Made by a program: the position numbers and the translations under genes. From an uncultured Fibrobacter sp. (GTDB lineage: Bacteria > Fibrobacterota > Fibrobacteria > Fibrobacterales > Fibrobacteraceae), in NCBI RefSeq assembly GCF_947305105.1, contig NZ_CAMZCS010000003.1, positions 62,001 to 126,000 on the forward strand: 64,000 bases of DNA, in the 5' to 3' direction. Each line of letters begins with the position of its first letter. The first letter of the stretch is position 1. Of the stretch, positions 1 to 64,000 are shown piece by piece. The notes under the pieces were generated by a model. It saw only the letters and a list, made by a program, of their open reading frames with translations. It was not told the DNA's origin and ran no database searches.

Positions 1-560
1 TGTTGAAATTCTCCCTGCTGAAAACGAGAACAATTATGATTACCTCTATCAAATCAAGAAGTATGCAGAGCAGTGTGGATTACTCTATTATTCTAAAGTC
101 ACATGGAAGAAGGGAAATTTTGTCAGTAACACGGGTCGCAAATCTAAAAATACTCAAGACGTGATGATTTTTTCGAAGGGTAAGGCTCGAAACCTTCGAA
201 TTGACGTGAAAAAGACAAAAGAAACTGGTGAAATCCACCATATGAGCGGAACTACGCAGATGCTTCCAACGATGTTCGATATTCCACCAGTTGGAAAGGG
301 CGACAAAATTCACCAAAGTGAACTGCCACTAACCTTGTGTGAAAAAATCCTTCAATTTGTGACAAAACAGGGTGAAATAGTGTTAGATTCCTTCGCTGGA
401 AGTGGAGTTGTGGGGGGATGCCGCATTAAATTTGAAACGAAATTGCATCCTGATAGAACATGCGCATCGGAATATTGTTAAAATTAGGGGTAGGCTTGCT
501 GGCAACCTTTTTTCAAAGAGATGTTCTGGCATGCGAAAACATGAATTAAACATCAAGTAA
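1..560 (+). pseudogene. Site-specific DNA methyltransferase (beta class), 3' end, frameshifted
   Basis: The 5' end lies outside the window. The open frame starting at base 2 reads a beta-class (N4/N6) methyltransferase C-terminus: a target-recognition-like stretch, then HQSELPLTLCEKIL and the SAM-binding motif I LDSFAGSGVVG. At a run of six G (412-417) the frame goes wrong and stops at 481. Reading on with one G removed restores a family-like ending (GDAALNLKRNCILIEHAHRNI) to a stop at 558-560, 15 bases before the next gene. A five-G tract would give an intact enzyme. This is therefore a single-base frameshift: a real mutation, a phase-variable tract or a sequencing error. The next gene is probably the cognate restriction enzyme. 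Confidence 0.8.
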
Positions 561-575
561 TAAAAGGGTTCGTAC

Positions 576-1295
576 ATGAAAGCAATTTCTCAGACCGAGC
601 AAGTTATTGCAGCGTTGGAAAAAGAAGGCGGGTTCGCGACTTTTAAACGGTTAAATGAAATTGTTGATTTTTCTAAATGGAAAACGAAAACTCCGGAAGC
701 TAGTGTTCGAAGAATTGTTCAAGACAGCGACCAAATTTTCAAGATTAGACCTGGTTTATGGGCTCTGGAAAAATATCGAAAGGAGGTCTTGTTACGTCTT
801 GATTTGAAAATTGGTGACAAAAAAAGTGAACAATCATTTGACCATGGATATTATCAGGGATTGTTGGTTGAAATAGGAAAGTTTAAGAAACTGACCACAT
901 ATGTTCCTGCACAGGATAAAAATCGCAAGTTTCTTGGGAAAAAGCTAGCGGAAGTTACTGATACTACCGATATTCCGCATTTTACCTATGACACGATTCT
1001 AAGAAAGGCCAAAACGGTTGATGTAATATGGTTCAATGAAAGAAATATGCCGTCGTTTTTTTATGAAGTAGAACATACAACTGATATAAAGAACTCTCTT
1101 TCCAAATTTTACGAATTGCAAGATTTTTCGGCGGAGTTCTTTATTGTTGCAGCGGCAACGAGAAAAAATGAGTTTGATGACAAATTGAATGCTTCTATTT
1201 TTAATTCCATAAAGGAACGAGTGAATTTTTTGGATTATGACAAAGTCGTTAAACGACATGAGGGTTTGACGATCGCTAAAAATGCGTCTTGGTAA
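576..1295 (+). CDS. Putative restriction endonuclease with N-terminal winged helix
   Basis: 239 aa. Residues 1-65 resemble a winged-helix/HARE-like DNA-binding module (FATFKRLNEIV, then TPEASVRRIVQ and a terminal PGLWAL). The C-terminal half has a PD-(D/E)XK-like pattern: VDVIWF (about 148-153) followed by YEVEHT (about 163-168), with hydrophobic strands around both acidic groups. It starts 15 bases after the methyltransferase ending with an AAAAGGG ribosome site, so the two look like a restriction-modification operon. Assignment as the cognate nuclease is inferred from context and the weak catalytic pattern; the exact type and target are unknown. If the methyltransferase is really broken, this nuclease must be inactive, silent or protected by another methylase. 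Confidence 0.55.
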   Translation: MKAISQTEQVIAALEKEGGFATFKRLNEIVDFSKWKTKTPEASVRRIVQDSDQIFKIRPGLWALEKYRKEVLLRLDLKIGDKKSEQSFDHGYYQGLLVEIGKFKKLTTYVPAQDKNRKFLGKKLAEVTDTTDIPHFTYDTILRKAKTVDVIWFNERNMPSFFYEVEHTTDIKNSLSKFYELQDFSAEFFIVAAATRKNEFDDKLNASIFNSIKERVNFLDYDKVVKRHEGLTIAKNASW

Positions 1296-1432
1296 TTTTA
1301 TAAAATCAATATGCGAATCTATTTTCGAAAAGTTTGAATTGCCGACGCTATCGTAATTACAGGGAAACTTATGCTTTCCTTATATTAACGTAAGCTTTTA
1401 GGTTATTGGGAGTGGATTGTTGTACAGCTATA

Positions 1433-2074
1433 TTATAGCTTTTTCAAAATAACTTGGAGCTGCTGCCAGTAATCTTCTAGTTTTGGACTTGCTGCAGAGA
1501 AATGAGGTAGATAATAAACACGATAGCCTTCTTTTTCCAAGGTGTTTCGTAAAAATCGCTCACAATCCCTTCCAAGGGCGATCAGTATAGGCTTTTTTTT
1601 ATTATCAAGAATACTAAGTTCTTCTTTTAGTTTCTCTATGTTACTTTCTAGCTTTTGCGGGTTGTTTTTTAGAATGCTTTTAAGTTTTTTTGCATCTTTT
1701 GTGGGAATATCTTTTATAAGGTCTGTGATATAAGAACCTTTCGCGGTGCAAAAACTATTTTCATTGCGTTTCATAACGGCGAATCGAAGTTTATAGTCGC
1801 GCCCTTTACTATAGGATGAATGAAAGTTAATCCAACTATCTTGTTTTGCATGCCCGTTTTTCCCTTTATGATTGTCAGCTGCATTTAGAGCAATGAATAC
1901 AAAATCTGTTTTTATTTCTTCTATAAGAAGATTTTCATCCTTCGCCCAATTCATTGAGCCGACATTTTCTTTTGTAGATAGATTGTCAGAATTGGGCATA
2001 TCCCAAATTGCCCAGCTAGCGACTGCCCCGTATTCTTTTTTTAGTTCATTAAATTTATCTTCTTTAATGCTCAT
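1433..2074 (-). CDS. Uracil-DNA-glycosylase-superfamily-like protein
   Basis: 213 aa, cytoplasmic, alone on the minus strand inside the defence island. The pattern fits the UDG fold: FIALNAAD (60-67) where family members have GLNPG-like motif 1, WINFH (81-85), GSYITDLIK (113-121), a strand LIALGRD (164-170), and PHFSAA (190-195) where UDGs have the HPSP-like motif 2. A TATATT -10 sequence lies upstream (around 2125 on the minus strand). Motif 1 lacks the usual catalytic Asp/Asn arrangement, so activity on uracil is uncertain. Some UDG-fold proteins in defence islands act on modified phage bases; that role here is inference. Confidence 0.45.
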   Translation of the reverse strand: MSIKEDKFNELKKEYGAVASWAIWDMPNSDNLSTKENVGSMNWAKDENLLIEEIKTDFVFIALNAADNHKGKNGHAKQDSWINFHSSYSKGRDYKLRFAVMKRNENSFCTAKGSYITDLIKDIPTKDAKKLKSILKNNPQKLESNIEKLKEELSILDNKKKPILIALGRDCERFLRNTLEKEGYRVYYLPHFSAASPKLEDYWQQLQVILKKL

Positions 2075-2380
2075 GTCGACATCTGCTTTTTTTACAGAAT
2101 ATATAACAAAAGTAATGGGTTCTACGCTATTTGCAAAGTGATCTGCGTGTTATTTTTATAAAAGATGGGTTACTGACACATAATAATCTCTGGTGGTTTA
2201 AAATTTCGTTCAAAAATAGTGGTTTCGGATAATCGTAACAGCCGTATAAAACTCTAGCAATCATGCTGGGGCTTCTGGTACTTTGTGGGGCAAATTATAA
2301 AAAAAATGTGCACTATATAGCGTGGCTAAAAACTGCACTATTTATATGTTTGAAGAGAACAGCTTAAATGAATTAGTTAT
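2075..2380. promoter_or_regulatory. Divergent control region with GCACTAT direct repeats
   Basis: This 306-base gap separates the minus-strand UDG-like gene from the plus-strand XRE regulator. It holds two direct copies of GCACTAT (2310-2316 and 2335-2341) spaced 25 bases apart. The first extends into the near-palindrome CACTATATAGCG. They lie 40-70 bases before the regulator start, where an XRE/C-protein autoregulatory site would be expected. The regulator gene has no clear Shine-Dalgarno sequence. No small gene is seen. The operator role is inferred from position only. Confidence 0.35.
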
Positions 2381-2878
2381 ATGTCTCTTCAAAATAATAT
2401 TGGCAAAGCAATTCGCGCTCTACGTTCGCAGAAAGGCGTTTCGCAGGAAAAACTTGCTCTCGAAACAGGTGTTGGCCGACGCTATATGAGCGACATTGAG
2501 AACGGCCGCCGCAACGTCTCACTTGAAATTATTGAAAAACTCGCCAATTTCTTTGAATTAAGTCCGAGTGATTTTGTCAAGCGTATCGAAAATGCTGATT
2601 TCCCTCCTCTTACGATTGATTCTTTCAAGAAATATCTTTGCGAACATGGTTATGAGGATACCGTAGTCCTTGAAAAGCCTGATTACATGGAAGCCGTTGT
2701 TGGTGTTAGTGAAAATGGCCGTGTCATTTACGCATACGAAAAAATGGTTCGTTCACTGATGCTGTTTGACGGCATGAATTACGAAGAAGCTGCTGAATTC
2801 ATTGACTTCAACACTCTTGGGGCTTTACCTAGCATGGGCGAGAAAGCTCCGATTGTATTGATGGAAATTGAGGAGTAA
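2381..2878 (+). CDS. XRE-family transcriptional regulator, C-protein-like
   Basis: 165 aa. Residues 5-68 form a standard HTH_3 domain (IGKAIRALRSQKGVSQEKLA, then VGRRYMSDIENGRRNVSLEII). The remaining ~95 residues are a separate domain not recognised. The stop (2876-2878) lies only 4 bases before the McrB-like start, whose ribosome site overlaps this stop, so the genes are translationally linked. The order regulator, McrB-like, McrC-like matches LlaJI-type loci, where a small HTH protein controls restriction. It probably controls its own operon through the repeats upstream. Confidence 0.8.
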   Translation: MSLQNNIGKAIRALRSQKGVSQEKLALETGVGRRYMSDIENGRRNVSLEIIEKLANFFELSPSDFVKRIENADFPPLTIDSFKKYLCEHGYEDTVVLEKPDYMEAVVGVSENGRVIYAYEKMVRSLMLFDGMNYEEAAEFIDFNTLGALPSMGEKAPIVLMEIEE

Positions 2879-2882
2879 AAAT

Positions 2883-4820
2883 ATGGCACAACAATTAACG
2901 GATATCTTGACTTATTTTCTTGATAATTACATTCAAGGGAAAAAGGAAAAGAATGGAAAAGACGCTGCAGCGTGGAAAGCTATTCGTGACAGTGCTCCAG
3001 AGAAGGTATACGAAACAGGGCTGGTTGATGCAAAAAAATATTTGGTCAAAGGAAGCGTTGGAAAAGGTGTATGGGCCGATGTTCCTTGGTTAGGAGTTTT
3101 TAGAAAAGACATTACAACTAGCGCCCAAAACGGTGTATATATCGTTTATCTTCTTTCTTCAGACTCCAGTGCGATATACTTAACATTCAATCAGGGCGTT
3201 ACAAATCCAATAAAAAATGTTAACCCCTATTTGAAGGATGTTAAAGATGATGATCTAAAAAAAAGTAAAGGAAAGATTATCCAAGAAAACGTTGCGATTG
3301 TACGTAACAAAATTGACAAACGCATTTTTCAATCGGATGATGAAATACATCTCGCAGAGAAAGGTCTTGGAGAGCAATATGAGAAGGGAACCATTTTTTA
3401 TAAAAAATATGTTAAAGGTGGGTTGCCTTCTGAAGAGCAGCTTCAAAAAGATTTAAAAGAGATGCTTGAAATCTACGAAGAGTTCTATGAACAATTTTAT
3501 AAAAGCATTCCCGTCAAACAACAAGAAGAGGAAACAAAAATGGCCAACGAAAATATGAATATGATTTTCTTTGGAGCACCAGGAACGGGAAAATCATATA
3601 AAATTGACAGCAACCTTTTCAAAGACGAAAACGGAAATTCCCTTGGAAAGGGTATAAAGGCAATCCCAGACGCTCGCAAATTCCGCACAACGTTCCACCC
3701 AGATTACGATTATGTACAGTTTGTAGGCGCATACAAACCAAAAAAAGTCGAAAACATCGACAACGGATTGTTGACTAAGGAACAACTTGCGCAGAAGCTA
3801 TTTGAGGTCTTTCCTAATAATAGTGATGGAGAACTTGATAAAACGACTGCTATTACATTATTCGGCTTACAATACGCCAACTCCTTGAAAGATAAAAACA
3901 TGAAAGAAATCGTGAGACTTTCTAATATAGGAGCCGACCAATACAAAAGCGCATACCTGTCTGCAGCAACAAAAGCTCGATTAGAATTTTCAGATATTGA
4001 TGAGAAAATAACTTATTCCTTCGTTCCGCAGGTTTTCGCAAAGGCTTACGCTACCGCTTGGAAGCAGTATATCGCTGCGGGCAATGCTTCGACAACCGAG
4101 AACCAGGTCTATCTCGTCATCGAAGAAATCAACCGCGGGAACTGCGCCCAGATATTCGGCGATATTTTCCAGTTGCTTGACCGTGACATTAACGGATTTT
4201 CGCAATATCCGATTAACGCAGATTGTGATCTCGCAGATTGGCTAAAAAAAGACTCTGTCTTGAGCGAAAAGTCTGTTTGGGAGGCATACGAAACACTAAT
4301 CGGCGAAGGTCTGCTGAAGCTCCCACCCAACTTGAACATTCTCGCCACAATGAACACCAGCGACCAGTCGCTGTTCCCCATGGACAGCGCATTCAAGCGC
4401 CGCTTTGACTGGGAATATGTACCAATCAAATACGCAAAAGATGCTGATTGTGGAGATAATTGGAACGCCGACGAATTCAAAATTGACGTTAACGGCTCCG
4501 CATACATGTGGCTTGATTTCTTGAAGAATGTCAATGCCGATATTTACGACGCGACGCAGAGCGAAGACAAGCAAATGGGTGAATTTTTCATCAAGCCGAA
4601 GGATGATAAGACAATCAGGTTTGAAGACTTCCGCTCAAAGGTGCTTTTCTATCTTTGGGATTCTGTCTACAAGGATGAAACAGACCGGAAGAAAGTATTC
4701 TTCTTCGAATACAATGCAGAAATTACAAAGGTGACATTCCAGTCACTCTTCGGTAAAGATGCCGAAAGAATCGTGAAAAAGATTATGGAAAACTTGGGCG
4801 TTAAAGAAGTGAATGGCTAA
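2883..4820 (+). CDS. mcrB: McrB-like AAA+ NTPase with MrcB N-terminal domain
   Basis: 645 aa. The N-terminal ~110 residues match the MrcB_N (DUF3578) DNA-binding module. The AAA+ domain starts near residue 225 with Walker A GAPGTGKS (231-238), Walker B around residue 410 (LVIEEINRG) and the McrB-type sensor MNTSDQSLFPMDSAFKRRF (about 490-508). Members of this family hydrolyse GTP to move DNA into the partner nuclease. I chose the ATG at 2883 because AGGAG (2871-2875) stands 7 bases before it; an in-frame TTG at 2868 has no ribosome site. Together with the next gene it should form a McrBC- or LlaJI-type restriction complex. Confidence 0.85.
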   Translation: MAQQLTDILTYFLDNYIQGKKEKNGKDAAAWKAIRDSAPEKVYETGLVDAKKYLVKGSVGKGVWADVPWLGVFRKDITTSAQNGVYIVYLLSSDSSAIYLTFNQGVTNPIKNVNPYLKDVKDDDLKKSKGKIIQENVAIVRNKIDKRIFQSDDEIHLAEKGLGEQYEKGTIFYKKYVKGGLPSEEQLQKDLKEMLEIYEEFYEQFYKSIPVKQQEEETKMANENMNMIFFGAPGTGKSYKIDSNLFKDENGNSLGKGIKAIPDARKFRTTFHPDYDYVQFVGAYKPKKVENIDNGLLTKEQLAQKLFEVFPNNSDGELDKTTAITLFGLQYANSLKDKNMKEIVRLSNIGADQYKSAYLSAATKARLEFSDIDEKITYSFVPQVFAKAYATAWKQYIAAGNASTTENQVYLVIEEINRGNCAQIFGDIFQLLDRDINGFSQYPINADCDLADWLKKDSVLSEKSVWEAYETLIGEGLLKLPPNLNILATMNTSDQSLFPMDSAFKRRFDWEYVPIKYAKDADCGDNWNADEFKIDVNGSAYMWLDFLKNVNADIYDATQSEDKQMGEFFIKPKDDKTIRFEDFRSKVLFYLWDSVYKDETDRKKVFFFEYNAEITKVTFQSLFGKDAERIVKKIMENLGVKEVNG

Positions 4821-4837
4821 CGCCATTTGGTTGCTCC

Positions 4838-6886
4838 ATGATTTTCCTGTTCGAAGAATTTGCCTACGATGCCGATTACCTCAAGAGGGTTATCGGCTAT
4901 AAGGGCAATAGCGATTTCCAGAGCGAAAGCGGTTTCAACACGGAAACGACCGACAAGGGAGCCAAAATAAACGGAGTCGGTTACTGCTTCTTCAATGGGA
5001 ATCCTGTATTCGTGCTGCCTAAGGTTTTTCTTGATGGCGGCAAAACAAAAGCGTTCGGGGCTCCAATCGATTCCAAGGGTAAGGATATTTTTGGACAGAG
5101 CGATTCACCCATAAAGAACATTCAACGCAAGTTCCTCTCGTCCCTTTCGACATGGCTCTATTCTGCCATAGACAAATACCGTTCAGATAGCGACTTGGCA
5201 GGAGTCCGTTCCCCCGACCACATGGAACATTCCAAGTTCAAGGGGGATGCCCGCTACGCGACGCTACTCGATGTCATGAGCAGCATGGAACTGTTCTATA
5301 AAAAGAACAAGAACCTGTTCGTATTTGTCGCCAAGAACAAACATAGCGGAAACAACAAAATCAACTGGCAGCGGACTATCGCGAAAAAGGCCCCCTTCAT
5401 CCAGGACAATTCGCCAATCTATATGGAACTGGTGAACAAGAAGAAGGTCTTCGATTTGGACGACCGGCTGCTTGTCTTGTATTTCTCCGCGATGAAGTTC
5501 ATCCAGGACGAATTCGGGTTCGAAATGCCACAAAGCGAGTACTATGTCCCGCTTAAAAAGCAGGAATTCGCGCGTCTTTTAGAAAACGAGCGCGGTTTGC
5601 GCGAGCTTCGCCGCATCAAGTACAAGTATTTCGAAGACCGTCTGCTAAAGCTCTACAATATCATGGATGCGTTTTTCCGTTGGGGCGCCAGGTATACCAA
5701 TAAAGACGTAAAGGCGAAGGAATACCTGATTGCGAATTCGTTCAATAACGTATTCGAGACGATGATAGATAGCCTCATCAGCGACCAGGACGCAAAAACT
5801 AAGAAATTGAAGAACAACGAGGACGGCAAGATAATCGACCACCTGTACAAGGAAAAGTCCCTGATATTTGCCGACGGACACGAAAGCATTTGGCATATTG
5901 GCGACAGTAAGTACTATCAGGAAGATAATGACTTGTCGACAGAATCCGTTGCCAAGCAGTACACCTACGCCAAGAATATCGTCCAAAGCTTCTTCTCGCC
6001 AAAATTTATAAATGACGACAAGAAATACTATGGTTCGGGAGTCTATGAAGGTATCCGCTATAGGGACCCGTTAACGGAAGGTTATAGCGTCACGCCAAAC
6101 TTCTTTATACGCGGATTTGTCCCGGAATACGAAGGCGACGAACAATATGACGACCCGTATTTCTCGACGAAGGACGGATTGAGGGATCCCATCAAGTCCG
6201 ATGAAGACGACATGTGGGATAAGCGCAACCGTCATTTCCGAAATCGTCTTTTTGACCGCGACACGCTCCTACTGAAGGTGTACAACATTAACTTCTTGTA
6301 TGTGCTCAAGACGTACACTTCCAAACAATCGTCCCTGCGCGAAGATTTCAAGAAAAAGACGCGCAAAAGATTCCGCAAGGAATTCCTGGAATTGTTGGAT
6401 AAAAAATATGTATTCTATGCGGTATGGCCTAAAGAATCGGAGGTCGATTTTGTCAACGCCCATTTCCGCATGCTGGCCGGAAAAATCTTCAAGCCTACCG
6501 GCTTTAAATGTTTGATTTTGGCTTTGGAAAAAGAACCGCCGCAGACCGACAAAGAAAAAGAAGATTTAAATGAAATGTGGGGCAAAATAAAAGATAAATG
6601 TGATTGGTTCAATATTACACCAAAAGATATTTTCCCAAATGTACAAGATCTAGAAGAGGCCAAATTTGAAAAAGAAGATTGGCTCTTTGACGAACGAAAG
6701 TTTGGAATTTTTATTAAACGAAAAGTTTTTGAAAAAGCGGAAATAGGAAAAACATATCGTTTACCAGCAAATATGGGAGAATACAAACTGGTAGGCAGCG
6801 TGTTTGGCGACATTGATTTGGAACGAATAAAGAAGAATAAATCTCCACTAGACGAATATTACTTTTTGCCCTGCAAAGAAGTCTGA
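4838..6886 (+). CDS. McrC/LlaJI-type nuclease subunit
   Basis: 682 aa, 17 bases after the McrB-like stop. The N-terminal region has a LlaJI-like layout with many beta strands. The likely PD-(D/E)XK nuclease core lies in the middle (IGDSKYY, about residues 355-361, preceded by an acidic/hydrophobic strand near 340). Compared with McrC (about 350 aa) it is twice as long, which favours the LlaJI R2/DUF2357-type group over classical McrC. The first acidic catalytic residue was not fixed by eye. GC content falls in the last 300 bases, which are AT-rich compared with the preceding part of the gene. Confidence 0.65.
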   Translation: MIFLFEEFAYDADYLKRVIGYKGNSDFQSESGFNTETTDKGAKINGVGYCFFNGNPVFVLPKVFLDGGKTKAFGAPIDSKGKDIFGQSDSPIKNIQRKFLSSLSTWLYSAIDKYRSDSDLAGVRSPDHMEHSKFKGDARYATLLDVMSSMELFYKKNKNLFVFVAKNKHSGNNKINWQRTIAKKAPFIQDNSPIYMELVNKKKVFDLDDRLLVLYFSAMKFIQDEFGFEMPQSEYYVPLKKQEFARLLENERGLRELRRIKYKYFEDRLLKLYNIMDAFFRWGARYTNKDVKAKEYLIANSFNNVFETMIDSLISDQDAKTKKLKNNEDGKIIDHLYKEKSLIFADGHESIWHIGDSKYYQEDNDLSTESVAKQYTYAKNIVQSFFSPKFINDDKKYYGSGVYEGIRYRDPLTEGYSVTPNFFIRGFVPEYEGDEQYDDPYFSTKDGLRDPIKSDEDDMWDKRNRHFRNRLFDRDTLLLKVYNINFLYVLKTYTSKQSSLREDFKKKTRKRFRKEFLELLDKKYVFYAVWPKESEVDFVNAHFRMLAGKIFKPTGFKCLILALEKEPPQTDKEKEDLNEMWGKIKDKCDWFNITPKDIFPNVQDLEEAKFEKEDWLFDERKFGIFIKRKVFEKAEIGKTYRLPANMGEYKLVGSVFGDIDLERIKKNKSPLDEYYFLPCKEV

Positions 6887-7002
6887 CACTTCCTGGATCT
6901 GCAGTATTCCCAATATGTATGGAATCGTTCAGAAATTAAAGAAAAAATGATGCGCTTGTATGGGATTTCTCTTGCAAATTTACTTTTTTTATTCTAAATC
7001 CC

Positions 7003-7030
7003 TTGACATATCTGATTTCTTTTCTATATA
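7003..7030 (+). promoter_or_regulatory. Sigma70-type promoter of tRNA-like element
   Basis: TTGACA (7003-7008) is followed after 16 bases by TATATA (7025-7030). The predicted start falls at about 7037-7038, exactly where the tRNA-like element begins. It could also transcribe the HEPN gene at 7163. Confidence 0.6.
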
Positions 7031-7037
7031 TTGCGGC

Positions 7038-7116
7038 GGATCTCTAGTTCAATAAGGTGACGCCTTGCGTAGAACGCCACGAAAGTGGAAATCCCGGTTC
7101 GATTCCGGGGGGGTAA
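7038..7116 (+). tRNA. Degenerate class II tRNA-like element
   Basis: A perfect T arm is present: CCCGG (7093-7097), loop TTCGATT, CCGGG (7105-7109). Before it are a variable-arm hairpin CCAC-GAAA-GTGG (7077-7088) and a GCGT-AGA-ACGC hairpin where the anticodon arm should be. The 5' part gives U8-A9-like TA, a 3-bp D stem (GTT/GAC) and an AAGGT D loop. The acceptor pairs at only about 5 of 7 positions and is followed by AGCA instead of ACCA. The anticodon arm is too short. It is either a decayed tRNA-Ser/Leu, an attachment-site scar, or a tRNA mimic. A further imperfect hairpin (GGGGGGTAAAGCA pairing with TGTTTTACTCCCC) covers 7108-7146. Confidence 0.4.
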
Positions 7117-7162
7117 AGCATTGCAAGAAACAGTGTTTTACTCCCCTTAAATTGAGACGAAT

Positions 7163-7861
7163 ATGAGCGTGCAATATACGGATTTGTGCGAAAATTGCAG
7201 AAAAGCGGAATCTGTTTGGAAATTTTCCAAACGGATTTTTAATGATTGCCTAAAAAGGAATAAAATAGCAGAAGCCGAATGCCAAACAAAAGTTTTGGCG
7301 ATTTTGTATTGTACCATAGCGGAGTCCTATTATTTAAAAATTTTGTACACTCCGAATTCTTTGTCTGAATCCGAAATTCAAGAAGTAAAGGATACAACAA
7401 AGTTTCATGGTATTTCAAAAGGATGGGAAAAATGCTTGGATATTGCATTAAAAAAATGCCAAGCAGCACCGAAAGGCTCTCATATACCGAATGTAAAACA
7501 AACTGTTGAACGGCTTATTAAAGCATATATTTTGGACCCGTCATTAATTCGGAATAAATTTGCTCATGGACAATGGTCAAATGCATTAAATAGTGAGCAA
7601 ACAAAATTAAATTCTGAAGTGACAACAAAAATTCAAAAACTTGACGTGTCTGAAATAGAAAAATGTAAGTATGCTTTAACGAAACTTGCGCAAATAATGA
7701 CAGACATATTAGCTTCCCCAAATAAAGCGCATATGAGGGATTTCTGGAAACTCATATGTGAATTGGAAGAAGAACTAGATAAACGACGTGAATGGACATT
7801 TGTCTCAAAAAAGGAAAAGCTAAAAAAAATCCCAGCGCCATTAAAGTTGCGAAAACGTTAA
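7163..7861 (+). CDS. HEPN-type putative ribonuclease
   Basis: 232 aa, mainly alpha-helical. The segment LIRNKFAHGQW (about 133-143) contains RNKFAH, which fits the HEPN RNase motif R-X4-H. HEPN proteins of this kind are usually RNases acting in toxin or abortive-infection systems, some on tRNA. The gene starts 46 bases after the tRNA-like element and probably shares its promoter; no strong ribosome site is seen (only GAG). The last ~30 residues are very basic (KKEKLKKIPAPLKLRKR). No partner antitoxin gene adjoins it. The base composition is AT-rich compared with the core genes. Confidence 0.55.
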   Translation: MSVQYTDLCENCRKAESVWKFSKRIFNDCLKRNKIAEAECQTKVLAILYCTIAESYYLKILYTPNSLSESEIQEVKDTTKFHGISKGWEKCLDIALKKCQAAPKGSHIPNVKQTVERLIKAYILDPSLIRNKFAHGQWSNALNSEQTKLNSEVTTKIQKLDVSEIEKCKYALTKLAQIMTDILASPNKAHMRDFWKLICELEEELDKRREWTFVSKKEKLKKIPAPLKLRKR

Positions 7862-7894
7862 TAATGGCTGAAAGACAATGATTTTCCCGCATCC

Positions 7895-8046
7895 GCGTAG
7901 GGATAGTGACCCCTTGGGGCGGAGACGCGCTTGCGCGGCTCCGTTTTAACAGCGCTGCGGGCGGGCCGCCAGGGCCGACCGGAGCGCGTTAAAATATAGC
8001 CCGACCCAGCGGGAGCCGGGGAACGCCCGTAAAGGGGTTCGCGGGA
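7895..8046. other. GC-rich intergenic block, possible repeat element
   Basis: Between the AT-rich HEPN gene and the next lipoprotein lies about 150 bases of very GC-rich sequence with many short self-complementary runs (GGGATAGTGACCCC, GACGCGCTTGCGCGGC). No open frame is convincing. It resembles a dispersed intergenic element rather than a gene, but there is no second copy in the window. It ends directly at the stop codon of the minus-strand lipoprotein. Confidence 0.3.
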
Positions 8047-8047
8047 T

Positions 8048-8431
8048 TCACTTGGAAATCTGCATCAGCATCCGGTTTTCCTCATTCCCCCACTGGACCT
8101 GGTACGTGTCCCCATCAATCTGGTCCAGCATTATAAAGTTGTACATGTTCTGCGTCGGGAACAGGGCGTAGCGTCCTGCCTTCTGGCTCCTTTTCAGGGC
8201 CTTCGCGATGTTCCCCGGGTTCAGCGGCACTTCGAACCGGGTGTCGTTCCCTTTCACCGAGTACTGCACTTGCCAGATTCTGCCTGTCTCCGTGTCGAGC
8301 TTCAGGAACGTCCACATGTTCTGCGTCGGGTACAGCTTGTACCGGGCATCCGTCCCGAACACGGAATCCGAGCATGCCGCAAGGCCGAACATGCAAATAG
8401 GCAGGAACAACAGGGCGATCATCCTTTTCAT
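8048..8431 (-). CDS. Small lipoprotein with duplicated YPTQNM domain
   Basis: 127 aa. A lipoprotein signal (MKRMIALLFLPICMFGLAAC) ends in the lipobox LAAC. The mature part holds two similar units of about 45 residues: YKLYPTQNMWTFLKLD..WQVQYS and YALFPTQNMYNFIMLD..YQVQWG, so it arose by internal duplication. The start at 8431 is set by GGAGGT a few bases upstream; an upstream ATG would break the signal peptide. Likely anchored in the periplasm or outer membrane. Function unknown; the beta-rich repeats suggest a small binding module. Confidence 0.7.
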   Translation of the reverse strand: MKRMIALLFLPICMFGLAACSDSVFGTDARYKLYPTQNMWTFLKLDTETGRIWQVQYSVKGNDTRFEVPLNPGNIAKALKRSQKAGRYALFPTQNMYNFIMLDQIDGDTYQVQWGNEENRMLMQISK

Positions 8432-8578
8432 CGTACACCTCCGTCTTTTCGTGAACCGCGCCAACATGGCGGCCATCATAGTAAATATACGCCGATTCCA
8501 CTGTCAAATAATGACAAAACGAATTTAGCCCAAAAAGCGCCATATAGTTAGGCAAATTGCATTTTTTGCAAAATGCTT

Positions 8579-8606
8579 TTGGAAAGCAGCAATTTTTATG
8601 TATATT
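8579..8606 (+). promoter_or_regulatory. Promoter before structured RNA region
   Basis: TTGGAA (8579-8584), 16-base spacer, TATATT (8601-8606). A hairpin GCATTTT-TTGC-AAAATGC (8559-8576) followed by TTTT stands directly upstream. The predicted start is about 8613. Confidence 0.45.
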
Positions 8607-8612
8607 TACCCC

Positions 8613-8800
8613 TGTATTACGACAATCCTCGTGACAGTCGGCATAGGCCATTGGCCCGTACGTGCATCCGCGACGAGGCGCATCCACCTTCTTGTAGGTG
8701 ATGTTGGATAGCTGGCAGGAGAAACAGCCTGCTCGAGTGTGTGGCGGAAGCCATGCCAGGTAACGCCGGGGAAGGCCCCCGCCAACAGCATCGCAAGAGC
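8613..8800 (+). ncRNA. Putative structured non-coding RNA of unknown family
   Basis: A stretch without a credible protein gene carries nested complementary segments. An outer stem GATGTTGG (8700-8707) pairs with CCAA and CATC (8782-8785, 8789-8792). Inside it CTGGCA (8712-8717) pairs with TGCCAG (8754-8759), enclosing TGGC-GGAA-GCCA (8742-8753), a GNRA-type tetraloop hairpin. GGGG-AAGG-CCCC (8768-8779) forms another hairpin. Upstream are CACC..GGTG (8685-8700) and a GGCC-ATT-GGCC hairpin. The promoter at 8579-8606 and the GGAA loop favour the plus strand. It might be the leader of the ORF6N gene at 8898 or a separate RNA. Tests against 6S, SRP, tmRNA and RNase P by eye failed. Confidence 0.45.
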
Positions 8801-8897
8801 ATCCCAAATATAAACAAACCCTTATTGTGCCTGCAGTGCAGACGCAATTAAAACCGTTTTTAATGTTCGCTCATGCCGAGCGGGCTAAAGGATTATT

Positions 8898-9947
8898 ATG
8901 TCAAGAAAAACTGATAAATTGGCTGTCGCGGAGTTCCCGCTTATTGACGAAACCCTGCTCAAATCGCGGATATATACCATCCGCGGGGTCAAGGTGATGC
9001 TTGATGCTGACCTGGCCGAGATTTACGGGTATACGACCAAAGCATTCAATCAGCAGGTCAAGAATAATATCGAAAAATTCGATGACGATTTCCGTTTTCA
9101 ACTAAGCAGCAAAGAAGTTGATGAATGTTCAAGGTCAAAAATTTTGACCTTGAACGGCGGACATCGGGGGACTAACATAAAGTATGCCCCCTATGCATTT
9201 ACCGAACAGGGTATCTACATGCTTATGACGGTGCTCAAGGGCGAACGGGCGACTGCTCAAAGCAAGGCTTTGATTCGCCTTTTCAAGCAGATGAAGGACT
9301 ATATCGTTGCTGAAAACCATCAATTGCTCGGGACAGCGGGAATTGCCCAGATTGCAGCACAGACTGTTCAAAACACGCGCGAAATCGCAACGGTTTCCGC
9401 TGAAGTAAAGGAGCTTTCCGGCGAAGTTCGCGATATCCGGAGCGATTTGGGAAAAATCAATGTGGACCTCCGGATGGTCATGGAAAATTTCGTTGATCCT
9501 TCGTCTTTCAGGCACTTCCTGATTCTGAACGGTCAGAAATTGGAGGCAGATGTCGCTTACGCGCAGATTTACGGCATGGCGAAGAAATCGGTGCTGATTG
9601 TAGATAACTATGTAGATGTCAAGACGCTGAATTTGCTCCGGAACGTGCGCAAAGGCGTTTCCGTCCTGATTTTTAGCGACTTGCTCGGTGGAAGCCGCAT
9701 GACAGACGACATGCTTGCCGATTATCGGGCCGCCCGACCGGACGTGTCGATTGACAAGAAACCCGCCATGCACAAATTCCACGACCGCTACATTCTCGTA
9801 GATTTCAAGACCAAGAGCGAAAAACTGTACCATTGCGGCGCATCTTCCAAGGATGCGGGCAACAAGATTACGACCATCGTCCGGCTCGATGATGCTGATG
9901 CATACCGGAACATGTTTGAGGAATTGTTGGAGCAGAGCGGAAAGTAA
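8898..9947 (+). CDS. ORF6N-domain protein fused to phospholipase-D-like domain
   Basis: 349 aa. Residues about 15-105 match the ORF6N DNA-binding domain found in phage antirepressors (LKSRIYTIRGVKVMLDADLA, EIYGYTTKAFNQQVKNN, FTEQGIYMLMTVL). A coiled coil follows (about 150-195). The last ~150 residues look like one PLD-like half: VLIVDNYVD, then HKFHDRYILVD (about 297-307). It lacks the second full HKD motif, so activity would need dimerisation or is absent. AAAGGA precedes the ATG. These fusions occur in mobile or defence regions; regulation of the preceding RNA is possible but not shown. Confidence 0.75.
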   Translation: MSRKTDKLAVAEFPLIDETLLKSRIYTIRGVKVMLDADLAEIYGYTTKAFNQQVKNNIEKFDDDFRFQLSSKEVDECSRSKILTLNGGHRGTNIKYAPYAFTEQGIYMLMTVLKGERATAQSKALIRLFKQMKDYIVAENHQLLGTAGIAQIAAQTVQNTREIATVSAEVKELSGEVRDIRSDLGKINVDLRMVMENFVDPSSFRHFLILNGQKLEADVAYAQIYGMAKKSVLIVDNYVDVKTLNLLRNVRKGVSVLIFSDLLGGSRMTDDMLADYRAARPDVSIDKKPAMHKFHDRYILVDFKTKSEKLYHCGASSKDAGNKITTIVRLDDADAYRNMFEELLEQSGK

Positions 9948-9949
9948 CC

Positions 9950-9966
9950 GGTCGCAAATTGCGACC
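9950..9966. repeat. 17-base perfect palindrome GGTCGCAA-A-TTGCGACC
   Basis: It lies 2 bases after the ORF6N stop and 13 bases before the DUF1016 start. The flank ACCGGTC(G/A)CAAATTG is shared with the repeat at 11680, so these belong to one small repeat family. Confidence 0.75.
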
Positions 9967-9979
9967 TCATGGAGGCTAT

Positions 9980-11041
9980 ATGACTAAAAATAAAGAGAAT
10001 GTCCCTGCAAAAGCGGTGGAATCACTATTCAATAAGGTTTCGAACTTGATTGAACAAGCGCGAGTTCGCGTGGCTACGGCAATGAATGTTGCCGAAGTCT
10101 ACACGAAATACCAGATTGGGCGATTAATCGTAGAAGATGAGCAAAAAGGTAAGTATCGAGCGGAATATGGCAAGCAGATTCTATCGAAATTGTCAGAACG
10201 ATTGTTATCAACCTATGAAAGTGGGTGGACCGTTGATACGCTCAAGCGTTGTCGCTTTTTTTACCGTGTTTATTGTCCTCAGCAAATTGGGGCAACAGTG
10301 TTGCCCCAATCTGAAGTTTTGCCAGAATTCACCCTTTCGTGGTCCCATTACCTGGTGCTCATGCGTATCAAGAATGCCGATGAACGCCGTTTTTACGAGA
10401 TAGAGGCCACTTCCGGGAACTGGTCTTTTCGCGAGTTGCAGCGGCAGTATGGTTCAAGCCTGTATGAGCGTCTTGCGCTGAGCCGGGACAAGGAGCAGGT
10501 TGTCCGTTTGGCACAGGTTGGCAACGTGGTGGAAAAGCCGGAGGATATCATCAAGAATCCGGTGACGCTTGAATTTGTTGGCTTGAAGCCGGACGCTTCG
10601 TATTCGGAATCGAAACTGGAATCTGCTATCATCGGTAAATTGCAAGATTTCCTGCTTGAATTGGGGAAAGGATTCCTGTTCGAAGCGCGTCAGAAGCGTT
10701 TCTCCTTTGACGAGGACAACTACTATGTGGACTTGGTCTTGTACAATCGTCTGCTGCAGTGCTATGTGCTCGTTGACTTGAAGGTCGATAAGTTGACCCA
10801 TCAGGATCTCGGCCAGATGCAGATGTACGTAAACTACTACGACCGGTATGTAAAGCAGGATTTCGAAAAGCCGACTATCGGCATTTTGCTTTGCAAGGAG
10901 AAGAAGGATACCCTTGTAAGGCTGACATTGCCCGAAGATGCGAATATTTACGCCTCCGCTTATGAGTTGTATCTGCCGGACAAGAAACTATTGCAGGCGA
11001 AGGTCAAGGAGTGGGTAAATGAATTTGAAAATGCAAGATAA
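9980..11041 (+). CDS. DUF1016 (YhcG-family) PD-(D/E)XK nuclease
   Basis: 353 aa from the ATG at 9980, chosen because GGAGG (9971-9975) precedes it. The N-terminal DUF1016_N part carries KYQIGRLIVEDEQKG, LSERL and LSWSHYLVLMRI. The C-terminal nuclease domain shows DDEDNYYVDLVLYNRLLQCYVLVDLKVDK-like order: YYVDLVLYNR, then VLVDLKVD, with D and D-x-K catalytic positions. Members occur with phage-defence genes and bind DNA junctions or recombination partners. The variable loop before LSWSHY holds a 25-base palindromic insertion in frame (10286-10310), coding for QQIGATVLPQS. It follows the ORF6N gene closely and may be co-transcribed. Confidence 0.8.
   Translation: MTKNKENVPAKAVESLFNKVSNLIEQARVRVATAMNVAEVYTKYQIGRLIVEDEQKGKYRAEYGKQILSKLSERLLSTYESGWTVDTLKRCRFFYRVYCPQQIGATVLPQSEVLPEFTLSWSHYLVLMRIKNADERRFYEIEATSGNWSFRELQRQYGSSLYERLALSRDKEQVVRLAQVGNVVEKPEDIIKNPVTLEFVGLKPDASYSESKLESAIIGKLQDFLLELGKGFLFEARQKRFSFDEDNYYVDLVLYNRLLQCYVLVDLKVDKLTHQDLGQMQMYVNYYDRYVKQDFEKPTIGILLCKEKKDTLVRLTLPEDANIYASAYELYLPDKKLLQAKVKEWVNEFENAR
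10283..10308. repeat. 26-base repeat copy 1, palindromic, inside DUF1016 gene
   Basis: Starts CAAATTGGGGCAACA and mirrors itself around G10298 (perfect palindrome 10286-10310). Identical over 26 bases to 11680-11705. It is read in frame within the DUF1016 gene. Confidence 0.9.
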
Positions 11042-11087
11042 GAGTATTGTGAAGACGCGCCCTTCAACCAATTAAAGGAGAAATACG

Positions 11088-11285
11088 ATGAAGAAAAAAT
11101 CAGAAGAAGAGAACAAGAAAGATAATACTGGATGGAATGCCTTTTTGGAATTGCGTAGGCAGGCTCAGCGCGGTATGCTCCGGACCATGCAGCAGCTTTC
11201 CGCCGATGCCGAAAAGGTTGGTTCCGCCGAAATGACACTCGACGAAATCAACGCCGAAATCGCCGCAGCCAGGAGCGGGAAATAA
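11088..11285 (+). CDS. Small antitoxin-like protein
   Basis: 65 aa, helical and charged, with a good AAAGGAG ribosome site. The C-terminal MTLDEINAEIAAARSGK resembles the tail seen in many small antitoxin or antitoxin-associated ORFs of anaerobes. No recognisable toxin follows. It may be an orphan or may pair with the unknown ORF at 11311. Confidence 0.55.
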   Translation: MKKKSEEENKKDNTGWNAFLELRRQAQRGMLRTMQQLSADAEKVGSAEMTLDEINAEIAAARSGK

Positions 11286-11310
11286 ACTTAACCATAAAAG
11301 TGAGGAAAAA

Positions 11311-11664
11311 ATGGACTATACATTTACAGAAAAAGAAGTTGAAATGATGTATAACTGGGGGATGTACGCTGATGGGGAAAGCGGCTTCAATGAAGAAGAA
11401 AAAAAATTATACAATAAATTGGAGCGAATTTTTACACCGCTTCAAAAAGAAAAAGATAATGAGCAAAAGGTTGTAGATTTTTTCGAAGAAATTAGCAATA
11501 CATACGAAAATGTGAGTTATTATTGGGGTACTGGCACCTGTATCAAATTTATCGACTTTGACAAAACGCTTTGCTTTGACACTAAAAAAACTAAATACAC
11601 AGATGTAGTGCTCGAGGTGTCGAAGGTAATAAACAAATTGAAGGTGAAGAAGCGAAGCAATTGA
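11311..11664 (+). CDS. Hypothetical protein
   Basis: 117 aa, no signal peptide, acidic N-terminal half and basic C-terminus. GAGG precedes the ATG, and the gene starts 26 bases after the antitoxin-like ORF. It contains FTEKEVEMMYNWGMYA and a beta-rich second half (YWGTGTCIKFIDFDKTLCF). No family recognised. AT-rich codon use unlike the core genes suggests acquired DNA. Confidence 0.6.
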   Translation: MDYTFTEKEVEMMYNWGMYADGESGFNEEEKKLYNKLERIFTPLQKEKDNEQKVVDFFEEISNTYENVSYYWGTGTCIKFIDFDKTLCFDTKKTKYTDVVLEVSKVINKLKVKKRSN

Positions 11665-11679
11665 AAATTCAACCGGTCA

Positions 11680-11705
11680 CAAATTGGGGCAACAGTGTTG
11701 CCCCA
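11680..11705. repeat. 26-base palindromic repeat copy 2, intergenic
   Basis: Exact copy of 10283-10308, between the hypothetical gene and the convergent lipoprotein. It could form a hairpin between converging transcripts, though no T tract follows. Confidence 0.9.
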
Positions 11706-11719
11706 TAGCTCGAACTGGG

Positions 11720-12460
11720 CTAGTCCTCTTCCTCTTCTTCTTCCTCCTCGTTCTCTTCTTCTACCTCTTCTTCTTCGTCCTTTTTCGTTGATTCGAGTTT
11801 CTTTGATGTTTCCGACTTGCATTCGTCCTTGAGCTCGTTAAAGAGCCTTTCCCGTTTTTCCTTTAGGGCTTGCTTGGTTTCTTCATCATCCAGACCCCAG
11901 AAAAATACGTCGTCGGTCGTGGAAAATTCCCAAATGGTGATGGTTTTGATGCCCTCGTCATCGAAACATTCCAGTTCATCGTCAGTTCCCTTCCACTTTG
12001 TACCACTATAGCTTCCTCTGTGATCACCGGGTCTTGAACACACCAGTTGTCTCATAGAGCCTGTGCCCCGGATGTATAGCGAATCGACATAGGTGGTGTC
12101 GTTGACCAGCACATAGTGTTCCAGACGCCTTTCTCCAAAAGTTTCGCTGCTGAGAACTGTGTAGTAGGCCCATATTTCGTCGTCTATGTCAAGGTGGTCG
12201 CAGCCTTCCTTGAAATTTATGGAGCCCGCGTTCTCGAAGACATGACGGGTATTGCTAAAATCTTCCTCGCTGGAGGAGCTGGACTCGGCTTCGGAAGAAC
12301 TGGACTTGGCGTTGTCCTTGCCGCTATCTATTTCGGTTTCGTCGTCTCCTGCGCTACTGGCGTTACTGCTGTCGCCGCTGCAGGCCACCATGCATAGCGC
12401 GATGGCGAAGGGAATGCTCATGGCCAAGGCCTTTGCGGTGTCTATAATTCTGGAATTCAT
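11720..12460 (-). CDS. Lipoprotein with Ser-rich linker and poly-Glu tail
   Basis: 246 aa. Signal peptide ends in the lipobox MVAC; then a low-complexity Ser/Glu/Asp linker typical of Fibrobacter lipoproteins (to about residue 70). The core (about 70-195) is an unrecognised beta-rich domain with two cysteines. The C-terminus ends in an almost pure Glu tail (last ~20 residues E, V, N and a final D). GGGAG stands before the start at 12460. Probably surface or periplasmic; function unknown. The acidic tail could bind divalent cations. Confidence 0.7.
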   Translation of the reverse strand: MNSRIIDTAKALAMSIPFAIALCMVACSGDSSNASSAGDDETEIDSGKDNAKSSSSEAESSSSSEEDFSNTRHVFENAGSINFKEGCDHLDIDDEIWAYYTVLSSETFGERRLEHYVLVNDTTYVDSLYIRGTGSMRQLVCSRPGDHRGSYSGTKWKGTDDELECFDDEGIKTITIWEFSTTDDVFFWGLDDEETKQALKEKRERLFNELKDECKSETSKKLESTKKDEEEEVEEENEEEEEEEED

Positions 12461-12524
12461 AATGGGTGCTCCCGTTTGATTGGTTGTGCTGTTGTGTAAA
12501 TATATAATACATTTGGTTTTTTTC

Positions 12525-12530
12525 TATATT
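12525..12530 (+). promoter_or_regulatory. TATATT -10 element for iorAB
   Basis: Sequence TTTTCTATATTTGCG, the -10 context that recurs before several genes here (carB, metY-like, frr). The -35 is weak. It lies 55 bases before iorA. Confidence 0.45.
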
Positions 12531-12585
12531 TGCGTGCGTTTAAGGTTATGCCTTAAGGACAATTTGACTCAAGAAAAGGAACGCT

Positions 12586-14253
12586 ATGCCAGCTTTTGAT
12601 CCGAATGCGAAAAAGATGCTGATTTCGGGAAACGAGGCCATCTCGCTTTCCATGCGCCACTGCAACGTGCAGTTTGCCGCAGGTTACCCGGGTACTCCCT
12701 CTACCGAAATCCTCGAGGACTATTCTGAACTCGGCGGGTATGCCCAGTGGGCCCCGAACGAGAAGGTCGCCGCCGAAGTGGCCCTGGGCGCAGCCTTTGG
12801 CCATGCCCGCAGCGTGGTCACCATGAAGATGGTGGGCCTCAACGTGGCTAGCGATGTGCTCTACACCGCGACCTACACGGGCGTGGACGGCGCCATGGTG
12901 TGGATCGTTGCCGACGACCCGGGTCAGGGCAGCTCCCAGAACGAACAGGATACCCGCAACCACGCCAAGGCATCCGTTTGCCCGATGTTCGAGCCCTCCA
13001 ACTCCCAGGAAGCCTACGACTTCTTCCGCATTGCGGTGCAGACGAGCGAAAAGTTCAAGATTCCCGTCATCCTGCGCATGACGACCCGCGTGGACCACTC
13101 CAAGTCTATCGTGGTGCCCAAAGAAGAACTCCCGGCTATGGTGCCGAACTTCGAACGCAATATTGCCGGCCATGTGATGGTGCCCGGCTTCTCTAAGCCG
13201 GCCGGCCGCCGTCTCCGTGCCAAGATGGACGAGATGGAAGCCTGGAACGTCGCGGAAGGCCCCAATCGGGTGGAAATGCGCAGCGAGGACTTCGGTATCA
13301 TCGTGAGCGGCATCAGCTACCACCATGTTCGTGAAGCCGCCCCGGAAGCAAGCATCCTCAAGCTCGGCATGACCTACCCGCTGCCGATGCAGCTCATCAA
13401 GGATTTCGCCAAGAAGTTCGAAGGCAAGCGCCTCATGGTCATCGAAGAGAACGACCCGTGGCTCGCCGAGAACATCAAGGCCGCCGGTATCCAGTGCGAA
13501 AGCAAGTTTGACCCGATTTTCCGCTTTGGCGAACTCGACGTGAACCGCGTGCGCCGCATTATCGCTGGCGATCGCAATCCGGACCCGGTTCCGGTCAAGG
13601 GCAAGCCGCCTATGCTTTGCCCGGGCTGCCCGCACCGCAGCTCTTTCGCCATGCTCAAGGAACTCGACTGCATCGTCTCCGGCGACATCGGCTGCTATAC
13701 GCTCGCCGCTCTCCCGCCCATCAGCGCGATGGACTACATGATTGACATGGGTGCCGCTATCGGCATGGGTATCGGTCTCCGCAACGTGCTCCCGCGCGAA
13801 CAGGCCAAGAAGGTCGTCTCCGTGATTGGCGACTCCACGTTTGTTCACAGCGGCATCACCGGTCTCGTGGAAGCGGGCTACAATCGCCCCGACACCGGCC
13901 ATGTGGTCGTCATTCTCGACAACAGCATCACCGCCATGACAGGCCAGCAGGAACACCCGGGTACGGGCCGCCATCTGGACCACAGCCCGGCCTACAAGCT
14001 CGACTACGGTGCCATCGCGAAGACCGCCGGTTTCGACAACGTGTACGAAGTGAACCAGGTCAAGGAACCCGAGAAGTTCAAGGAACTCGTGAAGGAAGCC
14101 CTCGAGAAGGACGAGCTCACGCTCATCGTGGCGAAGAGTCCCTGCATTCTCGCTCTCAAGAGCATCCTCGCCTGGGACAAGGCCAACAAGGAAAAGGCTG
14201 AAAAGGCTCTCGCCGAGTCCGAAGCCGCTGCTAAAAAGAACGGCAATTTTTAA
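12586..14253 (+). CDS. iorA: Indolepyruvate:ferredoxin oxidoreductase, alpha subunit, without ferredoxin domain
   Basis: 555 aa. Converts arylpyruvates plus CoA to aryl-acyl-CoA with reduced ferredoxin, using thiamine pyrophosphate. N-terminal domain: AGYPGTPSTEILEDYSEL. TPP domain: CPGCPHRSSFAML (about 345), GDIGCYTL, then VIGDSTFVHSG and LDNSITAMTGQQEHPGTG. Usual IorA proteins end with two 4Fe-4S clusters in a CxxCxxCxxxC module; here the chain ends after LIVAKSPCILAL with a basic/Ala tail and no such cysteines. The next gene, 12 bases on, is the beta subunit, so the pair is intact apart from the missing ferredoxin part. Confidence 0.9.
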   Translation: MPAFDPNAKKMLISGNEAISLSMRHCNVQFAAGYPGTPSTEILEDYSELGGYAQWAPNEKVAAEVALGAAFGHARSVVTMKMVGLNVASDVLYTATYTGVDGAMVWIVADDPGQGSSQNEQDTRNHAKASVCPMFEPSNSQEAYDFFRIAVQTSEKFKIPVILRMTTRVDHSKSIVVPKEELPAMVPNFERNIAGHVMVPGFSKPAGRRLRAKMDEMEAWNVAEGPNRVEMRSEDFGIIVSGISYHHVREAAPEASILKLGMTYPLPMQLIKDFAKKFEGKRLMVIEENDPWLAENIKAAGIQCESKFDPIFRFGELDVNRVRRIIAGDRNPDPVPVKGKPPMLCPGCPHRSSFAMLKELDCIVSGDIGCYTLAALPPISAMDYMIDMGAAIGMGIGLRNVLPREQAKKVVSVIGDSTFVHSGITGLVEAGYNRPDTGHVVVILDNSITAMTGQQEHPGTGRHLDHSPAYKLDYGAIAKTAGFDNVYEVNQVKEPEKFKELVKEALEKDELTLIVAKSPCILALKSILAWDKANKEKAEKALAESEAAAKKNGNF

Positions 14254-14265
14254 GGAGAAGTTTTT

Positions 14266-14739
14266 ATGAGCGTAGTTAACGTGAAATTTGCCGGCCTCGG
14301 TGGCACAGGCGTTATCAAGGCGAGCGACGTGATGGCGGAACTCGTGTTCGAACAGGGTTACGACGTGAAGAAGGCCGAAGTGCACGGCATGAGCCAGCGC
14401 GGCGGTTCTATTGCTTCCGATGTCCGCTTCGCGAAGGACGAAGAAGTGCAGTCCCCGATGATCCCGACTGGCGAAGCCGACTACCTGGTGGTATTCGACG
14501 AGACGCAGGTCGTGGTGAACGAGGCCTTCCTCAAGCAGGGCGGCGTGCTCCTCACTCCGGCGGACATCGATGTCTCGAAGCTCGAGAACGTGAAGGCCCT
14601 GAACGTCGCGATGCTCGGCAAGCTTTCCAAGCACTTCGACTTTACCGTCGAACAGTGGGAAGTCGCCCTGAACAAGCTTTTCGCCGAAAAGTTCCACGAA
14701 GGGAACAAGAAGGCGTTCATGCTTGGCCGCGAAGGCTAA
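14266..14739 (+). CDS. iorB: Indolepyruvate oxidoreductase, beta subunit
   Basis: 157 aa, the POR-gamma-type domain: VKFAGLGGTGVIKASDVMAEL at the start and HGMSQRGGSIASDVRF (about 44-60), both typical of IorB. It is shorter than most IorB proteins (about 190 aa), losing the C-terminal helix. AAGGAG precedes it. Operon partner of iorA; works in amino-acid or aryl acid metabolism with ferredoxin. Confidence 0.9.
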   Translation: MSVVNVKFAGLGGTGVIKASDVMAELVFEQGYDVKKAEVHGMSQRGGSIASDVRFAKDEEVQSPMIPTGEADYLVVFDETQVVVNEAFLKQGGVLLTPADIDVSKLENVKALNVAMLGKLSKHFDFTVEQWEVALNKLFAEKFHEGNKKAFMLGREG

Positions 14740-14750
14740 TATTCGGATTG

Positions 14751-14784
14751 CCGGCCTATATTGTATAGGCCGGTTCTTTTTTTA
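14751..14784 (+). terminator. Rho-independent terminator after iorAB
   Basis: Stem CCGGCCTATA (14751-14760) and TATAGGCCGG (14764-14773), then TTCTTTTTTT. The T tract runs into the ribosome site of the next gene. Confidence 0.9.
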
Positions 14785-14795
14785 GGATGGGCTTT

Positions 14796-16808
14796 ATGGA
14801 GAAGTTATACTGGGTCGTTTTCGGCTGCCTTTTGTGGGTGGCGCGTGTGGCGCAACTCTGTTTCCTCTACTGGATGGACGCTCCGACGGGCGGGCCGATT
14901 GTCGAGGATTGGGGGCGGTTCTTCCCGCAGTCGATGGTTGTCGAGGCGGGTATGGCGATGGCGATTGCCTTCGTGTTCGGCTCGGTTTCACTTTTGCTGA
15001 AGGGCCATGCCCTGCGCAAGGTGTGGGGTGTGCTTTCGGTTGTTGTCGCGGGCGTGTATATTGTCGCTAGTGGCGGTGACGACGAACTGGTCCGCTGGAT
15101 GGGCCAGCACCTTTCGCTCTCCTTCTTTGGTACGTATTCCAACGCGGCCTCCGATATGGGCCTCGTCGGGCGAATCTTTATTGGCGGTATCGGGCATTTC
15201 TCGCTGAGTATCGGCTGGGGCGCGGCTACGATTTTTGCCGTGGTGATGCTGTACCGCAAGTTGTACTGGAAATGGTTCGGCTCCACGCACAAGAAACCTG
15301 CGATGGTTGCGCTCGGAATGTTGCTGATTGTCGCTGCCGTTGGGCTCTCTGCCCGTGTTTGGCTGGTCACGAGCAACATGTGCTGGAACCGCGTTTGCCC
15401 GGTGCTGTGGCGCATTGCCGGAGAAATCCGCGAAAACTTTGCCGACCCTGTGAAGGGCGAGGGCTACGAGGCGGGTATCCGTCTGTTGGGCGGCGACCCG
15501 TCGAAGGAATATCCCTTCTGGAAGGAGTATCCGCGCGAGGCGGTGTCTATTGCCGAGTTCAAGGCGAAGCCGATGGACGAGAGACCTGACATCATCTTCC
15601 TCACTATCGAGACTTTCCGCGGTTGGACGGGCGATATGCGCATCGGTACGGCTTGTGAAAAGTTCCATAACCTTTGCCGCCTTTCCAAGAAAGCGCTCTA
15701 TTACCCGAACGCGCGCAGTGTGGGTTACCCCTCGGTTGAGGGCTTTTTGGGTGTGCTTGCTGGCGTGTGGAGCCACCCGACAAAGTCGTTCCTCTCGGAT
15801 TACCCTAAGACAAACTTGCGCACCTTGCCGCAGATTCTCTCGGATGCGGGTTACTACACCGATGTGCTCACGGCGACGGAACCGAGTTTCGACAAACTGG
15901 ACCCCTGGTTTGAGGCGTGGTTCAATCATTGGGAATTCAAGAGCGAAAATCAGCACGACGTTCCGCTGGCTGACCGCTTCCGCGAGGTTTACGCTTCGCG
16001 CCCTGCCGACAAGCCAATTTTCTTGAACTGGATGAGTACTTCCATGCATGTGCCGTTCAGCATTCCCTCTGAATATGGCCCGACGCCCGAAGACCCGGAT
16101 GAGGCATACGTGAGGGCAGTCGCTTACATGGATAGCGCGGTCGGCATTGTCCTTGACGAAATCGAGAAGGGCCCGCGTGCCAACCAGACGTTGATTTTTG
16201 TAGTGGGTGACCATGCTTTTGGCAACAATGCACAGCATACGACGCCGGAATATATCGGGACTGTGCAGGAAGGCTATACGTGGGTGCCGTTGATGGTTGT
16301 TGGCCCGGGAATCAAGCCTAGCCTCCAGACTGAGGTGGTTTCGCAGGTAGACATTGCTCCGACGATTTTGGATTACCTTGGTCTTGAAATTTCAAATAAC
16401 TTTGTCGGCCATACCCTTTTGGAACGCATTGCTGACGAACCTGCCGTTGCCGAAGTTCCGGCGGATTCTGCTGATTCGCTTGCCCAAGGGGATTCTGCCG
16501 CGGTGGCTCCGGCTTACCTGTTCCGCGCAACCTCCCAGTATGCTCCAGTATTCTCGTTCCGCCTTGCAGACATTGCCATGCAGCGGGATTCCCTGATTTA
16601 CTACGGCAACATGGATGATCCGGAAGCGTCTTCGGTGTTCGCCACGCGGCTTGTCCCGGACTGGGATACCTTGCACCTGGCCGAAGGGTTTGTTACCGGA
16701 CGGCGTTTGGGGGCGATTCCTGCCGATTTCGCCGATACCGAAAAGGCCATGCGCGATGCTGCCGAGGCTTGGCTGTATATCGTGAACAGCAATAAGCTCC
16801 GTCCTTGA
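14796..16808 (+). CDS. Sulfatase-fold membrane phosphoglycerol-transferase-like protein
   Basis: 670 aa. Five predicted membrane helices in the first ~200 residues, then a large sulfatase/alkaline-phosphatase-fold domain (TIETFRGWTGDM, WMSTSMHVPF, VVGDHAFG). This is the layout of LtaS/MdoB-type enzymes that move phosphoglycerol groups. Where LtaS has the Thr nucleophile before E-F, this protein reads SVGYPSVEGFLG, so the nucleophile is not obvious. The ATG at 14796 was preferred because AGGA (14784-14787) is 8 bases upstream; an in-frame ATG at 14787 overlaps it. A Gram-negative role in modifying periplasmic glycans or lipids is more likely than teichoic acid synthesis. Confidence 0.7.
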   Translation: MEKLYWVVFGCLLWVARVAQLCFLYWMDAPTGGPIVEDWGRFFPQSMVVEAGMAMAIAFVFGSVSLLLKGHALRKVWGVLSVVVAGVYIVASGGDDELVRWMGQHLSLSFFGTYSNAASDMGLVGRIFIGGIGHFSLSIGWGAATIFAVVMLYRKLYWKWFGSTHKKPAMVALGMLLIVAAVGLSARVWLVTSNMCWNRVCPVLWRIAGEIRENFADPVKGEGYEAGIRLLGGDPSKEYPFWKEYPREAVSIAEFKAKPMDERPDIIFLTIETFRGWTGDMRIGTACEKFHNLCRLSKKALYYPNARSVGYPSVEGFLGVLAGVWSHPTKSFLSDYPKTNLRTLPQILSDAGYYTDVLTATEPSFDKLDPWFEAWFNHWEFKSENQHDVPLADRFREVYASRPADKPIFLNWMSTSMHVPFSIPSEYGPTPEDPDEAYVRAVAYMDSAVGIVLDEIEKGPRANQTLIFVVGDHAFGNNAQHTTPEYIGTVQEGYTWVPLMVVGPGIKPSLQTEVVSQVDIAPTILDYLGLEISNNFVGHTLLERIADEPAVAEVPADSADSLAQGDSAAVAPAYLFRATSQYAPVFSFRLADIAMQRDSLIYYGNMDDPEASSVFATRLVPDWDTLHLAEGFVTGRRLGAIPADFADTEKAMRDAAEAWLYIVNSNKLRP

Positions 16809-16820
16809 TTTCGCGTGCCC

Positions 16821-16849
16821 GCACAGGCCCTTTGGGCTTTTTTCTGTGC
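16821..16849 (+). terminator. Rho-independent terminator
   Basis: Inner stem GCCC-TTT-GGGC followed by TTTTTT, within a larger GCACAG...CTGTGC pairing. Confidence 0.8.
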
Positions 16850-16872
16850 GTTATAATTTGTAAATTGTACTC

Positions 16873-17904
16873 GTGGCACGATTTTTGCATAACTTGCATA
16901 AGTTTAAAAAGGAAGGCGCCGGGAATGGCGGCTTCCTTGTCGCCGTGTTTTTGCTTTGGGCCCTTGCGTTTTTTGCGGGTTGCGAAGAAATCGAAGAAGA
17001 AAAGCCGTGGATCCAGGTGGACCGCCCGCAGATGCTCTTCACCGATACCACCTTGCTCGACAGTTACAACGGCAATGTGCTTTCGTGGAAATTAAAGACG
17101 GCCTACCTGGAACGCTGGGCCGACAAGGAGATTGTGTTTGTCCGCCCGATTTTCGTGGACATCTATGACTCTTTGGGAGAACGAGCCGCATTCATGCGCG
17201 CTGATTCTGGCCGGTTCGACATGAAGTTTACCTACGTGAACGCCTATGGCCACGTGTACGCCCTGACCCCGAAGGGAGCTTCGGTCCGTGCGGATTCGCT
17301 TATTTGGAATAAGGCAGATAACCTTGTGCGCACGGAGAGCTACGTGCGCGTGGTTTCCGAAGACGGCGACGTGTTGCAGGGCAAGGGTTTCGAAAGTGAT
17401 GCGAGGATGGACAACTGGAAAATCCTTGCGAACGTGACGGCCATTTTCCAGGATGCGGCAAACCGCCTGAAAGAAGAAGACCAGAAAGAGGCCAAGGAAC
17501 ATGCGTTGGATTCCCTGAAGGCCGATTCCGTGCAGAAGGCCAATGCGTCGAATGCAACGAATGCACCGCAAAATCCGGCGCCGGCTCCCCAGGCGGGGCA
17601 GCCCGCGCCTGCACCTGCGAACCCAGGCGCCGCGGCTCCTGCTGGCCAGCAGGCTCCGGCACAGGCATCTTCTGCGACTTCGACATCTCCGGCTCCTCCG
17701 GCCTCCTCCGCCGCGCTTGACACCTCTACCGGCCCGCGCGAGATGAACCCGGAGGCCGATGCGGAATTGCTCAAACAGTCCCGCAGATCTCTCATGCACC
17801 ACATGCGCCCGAAACCGGCAAAGGATTCTGCTGCACCTGCTCCTGGTCCCGCTCCGGCACCTGCGCCTGCGAAAAAAGATTCTTCCGGGAGCGCCAAGAA
17901 ATGA
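16873..17904 (+). CDS. lptC: LPS export protein LptC-like lipoprotein
   Basis: 343 aa from GTG 16873; the start is uncertain, and TTG 16894 (giving a basic HKFKKEG n-region) is an alternative. Membrane signal FLVAVFLLWALAFFAGC ends in a possible lipobox. The middle (about 50-200) is the LptC/OstA-like beta-jellyroll (VLSWKLKTAYLERWADKE, FDMKFTYVNAYGHVYAL). LptC takes LPS from the LptBFG transporter and hands it to LptA in the periplasm. The last ~150 residues are a Pro/Ala-rich, low-complexity tail not present in usual LptC. It overlaps the lptA start by 4 bases. Confidence 0.75.
   Translation: MARFLHNLHKFKKEGAGNGGFLVAVFLLWALAFFAGCEEIEEEKPWIQVDRPQMLFTDTTLLDSYNGNVLSWKLKTAYLERWADKEIVFVRPIFVDIYDSLGERAAFMRADSGRFDMKFTYVNAYGHVYALTPKGASVRADSLIWNKADNLVRTESYVRVVSEDGDVLQGKGFESDARMDNWKILANVTAIFQDAANRLKEEDQKEAKEHALDSLKADSVQKANASNATNAPQNPAPAPQAGQPAPAPANPGAAAPAGQQAPAQASSATSTSPAPPASSAALDTSTGPREMNPEADAELLKQSRRSLMHHMRPKPAKDSAAPAPGPAPAPAPAKKDSSGSAKK
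16874..16889 (+). promoter_or_regulatory. Sigma54 (-24/-12) promoter match before lptC
   Basis: TGGCAC-G-ATTT-TTGCA fits the sigma54 consensus TGGCACRNNNNTTGCW at every fixed position. The sigma54 gene rpoN is the fourth gene downstream. A sigma70-like TATAAT (16852-16857) lies just upstream. The predicted sigma54 start (about 16900) falls after the annotated lptC start, so either lptC starts later or the site is fortuitous. Confidence 0.45.
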
Positions 17905-19310
17905 TGCGCCTTGCCGTTCTCCTTTTGCTGCTTGCATCGACTGCGTTTTCGTCGTCGCCGCTTATCATGAAGCATGCGGATAATCTGAATGTCGCGCGTA
18001 CTCGAGGCATCTTGAATTTGCAGGGGAGCGTTTTCTTTGTCCACGACAGTATTGAATTCCGTACGGAGTATGCCACGTGGAACAAGGACGCCGAGATGGT
18101 GACTTGCAACGGGGGCTTCTTGTTCACGCACCCCTCCGGCTATATCCAAGCGCAGGAGGGCATTTACCAAAAGAAGAACAGCATGGCCACGGCCCGTGGC
18201 GACGTGAATGCGGGCGACTCTGCGCACACGTATGCTTTCAAAGGCGAGTACCTGATTTACGACCGCGAGCAAGAAATCCTCACCATGCCCGACCGCCCGA
18301 AACTTTTCCAGTTCGAGACGCACAAAGACAGTACGGTCGATACGGTGACCATCGAGGCGCGTCGCATCATCTTCAACAAGAAGGAATCTTTTGCCGAGGC
18401 TTACAAAGACGTAAAACTCACGCAGAAGGATATGATTGTCACTTGTGACACAGGTTATTTTGACCGCAAGAACAATTGGCTTTCGCTGACGGGCCACCCG
18501 ACTTGCGACATGAAGAACTACCACCTCACGGGCGATTCCATTTTCATGGTTCTCGATTCGACGGGTAAACAGCTCCAGTCGGCCCTGGTTATCCGCAATG
18601 CGCACGGTGTGCAACAAGAAGAAGACAAGCGTGGCGCTCCAGGGCATGTGACTGAGGCTTTTGGCGATACGCTTTATGCCGAGTTCAACGATGGCAAGAT
18701 AGAGCGTTTGTATGTAAACTTGAATGCGCGTGGATTTTTCTACGAAAACGATTTGAAGGAATACCGCAATTTGATGGATGGCGACCGCCTAGACCTTTTC
18801 TTTAAGAAGGGCAAGATGGACAGGGCCGTTGTGTCGGGCAAGGCGCAGAGCACCTACTTTTTTGTGAAGAAGGACCGCACTGTGGCGGGCAAGAACGAGG
18901 CTACGGGCGACACAATCCATTTGCTTTTCGATGCGCAGAAAAATGCCGTGAAGTCGCTCAGGCTCTTGGGTGGCGGCACCATGGCAAGCGGGCGTTATGT
19001 GGATATGGAAAAGACGGCTCGCCAGAAAAAGGCGGCTGAACTTGATTCCATAAGCAAGATTGCGAATGATAGGATTGCAAAGGCTGCTGCGAAAAACGAT
19101 TCAACTGCGAAAGTCGTGGCACCTGCTCCTACAGGGAAGACGGATGCGTCTAAGGGGAAGGCTGTAACACCTACGGGAAAGACGGTCGCACCGGCTCCGA
19201 AGTCTAAAAACGGGCCTGCTCCGGCTCCGAAACAGCCTACATCGAAGAATGGGACAACGCCTGCACCCGCTCCCAAAAAGCAACCCGCAAGCACGGAGGG
19301 TAAACCATGA
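17901..19310 (+). CDS. lptA: LptA/OstA-family LPS-transport protein
   Basis: 469 aa with a cleaved signal peptide ([17 protein letters not shown]). Residues about 25-330 are repeated OstA-like beta strands ([57 protein letters not shown]). It is far longer than E. coli LptA (about 185 aa), nearer to the N-terminal domain of LptD. After residue ~390 comes a Lys/Pro/Thr-rich tail with PAPTGK/PAPK repeats. Such basic Pro-rich tails may span the periplasm or bind the cell wall. Overlaps lptC and lptB by 4 bases each. Confidence 0.8.
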
Positions 19311-20044
19311 AGAACCTAGTGAGTACCATACGCACCGACAAACTGCGCAAGATTTACGGCGGACGCCAGGTGGTGAGCGACGTGTCTATCAGCGTGTCGC
19401 AGGGTGAAATTGTCGGGTTGCTCGGGCCGAATGGTGCCGGGAAGACGACTACGTTCTACATGATTGTGGGTATGGTCCGCCCCGATGCTGGCCACATCTT
19501 TTTGGACGACGTGGAAATGACGGACAAGCCCATGTACAAGCGCGCTCGCCTCGGGCTCGGCTACTTGCCGCAGGAAGCTTCCATTTTCCGCAAGCTCTCT
19601 GTGGAAAACAATATCATGGCTATCCTCGAGACGCAAGACATGAAGCGTCGCGAACGCAAGCGCCGTTTGGAAGAACTCCTTGAGGAATTTAAGATTACGC
19701 ATATCCGCAAGACAAAGTCGATGAGCTGCTCGGGTGGTGAACGCCGCCGCCTGGAGATTGCGCGCGCCTTGGCAAGCGATCCCTCGTTCCTTTTGCTCGA
19801 CGAACCGTTCGCAGGCATCGACCCCATCGCCGTGGCCGACATCCAGTCCATTATCTCTGGGCTCAAGGACAAGGGCATGGGCATTTTGATTACCGACCAT
19901 AACGTGCGCGAGACGCTCTCGATTACGGACCGCGCCTACATTATGTACAAGAGCCAGGTGCTGACGGAAGGTTCGTCGGAACATCTCGCAAACGACGCCG
20001 AAGCAAGGCGCATTTACCTGGGCGACAGTTTCCGCCTGGACTAG
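19307..20044 (+). CDS. lptB: LPS export ABC transporter ATP-binding protein
   Basis: 245 aa, full length. Walker [10 protein letters not shown] (about 45-53), Q-loop LPQEASIF, signature [15 protein letters not shown] and Walker [13 protein letters not shown], then switch His in [10 protein letters not shown]: all are typical of LptB. It powers extraction of LPS from the inner membrane with LptFG (not in this window). Start overlaps lptA (ATGA). Confidence 0.95.
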
Positions 20045-20054
20045 GAGATTTTAG

Positions 20055-21695
20055 ATGGACGTTACGATGCAGCTTGGACAAAGCCAACGGCTGGAGCAGA
20101 CGCTCTCGCCGCAGTTGCTGCAGTCCGTGACCATCCTGCAGAAGAACTCGCTGGAACTTGAGACCGCCATCAAGGAGGAGGTCGAGGCGAATCCACTTCT
20201 GGAATTGGACGACGGCGGCGACGACATTTCGTACGAGGACTATGCCGCCGAGGCAGAGAACAGGGATTCCCATGGCGACGATGAGGCCAACTCGGGCGAG
20301 TCCATTGACCCGCGTGAATACGAACGCGGCGACCTGGACGACAGCGCTGCGGTGGACCGCGGTATGCTTGACGGTGCGACGAATGCCGAACTGGATTGGG
20401 GTTCCTACCTGAACGACGGCTACTCCGACACCGACGCTCCTTTCAAAGATTTGAACGCCGGGCCAGCAGATCCGGACGACGAGTGGGACCGCCCTGTGAA
20501 GGACGTGGACCTGAGCCTGCAAGACAAGCTCAAGAACCAGCTGCGCGAATGGAACGGGACGCACGAGTTGCAGCAGCAGTTACGCGAGGCCGGTTGCGAC
20601 GATGCGCATTTCCGTAGCTTGGTGGAGTACCTTATCAATTCATTGGATGAGAACGGCTTTGTTCAGGGGCTCAAGGCGGGCGCGGCCATTGCGAGAGCAA
20701 TGGCGAGCGATGCCTTCGTCGTCGAGATTGAGTCGGTGTTGTCCCACGAAAAAGAACTGGACGAGGCATCGCTCCCTGTCCGCGAGGCTTTCCACGTCTT
20801 GCAGTCGTTCCAGCCTCGCGGCATTGGCGCCCGCGATTTGCGAGAATGTTTCCTCATTCAGGCTTATGCTATCCCGGATTTCCCCGAACTTGCTATCCGC
20901 ATTCTCGAGACGCATTTCGACGACCTGAACGCGCTGCGCTATGCAAAGATTGCCAAGGATCTGGGCGTGTCGACCGACTCCATCCAGCAGGCTGTAGGCA
21001 ACCTTGCCCGACTGACCCCGCACCCCGGTCTCCAGATTTCTAACGCCCCTTCCATGTCGATTTCGCCGGACATGCGCGTGTACGAGAAACGCGGCCATTT
21101 CGAGGTCGAGGTCTTCAAGTCCAGGAGCCAGAAGTCCCTGCGCATAAACAAGATGTACCTTGAAATGTTGCAGAACAAGAGCTTGCCCAAGGCTGACCGC
21201 GATTTTATTGCGGACAAGCTCCGCCGTGCGAAGGAGTTCATGACGGCTGTAGACAACCGCCATTCTACCATGGAACTGGTCATGCGTGCCATCGTCAAGC
21301 GCCAGAAGGATTTCTTCGAGAAGGGCCCGGCCGCGCTCAAACCCATGATTTTGCAAGAAATCGCCGACGACGTGGGCCGCGACGTGAGCACCGTGAACCG
21401 CGTGACAAACGGCAAGTACGTGGAAACGCCATTCGGTGTGCGCGAACTGAAGGATTTCTTCACTTCTGGCGTCAAGCAAGGGGAATCCTCCGATGCCGCC
21501 GTGGTCGGTTCGGCCCAGATTTTGGACACCATCAAGGCGCTCGTGGCCGCCGAAGACAAGAAAAAGCCCCTCTCGGACCAGGCCATTGCCGATAAACTTT
21601 TGGAGCAGGGGATCAAGGTCGCCCGCCGCACGGTGGCCAAATACAGGGAGGAAGAGCTCAAAATTTTGCCCGCCCGATTGCGGAAAATGGTCTAA
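20055..21695 (+). CDS. rpoN: RNA polymerase sigma-54 factor
   Basis: 546 aa. Region I is Gln/Leu-rich (GQSQRLEQTLSPQLLQSVTI) and contacts bEBP activators; an acidic region II follows (about 50-130). The core-binding part is next, and the C-terminus has the RpoN box (ARRTVAKYREE, about 524-534) that reads the -24 element. Directly after lptB, the usual lptB-rpoN-hpf order. A sigma54-type promoter stands at the head of this operon (16874-16889). Confidence 0.95.
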   Translation: MDVTMQLGQSQRLEQTLSPQLLQSVTILQKNSLELETAIKEEVEANPLLELDDGGDDISYEDYAAEAENRDSHGDDEANSGESIDPREYERGDLDDSAAVDRGMLDGATNAELDWGSYLNDGYSDTDAPFKDLNAGPADPDDEWDRPVKDVDLSLQDKLKNQLREWNGTHELQQQLREAGCDDAHFRSLVEYLINSLDENGFVQGLKAGAAIARAMASDAFVVEIESVLSHEKELDEASLPVREAFHVLQSFQPRGIGARDLRECFLIQAYAIPDFPELAIRILETHFDDLNALRYAKIAKDLGVSTDSIQQAVGNLARLTPHPGLQISNAPSMSISPDMRVYEKRGHFEVEVFKSRSQKSLRINKMYLEMLQNKSLPKADRDFIADKLRRAKEFMTAVDNRHSTMELVMRAIVKRQKDFFEKGPAALKPMILQEIADDVGRDVSTVNRVTNGKYVETPFGVRELKDFFTSGVKQGESSDAAVVGSAQILDTIKALVAAEDKKKPLSDQAIADKLLEQGIKVARRTVAKYREEELKILPARLRKMV

Positions 21696-21836
21696 TTTGG
21701 GCATTATTCCCGTTTGGATGGTAATTTTGTAGCAAAAATGTGCGAAAAGGTTGTTTTTTTTGCCAAAAAAGATGTATATACTCTTAATGCGGAATGGAAA
21801 GTACCCTTCTGCTCTAAAACTCACGGAGGTTTTACT

Positions 21837-22154
21837 ATGGATATCAATTTTTCTGCTCGTCATTTTAATGCATCTGCCGGTCTCCAGGATCGTATTCAGG
21901 AAGAAATGGATAAACTCGCTCGTTTTTACCCGAACATCACTAGCGCCTCCGTCATCCTAGACCACGAAGTGGAACATCTGCGTCATTGCGAAATTTCCAT
22001 CAACATTACTGGTTCCGTGGTTGTGGCGTCTGCCGATGAAGAAAACATGGGCAAGGCAGTGGATGTGGCTCTTGAACGCGCCAAGATCCAGCTGAAGAAG
22101 GCCAACGACAAGCAGAACGACCACCGCGCACAGCCGCTTTCCGATTTGGCATAG
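21837..22154 (+). CDS. hpf: Ribosome hibernation promoting factor
   Basis: 105 aa, short HPF type: MDINFSARHFNASAGLQDRIQEEMDKLARF and the C-terminal ALERAKIQLKKANDK helix. It binds the 30S subunit in resting cells. The start at 21837 is fixed by GGAGGT; an upstream in-frame ATG at 21714 would add 41 unlikely residues. A possible own promoter (TATACT, around 21776) lies in the 140-base gap after rpoN. Confidence 0.93.
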   Translation: MDINFSARHFNASAGLQDRIQEEMDKLARFYPNITSASVILDHEVEHLRHCEISINITGSVVVASADEENMGKAVDVALERAKIQLKKANDKQNDHRAQPLSDLA

Positions 22155-22157
22155 TTC

Positions 22158-23189
22158 GTGGCGGACAATAAACTGAAAGATCTCAAGATCCTGCACCGGG
22201 AGAAGCTCTCGGTGCGGGACTTTTTTTGCCATTACGGCAAGGACCTGCAGATGGTGCAGTGTTCTCCAGAAGAGGACCTGGACTCCTTCATTGCCGAGAG
22301 TGGTATTCACCGCCCGGGGCTTGCCATGGCAGGCTATACGGCAGTGTACAGTTCGCAGCAGATTCAGGTGGTGGGCCATACAGAATGGAACTATCTGGAA
22401 TCGATTGGCCCCGAGGCCCGCAAAAAGATTTTTGACAATCTTTCGGTCTTTCACGCCCCGATGTGGGTGGTGACGCACGACCAGACCCCGCACAAGGAGC
22501 TCCGCGAGATGTGCCTCAAGTTGCACATACCGCTGTTTTTCACGACGCTCCACACTTACGAATTTAACAAGCTCTCCCAGCGCATCCTGGAAGAATACTT
22601 TGCCCCGCACGCCATTATCCACGGGAGCTTGGTCGACGTTTACGGCATAGGTATGCTCTACGTGGGCGACAGCAACGTGGGCAAGTCCGAATGCGTCTTG
22701 GACCTTGTCGAAAGCGGCCACCGCATGGTCGCCGACGATGTCGTGCATATCAGCCATGTAGGTAACTGCATCGTGGGCCGCCCCGACCCGCTGATCCGGC
22801 ACCACATGGAAATTCGCGGCGTGGGAATTCTGGACATCCGCTCGATGTTCGGTATCCATGCTATCCGCAAGGTGAAAAAGATTGAGGTCATCGTGGAACT
22901 CCAGCCGTGGCGGCAAGACGTGAGCTACGACCGCACGGGCCTGAACGAACAGCAGGAATCGATCATGGGCGTCTCTATCCCGAAGGTTATCATTCCTGTG
23001 GCGCCGGGCAAGAACTTGACCGTGATATCCGAAGTTATCGCGATGAATGCTTTGATGAAGATGAACGGCCAGAACGTGGCCCAAGAATTCAACGAGACCC
23101 TGATGCAGAAAATCAAGGCGAAGGCGAAGGGTGAATACTCCGACGACCTCTTGCAAGTTGATCCGCAGCATTGGTCTCCGTACGAATAA
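22158..23189 (+). CDS. hprK: HPr kinase/phosphorylase
   Basis: 343 aa, GTG start 3 bases after hpf. P-loop GDSNVGKSE (about 174-182), ADDVVHI metal/catalytic motif, and the HPrK signature GVGILDIRSMFG (about 222-233). It phosphorylates and dephosphorylates HPr Ser-46 in response to energy state. In the lptB-rpoN-hpf cluster it takes the place where PTS-Ntr genes often stand. No ptsH or ptsI gene is in the window. Confidence 0.92.
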   Translation: MADNKLKDLKILHREKLSVRDFFCHYGKDLQMVQCSPEEDLDSFIAESGIHRPGLAMAGYTAVYSSQQIQVVGHTEWNYLESIGPEARKKIFDNLSVFHAPMWVVTHDQTPHKELREMCLKLHIPLFFTTLHTYEFNKLSQRILEEYFAPHAIIHGSLVDVYGIGMLYVGDSNVGKSECVLDLVESGHRMVADDVVHISHVGNCIVGRPDPLIRHHMEIRGVGILDIRSMFGIHAIRKVKKIEVIVELQPWRQDVSYDRTGLNEQQESIMGVSIPKVIIPVAPGKNLTVISEVIAMNALMKMNGQNVAQEFNETLMQKIKAKAKGEYSDDLLQVDPQHWSPYE

Positions 23190-23191
23190 AG

Positions 23192-24106
23192 ATGAATAAC
23201 GTTGTTTACAAGATAAGGCAAAATATCATCCCGTTCTGTATCGCGGTGGTGCTGCTTACAGGCATTTGCGGCGCATGGTTTTTCTATCATCCGTCCAGCC
23301 CGTATCACGAGCGCATGGTGTTTGTCGTGAGCTTCGACAAGATTGGTACGCTCAAACCGGGTAACCGGGTTGCGGTCCGTGGTATTGGTTGCGGGCAGGT
23401 ACTCAGCGTGAAATTGACCGACGATGCGGTTTACGTGACGGCAGAGGTGCTTGCCAGCACGAAGATTCCCAAGAACTCGCAGTTCAGGCTCATTACCGCA
23501 GGGCTCATGGGCGAACGCGAACTCAACGTGCTTTCGGGTGATGGCAAGGAATACATTGCTGACGGCGATACCGTGAAGGGCATGTACGAAGAAGGTGCCG
23601 CAGGCATTACCCGGAGCCTTCGCGAGATTCTTGCAGGTATCCGCGAAATTCGACAGGAACTCGAAGCGACGGACAGTACCGTGATTCGCCCGATGGACGA
23701 GCAGGTGATGCGCGTGGGGCGGAAGGCGACACGGCTTGTGTCTACCGTGACGGTCCGCATCAAGAGGTGGAAATCTGAACTGGATACGCTTCTGAGCGAT
23801 TGCAGTACGCTCCTGGCCAATGTGGATTCCGAACTGGATGTCGTGGTGGAAAGGGGTGGAGAGGCCGCCGAGAGGGCAAAAGAGATCCTTCCTCGGGTCA
23901 AGGACCTCATCGAGAAGACGAAGTCTCTCCAGACTTATGCAGACACCCTTGTGAAGAAGATGGGAGCCGATGACAACTCAATTGGGCTGATTTTGGCCGA
24001 AAAAGGCCGGTTATCGGAGGAACTGGACCGGACCGCGGCAGATATCGATGCCTTAATCGAGGACCTGAAAAAGCAGGGCTTGAAATTGAATGTGGATATT
24101 TTTTAA
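23192..24106 (+). CDS. MlaD-like MCE-domain lipid transport protein
   Basis: 304 aa from ATG 23192, 2 bases after hprK. One N-terminal membrane helix (FCIAVVLLTGICGAWFFY), then a single MCE domain (VFVVSFDKIGTLKPGNRVAVRGIGCGQVLSVKL). A long coiled-coil C-terminus (about 150-300) follows. Such proteins form hexameric periplasmic rings or tubes that carry phospholipids with an MlaEF-type ABC transporter, whose genes are not here. Confidence 0.8.
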   Translation: MNNVVYKIRQNIIPFCIAVVLLTGICGAWFFYHPSSPYHERMVFVVSFDKIGTLKPGNRVAVRGIGCGQVLSVKLTDDAVYVTAEVLASTKIPKNSQFRLITAGLMGERELNVLSGDGKEYIADGDTVKGMYEEGAAGITRSLREILAGIREIRQELEATDSTVIRPMDEQVMRVGRKATRLVSTVTVRIKRWKSELDTLLSDCSTLLANVDSELDVVVERGGEAAERAKEILPRVKDLIEKTKSLQTYADTLVKKMGADDNSIGLILAEKGRLSEELDRTAADIDALIEDLKKQGLKLNVDIF

Positions 24107-24208
24107 CATTGGGTGTTGCTTTTTGTAAACAAAAAGGATAGATTACAACGACAACGGGCACCCCTGGTGCAATACGTCTAAATTACTCTACTAGAAGGAG
24201 TTCATATT

Positions 24209-24682
24209 ATGGCCGAAAAGAAACCCGCAAGAATGAGCGATGCCGATCTCAAGTTTTTTGAGGAGATGCTGTTGGAAAAGCGCCGCCAGTTGGTGACTGC
24301 CCAGAGCGAGTCCGAAAAGGCCAACGTGTTCCAGGGGCAAAAAGCCCAAGCCGGTGACGGCGCCGATTCTGACAGTGCCGATTCCGCCACGGATTACAAT
24401 TCCCTCGAAACGAACTTCTCGCTTGCTGCCCGCGAAGGCAAATACCTCGTGTACCTCGAAGAGGCGCTCACGCGCATCCGTAAGGGCACCTTCGGCGTGT
24501 GCAAGGTTTGCCAGGAACTCATCCCGAAGGCCCGCCTTATCGCCGTCCCGACGGCAACCAAGTGCGTGAACTGCAAGGAAGAGACCAAGAAGAAGGAACA
24601 GGAAAACAACCGCATCGAGATGGCGAAGCTCTTTGCCGAAGAGCAGCGCAAAGAAATGATGCGCAAGAACGCTGGCCGCTAG
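24209..24682 (+). CDS. dksA: DksA/TraR-family C4 zinc-finger protein
   Basis: 157 aa. N-terminal helices (LKFFEEMLLEKRRQLVTAQ), central acidic loop, and a C4 zinc finger CKVC-X17-CVNC (about 98-121). DksA binds the RNA polymerase secondary channel and works with ppGpp. AGAAGGAG precedes the ATG. Monocistronic: a terminator follows at 24748. Confidence 0.9.
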   Translation: MAEKKPARMSDADLKFFEEMLLEKRRQLVTAQSESEKANVFQGQKAQAGDGADSDSADSATDYNSLETNFSLAAREGKYLVYLEEALTRIRKGTFGVCKVCQELIPKARLIAVPTATKCVNCKEETKKKEQENNRIEMAKLFAEEQRKEMMRKNAGR

Positions 24683-24747
24683 TTTTCTTGACGCTTCTGA
24701 AAACGGCGCTCTTAGACAAAGCCGTTCATTTGGATTTTACGAAAAAA

Positions 24748-24772
24748 GGACTGCATTGCTGCAGTCCTTTTT
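24748..24772. terminator. Bidirectional terminator between dksA and carB
   Basis: Stem GGACTGCA-TTGC-TGCAGTCC with TTTTT after it and AAAAAA before it, so it can serve both converging genes. Confidence 0.9.
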
Positions 24773-24834
24773 AAGTTCTGGATTGTTTCGGGGCTATTCG
24801 CCCCTCGCAATGACGCGCTGAGACGGCGCTTCGG

Positions 24835-24854
24835 CCCTTCGACAAGCTCAGGGA
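24835..24854. repeat. REP-like element CCCTTCGACAAGCTCAGGGA
   Basis: Palindromic intergenic element downstream of carB; a 19/20 match lies upstream of carB at 28143 and further copies at 63076 and 63108. Confidence 0.8.
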
Positions 24855-24879
24855 CCTTACTCAGCGACCTTCAGGGACC

Positions 24880-27800
24880 TTAGATCTCTTCGATGCTTGC
24901 ATGGTACTCCTGCAAGCTCTTCACAGCACCATGGCCGTTGCGGGCGGCGGCGATGCCCTTCACGGTGTTGTAGGCACCGGCGAGGGTCGTGATGTAAGGA
25001 ACCTTGTACTTGATGGCGGCCTTGCGGATAGCGCTTTCGTCCTTGATGGCGTCGCGCTTTGCCCACGGCGTGTTGATGATGAGGTTCACCTGCTTGTTCA
25101 GGATGATATCGAGAACGTTCGGGCGACCTTCAGCAATCTTGTTCACCACTTCGCACTTGACACCGGCGGCTTCGTAGAACCTGGCGGTACCTTCGGTAGC
25201 GTAAATCTTGAAGCCGAGCTTCTGGAATTCCTTGCCGATTTCGATGGCCTGTTCAGACAAGTTAACCTTATCGGAGAGGCTAATCAGCACGGCACCTTCG
25301 TTCGGGAGGAAGGAACCTGCGGCTTCCTGGCTCTTGTAGTAGGCCAGGGCATAGTCGTCGGAGAGGCCGAGCACTTCGCCGGTGGAGCGCATTTCGGGGC
25401 CGAGAACCGGGTCCACCTTCGGGAACTTGTCGAACGGGAACACAGCTTCCTTGGCGCCGTGGTGGTTGAACTTCTTGTCCTTGAGCTTGAGGTCTTCGAG
25501 CTTGGCACCGAGCATCAGGCGGGTCGCGAGGCGGGCCATCTGCGTGTTACAAACCTTGGAGACCAGAGGCACCGTGCGGGATGCGCGCGGGTTCGCTTCG
25601 AGCACGAACACCTTGCCGTCTTCGATAGCGTACTGCATGTTCATGAGGCCGCACACGTGGAGGGCTTCAGCGATCTTGCGCGTGTAATCCTTGATGGTGG
25701 CGAGGTTTTCCTTAGTGATGGTCACCGGCGGGATAATGCAGGCGGAGTCACCGGAGTGGACACCGGCAAGTTCCACGTGTTCCATCACGGACGGGATGTA
25801 AACGTGTTCGCCGTCGGAGAGGGCGTCGGCTTCGCATTCCAAAGCGTTGTGGAGGAAGCGGTCGATGAGGAGCGGACGGTCCGGGGTCACGCCCACAGCC
25901 TTCGCCACGTATTCGCGGAGCATGTTTTCGTCGTAGATGACTTCCATGCCGCGGCCGCCAAGCACGAAGCTCGGGCGGATCATCACCGGGTAGCCACCGA
26001 TCTGCTTGACGCAAGCGAGGGCTTCGTCGATGTTCGTGGCCATGCCGCTTTCCGGCATCGGAATGCCGAGCTGGTCCATCATCTTGCGGAACAAGTCACG
26101 GTCTTCGGCGATATCGATGGAGTCGATGCTCGTACCGAGAATCTTCACGCCTTCGTCGGAGAGGGCGCGGGCGATGTTCAGCGGAGTCTGGCCACCGAAC
26201 TGCACGATGACGCCAGCCGGCTTTTCCTTGTGGTAAATCTGGAGAACGTCTTCGAGGCTGACCGGTTCGAAGTACAGCTTGTCGGAAGTATCGTAGTCGG
26301 TAGAAACCGTTTCGGGGTTGCAGTTCACCATGATGGTTTCGTAACCCATTTCGCGGAGAGCCATTGCAGCGTGGCAGCAGCAGTAGTCAAATTCGATACC
26401 CTGACCGATTCTGTTCGGGCCACCGCCGAGGATCATGATCTTCTTGGCGTTGTCTGTAGCGGTCGATTCGTCCTTGCAGTTGTAGGTGCTGTAGTAGTAG
26501 AACTGGTTTTCCACACCGCTCACCGGCACGGCACACCAGCCTTCGACCACGCCGAGTTCGGTGCGCTTCTTGCGCACGTCCTTTTCGCGGATGCCGAGGA
26601 TCTTGGCGATGTACTTGTCGCTGAAGCCGTCCTTCTTGGCCTTGATGAGGAGTTCGTCAGCAGGCAGGCGACCCGGAGTCTTGAGCATTTCTTCTTCGAG
26701 TTCCACGAGTTCGCGCATCTGCTGCACGAAGTAGGCCTTTTCGTAGGTGGCGGCGAAGATTTCTTCGTCGGTAGCACCCTTACGGATGGCTTCGTACATC
26801 TGGAAGTGGCGTTCAGAAGAAGCGGTCTTCATCATTTCAAGGAGTTCTTCCTTGCTCTTCTTGTTGAAGTCCTTCGCAAAGCCGAGGCCGGAGCGACCGT
26901 TTTCGAGACCGCGGATAGCCTTCTGGAGGGTTTCCTTGTAGGTCTTGCCGATAGCCATGACTTCGCCCACGGCCTTCATCTGGGTGCCGAGGCAGTCATC
27001 GACGCCGCGGAACTTTTCGAATGCCCAGCGAGCGAACTTGAGCACCACGTAGTCACCGCTCGGGGTGTACTTTTCGAGGGAGCCGTCGCGCCAGTACGGA
27101 ATCTGATCGAGGGTGAGGCCTGCGGCGAGCTTTGCAGAAATGAGAGCAATCGGGAAGCCGGTAGCCTTGGAAGCAAGAGCGGAGGAGCGAGAGGTACGCG
27201 GGTTGATTTCGATGATCACCACGCGGCCCGTCTTCGGGTCGTGAGCGAACTGAACGTTCGTACCGCCGATCACGCCGATGGATTCCACAATCTTGAAGGC
27301 GTCGCGCTTGAGGCGTTCTTCGAGGGCCTTGTCGATGGTGAGGAACGGGGCTGCGCAGAAGGAGTCACCGGTATGCACGCCCACCGGGTCAATGTTTTCG
27401 ATGAAGCAGATGGCGATCATCTGGTTCTTGGAGTCGCGGACCACTTCGACTTCGAGTTCTTCCCAACCGAGGATGGATTCTTCGATGAGGCACTGGTGCG
27501 TCATCGAGAGTTCAAGACCGTTGGAGCAAATGGTGCGGAGTTCTTCCACGTTGTAGCAGAAACCGCCGCCTGCACCACCCATGGTGTATGCCGGGCGAAC
27601 GACAACCGGGTAACCGATTTCGGCCACGATCTTTTCGGCTTCTTCCACGGAGTGGCAAATGCCGGAGCGCGGAGTCTCGATACCGAGCTTCTGCATGGTT
27701 TCCTTGAAGACTTCACGGTCTTCGCCGCGTTCGATAGCGTCGAGGTTCACACCGATGACCTTCACGCCGTACTTGTCCAAGACGCCGGCCTTGTTGAGGG

Positions 27801-28098
27801 CGCAAGCGAGGTTCAAGCCGGTCTGGCCGCCCAAGTTCGGGAGGAGGGCCTGCGGGCGTTCCTTCTCGATAATCTGGGTCAAGCGGGCGACGTTCAGCGG
27901 TTCGATGTAAGTGGCATCGGCCATGACCGGGTCGGTCATGATGGTAGCCGGGTTGGAGTTCACGAGCACGATCTTGTAACCCTGTTCGCGCAGGGCCTTA
28001 CAAGCCTGGGTGCCGGAATAGTCGAATTCGCAAGCCTGACCGATCACGATCGGGCCGGAACCAATGATAAGGACTTTGTCGATGCCTTCAATCTTCAT
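24880..28098 (-). CDS. carB: Carbamoyl-phosphate synthase large subunit
   Basis: 1072 aa, full length. Makes carbamoyl phosphate from bicarbonate, ATP and ammonia (from CarA) for pyrimidine and arginine synthesis. Two homologous ATP-grasp halves are visible: LIIGSGPIVIGQACEFDYSG at the start and MILGGGPNRIGQGIEFDYC about 560 residues later; ENIDPVGVHTGDS and EHVELAGVHSGDS mark the two active sites. The C-terminal MGS-like allosteric domain is present. GGAG precedes the ATG. carA is not in the window. The leader carries two terminator hairpins. Confidence 0.97.
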   Translation of the reverse strand: MKIEGIDKVLIIGSGPIVIGQACEFDYSGTQACKALREQGYKIVLVNSNPATIMTDPVMADATYIEPLNVARLTQIIEKERPQALLPNLGGQTGLNLACALNKAGVLDKYGVKVIGVNLDAIERGEDREVFKETMQKLGIETPRSGICHSVEEAEKIVAEIGYPVVVRPAYTMGGAGGGFCYNVEELRTICSNGLELSMTHQCLIEESILGWEELEVEVVRDSKNQMIAICFIENIDPVGVHTGDSFCAAPFLTIDKALEERLKRDAFKIVESIGVIGGTNVQFAHDPKTGRVVIIEINPRTSRSSALASKATGFPIALISAKLAAGLTLDQIPYWRDGSLEKYTPSGDYVVLKFARWAFEKFRGVDDCLGTQMKAVGEVMAIGKTYKETLQKAIRGLENGRSGLGFAKDFNKKSKEELLEMMKTASSERHFQMYEAIRKGATDEEIFAATYEKAYFVQQMRELVELEEEMLKTPGRLPADELLIKAKKDGFSDKYIAKILGIREKDVRKKRTELGVVEGWCAVPVSGVENQFYYYSTYNCKDESTATDNAKKIMILGGGPNRIGQGIEFDYCCCHAAMALREMGYETIMVNCNPETVSTDYDTSDKLYFEPVSLEDVLQIYHKEKPAGVIVQFGGQTPLNIARALSDEGVKILGTSIDSIDIAEDRDLFRKMMDQLGIPMPESGMATNIDEALACVKQIGGYPVMIRPSFVLGGRGMEVIYDENMLREYVAKAVGVTPDRPLLIDRFLHNALECEADALSDGEHVYIPSVMEHVELAGVHSGDSACIIPPVTITKENLATIKDYTRKIAEALHVCGLMNMQYAIEDGKVFVLEANPRASRTVPLVSKVCNTQMARLATRLMLGAKLEDLKLKDKKFNHHGAKEAVFPFDKFPKVDPVLGPEMRSTGEVLGLSDDYALAYYKSQEAAGSFLPNEGAVLISLSDKVNLSEQAIEIGKEFQKLGFKIYATEGTARFYEAAGVKCEVVNKIAEGRPNVLDIILNKQVNLIINTPWAKRDAIKDESAIRKAAIKYKVPYITTLAGAYNTVKGIAAARNGHGAVKSLQEYHASIEEI

Positions 28099-28142
28099 TT
28101 TAGTATTCTCCGTTTGACTAATTATTAAATCCTAATGATGTT

Positions 28143-28162
28143 CCCTTCGGCAAGCTCAGGGA
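28143..28162. repeat. REP-like element CCCTTCGGCAAGCTCAGGGA
   Basis: 19/20 identity to 24835-24854; the two copies bracket carB. Confidence 0.8.
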
Positions 28163-28173
28163 ACTTAATGGGT

Positions 28174-28202
28174 AAAAAAAATGCTGAACTAAAAAGTCCA
28201 GC
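28174..28202 (-). terminator. Terminator hairpin in carB leader (proximal)
   Basis: Read on the minus strand: GCTGGACT-TTTT-AGTTCAGC followed by eight T with one A before them. It ends about 75 bases before the carB start. Confidence 0.7.
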
Positions 28203-28227
28203 AAAATCAAAAAAAATAGAACCCTTG

Positions 28228-28252
28228 AAAAAACCGACTGCCGTTGCGCAGT
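28228..28252 (-). terminator. Terminator-like hairpin in carB leader (distal)
   Basis: Read on the minus strand: ACTGC-GCAACG-GCAGT, then CGGTTTTTT. Together with the hairpin at 28174 it gives two tandem stops before carB. Confidence 0.55.
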
Positions 28253-28337
28253 GGATTGCGCAAATTGCATTGGGCTTCGACATTGCAAGAATTCTTTTCA
28301 TTTTTTGTCTAAATCACTCAAGGCTTAAACTTGCGCA

Positions 28338-28366
28338 AATATAGAATAAAGAGCAAGGTTCTGCAA
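28338..28366 (-). promoter_or_regulatory. Likely carB promoter
   Basis: On the minus strand: TTGCAG, 17-base spacer, TATATT (28343-28338), followed by TGCGC. If used, it makes a leader of about 230 bases including the tandem terminators. Confidence 0.45.
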
Positions 28367-28386
28367 TGTTTTTTTTAACTATTCCC

Positions 28387-28554
28387 CTAGTATCCCTCTT
28401 CTTCGTCCTCATCCTCATCATCTTCGTCGTCATCGTCATAATTCAGGCATTCCTCGTCCTGGTCGTCGCAATCGTCGCTAACGGAATCGCTGCCGCCACA
28501 GGCGGAAAGGGTGAAAATACTGAGTAGTGCCAAGAAAATGAATTTTTTTAGCAT
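28387..28554 (-). CDS. Very small acidic lipoprotein
   Basis: 55 aa. Signal MLKKFIFLALLSIFTLSAC ends in the lipobox LSAC; the mature peptide of about 37 residues is nearly all Asp/Glu with two cysteines (DDCDDQDEEC). AAGGGA stands at the right distance before 28554. A surface-anchored polyanion; function unknown. Confidence 0.6.
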   Translation of the reverse strand: MLKKFIFLALLSIFTLSACGGSDSVSDDCDDQDEECLNYDDDDEDDEDEDEEEGY

Positions 28555-28621
28555 AGTCATCGTCCCTTGCAATTGGTTTAACTCTAATTATTATAGAAAA
28601 AAAGTAAATAGGATAATTGTA

Positions 28622-28658
28622 TATAAAATAAAAAGGGACCACCTATGGAGGTAGTCCC
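28622..28658 (-). terminator. Terminator after the HU gene
   Basis: On the minus strand: GGGACTACCT-CCAT-AGGTGGTCCC followed by TTTTTATTTTAT. Confidence 0.85.
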
Positions 28659-28683
28659 CTTAAAAACCTTGTCTACAACAAGA

Positions 28684-28983
28684 TTACTTCTTAGCCTTGC
28701 TCTTGGCAGCGTCGGCCTTGAGAGCAGTACCGGCCTTGAAGCCGACGGTCTTGGAAGCCTTGATCTTGATGGTAGCGCCAGTCTGCGGGTTGCGGCCGGT
28801 ACGGGCAGCGCGAACCTTGACAGAGAAGGTGCCGAAGCCGATCAGCTGGACGTTGCCGTCCTTCTTGATGCCAGCGGCGATACCGTCGAGCACAGCGTCG
28901 ACAGCGCGGCCAGCAGCAGCCTTGGATTCTAAACCAGCGTCCTTGTTGGCGAGGATGGCTTCAATGAGATCTTGTTTGTTCAT
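28684..28983 (-). CDS. hup: HU-family DNA-binding protein
   Basis: 99 aa. MNKQDLIEAILANKD start, GFGTFSVKVRAARTGRNPQTG DNA-binding arm (about 46-66, shown here split by the usual GxGxF and RxGRNPxTG motifs) and a Lys/Ala tail. Bends DNA and organises the nucleoid. AAGGAG supports the ATG at 28983; the residue Ala/Lys-rich extension is short. Confidence 0.93.
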   Translation of the reverse strand: MNKQDLIEAILANKDAGLESKAAAGRAVDAVLDGIAAGIKKDGNVQLIGFGTFSVKVRAARTGRNPQTGATIKIKASKTVGFKAGTALKADAAKSKAKK

Positions 28984-29091
28984 TTTCAACTCCTTGAGTT
29001 AGGTTTTAAGAAAAGTATGGTGATATTATACCTTTTTTTTTTCGTACCGAGTAATTTTTTTGAAAAAAAATATCGCCTGAGCCCTTTTAAA

Positions 29092-30219
29092 TCAAGCCTC
29101 GGGGTGAGGTCCGGCCGCTTCGGCATGCATCGCTTCGGACTTTTTTTGCACCTTGCGAATGAACACGAGACATAGGCAAGTGAAGGGCACTGCAACAAGT
29201 AACCCTAAGAAACCCAACAACTTACCCCATATTGAAAGAGACAGCAAAATGCCCACAGGAGGCAGGTTCATCGACTTTCCGACAATGTGCGGAACCAAGA
29301 AAAGGTCTTGAATTATCTGCACGACAAGATAAATGAAAAGGACGATTATCGCGACTTCCCAAAGGGGCATTCCCGAATCCAACGAGTACACGACCGACAA
29401 AACGAGTGCCAGCGGGATGCTTGTCAACTGCAAATACGGGACCATGTTCAATGCGCCGGAGAACAAGCCGAACACAATACCCATGGGGAGCCCCATGATG
29501 CTGAAGCCTATAGAATAAAGTATTCCGACAGATAAAGCGACGATAGACTGTGCACGGAAATAGTTGCCCATGAAGCGGTCCACTTCGTGGGCCATTTCAA
29601 AAGCGTCGGCTTGATAACGTTTGGGAATAAGGCTTGCCACGCCGCTGCGGAGCTTGGGCATGTCTACCATAATGAAGATAAGGTAAAGGAACATCAAGGC
29701 GCCGGTTGACAAACCGAAAATAATTGTCACTGTTTTCGAAACGACGCCCCAGGCGCCCGGGAGAATTTTCGAGGCTAAATTTCCGACGCTTTCCCAGGAA
29801 TCAAAACTTTGGAGGGCGGCGCCGATTTTTTCCCAACCGACAGATTCCCGGATGAAATCCCAAATGTCTGTCGGAATATACGATGCCATCCGTTCGGACC
29901 AGGCGGAATCATTGAACATTCTCACGAGCAATGAGCCCAGGTATTGGACTTCGTTGACGACTTTCGGTACAAAAATGAGCATGCAGCCCGTCAGGATGAG
30001 TCCACCGCCAAATATGACCACCAAAACGGCGGCAATTCGGTGCTTCATCTTGACTTGGAGTTTGTTTACCAGCGGGTCGACAATATAGGCGAGCAAAAAG
30101 GCTGCAAAAAACGGGAAAAGCACGTTTCTCAAATAATATGCAGTCCCCACAATTACCACAAAAACGGCAGCAAACATCATGAGCCGCATAATGCGGTCAA
30201 CAGTCCAAATTCTAGGCAT
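29092..30219 (-). CDS. AI-2E-family (PerM-type) membrane transporter
   Basis: 375 aa with about eight membrane helices in the family pattern: an N-terminal pair (RLMMFAAVFVVIVGTAYYLRN, split), a soluble middle domain, then ALSVGILYSIGFSIMGLP, GALNMVPYLQ and the terminal VGILLSLSIWGKLLG. Members have been linked to export of AI-2, ions or other small molecules; the substrate here is unknown. Start 30219 has a strong AGGAGGGAG and overlaps the upstream gene by 8 bases. Last gene of a four-gene operon. Confidence 0.85.
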   Translation of the reverse strand: MPRIWTVDRIMRLMMFAAVFVVIVGTAYYLRNVLFPFFAAFLLAYIVDPLVNKLQVKMKHRIAAVLVVIFGGGLILTGCMLIFVPKVVNEVQYLGSLLVRMFNDSAWSERMASYIPTDIWDFIRESVGWEKIGAALQSFDSWESVGNLASKILPGAWGVVSKTVTIIFGLSTGALMFLYLIFIMVDMPKLRSGVASLIPKRYQADAFEMAHEVDRFMGNYFRAQSIVALSVGILYSIGFSIMGLPMGIVFGLFSGALNMVPYLQLTSIPLALVLSVVYSLDSGMPLWEVAIIVLFIYLVVQIIQDLFLVPHIVGKSMNLPPVGILLSLSIWGKLLGFLGLLVAVPFTCLCLVFIRKVQKKSEAMHAEAAGPHPEA

Positions 30220-30994
30220 TCTCCCTCCTGTATGCCGAAGATTTCTTTTTCTTGTGTGATCCTTCGCGATCGGCCAAAATTTGCGAAGCCAGGAATGCGA
30301 CGATGACAAAAGCTAGCACAATGTACATGGCATTTATGAATCCATGATTTTGCCCGTACATGTGGATAGAATAAATTTCGAATTCGTCGGGAATCCCGCG
30401 CAGGGCCCCTTCGCCGTTAGAAATTTCGAAAAGTAGCGCCCGGTTCCAGTACGTAAAGCCGTCGTCGTGGTCGAGGCCGTTCATCACGAGCCAACGTTCA
30501 GGGACAGCAAAAGAAGACAGCGGAATTTTTACCTCGCTCGCTTTTGAATCGACGGGCATCGTGGCCAAAAGGGGGCGATAACTCAGGTATTCTCCTTCGC
30601 GTGAATATTCCGGGTCGTCTGTCAAGATGCGCAGAGTGAGCGACTTCATGCGGCCGGCCGATGCCGTGACTGCAATCGTGTCGAATTTTGAAAAATCAAA
30701 ACGGGATGTTGCAGGGCGATGGTCCACAGACATCAGGTTCACACCTACGCCTGCATAGGGGTACGCCATTCCCGAACGGATATTTACCTTCGCCGAAATC
30801 GTGTCGCCATGCAACGAGATGTCGGATGTGGAATAGCCGCCGGAGGCTGCATCGGTCAATGCGTAGGCCTCATAGGCGAGTTTCGGGAAAAAGGTGAGAG
30901 AATTGTCCTTGAACGTGCAGAACAAGGCCGCCCACGCACCCAAAAGCACGACAAACGCGGCAACCGAGATGATTCTAATCTTCCTTGTCTTCAT
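30212..30994 (-). CDS. Membrane-anchored beta-sandwich protein A
   Basis: 260 aa. N-terminal helix (IISVAAFVVLLGAWAALFC), a ~190-residue extracytoplasmic beta-rich domain, and a C-terminal helix (INAMYIVLAFVIVAFLASQIL) followed by a basic tail. The domain looks like a carbohydrate-binding/CIA30-like jellyroll (FDFSKFDTIAVTA, ...LTLRILTDD). The upstream gene has the same layout, so they are paralogues and may form a heterodimer. Overlaps its neighbours by 8 and 20 bases. Function unknown. Confidence 0.6.
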   Translation of the reverse strand: MKTRKIRIISVAAFVVLLGAWAALFCTFKDNSLTFFPKLAYEAYALTDAASGGYSTSDISLHGDTISAKVNIRSGMAYPYAGVGVNLMSVDHRPATSRFDFSKFDTIAVTASAGRMKSLTLRILTDDPEYSREGEYLSYRPLLATMPVDSKASEVKIPLSSFAVPERWLVMNGLDHDDGFTYWNRALLFEISNGEGALRGIPDEFEIYSIHMYGQNHGFINAMYIVLAFVIVAFLASQILADREGSHKKKKSSAYRRENA

Positions 30995-31706
30995 TCTTCT
31001 TATGGTGGCGGAAGCCCACCGCGACAATGGTTATACCCAAGAAGGCGAAAAGTACCGCGCCGAACCAGAAATTGCTGAGACCCTTGGCGGAAACTCCATG
31101 AAATACGATGGAGAATGTCTTGCCGCGCGGTTGGTTCCAGCCTGGAGCGATTTCCACGCGAGCCATGGATTCCTGGTGCCTCTTGTTCAGTTCCTTGTCT
31201 ACATGGGCGTCTTCGTACCAGAAATCCGGCGTGTAGAACTGTTCCATCGGGACGACGATGCGTTCGCGCCCTCCGGATACTTTCACCTCTTTCATCAGCA
31301 GGCGGAAGGTTTTCGGTTTTTTCACGTCGGTCACGTCGGGGTCGTATGCCCAGAGCTTCACGAGAATCTCGTCTGTGCCGGAGGTTTCTACGTCGAAAAT
31401 GAGCGAATCGACAAAAATCCAATTCCGGTATTTTTCAAGTGTGTCCGGATCAAAATTCCAAAGCATGCCACACCAGGCTGCAACTGTCGTATCGGTCCCC
31501 AGCGTACATTCGAACTTCATGGAGGAATCCCCCATTTGGAGCGAGGCATTCGAAAAACCGCCATCGGCCCTGTCGTCGTAATTCGTGACGAACATGCCCT
31601 CCTCCAGCGGATAAACGCTCTCGACAAAGAACGAGTCAGGTATCTGCGAATAGATGACTAAAACGATAACGGCAATAACACCAAGGATGGTATACGTCTT
31701 TCTCAT
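30975..31706 (-). CDS. Membrane-anchored beta-sandwich protein B
   Basis: 243 aa, paralogue-like partner of protein A: N-terminal helix (ILGVIAVIVLVIY), beta domain with SNASLQMGDSSMKFECTLG and WIFVDSLIFDVETS, C-terminal helix (FWFGAVLFAFLGITIVAVGF) and a charged tail. The arrangement suggests a periplasmic ligand domain held at both ends in the inner membrane. Start overlaps the stop of the zinc-ribbon gene (ATGA). Confidence 0.6.
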   Translation of the reverse strand: MRKTYTILGVIAVIVLVIYSQIPDSFFVESVYPLEEGMFVTNYDDRADGGFSNASLQMGDSSMKFECTLGTDTTVAAWCGMLWNFDPDTLEKYRNWIFVDSLIFDVETSGTDEILVKLWAYDPDVTDVKKPKTFRLLMKEVKVSGGRERIVVPMEQFYTPDFWYEDAHVDKELNKRHQESMARVEIAPGWNQPRGKTFSIVFHGVSAKGLSNFWFGAVLFAFLGITIVAVGFRHHKKNEDKED

Positions 31707-32215
31707 TTTTCAGAAGGTTCCAAAATGGGCTTGAAGAACATGTTGTATTGAATAAGGTCCAAAGGGTCTACTTCGGGCTGTTCTTCGCCCATTCCCTTTG
31801 AAATGAGTTTGTCAAGCAGACGGATAAAAAAGAAATGGTGCTTCCCTTGTTTTGCGGTCGCCTGGAACGGGTGCTCCAAAGTGTGTTCCAGCAACCGGAC
31901 GGTGAGCTCGGGTGTCAGGTGGAACGTCTGGCAGCATTGCGTCACCAGTCCGTCGTAACCATAGTCGGGCAACTTGCCCTGGACAAGAGGTTCCCCATGG
32001 TCGATGCACTTGGCGGATTCAGGTGTGGCTTGGAGTTGTTTCGCCTTGAGAGCCTTGAGCCATAGTTCACGGGTCTTGTCGCTGAGCTCGCCACGGAAAG
32101 ACGTGGTCTGGCTACACGGGAAGAACGTGGAAAAACACTTCGGGCAAAGTCTCAAATCCAAAGTGTGGATTTTGATGTCCACTACGTCTGCATCGCAAAA
32201 AGGGCATTTACTCAT
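31703..32215 (-). CDS. Zinc-ribbon protein of unknown function
   Basis: 170 aa. Starts MSKCPFCDADV and continues LCPKCFSTFFPCS: two CxxC pairs form a zinc ribbon (residues about 4-33). The rest is helical with further Cys/His (KCIDHGEP, CCQTFHL). No ribosome site; a TATATT -10 (minus strand, 32229-32224) stands 8 bases before the ATG, so the mRNA is probably leaderless. First gene of the operon reaching the AI-2E transporter. Confidence 0.6.
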   Translation of the reverse strand: MSKCPFCDADVVDIKIHTLDLRLCPKCFSTFFPCSQTTSFRGELSDKTRELWLKALKAKQLQATPESAKCIDHGEPLVQGKLPDYGYDGLVTQCCQTFHLTPELTVRLLEHTLEHPFQATAKQGKHHFFFIRLLDKLISKGMGEEQPEVDPLDLIQYNMFFKPILEPSEK

Positions 32216-32246
32216 ATAATAAAAATATAATAAATCCGCCATTTGC

Positions 32247-32252
32247 TACATT
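32247..32252 (+). promoter_or_regulatory. -10 element of leaderless cnoX-like mRNA
   Basis: TACATT lies 6 bases before the ATG at 32259 in the context GCTACATTTGCGGT. A minus-strand TATATT (32224-32229) serves the divergent gene. Confidence 0.4.
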
Positions 32253-32258
32253 TGCGGT

Positions 32259-33083
32259 ATGGCAAAAGTAGTACAGATTACCGCTGAAAATTTTGAAGCC
32301 GAGGTCATCCAGGCCTCAGAAACCCGAGCTGTCGCAATACTCTTCTCGTCTGCAGAATACCCGGATTGCGCCCCTTATTCACAGCTGTTGGGCTCCCTTT
32401 CGACCAGCATGGACTTTACGCTCGGCGTGGTCAGTTGCGACGAACGTGAAAACATGCAGCTCATCCAGATGTTCCGCGTGCGCTCGGTGCCCGAAATCCA
32501 CATAGTGGACAAGGGACAGATTGCCGACGTGCTCCAGGGAGTCCTCTCCGAGGCAGACCTCAAGAAGCGCCTTGAAAAGTATTATGTGAGCGACGAAGCC
32601 CGCGTGCAGAACGCCATCGAAGAAGCCATCGCGGCCAAGCAGTTCGACGAAGCGATTCCCCTGCTCGACGAAGCGCTCGCCAAGACCCCCGACGACAAGA
32701 AATTGAAGTTGCTCTGGGCCAAGGCAAGTCTCGGTATGGGTGATACGGAAAAAGCGAAGGATGTTCTTTCCAAATTCACCGAAGCCGATGACCAGTACCG
32801 CGAAGCTAAATCGCTCTTGGAACTCCTGGACTTCCACGCCGAAGCCGCCAAGAAGGATGTGCAGGGCAAGGAAGCCATCGTCTACCACGAAGCATGCAAG
32901 CTCGCTTGCAGCGAAGATTTCGAAAGTGCATTGCAAGCATTCTTGAATCTCTACGTAGAAGCGCCCGAATGGAACGATTCGGCAGCCAAGAAGGCAATGC
33001 TCACTTTGTTCGGAGTCCTAGGCCCCAAGCACGAACTCACTTGGAAATATAGGGCTAAGCTCAATACCATGATGTTCATCTAG
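32259..33083 (+). CDS. Thioredoxin-fold/TPR co-chaperone (CnoX/YbbN-like)
   Basis: 274 aa. Residues 1-105 form a thioredoxin fold (ENFEAEVIQASETRAVAILF, RSVPEIHIVDKG) but the active site reads SAEYPDC, so the CxxC pair is lost, as in YbbN. Residues 110-274 hold TPR-like helices (FDEAIPLLDEALAKTPDDK). YbbN/CnoX proteins hold oxidised clients for GroEL/DnaK. No ribosome site; probably leaderless. Divergent from the zinc-ribbon gene; ends at a terminator shared with nothing else. Confidence 0.75.
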   Translation: MAKVVQITAENFEAEVIQASETRAVAILFSSAEYPDCAPYSQLLGSLSTSMDFTLGVVSCDERENMQLIQMFRVRSVPEIHIVDKGQIADVLQGVLSEADLKKRLEKYYVSDEARVQNAIEEAIAAKQFDEAIPLLDEALAKTPDDKKLKLLWAKASLGMGDTEKAKDVLSKFTEADDQYREAKSLLELLDFHAEAAKKDVQGKEAIVYHEACKLACSEDFESALQAFLNLYVEAPEWNDSAAKKAMLTLFGVLGPKHELTWKYRAKLNTMMFI

Positions 33084-33111
33084 CCCAGATGCTCTAGATT
33101 CAAAAACGAAA

Positions 33112-33143
33112 CCCAGCGAAAGTTATTCGCTGGGCCGTTTTTT
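33112..33143 (+). terminator. Rho-independent terminator
   Basis: CCCAGCGAA-AGTTA-TTCGCTGGG then CCGTTTTTT. Confidence 0.9.
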
Positions 33144-33156
33144 ATACAAAATGGAA

Positions 33157-34302
33157 TTACTTGATCAATGCTTCTGTCAGCTTGCGGGCTTCGGCATCGG
33201 CTTCGAGCACCTGGTCAAGCGTGAGGTGCCCCGTCACGGTGGGGGCGCCGGCCATGATGGTTTCAACATGCTTCGGGATGTCGGTGAACTTGAGGTTGCC
33301 CTTGAGGAATGCGTCCACCAGCACTTCGTTTGCGGCATTCATCATCGCCGGCACGATACCGCCACGGCGGCCGGCTTCGAAAGCGAGGGCGAGACAGCGG
33401 AACTTGTTGAAGTCCGGCTCAAAGAAGGTGAGTTTCTGGAGCGTGGGCAGGTCGAGGCGCTTGGTCTCGAGCGGCAGACGGTCGGGCCATGTGAGCGCCA
33501 CTTGGATAGGAATGCGCATGTCGGGAGCGCCGAGCTGCGCCATCAGGGAACCGTCACGGAACTGCACCAGAGAATGCACCATCGACTGCGGATGCACCAC
33601 CACCTTGATCTGCTCGTACGGGATATGGAACAGGAAATGCGCTTCGAGCACTTCGAGGCCCTTGTTCATCATGGATGCGGAATCGATGGTAATCTTCTTG
33701 CCCATGCTCCACACCGGGTGATTGAGCGCATCGGCAACGGTGATGGATTCAAACTTCTCAATAGGCCATTCGCGGAATGGTCCACCGGAGGCCGTAATTT
33801 CAAGGAACTCCACTTCTTTTTCGGGGCGGCCGGAAAGGCACTGGAAAATGGCGCTATGTTCGGAATCAATCGGCGTAATGAAGGAATTCGGATTTTCGGC
33901 GAGTTTATCCCAAATGACCGGGCCCGCCATGACCATCGTCTCTTTGTTGGCGAGCGCCACATGTTTGCCATGTTCGATAGCGGTAATGGTCGGGAGGCAG
34001 CCCACGGCTCCCATCAGAGCGTTGATGATAATGTCGGCCTTCGGGTCGGCGGCCAGTTCGCAGAGACCGTCCATGCCGGCGAGCACAGGCATGCCGAGTT
34101 CTTTTTCGAGTTCCTTGGCGGCAGCTTCGTTGAACATGCACACGCGTTCCACCTTGAACTTGCGAACGAGTTCGGCGACCTTCGCCACGCTGCTGTTCGC
34201 GGCAACCGCATAAAGCTTAAAAATGTCAGAATGTTGCAAAATGACATCGACACTTGAAGTGCCGATAGAACCGGTTGCACCGAGAAGAACGACGTTTTTC
34301 AT
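33157..34302 (-). CDS. dxr: 1-deoxy-D-xylulose 5-phosphate reductoisomerase
   Basis: 381 aa, full length. NADPH site GATGSIGTSSVDVI at the N-terminus; metal/substrate motifs NKETMVMAG, DSEHSAIFQCL (about 150-160), ITASGGPFRE and TIDSASMMNKGLE. Second step of the MEP isoprenoid pathway, giving the precursors used by uppS. AGAGG before the start. In many genomes dxr follows frr-uppS-cdsA; here two lipoprotein genes lie between. Confidence 0.97.
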   Translation of the reverse strand: MKNVVLLGATGSIGTSSVDVILQHSDIFKLYAVAANSSVAKVAELVRKFKVERVCMFNEAAAKELEKELGMPVLAGMDGLCELAADPKADIIINALMGAVGCLPTITAIEHGKHVALANKETMVMAGPVIWDKLAENPNSFITPIDSEHSAIFQCLSGRPEKEVEFLEITASGGPFREWPIEKFESITVADALNHPVWSMGKKITIDSASMMNKGLEVLEAHFLFHIPYEQIKVVVHPQSMVHSLVQFRDGSLMAQLGAPDMRIPIQVALTWPDRLPLETKRLDLPTLQKLTFFEPDFNKFRCLALAFEAGRRGGIVPAMMNAANEVLVDAFLKGNLKFTDIPKHVETIMAGAPTVTGHLTLDQVLEADAEARKLTEALIK

Positions 34303-34424
34303 GATTAAAGCCTCTTTTTACCCAAAGATAGCATTATTTATTTCCAATTATTATAAAATTTTACATTCCAAACAAAAAATTCAATTTATATTAATATCAG
34401 GTTTTTGTGGTTTGGAGTCGCATT

Positions 34425-36407
34425 ATGCGGGTATATTCTTTATACGTCCTGGCTGCGTCCTTGTGCGCAGCCTGTGTTTTTTCGGGGTGCTCGGAATCGT
34501 CGGAAAGCGACGTTTCTGCACCGGAGCTCGGTTTATCGTCCAGCGCGGGCGATACAGAAAATCCCGAAGGCAAGTCCTCGGATCCTCAGGATTCTACAGG
34601 GTCTTCAGTCAGCAAGACATCTCCGGATGACTCTTCGCCTAGTTCTGCTGCGAATTCAAATGATTCCAGCAAGCCAAGCAGTACAGATAAAGTAAGCAAT
34701 TCGGCAAATAGTTCCGGAGGCACTTCTGCTACGCCTGGTGCCGATGCGACTTCGAGTGGTGGCGCCACTCAAACGACTTCGTCCAGTACAACCCCATTCA
34801 CTTACGTGGCACCGGCCAGCTTTGCCGATACGGTGAACGGAGTCGTATTCAATATGGTGTACGTGCCGGGGGGCACATACACGCGCGGCTGCGACAACTG
34901 CGCCGAACAAGACAAGATTTACGAGACCCCTTCGCACAAGGTGACGGTCAGCGATTATCACATTGCGCCGACCGAAGTGACCATTGCGCAGTGGAACGCC
35001 GTGATGGGCGGCAAGAAAAACGCTTGGGAATCGGAAAAGGCGCCTAAAATTGGCGTGAGCTGGTTCGATGCAAACGGTTTCGCCTGCAAGCTAGGCCAAC
35101 TTACGGGGCATCAATACCGGCTGTTGACGGATGCCGAATGGGAGTTCGCTGCACGTGGCGGCAAGGACGGTGTCGCCGACAAGTTCAAGTTCTCGGGCAG
35201 CAACACGGCCGATGATGTGGCATGGTATTCCGAGAACAGCGGAGGTAAGGCGCACGACGTGGCCACCAAGAATCCGAACAAACTCGGGCTCTATGATATG
35301 AGTGGAAATTCCTGGGAATGGGTGTACGACTGGCTCGTGGGCTATACCTCGGGCGACAAAGTGGACCCCGTTCAACTTACCGGATCGGGCAACAAGACAC
35401 GCCGCGGCGGCAGCTACGGCGAACCTGCTGAATTTGCCCGCGTAAGCCGCCGCGCCATCCGCAGCCGCGATGGCGCCGCCGACATGGGCTTTAGAATCGG
35501 CATGTCTAGCGAACTTCGGCCAGGGATGGTCAGCCCCTGCGAGGCGGCAAACCCTGCTGCGGCAGCTTGTCAGGGCGACAAAAACCGTGATTGCCGCCTG
35601 ATTACCGCTGCAGACGAAGCTTGGATTAGCGACGATTACACCGTAGTCATCGCCGATGACGGCAATGCGGCCGTCTCCGGCTTCCCGAACGTTTCGGGCC
35701 AGTGGTACACGCTCAACAACCGCAGTTTCAACGTGGTCACCAAGAGCGGCACCAAGACATACGCATACTATGTGTTCAGTCAGGACGAAATGACGATGAT
35801 TAGCGACGATGGCATTCCATACCGCCTGTACCGTCGCGCCATGAGCGAAGCGAAGAACAAGGTGACGCTCACGTCGGCCTCCAATCCAAAAACTTTGGCC
35901 GAACTGATTGCAGCCGTGGAACCCGAACGCCTCGTGACCGACGAACAACTCATGCACCCCGACACAAGCGTACGCGACCCGCGTATTGCCGCCGAAAGCG
36001 GATACACGTGGTTCTTCGACGGCCGTTGCTGCGGCGGTAACCACAAGTACCGTTTCCACTTGGACAAGAGCGGCGATGCTGAATTCGTGGTGATGGATTA
36101 TGACGACACCCACCATGAGAACATTCTTGCGAAGGGCCGCTGGTTCACCGTGGGCAACATCGGGCTCCACATCGTTTTGAACGGCAAATATTTCAACTAC
36201 CTCTACACCTCGGGCAAGCGCGACATGGGCTACAGCGAGTACATGCCGGCAGGGCCGATTTTCTGCCACATCTCGTTCCAGAGCTACGAACGCGGGGACT
36301 TCCGCATTTTCAACAAGACCGTGTTTGACGACAAAATCAAGCGCCCGCGTGGGTTCAACGGGGAAAACCCTGTTTACGAAGCGGGCGAATACCAGTGGGG
36401 CTCGTAA
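34425..36407 (+). CDS. SUMF1/FGE-type lipoprotein
   Basis: 660 aa. Lipoprotein signal ending VFSGC, a Ser/Thr/Pro-rich linker to about residue 130, then a formylglycine-generating-enzyme-like domain (FNMVYVPGGTYTRGCDNC, VTIAQWNAVMGG, YRLLTDAEWEFAARGG, MSGNSWEWVYDW, RRGGSYGEPAEFARVSRR). The catalytic Cys pair of true FGE is not obvious, so it is probably a structural or binding version. A C-terminal ~290-residue domain is not recognised. GGAG supports ATG 34425. The stop overlaps the next start by one base (TAATG). Confidence 0.8.
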   Translation: MRVYSLYVLAASLCAACVFSGCSESSESDVSAPELGLSSSAGDTENPEGKSSDPQDSTGSSVSKTSPDDSSPSSAANSNDSSKPSSTDKVSNSANSSGGTSATPGADATSSGGATQTTSSSTTPFTYVAPASFADTVNGVVFNMVYVPGGTYTRGCDNCAEQDKIYETPSHKVTVSDYHIAPTEVTIAQWNAVMGGKKNAWESEKAPKIGVSWFDANGFACKLGQLTGHQYRLLTDAEWEFAARGGKDGVADKFKFSGSNTADDVAWYSENSGGKAHDVATKNPNKLGLYDMSGNSWEWVYDWLVGYTSGDKVDPVQLTGSGNKTRRGGSYGEPAEFARVSRRAIRSRDGAADMGFRIGMSSELRPGMVSPCEAANPAAAACQGDKNRDCRLITAADEAWISDDYTVVIADDGNAAVSGFPNVSGQWYTLNNRSFNVVTKSGTKTYAYYVFSQDEMTMISDDGIPYRLYRRAMSEAKNKVTLTSASNPKTLAELIAAVEPERLVTDEQLMHPDTSVRDPRIAAESGYTWFFDGRCCGGNHKYRFHLDKSGDAEFVVMDYDDTHHENILAKGRWFTVGNIGLHIVLNGKYFNYLYTSGKRDMGYSEYMPAGPIFCHISFQSYERGDFRIFNKTVFDDKIKRPRGFNGENPVYEAGEYQWGS

Positions 36408-37573
36408 TGCGCAAATCCATGTTCGGCGCATCCCGTGCATTCCCGGCAGCCACAGCGCTTGCATTCTCGGCGCTGTTTGCTTTGCTCGCCGCTTGTGACG
36501 ATTCTTCGTCGTCTACTTCTGCAGGCGAAGAAAATCCGCCAACCTCTTCTGAATCTTCTGTCCAGCCGGAATCCGCGGCCGATCCGGCTGAATCTGCCAA
36601 TTCAACCGGTTCAGCGGAATCAACTGACTCAAAACCTGCCGATTCAGCCAGTTCTCCGTCTACGGAGTCGAGCTCTTCGGCAGCTACATCGCATGGCCAC
36701 GCTACATCGCATAGCCACAAAACGACTTCGTCGGCAAACGGGGAACCGGCTTCTTCCGCAGATCAAAAATCAAGCCCGTCAATGTCGTCGCCGGCATCTT
36801 CGTCCACACCGGCTCCTTCGTCTGCGGCGCCTACCACAGTAGTTAAACTCGACAAGGATGGCTTTGCGACGGTAGCCGATGTGTACCATAGCCTCGCCCC
36901 CACGGAAAAGGCCGTATTCATCATCCGCCATTCCGAACGCGAGGACGCCGTAACCATCGAAACGGAACTCACCGCGAACGGCATCAAGATGGCGCAAGAT
37001 TTGGGTGCAACGCTCAAGAGCGACGAGGAATTCAGCTACATCACCTCGGGATTTGTGCGCACAAACGAAACCGCGAACAACATTTCGAAAGGGCGCGGGG
37101 AAGCTAGCCTTCCGAAACTCATCACGAATTACGACATTACGGGCAACTGGTTCCTGAAAATCACGGCCGATGAACTCGCCCAATACGGAACCAATCTCGG
37201 AATGAGGGGTGGCTCCGTGGAACTCATGTCGCACTGGGCGTATGGCGAGCCGTATGCCGATGCACTCTATGAACTGGAGCCGCGCGCACAGGAATTTATG
37301 CAAACCGTCATCCTCAAGAACCTATCCAAATGGAAGCGCGTGAGCATCATGGTCTCGCACGACATCTTGGTGATGCCGCTTGCCGTGTTCGGCTCCGAGA
37401 AAAAGGTCGCCCTCAAGTATTACGAAGACTATCACTGGATAAACTATATCGCAGGCCTTGCCATTATCGCAGACGAACAGAACAACCTGCGCTACATTCC
37501 CGTTAAAGGGGCCGAGTCGGGCGTCATCGACTACCTCGCGATATATATGGAAGAATACAACAAGAAAAAGTAG
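36407..37573 (+). CDS. Histidine-phosphatase-family lipoprotein
   Basis: 388 aa. Lipobox LLAAC; Ser/Ala/Pro linker to about residue 145 with His-rich HGHATSHSH. The phosphatase domain has the RHG-like motif IIRHSERED, YITSGFVRTNETANN and the second catalytic His in MVSHDILVMPL. Histidine phosphatases remove phosphate from small substrates or proteins; a periplasmic or surface phosphate-scavenging role is possible. Translationally coupled to the SUMF1-like gene, so the two may form one surface complex. Confidence 0.8.
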   Translation: MRKSMFGASRAFPAATALAFSALFALLAACDDSSSSTSAGEENPPTSSESSVQPESAADPAESANSTGSAESTDSKPADSASSPSTESSSSAATSHGHATSHSHKTTSSANGEPASSADQKSSPSMSSPASSSTPAPSSAAPTTVVKLDKDGFATVADVYHSLAPTEKAVFIIRHSEREDAVTIETELTANGIKMAQDLGATLKSDEEFSYITSGFVRTNETANNISKGRGEASLPKLITNYDITGNWFLKITADELAQYGTNLGMRGGSVELMSHWAYGEPYADALYELEPRAQEFMQTVILKNLSKWKRVSIMVSHDILVMPLAVFGSEKKVALKYYEDYHWINYIAGLAIIADEQNNLRYIPVKGAESGVIDYLAIYMEEYNKKK

Positions 37574-37574
37574 C

Positions 37575-37610
37575 CAAAAAAATAGCCCCCTCCCCTAAAA
37601 AGGGAGGGGG
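37575..37610 (-). terminator. Terminator after cdsA
   Basis: CCCCCTCCC (37586-37594) pairs with GGGAGGGGG (37602-37610); on the minus strand the stem is followed by CTATTTTTTTGG. Confidence 0.8.
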
Positions 37611-37635
37611 TGAATCTGATTAAAAAGTAGGGTTG

Positions 37636-38511
37636 CTACGAAATTTTCTGCAAGAAATCCAGAACCAAGTAAAGAGTCGGAGCTGCAAGGAAGAACGAAT
37701 CAAAACGGTCGAGCACACCGCCATGACCGACGAAAATCGTGCCGGAATCCTTTGTCCCGCTCCAACGCTTGAGTGCGCTCATTAGCAGGTCGCCCGCTTG
37801 GCCGGCGGCTGCAATTAAAAATCCGAGAGCGATGCCCACCGGCAGTGTTATCTGCACATTGAAGCTGGCGAGGGCACCAGGTGCAAAATAGGCGACAAAG
37901 GCAATTGTGGTGATTGTCCCAGCAACCGAGCCTTCCCATGTTTTCTTGGGGCTGATGGACGGGGCAAATGCGTGCCTGCCGAACGGCCCTTTACCGGCCG
38001 CAAATTTTCCGAAAAAGTAAGCGACAGAATCGCAAATCCACATGGACAGGAGCACAAGCAAGAATGCATAGCAGTGCTCAAAACCTTGGCCAGAACCTAA
38101 AAGAAGGATGCTTGCTCCGCCCCACAATCCAAGATACAGCGGAGCTCCAAGGTGCAACACAAGCCAAGGGAAGAGACTGGCGATATCGACCTTCGCAAAG
38201 CCAATCGCTATATAAATACCGAGAATGAAAACGGCCGTGGGCCCCATGACTGCGGGGACAGCGGCACAACCGAAAAAGCCCCCTTTGGAGAATACCCACG
38301 CCAACATGAACGCCACCGCCGATGCCAGCGAAAGGTAACGCATGTCGGGCCCTTTGTACATCTTCCCGACCATCTTCGCCCATTCCCAAGCGCCGATGCC
38401 GCCCAGGAAGCACATCAAGAAAATTCGAGAGATGTCGTTGAACCAAATACAAAAAAGAGCGACGGGAATTGCCACCGCCGCAAATAGGAGGCGAACAGCC
38501 AAGTTATTCAT
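37636..38511 (-). CDS. cdsA: Phosphatidate cytidylyltransferase
   Basis: 291 aa with about eight membrane helices. The CdsA signature is near the C-terminus (APSISPKKTWEGSVAG and SALKRWSGTKDSG, then HGGVLDRFDS). Makes CDP-diacylglycerol from phosphatidate and CTP. Overlaps uppS by 8 bases; GGGAAGG stands upstream. Part of frr-uppS-cdsA. Confidence 0.93.
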   Translation of the reverse strand: MNNLAVRLLFAAVAIPVALFCIWFNDISRIFLMCFLGGIGAWEWAKMVGKMYKGPDMRYLSLASAVAFMLAWVFSKGGFFGCAAVPAVMGPTAVFILGIYIAIGFAKVDIASLFPWLVLHLGAPLYLGLWGGASILLLGSGQGFEHCYAFLLVLLSMWICDSVAYFFGKFAAGKGPFGRHAFAPSISPKKTWEGSVAGTITTIAFVAYFAPGALASFNVQITLPVGIALGFLIAAAGQAGDLLMSALKRWSGTKDSGTIFVGHGGVLDRFDSFFLAAPTLYLVLDFLQKIS

Positions 38512-39214
38512 CAAGAACCTTCCCAAATCTACGCTGGCGGGTTTTGTAGAACTCGACAGCCTTCAAAAATTCGTCTTGAGTAAAATCAGGCCACAGCGTT
38601 TCGGTTACATAAAATTCGCTGTAGGCCGCCTGCCAAAGTAGGTAGTTCGAAAGCCTGAACTCTCCACCCGTGCGGATGACCAAATCCGGGTCGGGAGCGC
38701 CTTTCAGGTACAAGTTTTTTGCAAACAAGTTTTCGTCAATGTCTTCGGGGCGGAGCGTCCCTGCTGCAACCTGTTCTGCGATAGATCTTGTTGCATCTAC
38801 AATTTCTTGCCTGCCACCATAAGAAATGGCGAGGTTCAGTTGCATGCCCGTATTACCTGCGGTCTTGTCTATAGCAGACTGGAGAGATGCACGCGGCTTT
38901 TCGGGGAGGCGTTCCATATTGCCGATGACCTTGAGCTTCACGTTCTTTTCCATGAGGTCGGGGATTTCCTTTACCACCATTTCTATAAGGAGGTTCATCA
39001 GGTAATCCACTTCCTTGGAAGGGCGGCCCCAGTTCTCGGAACTGAATACATAGAGCGTCATGTGCTCCAGTTTCAAATTCACGCCGACTTCTACCGCGTC
39101 GATTGTCGCCTGGGTCCCCTTGCGGTGGCCCAGGAATCGCTCAAGACCGCGGCTGCGGGCCCAACGCCCATTGCCGTCCATGATGATGGCGACATGTCTA
39201 AGCTGATTTGCCAC
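38504..39214 (-). CDS. uppS: Undecaprenyl diphosphate synthase
   Basis: 236 aa from GTG 39214. Motifs: HVAIIMDGNGRWA (catalytic Asp), GHRKGTQA, LYVFSSENWGRP, LNLAISYGGRQE and DLVIRTGGEFRLSNYL. Builds C55 lipid carrier from IPP. Longer reading to 39496 would enter frr and lacks family homology, so GTG is chosen. Stop overlaps cdsA. Confidence 0.95.
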   Translation of the reverse strand: MANQLRHVAIIMDGNGRWARSRGLERFLGHRKGTQATIDAVEVGVNLKLEHMTLYVFSSENWGRPSKEVDYLMNLLIEMVVKEIPDLMEKNVKLKVIGNMERLPEKPRASLQSAIDKTAGNTGMQLNLAISYGGRQEIVDATRSIAEQVAAGTLRPEDIDENLFAKNLYLKGAPDPDLVIRTGGEFRLSNYLLWQAAYSEFYVTETLWPDFTQDEFLKAVEFYKTRQRRFGKVLDE

Positions 39215-39227
39215 AGCAAACCCCGGA

Positions 39228-39761
39228 CTACACCTTGAGGATGTCCGCTTCCTTTTCGGCAAGCAGACGATCGATTTCGGCGATAGCCTTGTCGGTTGCC
39301 TTTTGGACTTCGTCCTGTTGCTTCTTGACTTCGTCTTCCGGCAGTTCCTTGTTCTTCTTGAGAGCGTCGTTGGCATCGCGGCGGATGTTGCGGATAGCCA
39401 CGCGGCCTTCTTCGGCATGCTTGCGGGCGAGCTTTGCAAGTTCCTGACGGCGTTCAGTCGTAAGAATCGGGAGCGACACGCGGATGCAGTTACCATCTTT
39501 CATCGGGGTAAGGCCGATGTTTGCGGCGAGAATTGCCTTCTCGATCGGGTCGACCATGGTCTTTTCCCATGGGGAGACGAGCAACATGCGCGGTTCGGGA
39601 ACAGAAACTTTTGCCACCTGTGAAATCGGGGTGGGCGTGCCGTAGTAGTCGATGCGCACATCGTTGAGGATGGCGGGCGATGCCTGGCCGGCACGGATCT
39701 TGGAAAATTCACGTTCGGTGGCCTCGATGGCCTTGTCCATTTTTTCTGTATATTCAGCCAT
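39228..39761 (-). CDS. frr: Ribosome recycling factor
   Basis: 177 aa. EREFSKIRAGQASPAILNDV, YYGTPTPISQVAKVSVPEPR and LPILTTERRQELAKLARKHAE mark RRF. Releases ribosomes after termination with EF-G. No ribosome site; the leader on the minus strand carries a copy of the AACCACTGTCTACC repeat (39770-39788). A TATATT -10 lies at 39814-39809. Confidence 0.95.
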   Translation of the reverse strand: MAEYTEKMDKAIEATEREFSKIRAGQASPAILNDVRIDYYGTPTPISQVAKVSVPEPRMLLVSPWEKTMVDPIEKAILAANIGLTPMKDGNCIRVSLPILTTERRQELAKLARKHAEEGRVAIRNIRRDANDALKKNKELPEDEVKKQQDEVQKATDKAIAEIDRLLAEKEADILKV

Positions 39762-39910
39762 AATTATTAGTTGGTAGACAGTGGTTTAAGGTTAATCTTA
39801 CATTTGGAAATATAGGTAAAAAATTATCGTGGGGGTACAAAAAATCCAAGAAAGTCCAAAGAATCAATCACAGGAAAAGATGTATATTAAAGCAAAATTT
39901 ATCCCACGCC

Positions 39911-41299
39911 ATGTCCTCCCGTACCTACGCTGCCATAGACCTTAAATCCTTCTTTGCTTCGGTGGAATGTATCCTTCGGGGGTTGGACCCGCTTACGGCG
40001 AAACTCGTGGTGGCTGACGAAAGCCGTACCGAGAAGACGATTTGCCTTGCGGTGACGCCTGCGCTCAAGGCCTACGGAATTCCGGGGCGTGCGCGCCTTT
40101 TCGAGGTGAACCAGAAGGTGCGCGAGGTGGAACGCCGTACGGGCGAGAAGGTCGAGTTTTTGATTGCGAAACCGCAGATGGCGAAGTACGTGGAGTATTC
40201 CACGAAGGTCTACAATGTTTACCTGAAGTACGTGAGTGCCGAGGATATCCACGCCTATTCCATTGACGAATGTTTCTTGGATTTGACGCGTTACCTCAAG
40301 TTGTACAAGAAGCCTGCGCGTGAACTGGTGAAGACGATTATCCAGGACGTGTTCACGACCACGGGAATTACGGCGACGGGCGGAATCGGCACGAACCTTT
40401 ACCTGTGCAAGATTGCGATGGACGTGATGGCAAAGCATGTGGAAGCCGACGAAGACGGCGTGCGCATCGCGGAACTCGACGAGATGAGCTACCGCAAACA
40501 GTTGTGGTCGCATCGCCCGATTACGAGTTTTTGGCAGGTTGGCCGAGGCATTGCGGAGCGATTGGAAAAATGTTATTTGAACGGGGGGCGCGGAATCCGC
40601 ACGATGGGCGATATCGCCCGTGTGAGCGTCAAGAATCCTGAGGGCCTGTACAAGCTTTTCGGCGTGAATGCGGAACTGTTGATTGACCATGCGTGGGGTT
40701 ACGAGCCTTGCACCATTGCCGACATCAAGAAGGCGAAACCGCGTAGCCAAAGCACGGGCGAGGGCCAGGTGCTGCAAGACCCGTACAGCTTCGAGAAGGC
40801 GCGTCTCGTGGTGCGCGAAATGGTCGATACGGTGTCGATGACGCTGGTATCGCACGACCTGGTGACGAATGCCATGGTGTTGACCGTCGGTTACGACCGC
40901 GAGAATGTAGACAAGGGAATTTACCATGGCGAGACGGTGCAGGATTTTTACGGGCGGACAATCCCGAAGCCTGCGCATGGGACGGCAAATATCGGCTACT
41001 ATACGAGTTCGCAGACTGTGATGGCAGAAGCGGTGATGAAGCTTTTCGACCGCATCGTGGACCCGAAATTGACAGTGCGCCGCTTGAACCTTGTGGCAGC
41101 GGACATCGTGGATGCAAGTTACGAGCAGTACGACCTGTTTACCGATGTGCAGAAACAGCAACGCGAAAAGAAGCGCCTGAAGGCAGAACTCCTTATCAAG
41201 AAGCGTTTTGGCAAGAACGCCATCGTGAAGGGCATGGATTTGCAGGAAGGAGCCACGACCATCGAGAGGAATGGACAAATCGGAGGGCATCGTGCTTGA
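39911..41299 (+). CDS. Y-family DNA polymerase (UvrX/ImpB-like)
   Basis: 462 aa. Catalytic motifs: AIDLKSFFASVE (D near 9, E near 18) and YSIDECFLDLT (about 116-126). HhH domain with IGTNLYLCKIAMDVMAKH and WQVGRGIAERLEK. Closest in layout to Gram-positive UvrX-type enzymes rather than DinB; it is followed by a YolD-like gene, the usual partner in that group. Error-prone bypass of DNA lesions. No ribosome site; a TATATT is at about 39882. Confidence 0.85.
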   Translation: MSSRTYAAIDLKSFFASVECILRGLDPLTAKLVVADESRTEKTICLAVTPALKAYGIPGRARLFEVNQKVREVERRTGEKVEFLIAKPQMAKYVEYSTKVYNVYLKYVSAEDIHAYSIDECFLDLTRYLKLYKKPARELVKTIIQDVFTTTGITATGGIGTNLYLCKIAMDVMAKHVEADEDGVRIAELDEMSYRKQLWSHRPITSFWQVGRGIAERLEKCYLNGGRGIRTMGDIARVSVKNPEGLYKLFGVNAELLIDHAWGYEPCTIADIKKAKPRSQSTGEGQVLQDPYSFEKARLVVREMVDTVSMTLVSHDLVTNAMVLTVGYDRENVDKGIYHGETVQDFYGRTIPKPAHGTANIGYYTSSQTVMAEAVMKLFDRIVDPKLTVRRLNLVAADIVDASYEQYDLFTDVQKQQREKKRLKAELLIKKRFGKNAIVKGMDLQEGATTIERNGQIGGHRA

Positions 41300-41303
41300 A
41301 AGA

Positions 41304-41450
41304 GTGTTTAGTGGTTGGTGGTTAGTGGTTAGGAAAAATATTTCTTCCATAGATTTGTATAATTCCTAATCATCAACCACTGTTTACTAACCACTGTTTA
41401 CTAACCACTGTTTACCAACCACTGTTTACCAACCACTGTTTACCAACCAC
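41304..41450. repeat. AACCACTGTTTAC tandem repeat with inverted copies
   Basis: 41375-41444 is five copies of a 14-base unit AACCACTGTTTAC(T/C), plus a partial sixth. 41304-41333 holds the reverse complement in degenerate form (TTTAGTGGTTGGTGGTTAGTGG), so a long hairpin could form between the polymerase and YolD-like genes. Related units occur at 39770, 53228 and 53948. Confidence 0.9.
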
Positions 41451-41456
41451 TTCTCT

Positions 41457-41672
41457 ATGCCTCAGGACGTTTATAAAGACATCATCAATTTGCCGTACCC
41501 GCGGGATGATTGGAACTTCCTCATGAAGCATCCGCGCATGAGCATGGAAGACCGTGCGAAGATTTTCCACCCGTTTGCGGCGCTTCGTGGGCATGCAGAA
41601 GCGCTCGATGCGACGGCTGAACGCAAGCAGAATGCCGTTGAGAACGAATTTACCTTGGACGAGAATTACTAA
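41457..41672 (+). CDS. YolD-like small protein
   Basis: 71 aa. PRDDWNFLMKHPRMSMEDRA and IFHPFAALRGHAEAL match the YolD-like family, which accompanies UvrX/UmuC-type polymerases. Probably co-transcribed with the polymerase in spite of the repeats between them. The repeat itself reaches to the start, so no normal ribosome site is seen. Confidence 0.75.
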   Translation: MPQDVYKDIINLPYPRDDWNFLMKHPRMSMEDRAKIFHPFAALRGHAEALDATAERKQNAVENEFTLDENY

Positions 41673-41705
41673 ATTGATTTTGTCAAACCTTAACCCGAGG
41701 TGACT

Positions 41706-42011
41706 ATGAGTATTGATGAAGAACGTTTCCGCGAACTCCAGCTCAAGGACCAGGAACACGATGCGCGCCTGGACAAGCAGAAGGCAAGGGACGATGAACA
41801 GGAATTCAAGCTCAGAGTCCAGGTGGCGAAGGATGCCGAGCACGATTTTCGACTGAATTCCGTAGATGTAAAGAATGTGGAACAGGACACGGAGCTGCGT
41901 CGCCAGCGCGTGAAGGACAACGAACATGATTCCCGCCTGGACCGTTTGGAAAAACTCTGCGCCGATTTGGCGGCACGCGTTGCGGCTCTGGAATCGCAGG
42001 TGAACAAGTAG
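41706..42011 (+). CDS. Coiled-coil protein with DxEHDxRL repeats
   Basis: 101 aa, highly charged. Heptad-like repeats KDQEHDARLDKQ, KDAEHDFRLNSV, KDNEHDSRLDRL (spacing irregular, roughly 20-40 residues) and a C-terminal Leu/Ala coiled coil. GAGG supports the ATG at 41706. Function unknown; possibly an accessory of the polymerase/YolD pair. Confidence 0.6.
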   Translation: MSIDEERFRELQLKDQEHDARLDKQKARDDEQEFKLRVQVAKDAEHDFRLNSVDVKNVEQDTELRRQRVKDNEHDSRLDRLEKLCADLAARVAALESQVNK

Positions 42012-42043
42012 AACATTCAATTCTGGTTAATTGGAGTTATAAA

Positions 42044-42745
42044 ATGGGTATTCTCAAAAGTTTTTGCAAGGCCTTGCCCTTGGCCGTGCTGGTTGGTTCT
42101 GTATCGTTTGCTTTCGCCGAAGACGAATGTAAGGATGCAAGTTTTGGCAAGATGGTACGAACGAACAACAAGTACATCGTGTGCGATCCGGAATTGAATG
42201 CTTGGCGTGATGCGTCAATGACGGAAGCCTCCATCCAGAAATCATGTACGAAAAAGAATCTGAATGAAAAGGTCTCTCTCAAGAATATTTCTCTGGTGTG
42301 TTCGGATGACGGCTGGGAAGGTACTTTCGTGGATAGCCGCGACAACCGCAAGTACGCAGTCACGGTTATTGACCAACAGATTTGGATGAAGGAAAACTTG
42401 GATTACGAGAAGATGTTCGGCATCAACTGCAAACAGTGCGATGGCTACCACATTTACGACTTTGGCGATGCCCAGAAGGTTTGCCCGAAGGGTTGGCGCC
42501 TCCCGAGCATTGATGAATGGGATTTTATCTCGAAGAACGGCGGAATCATGAACGTTGCAACCACTGGTGCGTTCTGGAGCTCTACGAAAGTCAAGGAATC
42601 TACCGCTATCAAGCAAGGCTATGCCGCCGACATCCGCTGGAAATGGGTGGATGGCGAGGTCGACAAGGTGCAGAAGTTCTTCGTGCTGCAGCAACCGCTC
42701 CCGCGTAAAAACGGTTACCCTGTGCGTTGCATGACGGACAAGTAA
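42044..42745 (+). CDS. FISUMP-domain secreted protein 1
   Basis: 233 aa. Signal peptide (LPLAVLVGSVSFAFAEDE). The C-terminal ~140 residues match the Fibrobacter major-paralogue domain: QQIWMKENLDY, KVCPKGWRLPSIDEWD, GAFWSSTK, YPVRCMTD. These domains are expanded in Fibrobacter and thought to bind surface or substrate components; the function is not settled. GGAG precedes the start. Operon with the next gene (4-base gap). Confidence 0.85.
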   Translation: MGILKSFCKALPLAVLVGSVSFAFAEDECKDASFGKMVRTNNKYIVCDPELNAWRDASMTEASIQKSCTKKNLNEKVSLKNISLVCSDDGWEGTFVDSRDNRKYAVTVIDQQIWMKENLDYEKMFGINCKQCDGYHIYDFGDAQKVCPKGWRLPSIDEWDFISKNGGIMNVATTGAFWSSTKVKESTAIKQGYAADIRWKWVDGEVDKVQKFFVLQQPLPRKNGYPVRCMTDK

Positions 42746-42749
42746 TCCT

Positions 42750-43355
42750 ATGAAAAATCTTCTTGTGCTTTTTATGGCGCTTTGTGTTGCATCGCCTGTG
42801 TTTGCGGCAAAGGGCAAGCATGCCGCGAAGGCCCGCCCTGCGGAATTCAAGGATCCTCGCGATAAGCAGAGTTACCGCCTTGTAAAGATTGATGGCCGGG
42901 AATGGTTTGGCGATAACCTGAATTTCAAGGCCGAAAACAGCTACTGCTACGACGACAGCGATGACAACTGCATGGCCTATGGCCGGCTTTATACATGGGA
43001 TGCTGCGAAAAAGGCTTGCCCGGCTGGATTCCGCTTGCCGAACCAGGAAGATTTCGAGAGTTTGTGGACTGCTGCCGGTGCCGATTTCAATGCTGCCTAC
43101 CTTTTAAAGACAACGTACGGCTGGAAGGGCGAAACGAATGGAAACGATACGCTCAAGTTCAGCGCCATGCCTGCTGGCAACCGCTTTGACGACGAAACCT
43201 ATGGCAATATGAGCAAGTTCGCCTTTTTCTGGAGTGATTACGCAGAAGATGGCTCCGGCGATGCTCGCGTATGGTTCATGACCAACAAATCCATGGGCTT
43301 CAGCTATTCTTCCAAGCCCAAGATTTTCGGATTTTCGGTGCGTTGCGTCCGTTAG
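42750..43355 (+). CDS. FISUMP-domain secreted protein 2
   Basis: 201 aa. Signal peptide ending VFAAKG; FISUMP motifs YRLVKIDGREWFGDNLNFK, YTWDAAKKACPAGFRLPNQED, FFWSDYAED and the terminal FSVRCVR. Tandem paralogue of the previous gene. It ends 3 bases from the stop of the converging alpha-CTD-repeat gene, so the two transcripts overlap. Confidence 0.85.
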   Translation: MKNLLVLFMALCVASPVFAAKGKHAAKARPAEFKDPRDKQSYRLVKIDGREWFGDNLNFKAENSYCYDDSDDNCMAYGRLYTWDAAKKACPAGFRLPNQEDFESLWTAAGADFNAAYLLKTTYGWKGETNGNDTLKFSAMPAGNRFDDETYGNMSKFAFFWSDYAEDGSGDARVWFMTNKSMGFSYSSKPKIFGFSVRCVR

Positions 43356-43358
43356 GAG

Positions 43359-44825
43359 TTACTTCTTGTAAGACCAGTCTCCCGTCTTGGTGTGGAAAAC
43401 GATTTTTTCGTTTCTCATGAAGGCGGTCGCGGAACGCTGGGTTTCCATATTTGTCGGTTTATTCTTCAGCTTGAGAACCTTATTCACCTTGACACAGAGC
43501 TCTTCGGTGGAAATTTTCTTGCCATAGGTGTAGAGAATCCTTTGTGCGATATCTCCCTTCGATTTGAGTTTGCCGATGGGGACCGTGAAACAATTACCAA
43601 CCTTTTCGATATAACTCAGGTTGCTCAGGAGGTGAATCAGTTTTTCGTCGTCCAGTTTTTTGAGCCCGCGCTTGGCCAGCCCCTTTGATATTGTCGCAAT
43701 GTCGACAGGGATGACTTCGTTTTGCAAAATTTCGTAGGAGCAATCGGCGATGGCTTTGATAAGGTGGGCCGTTGCGCTACTATTGGTGACGAAGATGTCG
43801 AAGCCTTTGGGCTGCCCGTAGCGTTTCAGGTCGCGGACCTTGTAACCGGAAGCGCGGCAGAGTAGGCGCGAGACGAATCGTTCCTCGTCGGTAATTTCCT
43901 TGATGTTGAGGCTGAATTGGCGCAGGACATCGTTTGCGGCGAGGAACGTGTGCTTTTTGATAAGCTCACGTGCATTGTTCAACTGCACTATGGCTTGCCC
44001 ATCGATTCTCGGCATGTCCGGAATATTTTTGCCAGTCAAATAAGCGGCGATTTTTTGCGTGTAGCGAATCTTGTGGAGGTCTTCGCCAGGTACGATGGCC
44101 TTGAGACCATTAACATACATCGACAATACATTCTGTTTGCGTTCGGTTTCGTGGTTCTTGTAATACTTCTTGGTATCCTTTATCCAAGAACGGAGTTCAG
44201 AAATGGCGACATGTTTGCTTCGCAGGGTTTCTTGAAGTTCCTTCATTTTCTTTTGAAGAACCTTCATGTTGTTGATGTGCAACTTTGCGAAAGCGATGCT
44301 CAATGCGGCATTGCAAGGGAACAGGAATTTTGTTTTTTTGCGGTCAACAAGTTCGTCGACATCCTTCTTGATGATGGCAAACTGGCTCTGGATGGAGGCC
44401 AAGTGCTTTGCCTTGAGGGATTCGGGGATGTCTTTGATTCCGAGAACCTTCATGTACTTGATGAGTTCATCGATGCGCTTGTTGCCGAAATATTCCGCCT
44501 TGGTGAGTTCCTTGTAGTTCTTCTGCAAATCTTCGACGGAATAGATGTTGGCCTTGATAAAGGCCCTGGTCAGCAACTTGGAAGGTGGTGGCGAAAAAGA
44601 AAATTTCTTTTTTGTCTGTACATTGTCATTACGATGTGTAGACGAACCCTCGGGCAACTTGATCCCCTCTCGTTGCATGTAATCTAATAGCGCGGCTACA
44701 AAAATTCCGCCAAAACCTAGACCATTTATTAACCGATTATAGTTCTTTTGTAAATCCTCGACGGTCTTTATGTTGGCCTTTTTGAATTTGTTAACCAGTT
44801 TCGTTGGTATGTTTTGCAATTCCAT
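43359..44825 (-). CDS. Protein with three RNA-polymerase alpha-CTD-like repeats
   Basis: 488 aa from ATG 44825 (GGAAC upstream); the longer reading adds 44 unlikely residues. Three tandem units resemble the alpha-subunit C-terminal helix-hairpin-helix domain: LVNKFKKANIKTVEDLQKNY, LLTRAFIKANIYSVEDLQKN and ALSIAFAKLHINNMKVLQKK (starts near residues 8, 82, 168). The middle is helical and basic. The last ~130 residues look like two winged helices (ISKGLAKRGLKKLDDEKLIH, AQRILYTYGKKISTEELCVK). It is probably a DNA-binding regulator or polymerase-associated protein. No family name is certain. Confidence 0.6.
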   Translation of the reverse strand: MELQNIPTKLVNKFKKANIKTVEDLQKNYNRLINGLGFGGIFVAALLDYMQREGIKLPEGSSTHRNDNVQTKKKFSFSPPPSKLLTRAFIKANIYSVEDLQKNYKELTKAEYFGNKRIDELIKYMKVLGIKDIPESLKAKHLASIQSQFAIIKKDVDELVDRKKTKFLFPCNAALSIAFAKLHINNMKVLQKKMKELQETLRSKHVAISELRSWIKDTKKYYKNHETERKQNVLSMYVNGLKAIVPGEDLHKIRYTQKIAAYLTGKNIPDMPRIDGQAIVQLNNARELIKKHTFLAANDVLRQFSLNIKEITDEERFVSRLLCRASGYKVRDLKRYGQPKGFDIFVTNSSATAHLIKAIADCSYEILQNEVIPVDIATISKGLAKRGLKKLDDEKLIHLLSNLSYIEKVGNCFTVPIGKLKSKGDIAQRILYTYGKKISTEELCVKVNKVLKLKNKPTNMETQRSATAFMRNEKIVFHTKTGDWSYKK

Positions 44826-45203
44826 AAAAGTTCCATTAATTTGCACCCCAAAAACAATATAGCAAACTACACTTTCCCGAAACGTACAGTGCAAAGAAAG
44901 TTTTACAAAGTATTCCCAAGAATGGCGTTTTTGGCAAAAAAAGGTAATTTTCGTCACGATAAAAAATTATATACAAATTATTTTTTCCGTATAGAATTGT
45001 TGCGTTTGTTCTAAATTTGGTCCGAAGGGCAGTAAATGGGCTACTTCTGTTTTAGAATAACATTGTCTTTTTTGGCAAAATCAAACGATTTATTTAAAGT
45101 GAAACCCTAAAAATCGCCGTGATTTCGGCCGATTTATGCGGCAAACGGCTTTTTCGGGAAGAATTTTAGAGGATGCCGGTGTGAAGTTATGTATTTTTGA
45201 ATT
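44826..45203. other. AT-rich intergenic region, 378 bases
   Basis: No gene seen. It holds a minus-strand TATATT (about 44860) for the alpha-CTD-repeat gene. Before the EF-G-like gene there is TATGTATTTTTGAATT and no ribosome site, so that start may be leaderless. A short G+C patch with GCCGTGATTTCGGCC and AACGGCTTTTTCGGG (45115-45160) could form a small hairpin. Confidence 0.4.
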
Positions 45204-47171
45204 ATGTCGCAGCCGATACGGAATATTGCCATTTTGGCCCACGTGGATGCCGGGAAGACGACTCTTTCCGAGCGAATCCTGTTTGCGGCGGGGGAGGTGC
45301 GCCGACCCGGCCGCGTCGAGGACGGCCTAGCGACGATGGACTACATGCCCGAGGAAAAGGAGCGAGGCATCACCATCGAGAGCGGCGTGGCGCATTTTGA
45401 ATGGAAGGATTCCTGGTTTAACTTTATCGATACGCCGGGACATGTGGACTTTGGAGCCGAGGTCGACATGGCTCTCTCGGCTGTGGAGGGCGCCGTCCTG
45501 GTGGTGAGCGCCGCGAGCGGTGTGGAAACTCAGACGATTGCTGCATTCAAAAAGTTGCGCGAGGCGGGGGTGCGGACAATCCTGTTTGTGAACAAACTTG
45601 ATAATCCCGACTATTCGCTTGATGACACTCTGATTAATATTGAAGAAATCCTGGGTGTACGCCCGGTGCTGATGACGCTCCCGCAATACGAGAACGGCCG
45701 CATGACGGGCGTTCTCGATGTGCTCAGCCAGAGCCGCCTCACGCATTCCGACATCGGGGAGGAAGTCGTTGATGACGGCTGGAACGTGGAAGACGGCTGG
45801 GATGGATCCCGCGAACTCAAGCAGCACTACGCCGAGGCGGTGGAATTTGCGAGCAATTTTGACGACGAGATTTTGAAGCTTGCCATGGATGGCAAGCGGG
45901 TTCCGCCCAAGATGCTCCTGCGGGGCCTCAAGGCGCTGGCCAACAGCGATGATTACGCGCTTTGCTATGCAGGCTCTGCGATGGAAGGCTTTGGCGTTCG
46001 CAGCCTCGTGACAGCGCTGACGTTCTTTTTGCCCGATGTCCCCGAATTTAACGAAGGCGAACTCGGCCAGGTTATCCGTTTGCGGCATTTCAAGGGTGTT
46101 GGCGAAATTTCCCTTTTCCGCAGCCATACCGACATGGAACGCAAGGCATGGCCTGCGGGTTTTGAGTTTTCGCGTCTCAAGGCGAACTTGTTGCAACCTG
46201 TCGATGAGATCCGCGCAGGCGATATTTACGCCATGCGCACCCCGTTCGAAACGGAGCTGGGACAAATCCTCAAAGTGACGCCCGAAGGGCGGAGCGACCT
46301 CATACCTCAAAGCGACCAAGGGGAGCGACCTCATGCCTCAATCCGTGACAAATACCAGCCTCTGTTGCAGACGCGCGTGGAATGCCTCGGTTCCGAAGAC
46401 TACCATCATGTGGAAAAAAGTCTGAATACGCTCAGCCGCATGGACCCGAGTTTCCGCGTGCAAAAAGACGATGGCGGTTTTTGGTACTTGCATACCGTGG
46501 GCGAGGTGCAGCTGGACGTGTTGCTTGCCCGCCTCAAACGTGAATTTGGTTGCGAAGTGCGAGCCGGTAGCCCCGAAGTCCGTTGGCAAGAACGTTTGTG
46601 CCGTGATGTCGGCCCTGTCGAGAATACTTTCCAACTCGGCCCGCACAAGATTTCGATTAAACTTTCTGCAACTCCGCTTGACAGCGACGCACATGATATC
46701 CGTCTTTCTGCCGAATTTTTGGAGACCGCACCCCGCGAGATTTTGGCGGGTGTTCGTTCGGCTCTCCTGGAATCGACTGAAGTGGGAATCCTTGGCAAGG
46801 GAGCCCTTGTCGGTGTTTGCTTCGAAGTCCATGAATTTACATGGACCGAAGGGGCGCTCCCGCCCATGATCAAGAAGGCGTGCGCCGATGCCGTGACCAA
46901 GCTGATTAAGCCGGCCGATGTGCAATTGTACGAACCCATCATGGAACTTTCTCTGGAATGCCCAGTGAATTTCGCAGGGCTTGTGACTGGCGACATCCAG
47001 GCCCGTGACGGCAAGGTGAAGGAAATTGGCGGTGACGGCAAGACGCACTTTTTGAAAGCCGACATCCCGCTCCGCAAAATATTCGGTTATGCGACAGGCG
47101 TCCGCAGCATCAGCAAAGGCACTGCGCTTTACAGCATGAAATTGCTTGGATATCGCCCAGCAACTGTGTAA
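45204..47171 (+). CDS. EF-G/TetM-family translational GTPase
   Basis: 655 aa. G1 AHVDAGKTT, switch I RGITIESGVAHFEW, G3 DTPGHVDF, G4 NKLD. EF-G-like domains II-V follow (FTWTEGALPPMIKKACADA is domain IV-like; domain V ends KGTALYSMKLLGY). The length and the EMDYMPEEKERGIT-type start fit ribosomal-protection proteins (TetM, about 640 aa) and EF-G2-like proteins. It lacks a clear EF-G-only insert. It may protect ribosomes or act on stalled ones; tetracycline resistance is not shown. A 20-base direct repeat interrupts residues about 362-375. Confidence 0.8.
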   Translation: MSQPIRNIAILAHVDAGKTTLSERILFAAGEVRRPGRVEDGLATMDYMPEEKERGITIESGVAHFEWKDSWFNFIDTPGHVDFGAEVDMALSAVEGAVLVVSAASGVETQTIAAFKKLREAGVRTILFVNKLDNPDYSLDDTLINIEEILGVRPVLMTLPQYENGRMTGVLDVLSQSRLTHSDIGEEVVDDGWNVEDGWDGSRELKQHYAEAVEFASNFDDEILKLAMDGKRVPPKMLLRGLKALANSDDYALCYAGSAMEGFGVRSLVTALTFFLPDVPEFNEGELGQVIRLRHFKGVGEISLFRSHTDMERKAWPAGFEFSRLKANLLQPVDEIRAGDIYAMRTPFETELGQILKVTPEGRSDLIPQSDQGERPHASIRDKYQPLLQTRVECLGSEDYHHVEKSLNTLSRMDPSFRVQKDDGGFWYLHTVGEVQLDVLLARLKREFGCEVRAGSPEVRWQERLCRDVGPVENTFQLGPHKISIKLSATPLDSDAHDIRLSAEFLETAPREILAGVRSALLESTEVGILGKGALVGVCFEVHEFTWTEGALPPMIKKACADAVTKLIKPADVQLYEPIMELSLECPVNFAGLVTGDIQARDGKVKEIGGDGKTHFLKADIPLRKIFGYATGVRSISKGTALYSMKLLGYRPATV

Positions 47172-47189
47172 CGCAAACATTTTGAGAAA

Positions 47190-47927
47190 ATGAAGAAGGA
47201 AAAAATCATCGGTTTGCTTTTTGCCTTCGCTGCAATTCTTACAGCGTCTTTCCTGGTGATGGACTGGCTCGTTTTTTACCGCTGTGGTGCGGTTGAACAG
47301 TGTCTTATGGATGGGCACGGTTATCAGGACGTTGCGAAGTTTGCCACCACAGCCGTCATGACAATTATCGTTTTGCTTATCGGTCGTAGTGGATTTTGTA
47401 CAAGGGATAGACGCCTTTTGCAGGCGGGCTTTTTGTTGTCTTTGTGTGCGGATTTTTGCTTTAAAATTTTGCATGACAATTTGACTGGTGTTTGTTTGTT
47501 TATGGTTGTACAGACATTGTATATCATTCGTCATACACGCAAGAGTGATGTGGATAAACATTTTCCCAAGATTCTGTACATTCCGCTCGGTACGATGCTC
47601 CTCATGGCGTTGCTTTACTGGGTTGGTGTTTTCGAGAAGCTGATGCCTCCGATTATGATATCTTATAGCATATTTATCGCATGTTCCGCCCTTGTAGCGT
47701 GGCTAACTCCTAGAATCGGTTATTACCCTGCGACGAATGCGAAGTGTATCAAGTGGGGAATGGTCCTGTTTGCTTGCTGCGATATATGTGTGGGGTTGTC
47801 GGGCTTGGTCTCGGTAGACCACAGCGTTCAAGAAATTGTCGCTACCGTGACGCATAACTTCGTTTGGATCTTCTATGTCCCGGCGCTTGCCCTGCTTGCC
47901 CTTAGCGGATATAAGCAAAAAGCGTAA
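47190..47927 (+). CDS. YhhN-family (lysoplasmalogenase-like) membrane protein
   Basis: 245 aa with about eight membrane helices. The family's acidic residues appear in LSLCADFCFKILHD (about 90-103) and LFACCDICVGLSGL (about 192-205). YhhN/TMEM86 proteins cleave the vinyl-ether bond of lysoplasmalogens; plasmalogens occur in Fibrobacter-like rumen anaerobes. 18 bases after the GTPase gene. Confidence 0.75.
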   Translation: MKKEKIIGLLFAFAAILTASFLVMDWLVFYRCGAVEQCLMDGHGYQDVAKFATTAVMTIIVLLIGRSGFCTRDRRLLQAGFLLSLCADFCFKILHDNLTGVCLFMVVQTLYIIRHTRKSDVDKHFPKILYIPLGTMLLMALLYWVGVFEKLMPPIMISYSIFIACSALVAWLTPRIGYYPATNAKCIKWGMVLFACCDICVGLSGLVSVDHSVQEIVATVTHNFVWIFYVPALALLALSGYKQKA

Positions 47928-47941
47928 CTTTGATGCGAATA

Positions 47942-48853
47942 TTATTTCCGTTTTATCTCGGCTAAGACCATTCCTGCGATAATCGCAACCGCCCCGGCGA
48001 TGGCGATAGGCGTGATGCGTTCACCGAGTGCGATGACTGCGGTAATCATCGTTACCATGGGGAGGGCGTAGCCATAGTTGCTGGCGAGCACTGTGCCGAG
48101 TTGCTTTAGCACCTTGTTCCAGATGAGGTAACCGAACAGCGACGAGAATACCGTAAGGCACAAAAAGTTGAGTGTAACGACGGGTTCCGTAAAATTCTGC
48201 CACGGGATATTAAGGGCTTTGTGGCTACAAGTTCCTGCCTCTATGAATAACGCAGGAATCGAAGTGAGGGTCCCATAAAAGAACATCCTACGCGTGATAA
48301 AGAGCGTGTTGTACTTGCCGTTCAGTTGCTTGACGATTAACGAATAGGCGGCCCACATGAGCCCGGCGCAACAGGCGAGTAGGTCGCCTGCGGGCGAAAG
48401 CTTCAGGATGAACTTGCCATTCAGTACTACGAGTACCATCCCGACAAACGTAATTAGGCACCCGAAAATCTGGCGCTTGTTGAGCCGTTCGCTTTTGTAG
48501 ATGAGCCCACCGAGAATCATGATGAGCAGCGGGTTCGTGCAGACGATGAGGGCGACGTTGCTTGATGGCGAAAGCGATAGTGCTGTGTTCTCTGTCCAAA
48601 AGTAGAGCGTGCATCCGGTGATGCCGCAGATGAACATAATGAGTTCGTGCTTCCAGTTTTCGCAACGGAACTTGCTGTGCGATGCCGCGAGGAGAATCAG
48701 GTAGGTGACCGCAAAACGCAACGTGAAAATCTGCACGGCGCTAAATCCGTGGTTCAGCAGTACCTTCGTGCTCACGAAACTCGTGCCCCAGAATGCAATC
48801 GTTATGATGGCGAGTAGGTGCCAGAGAGCTATGTTGTTTCGTGTGGGTGTCAT
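47942..48853 (-). CDS. EamA/DMT-family transporter
   Basis: 303 aa, ten membrane helices in two EamA halves (HLLAIITIAFWGTSFVSTKV; LACCAGLMWAAYSLIVKQLN). Probable exporter of a small metabolite. Start at ATG 48853; TATCTT (minus, 48867-48862) lies 8 bases before it, so the transcript is probably leaderless. Divergent from the FISUMP gene at 48909. Confidence 0.85.
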   Translation of the reverse strand: MTPTRNNIALWHLLAIITIAFWGTSFVSTKVLLNHGFSAVQIFTLRFAVTYLILLAASHSKFRCENWKHELIMFICGITGCTLYFWTENTALSLSPSSNVALIVCTNPLLIMILGGLIYKSERLNKRQIFGCLITFVGMVLVVLNGKFILKLSPAGDLLACCAGLMWAAYSLIVKQLNGKYNTLFITRRMFFYGTLTSIPALFIEAGTCSHKALNIPWQNFTEPVVTLNFLCLTVFSSLFGYLIWNKVLKQLGTVLASNYGYALPMVTMITAVIALGERITPIAIAGAVAIIAGMVLAEIKRK

Positions 48854-48908
48854 CGGGGGCAAAGATAGTTTTTTTACCTATATTTAGCCTATAAATATAA
48901 GGGCTCCT

Positions 48909-49700
48909 ATGAAGAAAATTCGCTTTATCCTTTTGATTTTGACTTTGTCCTTGTCGTGTCTCAACGTCGCCTGCCTTTTTGATGATGAATCCTCATCGGC
49001 AGGACCTGTCCCTAACTTCCGCGTTTACGAGGGCTCGATGGTCGACGAACGTGATGGACAGGTCTATAAAACAGTAACCGTCGTGGACAGATACAACGAC
49101 TCCGTTACATGGATGGCCCAGAATCTTAATTTTGAACCTGAGATTGGCAAGAGTTTCTGTTATGAATGCGAAAAATACGGTCGCCTTTATACTTGGGCCG
49201 CGGCGGTTGATTCTGCCGCTGAATTCAGCGACGAAGCCAAGGGATTTGGTTACCAGGGCTTCTTGACTTCGGGATATACGGAATTGAAGGGGGATGTTCG
49301 GGGAGTTTGTCCTGACGGATGGCGTTTGATCAATTATTACGATTTTGACTGGCTGTCCCGTTACGCGCCAAGTGGAGAAACAAATTACGCGAATCGAATG
49401 ATGAAGTCCGCAACGGATTGGAATGGTACCGATGAATTTGGTTTAAATATTCTTCCTGCAGGCTACCTATATGAAGATAACATATATGAGCACCCTCTTG
49501 CCGACCCCACACATGTTGTTGAATGGCGCGACGGTGGCAAGGCGGCTTATATTTGGACTTCGAATGATCATGGGAATGCGTATGGAGCGTTTGCGGAATA
49601 CTTTGCTCCGGAGGACTATGTTTCTGATTATCGCGATGTCAAGACTACGGATGTGATAAACAAATACTATGGGCTTTCCGTTCGCTGTGTAAAGAGATAA
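48909..49700 (+). CDS. FISUMP-domain lipoprotein 3
   Basis: 263 aa. Signal FILLILTLSLSCLNVAC ends in the lipobox NVAC. Domain motifs: VTWMAQNLNFEPEIGKSFCY, YTWAAAVDSAAEF, RGVCPDGWRLINYYDFDWLS, YIWTSNDHG and the terminal LSVRCVK. Most similar to the two proteins at 42044 and 42750. TATATT (48879-48884) precedes it on the plus strand. Confidence 0.85.
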   Translation: MKKIRFILLILTLSLSCLNVACLFDDESSSAGPVPNFRVYEGSMVDERDGQVYKTVTVVDRYNDSVTWMAQNLNFEPEIGKSFCYECEKYGRLYTWAAAVDSAAEFSDEAKGFGYQGFLTSGYTELKGDVRGVCPDGWRLINYYDFDWLSRYAPSGETNYANRMMKSATDWNGTDEFGLNILPAGYLYEDNIYEHPLADPTHVVEWRDGGKAAYIWTSNDHGNAYGAFAEYFAPEDYVSDYRDVKTTDVINKYYGLSVRCVKR

Positions 49701-49733
49701 CGCAAAACTTATGCAGATATTTGCATAAATGCA

Positions 49734-49761
49734 TTGACAAGCAATAGGGTTTTTCTATATT
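49734..49761 (+). promoter_or_regulatory. Strong promoter of the O-acetylhomoserine sulfhydrylase gene
   Basis: TTGACA (49734-49739), 16-base spacer, TATATT (49756-49761). The palindrome TGCATAAATGCA (49722-49733) abuts the -35 box and could be an operator. The ~75-base leader shows no SAM-riboswitch pattern. Confidence 0.7.
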
Positions 49762-49841
49762 TGCCTATCAAAATGGTGTGGACTCTCGTCTAACATACCT
49801 CACTATTTATATTTGGATTTGAAATTAAACAAGAGGCAAAT

Positions 49842-51119
49842 ATGTCCAAGATCGAAACTCTTTGCATCCAGGGCGGTTGGCAGCCGAAGAACGGCGAACC
49901 GCGCGTTCTTCCCATCTACCAGAGCACCACTTTCAAGTACGAAACCACCAACGACATGGCGGACCTGTTCGACTTGAAGGCCAGCGGCTACTTCTACACG
50001 CGTCTGCAGAACCCGACCAACGACGCTGTCGCCAACAAGATTGCCGCGCTCGAAGGTGGTGTGGCTGCGATGCTCACGAGTTCCGGTCAGGCAGCCAACT
50101 TCTACGCCGTCTTCAACATCTGCGAAGCGGGTGACCACTTCATTAGTACGAGCGCTATTTACGGCGGCACGAGCAACCTCTTCTCCGTCACGATGAAGAA
50201 GCTCGGCATCGAATGCACGTTCGTGGACCAGGACGCCAGCGATGAAGAAATCGAGAAGGCTTTCCGCCCGAACACTAAGTGCCTCTTCGGCGAAACGGTC
50301 GCCAACCCGGCCGGCAAGGTCTTGGACCTCAAGCGCTTTGCTGACATCGCCCACAAGCACGGCGTTCCGATGATTGTGGATAACACGTTCCCGACCCCGA
50401 TTCTCTGCCGCCCGATTGAATTCGGCGTTGACATCGTGACGCACTCCACGACCAAGTACATGGACGGCCACGCGATGGCTGTGGGTGGCTGCATTGTGGA
50501 TAGCGGCAACTTCGACTGGGAAGCAAATCACGACCGTTTCAAGGGCCTCACCGAACCGGATCCGAGCTACCACGGCCTCGCCTACACGAAGGCTTTCGGC
50601 AAGGGTGCCTACATCACGAAGGCGACTGCCCAGCTCATGCGCGACTTCGGTTCCATCCAGTCTCCGCAGAATGCGTTCCTCCTGAACGTCGGTCTCGAAA
50701 CGCTTCACCTTCGCATGCCGCGCCACTGCGAAAACGCTCTCGCTTGCGCCAAGTTCCTCAAGAACCATCCGAAGGTGGCCTGGGTCAACTACGCTGGCCT
50801 CGAAGGCGACAAGTACTATGAACTCGCCCAGAAGCAGTTCAAGGGCGGCCTCCCGTGCGGCGTTCTCACGTTCGGTATCAAGGGCGGCCGTGAAAAGTCC
50901 ATCCAGTTCATGGACAGCCTCAAGATGATCTGCATCGTGACCCACGTGGCCGACGCCCGCAGCTGCGTGCTGCACCCGGCAAGCCACACGCACCGCCAGC
51001 TCAGCGACGAACAGCTCATCGAAGCCGGTGTCGCTCCGGACCTGATCCGCTTCAGCGTGGGTATCGAGAACGTCGAAGACATCATCGCCGACCTCACGCA
51101 GGCCCTCGACAAGGTGTAA
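49842..51119 (+). CDS. metY: O-acetylhomoserine sulfhydrylase (MetY-like)
   Basis: 425 aa, PLP-dependent Cys/Met metabolism family. ESTTFKYETTND-like N-terminus, PLP contact SGQAANFYAVFNICEAGD, DNTFPTPILCRP and the PLP-lysine motif DIVTHSTTKYMDGH (Lys near 205). Makes homocysteine from O-acetylhomoserine and sulfide. The AGAGG ribosome site and a strong promoter suggest high expression. Monocistronic with a terminator. Confidence 0.95.
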   Translation: MSKIETLCIQGGWQPKNGEPRVLPIYQSTTFKYETTNDMADLFDLKASGYFYTRLQNPTNDAVANKIAALEGGVAAMLTSSGQAANFYAVFNICEAGDHFISTSAIYGGTSNLFSVTMKKLGIECTFVDQDASDEEIEKAFRPNTKCLFGETVANPAGKVLDLKRFADIAHKHGVPMIVDNTFPTPILCRPIEFGVDIVTHSTTKYMDGHAMAVGGCIVDSGNFDWEANHDRFKGLTEPDPSYHGLAYTKAFGKGAYITKATAQLMRDFGSIQSPQNAFLLNVGLETLHLRMPRHCENALACAKFLKNHPKVAWVNYAGLEGDKYYELAQKQFKGGLPCGVLTFGIKGGREKSIQFMDSLKMICIVTHVADARSCVLHPASHTHRQLSDEQLIEAGVAPDLIRFSVGIENVEDIIADLTQALDKV

Positions 51120-51146
51120 TCGCGTTATTTCGTAGCTTTTAAAATC

Positions 51147-51177
51147 ATCCCGTGGCAGAAATGCTGCGGGATTTTTT
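51147..51177 (+). terminator. Terminator after metY
   Basis: ATCCCG...CGGGAT stem (with inner GGCAG/CTGC pairing) and TTTTT. Confidence 0.85.
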
Positions 51178-51198
51178 GTTAGGCGCGATGCCCGTTAA

Positions 51199-53118
51199 TC
51201 ACTTGAAAATAATATTCCGCTTGTTGTCGAAGATGGAGTTGTATTGCAACATCCTGTATTCCTGCAGCATCTTCTTTTCTTTACCGTCGGCATAGTTGTA
51301 GTTCAGGAACTTGTGATGCGTTGTGGAATAGAATCCCCAGGAATTCATGGCGGGGATTTGCTCCTGCATATCGCTCAGGAAGCGGTTGTAGGCCGGGAAC
51401 TCGATGCCTGCGACCTTGTACACATAGTTGCTCAGGTAGTTGAGGCTTGTCAGGGGGACGTCTATGGATTTTGATTCGTAGTTTGTCCACACGAAGAAGG
51501 GAACTTTGTACAACTTCTGGCGTTCCTTCAGGGACGTAAATTCCTTGCCATAGACTTCTTTGTAGAATTCTTTATTCAGCCCTGGAAAGTGATCCCCGTA
51601 GAACACGATGACGACTTTTTCTTTGACTTGTTCAAAATAGTGTAGCAGGTATTTCAGGGCCTTGTCGGATTCGCGGATAAGGCCCGTGTAGAGTTCTGCA
51701 TCGGGATATCCTGGGTAACGCTTCAGCGGGACTTGGAGTTTCTGGCTTTCGTCGTCGGGATTGTACCCGCTGTGGTTCTGCATGGTAACGCCGTAAAGGA
51801 ACAGCGGCTTTTTCTTGTGTTCGAACTTGCCGATGATGTATTCGAACATCTCCCGGTCGCTCACGTAGTCGCGGAGCTTTTTCTTTTGCGGGTAGTCTTC
51901 GAGGAAGGTCGTGGTCTCGAAACCGAGAAGCGGCCAGATTGTTTCCCTGGACCAGCCCTGCCTATGGAAGGGGTGCGTGGCGATGGTTTCGTAGCCGAGC
52001 CCTTTGAGGTGTGCTGCCATGGAGTAGGCGGGCGCCTTGATGTACATCTGGTAGACGGAAATGCCGTGGTTGAAGAACGCCATGGAATTGCCTGTCAGGA
52101 ATTCGTATTCGGAGTTGGCCGTGCCACCGCCATAGACGGACGAAAGCGCGAGCCCTTTGACGGTGTTCTTGTGGAGCGTCTTGTAGAAAAGCGTGTCGCC
52201 GAATTCCGGGTTCAATGTGCTGATGTCGGCATAGGCCTCGTCCATGATGACGATGATGGAGGGGAGTTCCGCGGTGGAATCGGCGTGTGCGGAGTCAGTC
52301 ACGACGGAACTGGAATCTTGTGTGATGTAGCGTTCGGCGATTTTTTCCGTAATCTCGTAGGAGTATCCTTCCGGTGCCTGCTTGAGGGTAGTGACAATCT
52401 GCGCGAAGAAGTTGACCAGGAACCCGTTGTGGGTCGAGCCCATCTTTTCCCAGCTCATCACGTAGACGGAGGGGAGCCTCGCGATGGAAATGCCTGCCGC
52501 CGCCACACACAAGATGGCAGAAACAATGCGTACAAGCTTTCGCTTGTTGAATTGTGCGGGCTTGAGGCAGAAGCCCATGTGCAAAATAAGCAGGTACGAG
52601 AACAGCCCGCAGGTGGGGTTGAACGACCAGCCGAAATTGTAGTTGTTGGCGACTTCTTTGGCAACCCCTATGGCCAGGAAGTCCATGGGCGTGAGCTCGT
52701 TCCCGCGGAAGCTGAATATGTAGTAGTTCGCGAGGGAAAGGAGTAAAAACGGGATGACGCCTACGGCAAACGAAAGCCTCGGTTTCAGCGTGATGGCAAG
52801 CAGGAGCAGCGGGAAAGTCGCGAGCATCAGGAGTTCTGCGACAAAATTCCTCCAGTGCGCGATGATGACGAGCCCGATATGTGTATCGGCGAAACTTTGC
52901 GAGACTTGGGTACAAAGGAAACAGGCAAGAAAAAACCAAATAAAAGTAAAAATGGTATTTTTTTGCGGTGTCGTATCAATTTCTTTGTGGCCGATGAAGG
53001 CGAAGGCGATGCCGAAGGGGATGGCTGCCTCGATATAGCCCATCGCTGTGAAGGTGCTGAACGCGACGATGCCTAGAACAATGCCTATGAATCGGCGAGA
53101 AGGAGTTCGGATTTTCAC
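51199..53118 (-). CDS. LTA-synthase-type phosphoglycerol transferase family protein
   Basis: 639 aa from GTG 53118. About five to six membrane helices in the first ~210 residues, then the sulfatase-fold domain with the Thr nucleophile in YGGGTANSEYEFLTG (near residue 335), metal-binding EAYAD and YGDHFPGLN. Related to the protein at 14796 but with the nucleophile intact. TATATT (minus, 53132-53127) lies 8 bases before GTG, so it is probably leaderless; a longer reading to 53181 lacks support. Probably adds phosphoglycerol or a similar group to envelope glycans. Confidence 0.8.
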   Translation of the reverse strand: MKIRTPSRRFIGIVLGIVAFSTFTAMGYIEAAIPFGIAFAFIGHKEIDTTPQKNTIFTFIWFFLACFLCTQVSQSFADTHIGLVIIAHWRNFVAELLMLATFPLLLLAITLKPRLSFAVGVIPFLLLSLANYYIFSFRGNELTPMDFLAIGVAKEVANNYNFGWSFNPTCGLFSYLLILHMGFCLKPAQFNKRKLVRIVSAILCVAAAGISIARLPSVYVMSWEKMGSTHNGFLVNFFAQIVTTLKQAPEGYSYEITEKIAERYITQDSSSVVTDSAHADSTAELPSIIVIMDEAYADISTLNPEFGDTLFYKTLHKNTVKGLALSSVYGGGTANSEYEFLTGNSMAFFNHGISVYQMYIKAPAYSMAAHLKGLGYETIATHPFHRQGWSRETIWPLLGFETTTFLEDYPQKKKLRDYVSDREMFEYIIGKFEHKKKPLFLYGVTMQNHSGYNPDDESQKLQVPLKRYPGYPDAELYTGLIRESDKALKYLLHYFEQVKEKVVIVFYGDHFPGLNKEFYKEVYGKEFTSLKERQKLYKVPFFVWTNYESKSIDVPLTSLNYLSNYVYKVAGIEFPAYNRFLSDMQEQIPAMNSWGFYSTTHHKFLNYNYADGKEKKMLQEYRMLQYNSIFDNKRNIIFK

Positions 53119-53141
53119 GAAATGTAAATATAGAAATATGA

Positions 53142-53277
53142 GGCTCGGGGCACGAGGCTCGAGCAGTGAGTAATGAGTCATGAGCGATGAGCCGTGAGCA
53201 ATAACAACTTTTTCTCTCGTCTAATCCTAACCACTGCCTACTTCCTACTGTCTACTGTCTACTTCCTACTCCCTCAT
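53142..53277. repeat. Mixed low-complexity intergenic repeats
   Basis: 53142-53163 is GGCTCGGGGCACGAGGCTCG followed by ATGAG/GTGAG units to about 53203. 53228-53275 is TAACCACTGCCTACTTCC and CTACTGTCTACT units of the AACCACTG family. The first string recurs (20 of 22 bases) inside the receptor gene at 58367-58388. Confidence 0.8.
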
Positions 53278-53280
53278 CCA

Positions 53281-53309
53281 GTAACACTTTCTCCCTCTTC
53301 CGGTGTTTA
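53281..53309 (+). promoter_or_regulatory. ECF-type promoter motif, copy A
   Basis: GTAACAC (53281-53287), 15 bases, GTGTTTA (53303-53309). It lies 21 bases before the flavodoxin-family gene. Same spacing as copies B and C. Confidence 0.7.
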
Positions 53310-53330
53310 ACTCCAAAAAGGATTGCAAAA

Positions 53331-53930
53331 ATGAACATTTTAGTATTGAATGCGAGTCCGCGCAGGCGCGGGATGACTTCACAGGCGTCGGAGTGCTTTG
53401 TTGAGGGCGTAAGGTCTGCAAGCACCGATGATTTTTCTAGCGAATCGGTCCATGTGGATGTTCTGAACGTGAACGACCTGAATTTTTCCCCTTGCAAGGC
53501 GTGCCTTTACTGCCGCAAGCATGGCAATTGCTGCCAACCGGTAGATGATGCCCACAAAGTTGCAGAGCTGGTTCGTGCCTGCGACGTGCTAGTGGTGGCG
53601 GCTCCGGTCTATTGGGGCAACATCCCTGGGGTGCTGAAGACGCTTTTCGACCGCTTGGTGTATGTGCTGATGGGCGAGACCAAGGTGGGGATCCCGATTC
53701 CTAAACACAAGGGCAAGCAGGCCTATGTGATTACGAGCTGCACGACCCCGTTCCCGTTCGACGTGCTATGCGGGCAGACAACCGGTGTTTTTCGCGCCCT
53801 CAAGGAGGTTTTAGGGACATCCGGGTTCAAAATTTGCGGAAAAATTGCAATTCCTGGGACGCGAAAGCTTCAGGAGCTCCCCGAACGGGTAGGCAAGAAA
53901 GCCTATAATATGGGTGTGCGCTGTGTTTAA
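53331..53930 (+). CDS. Flavodoxin-family NAD(P)H:FMN reductase-like protein
   Basis: 199 aa. NILVLNASPRRRGMTSQ is the FMN phosphate loop; CKACLYCRKHGNCC (about 56-69) is a Cys-rich motif seen in one branch of this family; VVAAPVYWGNIPGVLKTLFD follows. Flavin-dependent reductases of this kind act on quinones, iron complexes or disulfides. AAAGGA precedes the ATG. The promoter motif ties it to the ECF sigma factor next door, suggesting a redox-stress response. Confidence 0.8.
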   Translation: MNILVLNASPRRRGMTSQASECFVEGVRSASTDDFSSESVHVDVLNVNDLNFSPCKACLYCRKHGNCCQPVDDAHKVAELVRACDVLVVAAPVYWGNIPGVLKTLFDRLVYVLMGETKVGIPIPKHKGKQAYVITSCTTPFPFDVLCGQTTGVFRALKEVLGTSGFKICGKIAIPGTRKLQELPERVGKKAYNMGVRCV

Positions 53931-53947
53931 GACCCGATGCCATTCTC

Positions 53948-53978
53948 CTAACCACTAACCACCAACCACTAATCACTA
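53948..53978. repeat. AACCACTAACCACC repeat before sigma gene
   Basis: CTAACCACTAACCACCAACC-type units end 16 bases before ECF promoter copy B; the sister array 53228-53275 ends 6 bases before copy A. Confidence 0.75.
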
Positions 53979-53993
53979 TTTTCTAAATTTGAG

Positions 53994-54022
53994 GTAACAC
54001 TTTTGACCTCCATTGGTGTTAC
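53994..54022 (+). promoter_or_regulatory. ECF-type promoter motif, copy B (autoregulatory)
   Basis: GTAACAC (53994-54000), 15 bases, GTGTTAC (54016-54022), only 6 bases before the sigma ATG, so the mRNA is near-leaderless. Confidence 0.75.
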
Positions 54023-54028
54023 ACAGGC

Positions 54029-54532
54029 ATGGAAAGGACAAATCCCGCAGACCGCATGGCATTATCGAAACTCTACGAGGCATACGCCCCGATGGTTTTC
54101 CGCCGCTCCATGATGCTCTTGAAGGACGAATCCGAAGCCGAAGACATGGTGCAGAACGTGTTTTTGCGCGTGTTTGAACGCTGGGACAGCCTGGATGTAT
54201 CGCAGCCGTCGAGTCTTTTGTGGAATACGGCGACGAGGCTCTGCCTCAACCGTATCCGCGACAAGAAACGCCGTGGGCTCGATTGCAATACGAGTGAACT
54301 GCTTCTCTCTATTGCTTGTGCCGACGATGAACAGGACTCTTTCGAAGCGAAAAACCTTCTCGCAAAAATTTTTTCGCGGGAACAGGAATCGACAAGGACT
54401 ATTGCGGTGTTACACTATGTAGATGGCATGACGCTCGAGGAAACTGCCCGCGAGGTAGGACTTTCGGTGAGTGGCGTGCGCAAGCGCTTGCGTGGTTTGC
54501 AAGCCAAGGTAAAAAATCTGGAGGTAAAGTGA
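54029..54532 (+). CDS. ECF RNA polymerase sigma factor
   Basis: 167 aa. Region 2: LYEAYAPMVFRRSMMLLKDES and EAEDMVQNVFLRVFERW. Region 4: GMTLEETAREVGLSVSGVRKRLRG (about 133-156) with the HTH. A group-4 sigma factor that probably reads the GTAACAC-N15-GTGTT promoters, including its own. The stop overlaps the anti-sigma start by one base (TGATG), so the partners are made together. Confidence 0.9.
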   Translation: MERTNPADRMALSKLYEAYAPMVFRRSMMLLKDESEAEDMVQNVFLRVFERWDSLDVSQPSSLLWNTATRLCLNRIRDKKRRGLDCNTSELLLSIACADDEQDSFEAKNLLAKIFSREQESTRTIAVLHYVDGMTLEETAREVGLSVSGVRKRLRGLQAKVKNLEVK

Positions 54533-55326
54533 TGATCCCCGATTGGAAACTGGAACGATACTTGACGGGCGACCTGCCCGAAAGCGAGATGCGCGAGATT
54601 CGCGAACTCGAGCAAAAGGACGAGATTTTCGCCCAGCGCGTGAAACTCATGCGCGAAGATAATGCGGCGATTCTCCGCAAGATGCCTTTTGAAAGGCTTT
54701 CCGAAAAACTGGATGCGATGCCGGAACGTTCGAATTCTGCAGGCAATATGGTGCCTGTGAATTTCAGGCTCGTGAAGTTCGCTGCCGCTGCGGCCTTTGT
54801 GCTTGCGGTGGTTTCTGTTGCGCTGTTCAGCCAGCGCGAGATTGCCAGCCAAGGTGTTGGCGGGCAGCTCGCAAGCGATGGCTCTGCGGAATCTGCAATG
54901 GAAGTCGCGATGGTCGATGAGGATAACGGTACGCGCATCAAGGGCATGGATGCCCGCATGGAAGTTTGGAAAAAGACGGGGGACAGTGCCGTGCAGATGC
55001 AGAATCTGGACGCTGCCAGCGAAGGCGACGAAATCCAGTTGCGCTATTCTGTGCCCGAAAAATGCTACGGGCTCCTCTTTAGCATGGACGGCAACGGCAC
55101 TATCACGATGCATATGGGCGACAATAATCGCGCCATCGTACTTGAACCTGGCAAGATGACGACTCTCCCGTTCGCATACAAACTGGACAATGCTCCGAAA
55201 TTCGAAAAGTTCTTCTTGCTAACGTCAAAGGCGGGTTTTGCTGTCGATGTCGACAATATTGATGCCGTGTTCAAGAACAAGGAAATAAGCAACGTATCTA
55301 TCACGTTGCACAAGGTGGCGAAGTAG
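54532..55326 (+). CDS. Anti-sigma factor with DUF4384-like C-terminus
   Basis: 264 aa. Cytoplasmic N-terminus (about 1-80; LERYLTGDLPESEMREIREL, related to anti-sigma zinc-finger-type domains but without clear HxxxCxxC), one membrane helix (FAAAAAFVLAVVSVALFS, about 83-100), and a periplasmic domain of ~150 residues. Its LRYSVPEKCYGLLFSMDGNG resembles DUF4384, often linked to caspase-like proteins. GGAGGT precedes the ATG. It probably holds the sigma factor and releases it on a periplasmic signal. Confidence 0.75.
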   Translation: MIPDWKLERYLTGDLPESEMREIRELEQKDEIFAQRVKLMREDNAAILRKMPFERLSEKLDAMPERSNSAGNMVPVNFRLVKFAAAAAFVLAVVSVALFSQREIASQGVGGQLASDGSAESAMEVAMVDEDNGTRIKGMDARMEVWKKTGDSAVQMQNLDAASEGDEIQLRYSVPEKCYGLLFSMDGNGTITMHMGDNNRAIVLEPGKMTTLPFAYKLDNAPKFEKFFLLTSKAGFAVDVDNIDAVFKNKEISNVSITLHKVAK

Positions 55327-55334
55327 GAGGATGT

Positions 55335-57746
55335 ATGAAGAATTTGCTGAAGAAAATAGCGCTTTGTGATTTTTATACGCAGTCGATTGTCATTTGTTTT
55401 GTGTGCCTTGCGGCGTTGCTCGTCCTTGCTGGCAAGGCGAATGCCTCCGAAGGGCAAGGGCCGATTGCGATTGACCGCTACGTTTTTGCGGTGAGTGCGA
55501 ATAACGGTGGCAAGGATCGCCCGAAGTTGCGTTATGCTGAATCCGATGCGCGTTCCTTTGCAAATGTGCTTTCCCAGATGGGTGGTGTATCGAAGCAGAA
55601 CATCATGATGGTCAAGGAACCGAAAGTCGCCGATTTGCAGCGCGAGCTCAATGCCTTGGACGAGAAAATCCAGGCTGCGCGAGCCAAGAAGAAAACGGCG
55701 GGTGCCGGTAGTTCTCGCGAAGAGGTGCTGGTGTACTACAGCGGCCATGCCGATGAAAAGGGACTGCGTCTCGGTAACGAACTGTACGGTTGGCAGGAAT
55801 TCCGCAAGCGCATTGATGCCTTGCATGCCGACGTGAAGATTGCCGTTATCGATGCATGCGGTTCCGGTGCGATTACCCGCCTCAAGGGCGGTGTGGCAGT
55901 GCCTGCGTTCATGGTGGACCAGAGCAGCGACATGAAGGGTTACGCCTTTATCACGAGCAGTACGCAAGACGAATCGAGCCAGGAAAGCGATAAGCTGAGG
56001 GGATCCTTCTTTACGCATTCCCTGGTGAGCGGTATGCGCGGCGCCGGCGACCTGAGCGGCGATGGCAAGGTGACCTTGTCCGAGGCCTACCAGTTCGCTT
56101 TCAACGAGACTTTGCAAAAGACCGAGACGACATTGGGCGGTGCCCAGCATCCGAGCCGCGACATGAACCTTGCCGGTACGGGCGATGTGGTGATGACGGA
56201 TCTGCGCAGTACAAGCGCTGGGCTGGAACTGGACGAAGACGTAGATGGCCGCCTGTTTATCCGTGACGAGAAAGGTGAGTTGGTCGCCGAACTTTACAAA
56301 AAGGGCGGACGTGCCATGAGCCTCGGCTTCCCGGCCGGTAAGTACAACATTCGCCTGGAACGCCCTGCCGAATACAAGGAAGCGAGCGTTACTCTCCAGG
56401 ACAACTACCGTGCCCGTCTTTCGCAGAAGCAGTTTGCACAGGTTTCTACCGAAAAGACGACGCTCCGCGGCGAAATCGGGAAGGCGAACCGTACCGATTC
56501 TGTGCAACATTCCCTGGACTCTTTGGATCATAACGGAAAATATCGTGTGACGTTCAATCTTGTGGATACCGACAAGGAACCCCGCAAGGGCATGCAGTAT
56601 GGCCTTTTCGCTACCATGACTCACGACTACATGCTGGGTTCGCAGGTAAGCTTGTTTGCAAATGCGGCGAAAAAGGAAATTCACGGCATGCAGCTGACGT
56701 TCGGCTTGAACATGGCCCGCGACAGGATTGAAGGTGCCCAGGCATCTACGGTTTTCAATTACGCTGGCGAGTTCGATGGATTGCAGGTCAGTTTCGTGAA
56801 CGTCGTACGTAACCCCTCCCACGGTATGCAGCTGGGATACGTAAACTTCGGTGCCGACACGGTGAGCTTTATGCAGGCGGGTTTTGCCAACTACATGAGG
56901 CACGGACGGTTCGGTTTTGGTTTTCTCAATGTGGGCGTAACTTCGTCGGGCCTGCAGGCAGGCTTCGCTAACGTGGCCAGGGACTCTTCGAATGTCCAGG
57001 TCGGCTTTGCCAACTACATGGGGCACGGACGGTTCGGTTTTGGTTTTCTCAATGTGGGTGTAACTTCGTCGGGCCTGCAGGCAGGCTTTGCTAACGTGGC
57101 CAGGGACTCTTCGAATGTCCAGGTCGGCTTTGCAAACGTGAACGGCGGTACTGGTGGGGTGCAGATCGGCTACGCGAACTACGAGAGGCATGCGACTAAT
57201 CGCCAGATAGGTTTTGTGAACGTCTGTGCAAAATGCGAGAAGACGCCGATCGGTTTCTTGAGCATTGTCGGCAATGGCGTGTGGTCCGCAACGACTTCCA
57301 TGAACGAAATGGGCGCACTCGATCTCGCACTTCGATTCGGAACGGCCTATTTCTTCACCTCGTTTGAAGGCGGGCGCCTTATCGAAAAAGGTACGGAATT
57401 CGAACACTTCAGCGATGTGTATGAAAATGGTGTCGGTTTCGGTACGCAGTTCGGCAAGTACGGAAGCCACGCTGAACTGGAATACATGTTCCTGAATATA
57501 TGCAAGGGCAGGATGTTTGACGACGATGTCGGCTATCACCACCGTCTGCGCCTGGGCTATACGAGCCAGCTTGTTCCGCTTGTCGGCCTTTCTATCGGGG
57601 GAACGCTCAACATGGCTACTATTGGCTACGGTGACGGCATTTACCTGAAGCCCCTGAGCGAATACCACGACGACTTCGGCTCCGAAAAGCACAAGGCTCG
57701 CTGGTGGCCTGGCTTCTACGCCGGTTTGACCGTCGGAAGGTTTTAA
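55335..57746 (+). CDS. Secreted caspase-family protease with surface-repeat C-terminus
   Basis: 803 aa. Signal/anchor helix at about 20-36, then a C14 caspase-like domain: strand VLVYYSGHAD (catalytic His 138) and IAVIDACGSG (catalytic Cys 175). Next is SFFTHSLVSGMRGAGDLSGDGKVTLSEAYQFA, typical of bacterial caspases (shown as two adjacent motifs SFFTHSLVSG and LSGDGKVTLSEAY). Residues about 420-660 are GFAN/GFLNV surface repeats of the LA_2272 type, and the C-terminus looks like a beta-barrel end (LRLGYTSQLVPLVGLSIGG). GGAGG start, 8 bases after the anti-sigma gene. Probably outer-membrane anchored, with the protease in the periplasm. Confidence 0.85.
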   Translation: MKNLLKKIALCDFYTQSIVICFVCLAALLVLAGKANASEGQGPIAIDRYVFAVSANNGGKDRPKLRYAESDARSFANVLSQMGGVSKQNIMMVKEPKVADLQRELNALDEKIQAARAKKKTAGAGSSREEVLVYYSGHADEKGLRLGNELYGWQEFRKRIDALHADVKIAVIDACGSGAITRLKGGVAVPAFMVDQSSDMKGYAFITSSTQDESSQESDKLRGSFFTHSLVSGMRGAGDLSGDGKVTLSEAYQFAFNETLQKTETTLGGAQHPSRDMNLAGTGDVVMTDLRSTSAGLELDEDVDGRLFIRDEKGELVAELYKKGGRAMSLGFPAGKYNIRLERPAEYKEASVTLQDNYRARLSQKQFAQVSTEKTTLRGEIGKANRTDSVQHSLDSLDHNGKYRVTFNLVDTDKEPRKGMQYGLFATMTHDYMLGSQVSLFANAAKKEIHGMQLTFGLNMARDRIEGAQASTVFNYAGEFDGLQVSFVNVVRNPSHGMQLGYVNFGADTVSFMQAGFANYMRHGRFGFGFLNVGVTSSGLQAGFANVARDSSNVQVGFANYMGHGRFGFGFLNVGVTSSGLQAGFANVARDSSNVQVGFANVNGGTGGVQIGYANYERHATNRQIGFVNVCAKCEKTPIGFLSIVGNGVWSATTSMNEMGALDLALRFGTAYFFTSFEGGRLIEKGTEFEHFSDVYENGVGFGTQFGKYGSHAELEYMFLNICKGRMFDDDVGYHHRLRLGYTSQLVPLVGLSIGGTLNMATIGYGDGIYLKPLSEYHDDFGSEKHKARWWPGFYAGLTVGRF
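56884..57129 (+). repeat. 123-base tandem duplication in the caspase gene
   Basis: Two consecutive 123-base (41-codon) units, 56884-57006 and 57007-57129, differ at only a few positions. A third, partial unit follows. The frame is kept. Confidence 0.9.
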
Positions 57747-57761
57747 GTACTCCACAATCTC

Positions 57762-57791
57762 AAAGACCGCAAAACTGCGGTCTTTTTTTTT
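57762..57791 (+). terminator. Terminator after the caspase gene
   Basis: AAAGACCGCA-AAAC-TGCGGTCTTT and a further six T. Confidence 0.95.
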
Positions 57792-57800
57792 TGCAAATAA

Positions 57801-57829
57801 GTAACACATTCATCTTTATCAGGTGTTAC
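57801..57829 (+). promoter_or_regulatory. ECF-type promoter motif, copy C
   Basis: GTAACAC (57801-57807), 15 bases, GTGTTAC (57823-57829), 51 bases before the TonB-dependent receptor gene. Confidence 0.7.
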
Positions 57830-57833
57830 AAGG

Positions 57834-57863
57834 GCAAATAGGGTTTCCTATTTGCTATTTTTT
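57834..57863 (+). other. Terminator-like hairpin at the 5' end of the receptor mRNA
   Basis: GCAAATAGG-GTTT-CCTATTTGC followed by TATTTTTT. It starts about where transcription from copy C should begin, so it would sit at the extreme 5' end of the message: an attenuator or a stabilising 5' stem-loop. Confidence 0.6.
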
Positions 57864-57880
57864 ACTAAAATACGAGAATT

Positions 57881-60451
57881 TTGTTGAAAATCTATACTGG
57901 CATTATCGTTTTGTTGGCGGCTCTTGCCGCCATGGCACAGGAGCCGAGCGCGTCCGATGCCGTTGTTGGAGATTCTGCGAAGGTTCAGGGAATTGTTTTT
58001 AACGGCGTGGTGCAGGATTCTTCCTTTGCTGCGGGTGAAAAACTGAATGTGGAAATCCTTGAATCGGGCGAGGCTTTGCAGACGACAGTCGGCACGCCTT
58101 TCAGCGTCGTGCTTCCCGAAGATACTCTCTGGAACATTTGCGTTACCAATTCCGATACGGCGGGTGCCGAGAAGGAAAAATGCTACGAACTTGTGTATAC
58201 GGGCTCCGAAGGCAGTTTCTCGCAGGCATTGGGAGAGGCTTTTGTAGACGAGAGCGCAGAGACGAAAGACGAGAGCGTGGCTCAGGGACCTGATTCCGCC
58301 AAGGTCGGTGCCAGTGCTGAGCTCGGCCGAAGCAAGCCTGCCGAACCGACCACTGCCAAGACGGAGGGCTCGGGGCCCGAGGCTCAAGACTCGAAAGATT
58401 CTGCACAGGCAAAAAAGCCCGCCGAGGACGTGGATGTGGACGCGCTTCTTGCCGGGGGTGACAACACGAAGGTCACCGAACTCAAGAAAGTCGTGGTGCA
58501 GCTGCGTCGCCGTCCCAAGCGCAAGCCGGGCGAATCCGTTGTGACCGCGAAATCTATCAAGCGCATGCCGGGCCTTGCCGAAGCGGACGTCATCAAGAGT
58601 GTGCAGGCGCTCCCGGGCGTGGTCGCGAGTTCCGATTTCAGTTCCAAGATTTACGTGCGCGGTGGTGCCGCCGACCAGAACCTCTTCTTGTTCGACAACG
58701 CGGTGGTGTATTCCCCGGTGCATTTCTTCGGCCTGTTCAGCACCTTCCTCGTGGAAGGCATCGACGACGTGCAGTTCTACAAGAGCGGTTTCCCGGCGCA
58801 GTACGGCAACCGCCTGAGTTCCGTGCTCAAGATGGACGGACGCGCCGGTGGCCAGGACACAGTCAACGAGTGGTTCAGCAAGTCAAGTCTCAAGATAAGC
58901 ACGTTTGCCGCACAAGCCCACACCGAAGGACACCAGGGCCCGGCCCGCTGGGTGTTTGCAGGACGTACCACCTACATCGGCTACATGCTTGACCTCTGCA
59001 ATGCTATCGGCATTCTGGACCTGGAACTAGATTACGAATTTACGGACTTGCAGGGCACGTTCATGTACAACTTTACTGACGATACACGCATCAAGTTCAG
59101 CTACTATGTGGGTAAGGACCGTCTGAGTTTTGATCCTCTCTACATGGACTGGGGTAACATCGCCATTCCGTTGAATTTCTACCATCGCTTTAACGGGAAC
59201 TGGGATTACAATATGACTCTCGCATTCAGCGAGTTCTACCAGACCATGAAAATTAGCGATCTCATGTCTATCGAGATGTACCTCTACACCTTTGCCGGTA
59301 AGCAGTGGCTGAATTACCGCGGCATTGCTAACCACACGATAACCTTTGGCTACGAATTGGAATACGACTACGAACGTTACCAGGAAGCCATCGCCACGAT
59401 AAGCATTACCGATATCCAGAAGCCGTTCCACCATGTGGCCTACTTGCAGGATGCCTGGAAGTTTGCTCCCGATTACCTGTTGCAATACGGCATGCGCTTC
59501 AATTACCAGACGGCGGCTGAACACTTCGGTGTCGAACCCCGCGCCTCCTTCACGGTCAACGTGGACGAGAACAAGACGGTTGAACTGTACGGTGGCTATT
59601 ACCTGCAATACTTGAATTCCATCGTCTACACCGACCAGGAAACGCTGAACGAATTCTATTATCCGGCGACGACCACGACCAAGGGCAAGCATATCAAGCC
59701 CGCGTCTTCGTGGCTGTTTGCCGCGGAATACAGCCAGCGCAACATCTTCGAGGATTACGATGCGACCGTAGGTGTCTATTACAAGACGCAGAATAACTTG
59801 AACACGTTCCAGGCGGTGCTCGACAGCAACGAGGAAACGGCTTCGGACGACTTCGTGATTGCCGACGGGTTCGGCACGGCGGAAGCTTATTCCTTTGGTT
59901 ACGAACTTTCTCTGCGCAAGGATAGGGGCTGGCTGTTTGGCGGTATCAACTGGAGCCAGAGCATCAGCGTCGCCAAGACTCATGACGGTTCTAAACCCTA
60001 TTTCCCCAGTTGGCATCAGCCTTACGCGCTCAAGATGGATGCGGGTATCAACTGGAAGGGCGACGAGAACTCTCTCCGGAAACACAGGAAAAAAGGCCGC
60101 TATTTCCGCTCTTCCGTGATTCTCAAGTACTCTGCAGGCATGCCTATCAGCGAATACCTGGGCTACTACTATCCCGAAGAAATTGGAAGCCAGCAGTACT
60201 CGGACGAAATTACGGTGTTGCCGGGTAGCCGCAATGCCGGGCGCCAGACGGATTACTTCCGCATCGACGTGAAACCGATCGATATTGGAAAAGAAGACAA
60301 GTGGAATTTCAGTTGGACGATCATCAACTTGACAGACCACGAAAACATGTTCTACACATTCTACGATACGAGCAAGAACCCTCCCAAGAAGACATCCATC
60401 GCGCAGTTCCCCTTTTTACCGATAATGGTTAGCTATGAATATTATTTCTAG
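57881..60451 (+). CDS. TonB-dependent receptor with disordered linker
   Basis: 856 aa, TTG start. Signal peptide (MLKIYTGIIVLLAALAAMAQ), an N-terminal beta domain (about 25-110), a low-complexity linker (about 115-205) rich in Ala/Glu/Ser, then the plug domain: ELKKVVVQLRRRPKRKPGES, RMPGLAEADVIKSVQALPGV and KIYVRGGAADQNLFLFDN. The rest (about 330-856) is a 22-strand-type barrel ending in F (SYEYYF). It lacks an obvious TonB box, as in SusC-like proteins. The substrate is unknown. Its promoter suggests control by the ECF sigma factor. Overlaps the next gene by 17 bases. Confidence 0.85.
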   Translation: MLKIYTGIIVLLAALAAMAQEPSASDAVVGDSAKVQGIVFNGVVQDSSFAAGEKLNVEILESGEALQTTVGTPFSVVLPEDTLWNICVTNSDTAGAEKEKCYELVYTGSEGSFSQALGEAFVDESAETKDESVAQGPDSAKVGASAELGRSKPAEPTTAKTEGSGPEAQDSKDSAQAKKPAEDVDVDALLAGGDNTKVTELKKVVVQLRRRPKRKPGESVVTAKSIKRMPGLAEADVIKSVQALPGVVASSDFSSKIYVRGGAADQNLFLFDNAVVYSPVHFFGLFSTFLVEGIDDVQFYKSGFPAQYGNRLSSVLKMDGRAGGQDTVNEWFSKSSLKISTFAAQAHTEGHQGPARWVFAGRTTYIGYMLDLCNAIGILDLELDYEFTDLQGTFMYNFTDDTRIKFSYYVGKDRLSFDPLYMDWGNIAIPLNFYHRFNGNWDYNMTLAFSEFYQTMKISDLMSIEMYLYTFAGKQWLNYRGIANHTITFGYELEYDYERYQEAIATISITDIQKPFHHVAYLQDAWKFAPDYLLQYGMRFNYQTAAEHFGVEPRASFTVNVDENKTVELYGGYYLQYLNSIVYTDQETLNEFYYPATTTTKGKHIKPASSWLFAAEYSQRNIFEDYDATVGVYYKTQNNLNTFQAVLDSNEETASDDFVIADGFGTAEAYSFGYELSLRKDRGWLFGGINWSQSISVAKTHDGSKPYFPSWHQPYALKMDAGINWKGDENSLRKHRKKGRYFRSSVILKYSAGMPISEYLGYYYPEEIGSQQYSDEITVLPGSRNAGRQTDYFRIDVKPIDIGKEDKWNFSWTIINLTDHENMFYTFYDTSKNPPKKTSIAQFPFLPIMVSYEYYF

Positions 60452-62117
60452 AATGCTTGTTGTGTTTGCGCTTATGCTGGGGGCTTGTGGTGATTTCCAT
60501 GGGCCGTGGGACTACTATCCCGAAGAGCGGGATGTTTATCTGGGTATTTACACGTATGGGTATATTATGCCCGAGGAAAATTCGCACATCTGCTTCTCGA
60601 AAGTTTACGCTTTGGATGAATCGTCTGCGGAGGACTTCATTTTTTACGACAGTGCCTATGTGACGGTAAGTGGGCGTTTCTCAGTTTATGGAGAAAGAAT
60701 TATTGACACCACTATGGTCTTGCAACAAAGCGGTTCGCCAAATTGTTTTAAAGATTATAATGGTAAAGGCGTCGTGGGTGAAACTTACACGATGGAAGCT
60801 TATTTCGTTTGGGATAGCGCGGGCCATACTGCAAAATCCAGATACAAGGCTGAAGCGAAAATACCGGAAGCCGTCCGTGTCAAGGGCCTGAACGTTCCGC
60901 AGCAGGATGGAAGTTACAAGTGGATGGAATATGACAAAAATAAGGAGATCACTGTCCAATTCTTGGAATTTCCGATGGATATGGAATTCATCAAGTGCGC
61001 CTTGGATTACGACCATTCTGTGCGCGGAGTCCTTTCTGTGATGAACTATGGGATTGAAGAAAACGCGGAATCGCAAAAGACGACTATTAACCAGATGCTC
61101 AAGGGGTTGACCGAAGAGGATTCACTAGGGTATAGGGGCATAGCCTTGCATGATCCGCTCGAGACTTCGCAAAATTTGGGCTATACGTCGAATTCTAAGG
61201 TGGCGGACTACTATGCACTCGATACGCTTTACCTGATGAACATGATGATGCCCTTGGGAAAAATCTCGGTGGATTTCTATGCAACCGATGCGGCCTACAT
61301 TGACTATGAAAGTAAGGTGAAGGGCTCGGTGAGCGATTCCAGAATTATTCCGGAATCCAACATCGAGAACGGCATGGGGGTCTTTTCTGGGATGGCAAAG
61401 ACGACGATTGAGTTGTTTGTCGAAGGAACTGGGGTGAATATGTGGTATATTGCTTCAAAACAGTGTCATAATGAGAAAGGTGATTTTTCGGATAGTTGGG
61501 ATTCAAAGGCATGCAGGCTTTATAAGGATGCAATTTGTGCGGGAGATGAAAACTTGGATACCTGGCAGGATGGTTTAATGGGTGCCAACAAAAATGCTTA
61601 CAAACTGTACAGAGATAGCGTTCCCAATATAGCAGTCAGGTCATGTTATGCTTCACATGTGAAGGCGGCGATGATGCTCGATACAACCAAGTGGTCTATC
61701 TTTTTGCCGGATACGATTAATGAAAAAGATAAAAATAATGCTTATGGCGATGGTCTGAAACGTTATTGCGTGGCAAGCAACTTTGAGAGCAACCATATTG
61801 CGGATTGTACGGAAATGTATGAACAGTGCATAGAAAGCCCTGAAAAGAACAACTGCAAGGAATATTTGTGGATGTGGTGTGCCGACCGGGATTGGGATAC
61901 AAGGGAATATCCGCAGTGTAATTCTGCACTTGTGAGTCGTTACTATATCGAAAAGCCGAAATCAAACATATTGAAGCGGGAAGTGGAAACTATTTGTAGT
62001 TATTATTGGAATGAAGATGTCAAAGAAAAGGACAAAGTGAAGACTGTCTATCACTTGAGAAACCGTTCTTGTGAAAATTGGTGTAAGATGGATGACAAGG
62101 GGTTGGAATGCCAGTGA
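60435..62117 (+). CDS. DUF4249-like lipoprotein partner of the receptor
   Basis: 560 aa. Signal with lipobox LGAC; N-terminal ~230 residues resemble the DUF4249 lipoproteins that accompany TonB receptors (a beta-sandwich with YVTVSGRFSVYGERIID and GVVGETYTMEAYFVWDSAG). The second half is Cys-rich (more than ten Cys in the last ~180 residues, e.g. CTEMYEQCIESPEKNNCKEY) and unrecognised. Starts inside the receptor gene end. Probably a surface-exposed lid or ligand-binding partner. Confidence 0.65.
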   Translation: MNIISRMLVVFALMLGACGDFHGPWDYYPEERDVYLGIYTYGYIMPEENSHICFSKVYALDESSAEDFIFYDSAYVTVSGRFSVYGERIIDTTMVLQQSGSPNCFKDYNGKGVVGETYTMEAYFVWDSAGHTAKSRYKAEAKIPEAVRVKGLNVPQQDGSYKWMEYDKNKEITVQFLEFPMDMEFIKCALDYDHSVRGVLSVMNYGIEENAESQKTTINQMLKGLTEEDSLGYRGIALHDPLETSQNLGYTSNSKVADYYALDTLYLMNMMMPLGKISVDFYATDAAYIDYESKVKGSVSDSRIIPESNIENGMGVFSGMAKTTIELFVEGTGVNMWYIASKQCHNEKGDFSDSWDSKACRLYKDAICAGDENLDTWQDGLMGANKNAYKLYRDSVPNIAVRSCYASHVKAAMMLDTTKWSIFLPDTINEKDKNNAYGDGLKRYCVASNFESNHIADCTEMYEQCIESPEKNNCKEYLWMWCADRDWDTREYPQCNSALVSRYYIEKPKSNILKREVETICSYYWNEDVKEKDKVKTVYHLRNRSCENWCKMDDKGLECQ

Positions 62118-62197
62118 TTGCTTCGATGGAAATTTTGTTATGGATGGGAATTTTTACGGTGACAAATGAGTTAGGCTTAGGTGTTTAGAAGGTGATT

Positions 62198-63025
62198 ATG
62201 AAAACAAGAGTATTATTGACTGTATTTTTCCTTTTGGCGGGTGCGGCCTTTGCGGATCGCAGCTCGGAAATTCAGGATCTCAAGCTTGAAAAAGAAAAGC
62301 TGAATTCCGAAATCCAGAAGCTGAACCGGCAGATTGCCGCGACGGATTCGATGCTCAAGGCAGACGATTCCCGTTACAAGACGCTGCAGCAGCGTTACAA
62401 GGCCGATACGGAGCGCCGCCGTGCCGAAATCGACAGCTTGAACGCGAAAATCCGCAATGTCGCAGAACAGTTGCAAGACGAACGCGGCAAGCAGGCGCGC
62501 GCCAAGAACCGTAGCGAAAACGTCGCGGCAAAGCGCAAGGCCTTGCGCTCGGCGCTTTCCGCCGTCTGCCGCCAGCTGGAATCCCAGGTGGCCCAGACGC
62601 TCCCCTGGGAACGCGACACGAGGCTCGACCGCGTGAAATCCCTGACCCGCGATATCGAGGGCGGGAACGCCAGCGAAGAAGAAGCGTTTTCTCGCCTCAA
62701 GTCGCTTATCGCCGAAGAAACTCGGTTCGGCGACGAGGTGGCGATCATCAACAGCCCGCTCACGCGCAAGAACGGCGAACTCATCAACGCCTCGATATTG
62801 CGCATCGGGAACCAGTGGATGGTCTATAGTGACGACAATGGAACTGTTTTCGGTAGCCTTGTGCGCAAAATCGAGAACGGTAATATCGTTTACGAATGGA
62901 ACGAAGATTTGAACTTGGAAGAACGTGCCGCTGTCAAGCTCGCGATTGATGTAAAGCAGGCGAAAAAGCCGCCTCAGGTCGTGAAGTTGCCGGTGAGCCT
63001 CTCTGTTGTGGGAGGTGGAAAATGA
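62198..63025 (+). CDS. DUF3450-family periplasmic protein
   Basis: 275 aa from ATG 62198 (AGAAGG upstream). Signal peptide to ADR; long coiled coil (about 20-115; IQDLKLEKEKLNSEIQKLNR) then the DUF3450 C-terminal part (VAQTLPWERDTRLDRVKSL and NASILRIGNQWMVYSDDNG). In TonB2-type clusters the equivalent gene stands directly before ttpC. Predicted to link TonB energy transfer with a dedicated receptor. Confidence 0.75.
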   Translation: MKTRVLLTVFFLLAGAAFADRSSEIQDLKLEKEKLNSEIQKLNRQIAATDSMLKADDSRYKTLQQRYKADTERRRAEIDSLNAKIRNVAEQLQDERGKQARAKNRSENVAAKRKALRSALSAVCRQLESQVAQTLPWERDTRLDRVKSLTRDIEGGNASEEEAFSRLKSLIAEETRFGDEVAIINSPLTRKNGELINASILRIGNQWMVYSDDNGTVFGSLVRKIENGNIVYEWNEDLNLEERAAVKLAIDVKQAKKPPQVVKLPVSLSVVGGGK

Positions 63026-63126
63026 GAGATAAGAGACTAGAGGCTAGAGGCGAGAGATTAGAGACGAGAGACGAGCGGTTCGACAAGCTCACCGACCTTA
63101 ATAAGGGCCCTGAGCTTGCCGAAGGG
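63022..63126. repeat. GAGACGAGAGAC repeats and an inverted REP pair
   Basis: 63022-63075 is GAGATAAGAGACTAGAGG-type low-complexity sequence. 63076-63095 and 63108-63126 are REP-like elements (TTCGACAAGCTC and GAGCTTGCCGAA) in opposite orientation that can pair. Together they fill the gap before the TtpC-like gene. Confidence 0.8.
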
Positions 63127-63150
63127 TCCGTCAAGTTGCTCGAAGGTTTT

Positions 63151-64000
63151 ATGAAGGTGTCGTTGGTTTTGGTTCTCCTGGCGTCGTCGGCGTTTGCTTG
63201 GCCGTGGTCATCGAAAGAGAAAAAGCCGACTGCTGAAGACCAGGAACGCATCAAGGATTCCCTACAGCTCGAAGAAGTCCGCTCGCTGCAGCGCGAAGTC
63301 GAAACGCTGACCCGCATCCGTTTGCAGAAGGCCGACTCGCTCGAAAAAATGGAAGCGGAACACTGGAAAAAGCGCTACGCTGAATCGCAACTGACCGAGG
63401 AACACCAGGCAGAAACGCGCGAACTCGATGGCCGCTATTCCAAGCTCTCGACGGACTTGGGCCGCGTCAACGAAGAAGTGATGGCGAGCAAGAACGTGAC
63501 GGGCGAGGCCGAAGAAAATGCGAAGGCCGAAGAGTCCGCCTACGATGCGCTGAACACGCAGGTGAAGCTTTCTATCGACAAGACGCTCGGCGAGGTGACG
63601 GGCGACTATCCCGTGGGCATGAACGGCCGCCTGCTGCGCCTGAAGCAGGCCGCTGCCGAGGCCGATGCGCAGAACCCGAACACGCTGGGTGCTGCCCGCG
63701 GTTACCTGACGGATTTGCTTTTGCGCCAGGAACTGACCTACACGCAGTCTTACGGCCGCGAGGTTTCGCAGGTGGGCAACCGCCCCGATGTGAACGTGAA
63801 CCGCTTGCGTCTCGGTACGGTGTTCCTGGGCGAAGTCGCCGTGGACAATGGCGAAGTGCAGGCATTGCTCCGCTCGGGTGCTTTGCAGGGCAAGGTGTTC
63901 GAATGGAATGCAAATCTTCCGCCCGAAATGGCCGCGAACGTGAAGCAGGCCGTGACGCTTGCTCCGGAACACACGATTGTGAACATTCCGCTGGATGTTT
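63151..64000 (+). CDS. TtpC/ExbB-type energy-transduction protein, partial (3' end beyond window)
   Basis: 283 residues seen, frame still open at the window end. From ATG 63151: signal peptide MKVSLVLVLLASSAFAWPWS, then a long coiled coil (about 30-115) and a TtpC-like beta domain (VGQVGNR-type motif VSQVGNRPDVNVNRLRLGTV, GEVAVDNGEVQALLRSGAL). TtpC proteins are the large ExbB-like subunit of TonB2 systems, with proton-channel helices expected after the window. A reading from 63022 would place the signal inside a repeat tail and is rejected. Follows DUF3450, the usual order. Confidence 0.75.
   Translation, partial: MKVSLVLVLLASSAFAWPWSSKEKKPTAEDQERIKDSLQLEEVRSLQREVETLTRIRLQKADSLEKMEAEHWKKRYAESQLTEEHQAETRELDGRYSKLSTDLGRVNEEVMASKNVTGEAEENAKAEESAYDALNTQVKLSIDKTLGEVTGDYPVGMNGRLLRLKQAAAEADAQNPNTLGAARGYLTDLLLRQELTYTQSYGREVSQVGNRPDVNVNRLRLGTVFLGEVAVDNGEVQALLRSGALQGKVFEWNANLPPEMAANVKQAVTLAPEHTIVNIPLDV

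Follow-up and report, generated by a model that had tools for sequence, protein, structure and literature searches.

A predicted autoregulated ECF sigma/anti-sigma module of Fibrobacter with a probable output of caspase-like protease and TonB uptake genes

Based on computational analysis of the promoter, regulon, gene order, domains, and dyad conservation, a 64,000-nucleotide stretch of DNA (the window; all features below lie on its + strand) from an uncultured gut bacterium of the genus Fibrobacter probably encodes an autoregulated ECF sigma/anti-sigma envelope module, the output of which would be an outer-membrane-anchored caspase together with a Ttp-type TonB uptake system. From these observations, we infer the recognition of the promoter by the sigma factor, the outer-membrane anchoring, a contact between the caspase and the anti-sigma factor, and the direction of signalling. 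What bacterial caspases do in the cell is largely an open question, and the inducing condition, substrate, and location become directly testable for this caspase family because its promoter ties it, in dozens of genomes from several families, to a sigma/anti-sigma pair and to TonB transport.

An earlier note on this DNA had reported GTAACAC-N15-GTGTT three times with identical spacing, and exact matches were found at 53281..53307, 53994..54020, and 57801..57827, which precede the genes for a flavodoxin-like reductase, the sigma factor (a predicted autoregulatory promoter), and a TonB receptor by 23, 8, and ~53 nt, respectively. The genome scan suggested in that note yielded these three places and none besides in the entire 3.57-Mb genome, with 0 occurrences expected from 100 shuffles of the window and 0 genomic matches to a reversed-pattern control. 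The statement that exactly three transcription units carry the motif thus holds for exact sites, but a one-base-degenerate fourth site, GTGACAA-N15-GTGTT (62159..62185), lies just before the DUF3450 gene and is exact in relatives. A genome scan allowing up to two mismatches gave fewer matches for the motif (54 + 50) than for the control (153 + 175), so that a larger regulon cannot be claimed, except for the site at 62159, the position of which makes sense. The GTGTT box of the sigma promoter ends 8 nt ahead of the ATG, and the mRNA is predicted to be leaderless.

Across 41 Fibrobacter genomes, the consensus GTRACAC-N15-GTGTT occurs at 112 distinct non-mirror sites, 108 of which lie less than 200 nt upstream of genes for the sigma factor, the TonB receptor, the DUF3450-TonB energiser, the lipoprotein partner of the receptor, or flavodoxin-like reductases; four exact sites in the genus precede unrelated sequence. 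With an extended -35 element, every site in the genus (103/103) lies upstream of these classes. The spacer is constantly 15 nt in relatives, and at least 11 of the 12 motif letters with this spacer are found before 36 of 40 sigma genes. The FMN reductase promoter is kept in all eight relatives having the gene (five exact, three with one mismatch), although the reductase belongs to the regulon in some species only, and the promoter of the TonB-dependent receptor is exact before nearly all receptor genes of the mapped relatives. The motif also heads receptor operons that lie 9-13 kb from the sigma gene or on other contigs, and those Fibrimonas relatives whose caspase gene lies outside the sigma operon have a separate copy of the motif before this gene. 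These targets are found again in four further families of the phylum, and Myxococcota and Deltaproteobacteria, too, have the promoter before the sigma gene. The possibility that the motif is random in relatives, named in the earlier note as fatal to its proposal, clearly fails. Since the motif, with its 15-nt spacer, follows the same genes even when they have moved, co-regulation of the caspase and the TonB receptor is strongly suggested, and the predicted self-activating switch is conserved across the whole phylum Fibrobacterota. Few regulons are known in Fibrobacterota, and the rule GTRACAC[TA]T[CT]-N12-GTGTT is specific enough to pick out this one there from the sequence alone.

The sigma factor (54029..54532) is a short protein of 167 aa with sigma-70 regions 2 and 4 (PF04542, E 1.2e-12; PF08281; TIGR02937, E 2.8e-22), as is typical of the ECF group, and shares with its regulon a conserved promoter of fixed -35/-10 spacing, which suggests that it is autoregulated and reads GTRACAC-N15-GTGTT promoters. 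Profile matches likewise bear out the other protein identities assigned earlier from the letters (FMN_red, Peptidase_C14, TonB plug). The order sigma/anti-sigma/caspase, the conservation of which the note had proposed to check, is found in all 40 mapped relatives, loci cut by contig ends aside, and reaches Myxococcota, Spirochaetota, and Gammaproteobacteria; nearly all species of the genus keep a single copy of the module. At Myxococcus and Fibrimonas loci, the sigma/anti-sigma pair has no adjacent caspase, and C14 genes lie elsewhere in those genomes.

The anti-sigma factor (54529..55326) is modelled with N-terminal helices (residues 4-61), which form a putative sigma-binding domain in the cytoplasm, a transmembrane helix (79-103), a disordered linker (102-134), and a periplasmic DUF4384-like beta-sandwich (142-261), a predicted topology that corresponds to membrane-bound class I anti-sigma factors. 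The DUF4384 (PF14326) likeness pointed out in the note is consistent among homologues, 28 of 35 of which match at E<1 (best 1.1e-4), but weak, the window protein scoring 18.8 bits against a cut-off of 27. The NF052375 antisigma profile is also matched by 28/35 homologues at E<1, with the window protein below its cut-off. At the junction of linker and sandwich, K137-G138 is invariant, and R135 is present in at least 90% of homologues. DUF4384 domains accompany caspases elsewhere.

The third gene of the operon (55335..57746) encodes an 803-aa caspase-barrel protein consisting of a signal peptide, a Peptidase_C14 domain at residues 57-239 (PF00656, E 1.9e-10; 41.2 bits against a cut-off of 21.4), a small beta domain, LA_2272-type repeats (E 1.4e-11), and a predicted C-terminal outer-membrane beta-barrel. 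The catalytic dyad His138/Cys175 is invariant in 33/33 homologues. In the AF2 model (mean pLDDT 75, pTM 0.45; best fold match weak, E 2.4e-3), the caspase domain matches caspase-6, metacaspase-9, and legumain, each at E ~0.02, and the eight C-terminal strands (649-802) match NspA/OprF/OmpX barrels with weak E-values. The protein ends in ..GLTVGRF, and the terminal Phe is found in Fibrobacter homologues; together with the modelled barrel, this is consistent with a caspase-like protease that is probably anchored in the outer membrane. A PDB sequence search with this protein and the anti-sigma factor gave nothing meaningful.

The remaining predicted targets comprise the NADPH-dependent FMN reductase or flavodoxin-like protein (53331..53930; PF03358, E 2.6e-20; PF02525, E 2.2e-16), the TonB-dependent receptor with plug (57881..60451; PF07715, E 4e-7), and a secreted lipoprotein, the receptor partner (60435..62117; lipobox ..LMLGAC), which is weakly DUF4249-like (PF14054, E 0.001, below cut-off) and the gene start of which overlaps the end of the receptor gene. 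A TonB-energising cluster then begins with a TtpB-like DUF3450 protein (62192..63025; PF11932, E 3.4e-22) and a TtpC-like MotA/TolQ/ExbB protein (63022..64000, continuing beyond the window), followed in the genome (segment L006:8436-16401) by ExbB, ExbD, TonB, and TPR genes, the TonB_C match being 0.6 bits below cut-off. This order is identical to that of Vibrio TonB2/TonB3 (TtpB-TtpC-ExbB-ExbD-TonB-TtpD), and an outer-membrane receptor also precedes the TonB cluster in V. vulnificus TonB3 (PMC6957404). In contrast to the Fur/iron-regulated Vibrio TonB2 operon, the cluster described here is tied to an ECF promoter.

In the proposed mechanism, the membrane-bound anti-sigma factor would hold the sigma factor through its cytoplasmic helices at rest. 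An envelope event, perceived by the periplasmic beta-sandwich, most likely via contact with the caspase-barrel protein of the same operon, could free the sigma factor, which would then transcribe GTRACAC(TTT)-N15-GTGTT promoters. These would include its own operon, giving more sigma factor, anti-sigma factor, and caspase, and furthermore the TonB receptor/lipoprotein pair, the Ttp-type TonB-ExbBD energiser, and flavodoxin-like reductases, so that a single caspase anchored in the outer membrane and a single active uptake route may be turned on jointly.

The chances are close to even that the caspase is a pure output that processes periplasmic or surface proteins, the sigma factor being freed by other proteases through RseP-type intramembrane proteolysis. 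The promoter is retained by caspase genes that lie apart from the sigma operon, so that inducibility is the conserved property; an additional promoter precedes the caspase gene within the operon at one locus (L180/G075), and Myxococcus loci keep the sigma factor, the anti-sigma factor, and a lone barrel that has no protease domain and is a homologue of the C-terminal part of the caspase (E 7e-54). On the other hand, a partnership between the two proteins is suggested by the tight gene order, which is kept across phyla, and by the DUF4384-like domain that the anti-sigma factor carries. It is possible, though not favoured, that the caspase, anchored in the outer membrane, acts as a site-1 protease that senses an envelope signal and initiates regulated proteolysis by cutting the anti-sigma factor, for example after K137, as DegS cuts RseA. 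The invariant K137-G138 beside a disordered linker would suit such a cut, and Craspase is a precedent for relief of sigma inhibition by a caspase-like protease. Orthocaspase-type C14 relatives are described in PMC6426788 as cutting after basic residues. However, the R-x-K-G motif persists at loci without an adjacent caspase and may be structural; because those genomes all have C14 genes, the comparison does not discriminate. In the fuller form of this proposal, which is slightly less probable still, the barrel and surface repeats would detect an outer-membrane event, the caspase domain would cut near K137-G138, and the freed sigma factor would make more caspase and the TonB uptake route. An action of the caspase on the anti-sigma factor, if real, would represent a proteolytic route new to envelope signalling, and the fuller form would amount to a transmembrane signalling pathway that is driven by a caspase and kept in lineages from Fibrobacterota to Myxococcota. 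The predicted circuit resembles RseA-DegS-RseP/sigma-E in its envelope anti-sigma factor with one transmembrane helix and a periplasmic domain and in the involvement of a protease, which would be of the caspase fold instead of a PDZ-serine protease.

Apart from the sigma operon, no targets are as conserved as the TonB receptor with its energiser, and FecI/FecR/FecA and FpvA-type systems likewise combine an ECF sigma factor, a membrane anti-sigma factor, a TonB receptor, and an outer-membrane event. A receptor that addresses the anti-sigma factor as the sensor is nevertheless improbable: neither an STN domain in the receptor nor a FecR domain in the anti-sigma factor was found in Pfam at E up to 1, the receptor is frequently far from the sigma gene, and the putative partner in the outer membrane, encoded next to the anti-sigma gene, is the caspase-barrel protein. 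Near-palindromes make up ~15% of the genus sites and two of the three window sites, which is why promoters 2 and 3 can also be read on the - strand, and could suggest the operator of a dimeric transcription factor rather than a promoter. This is very improbable and was rejected because most sites, including site 1, are asymmetric, with a T-tract after the -35 side only and a conserved A three bases beyond GTGTT on the -10 side; moreover, the most constant target is the ECF sigma gene, with a constant spacing between the motif and the ATG. A module for immunity or abortive infection similar to Craspase/CASP (Cas7-11-Csx29, Csx30, CASP-sigma), in which a caspase-like protease has an ECF sigma inhibitor as its partner (PMC10028731), is brought to mind by a caspase-like protease adjoining an ECF sigma factor but is scarcely credible. 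PADLOC gave no match, neither Cas genes nor TPR-CHAT were seen in the mapped locus, the module is present in single copy in nearly all species of the genus, unlike defence islands, and its outputs are TonB transport genes. Craspase/CASP is cytoplasmic, RNA-activated, and CRISPR-borne, whereas the present protease has a C14 fold, is predicted to be secreted and of outer-membrane type, and is chromosomally conserved.

The earlier note had called the system undescribed, which holds in part. Sigma-70/metacaspase operons, likewise joining a sigma factor gene and a C14 caspase gene, were noted in 2012 in Myxococcus, Anaeromyxobacter, Haliangium, Sorangium, Ralstonia, and Fibrobacter (PMC3501461); as Fibrobacter is named there, the present locus is very likely of that kind, although the operon section of that paper includes no anti-sigma factor, DUF4384-like domain, promoter, TonB regulon, or caspase-barrel. 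Caspase and ECF sigma genes are also co-localised in TRADD-N/EACC2-caspase neighbourhoods with TPR genes, which, as described in the relevant part of PMC8195603, have no DUF4384-like anti-sigma factor, barrel, or TonB regulon. No description of the promoter, the regulon, or the caspase-barrel architecture was found in the literature searched. Two predicted RNA structures flank promoter 3. The sigma operon ends at a probable intrinsic terminator read from the sequence (57764..57792; GACCGCA-loop-TGCGGTC followed by a T-run), and the 5' leader of the receptor gene contains a hairpin of nine pairs (GCAAATAGG/CCTATTTGC, 57834..57855) followed by a U-run, which is 100% paired in 10 species with compensatory change in two pairs.

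Based on a pattern scan of the window, the motif GTAACAC-N15-GTGTT, which an earlier note had placed at the heads of three neighbouring transcription units, was recovered on the forward strand at 53281, 53994 and 57801, with 0 sites expected in shuffled window sequence. In the whole 3.57-Mb genome, the strict motif is confined to these three places and the reversed control pattern gives 0 matches, and the strict sites stand alone because a scan allowing two mismatches returned fewer matches than its control. The claim of exactly three sites holds for the strict motif genome-wide, but a degenerate site found among the two-mismatch matches, GTGACAAATGAGTTAGGCTTAGGTGTT at 62159-62185, directly 5' of the DUF3450 gene, is likely a decayed fourth member; the corresponding position carries the exact motif in relatives.

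The first unit encodes a single NADPH-dependent FMN reductase/flavodoxin-like protein, and the second encodes the ECF sigma factor, the anti-sigma factor and an 803-aa caspase protein. The third opens with a TonB receptor, in which a domain search found the plug and no STN domain, and a lipoprotein weakly matching DUF4249, and extends beyond the window end through DUF3450, MotA/ExbB, ExbB, ExbD, TonB and TPR genes. The TonB3 cluster of Vibrio vulnificus has the same gene order, likewise with the receptor first (PMC6957404).

A motif-only scan of 41 genomes of the genus gave 142 matches versus 24 for the reversed control, both being sums over a per-genome table from which most, not all, matches were then followed to their context. 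The 129 distinct contexts include 17 mirror readings of near-palindromic sites, and 108 of the 112 others lie less than 200 nt upstream of regulon classes (sigma 33, TonB receptor 31, DUF3450 18, flavodoxin-like reductases 20, lipoprotein 5 and YbjQ 1), the remaining four being unrelated to these classes. The extended pattern GTRACAC[TA]T[CT], picked after the genus sites had been seen, leaves 103 sites, all 103 upstream of regulon classes. Because this choice was post hoc, the pattern was applied afresh to 21 further genomes, which yielded 33 matches and one control match. At least 27 of the 33 precede regulon-type genes as read from their contexts, a count that includes a TonB-domain receptor-like protein (locus L224) and a repeat-barrel protein (L230) classed by translation. 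Most of these genomes were found via the anti-sigma factor, and their sigma sites depend on that selection; sites at receptor, TonB and detached caspase genes do not. The earlier observation as a whole is borne out, with the proposed regulon strongly supported by comparative genomics. Single motif sites at loci L114:6672-6983, L274 and L272 stand before YbjQ-family, alpha/beta-hydrolase-like and Cys-rich secreted proteins, which are possible lineage-specific members.

The anti-sigma homologue is present in single copy in 35 of 36 genomes of the genus, and other families of the phylum have homologues too. The sigma/anti-sigma/caspase order, the conservation of which the earlier note had proposed to check, is kept in the 40 relatives mapped, loci cut by contig ends excepted, and at 36 of 40 loci the motif 5' of the sigma gene scores at least 11 of 12 letters with a 15-nt spacer. 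Its consensus is GTRACAC-TTTT, the rest of a spacer ending in G, and GTGTT-WNA. The sigma start codon constantly follows GTGTT by 8 nt in all Fibrobacter loci (54016-54032 in the window), from which a leaderless sigma mRNA is predicted.

The motif also accompanies relocated genes. Several species have the TonB receptor gene 9-13 kb away from that of sigma, and in others the receptor, lipoprotein, DUF3450 or reductase genes are on separate contigs, with the motif retained in both cases. The caspase gene of Candidatus Fibrimonas-type genomes does not adjoin the sigma gene; in four of these genomes (G065, G067, G068 and G070) the detached caspase-barrel gene has its own exact motif directly 5' of its start, and G075 carries an additional copy between the anti-sigma and caspase genes. 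The detached caspase of G069 lacks a strict match, and the sole C14 gene found in G066 is an unrelated one of cytosolic type. Judged by these sites, the detached genes with their own motif mark the caspase as a genuine regulon member, more than an operon passenger. The detached Fibrimonas caspases start about 9 nt after GTGTT, a comparably short distance.

An anti-sigma scan over 84,980 species confirmed 279 relatives. Myxococcota, Spirochaetota and Gammaproteobacteria are represented among the best 80, in which sigma lies upstream of anti-sigma and a caspase usually downstream. The promoter before the sigma gene is recognisable in one Myxococcota and one Deltaproteobacteria record, and in a Spirochaetota record with one T-tract change. 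Three Myxococcus loci (L191:6811-7422, L201:6780-7364 and L202:6814-7431) have kept sigma and anti-sigma and lost the caspase domain. What remains is a secreted protein of about 200 aa, a homologue of the barrel that ends the Corallococcus caspase (E 7e-54), and this implies that the barrel has a role without the protease domain.

One part of the caspase model has caspase-6, legumain and metacaspase-9 as fold matches, another the NspA, OprF and OmpX barrels (E 2e-3 to 3e-2), and catalytic His138 and Cys175 are kept in 33 of 33 homologues. The barrel matches, signal peptide and terminal Phe make outer-membrane anchoring likely. A near-perfect 123-bp tandem duplication (96% match) inside the gene, at 56883-57137, adds an LA_2272-type repeat unit; the number of such repeats varies among homologues, suggesting variation in surface-repeat copy number. 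In the anti-sigma model, N-terminal helices are followed by a TM helix, then by a disordered linker, and finally by a well-predicted beta-sandwich of Ig-like type whose fold matches are generic sandwiches; for the "DUF4384-like" label given to it earlier, the domain match is weak, yet present in 28 of 35 homologues.

At the level of sequence, the conserved promoter, regulon, operon, domain architecture and catalytic residues can be taken as established. In the proposed mechanism, the sigma factor would read the motif and be held by the anti-sigma factor, the periplasmic sandwich of which may perceive the envelope state, most plausibly via the caspase-barrel protein. Release of sigma could then start positive feedback and induce the TonB route jointly with the caspase. 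In the perception step, the caspase could, as a tentative reading, be output only. A competing, less likely reading makes it a site-1 protease, with the invariant K137-G138 at the linker/sandwich junction of the anti-sigma factor as a candidate cut site. The pair persists at loci lacking a neighbouring caspase, but a C14 gene is present in all of those genomes that were checked, so its conservation favours neither reading. Whether as output only or otherwise, the exact job of the caspase is a testable question posed by the system. A link of the TonB route to metal or redox chemistry, hinted at by the flavodoxin-like reductases and one YbjQ heavy-metal-binding-type protein, is speculation. One further Peptidase_C14 match, and no other, occurs in the window's genome (G000:C36:25797-26273, L236).

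Sigma-70/metacaspase operons, Fibrobacter included, were noted in 2012 (PMC3501461). Caspase-like proteases and ECF sigma factors also meet elsewhere: ECF54 neighbourhoods include CHAT-domain proteins (PMC8999054), ECF sigma genes occur in EACC2-caspase neighbourhoods (PMC8195603), and Craspase is a further case (PMC10028731). The passages compared contain no description of the promoter, the TonB regulon or a caspase-barrel protein. The system belongs with ECF/anti-sigma envelope signalling, in a form that is novel as judged against these passages.

Directly after the receptor promoter, about 7 nt past GTGTT, a conserved 9-bp hairpin with a U-run (57834-57855) keeps 100% of its pairing in 10 species, two of the pairs showing compensatory change. 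It is absent from L071, L073 and L102, and a different hairpin-like sequence takes its place in L072 and L083. Possible roles of the conserved hairpin are attenuation and, as a stem, stabilisation of the 5' end. Short degenerate direct repeats (actaaccaccaaccactaatcac, tctactgtctacttcctac) occupy the intergenic stretches 53140-53275 and 53940-53990 ahead of the first two promoters, and similar sequence recurs elsewhere in the TonB cluster.
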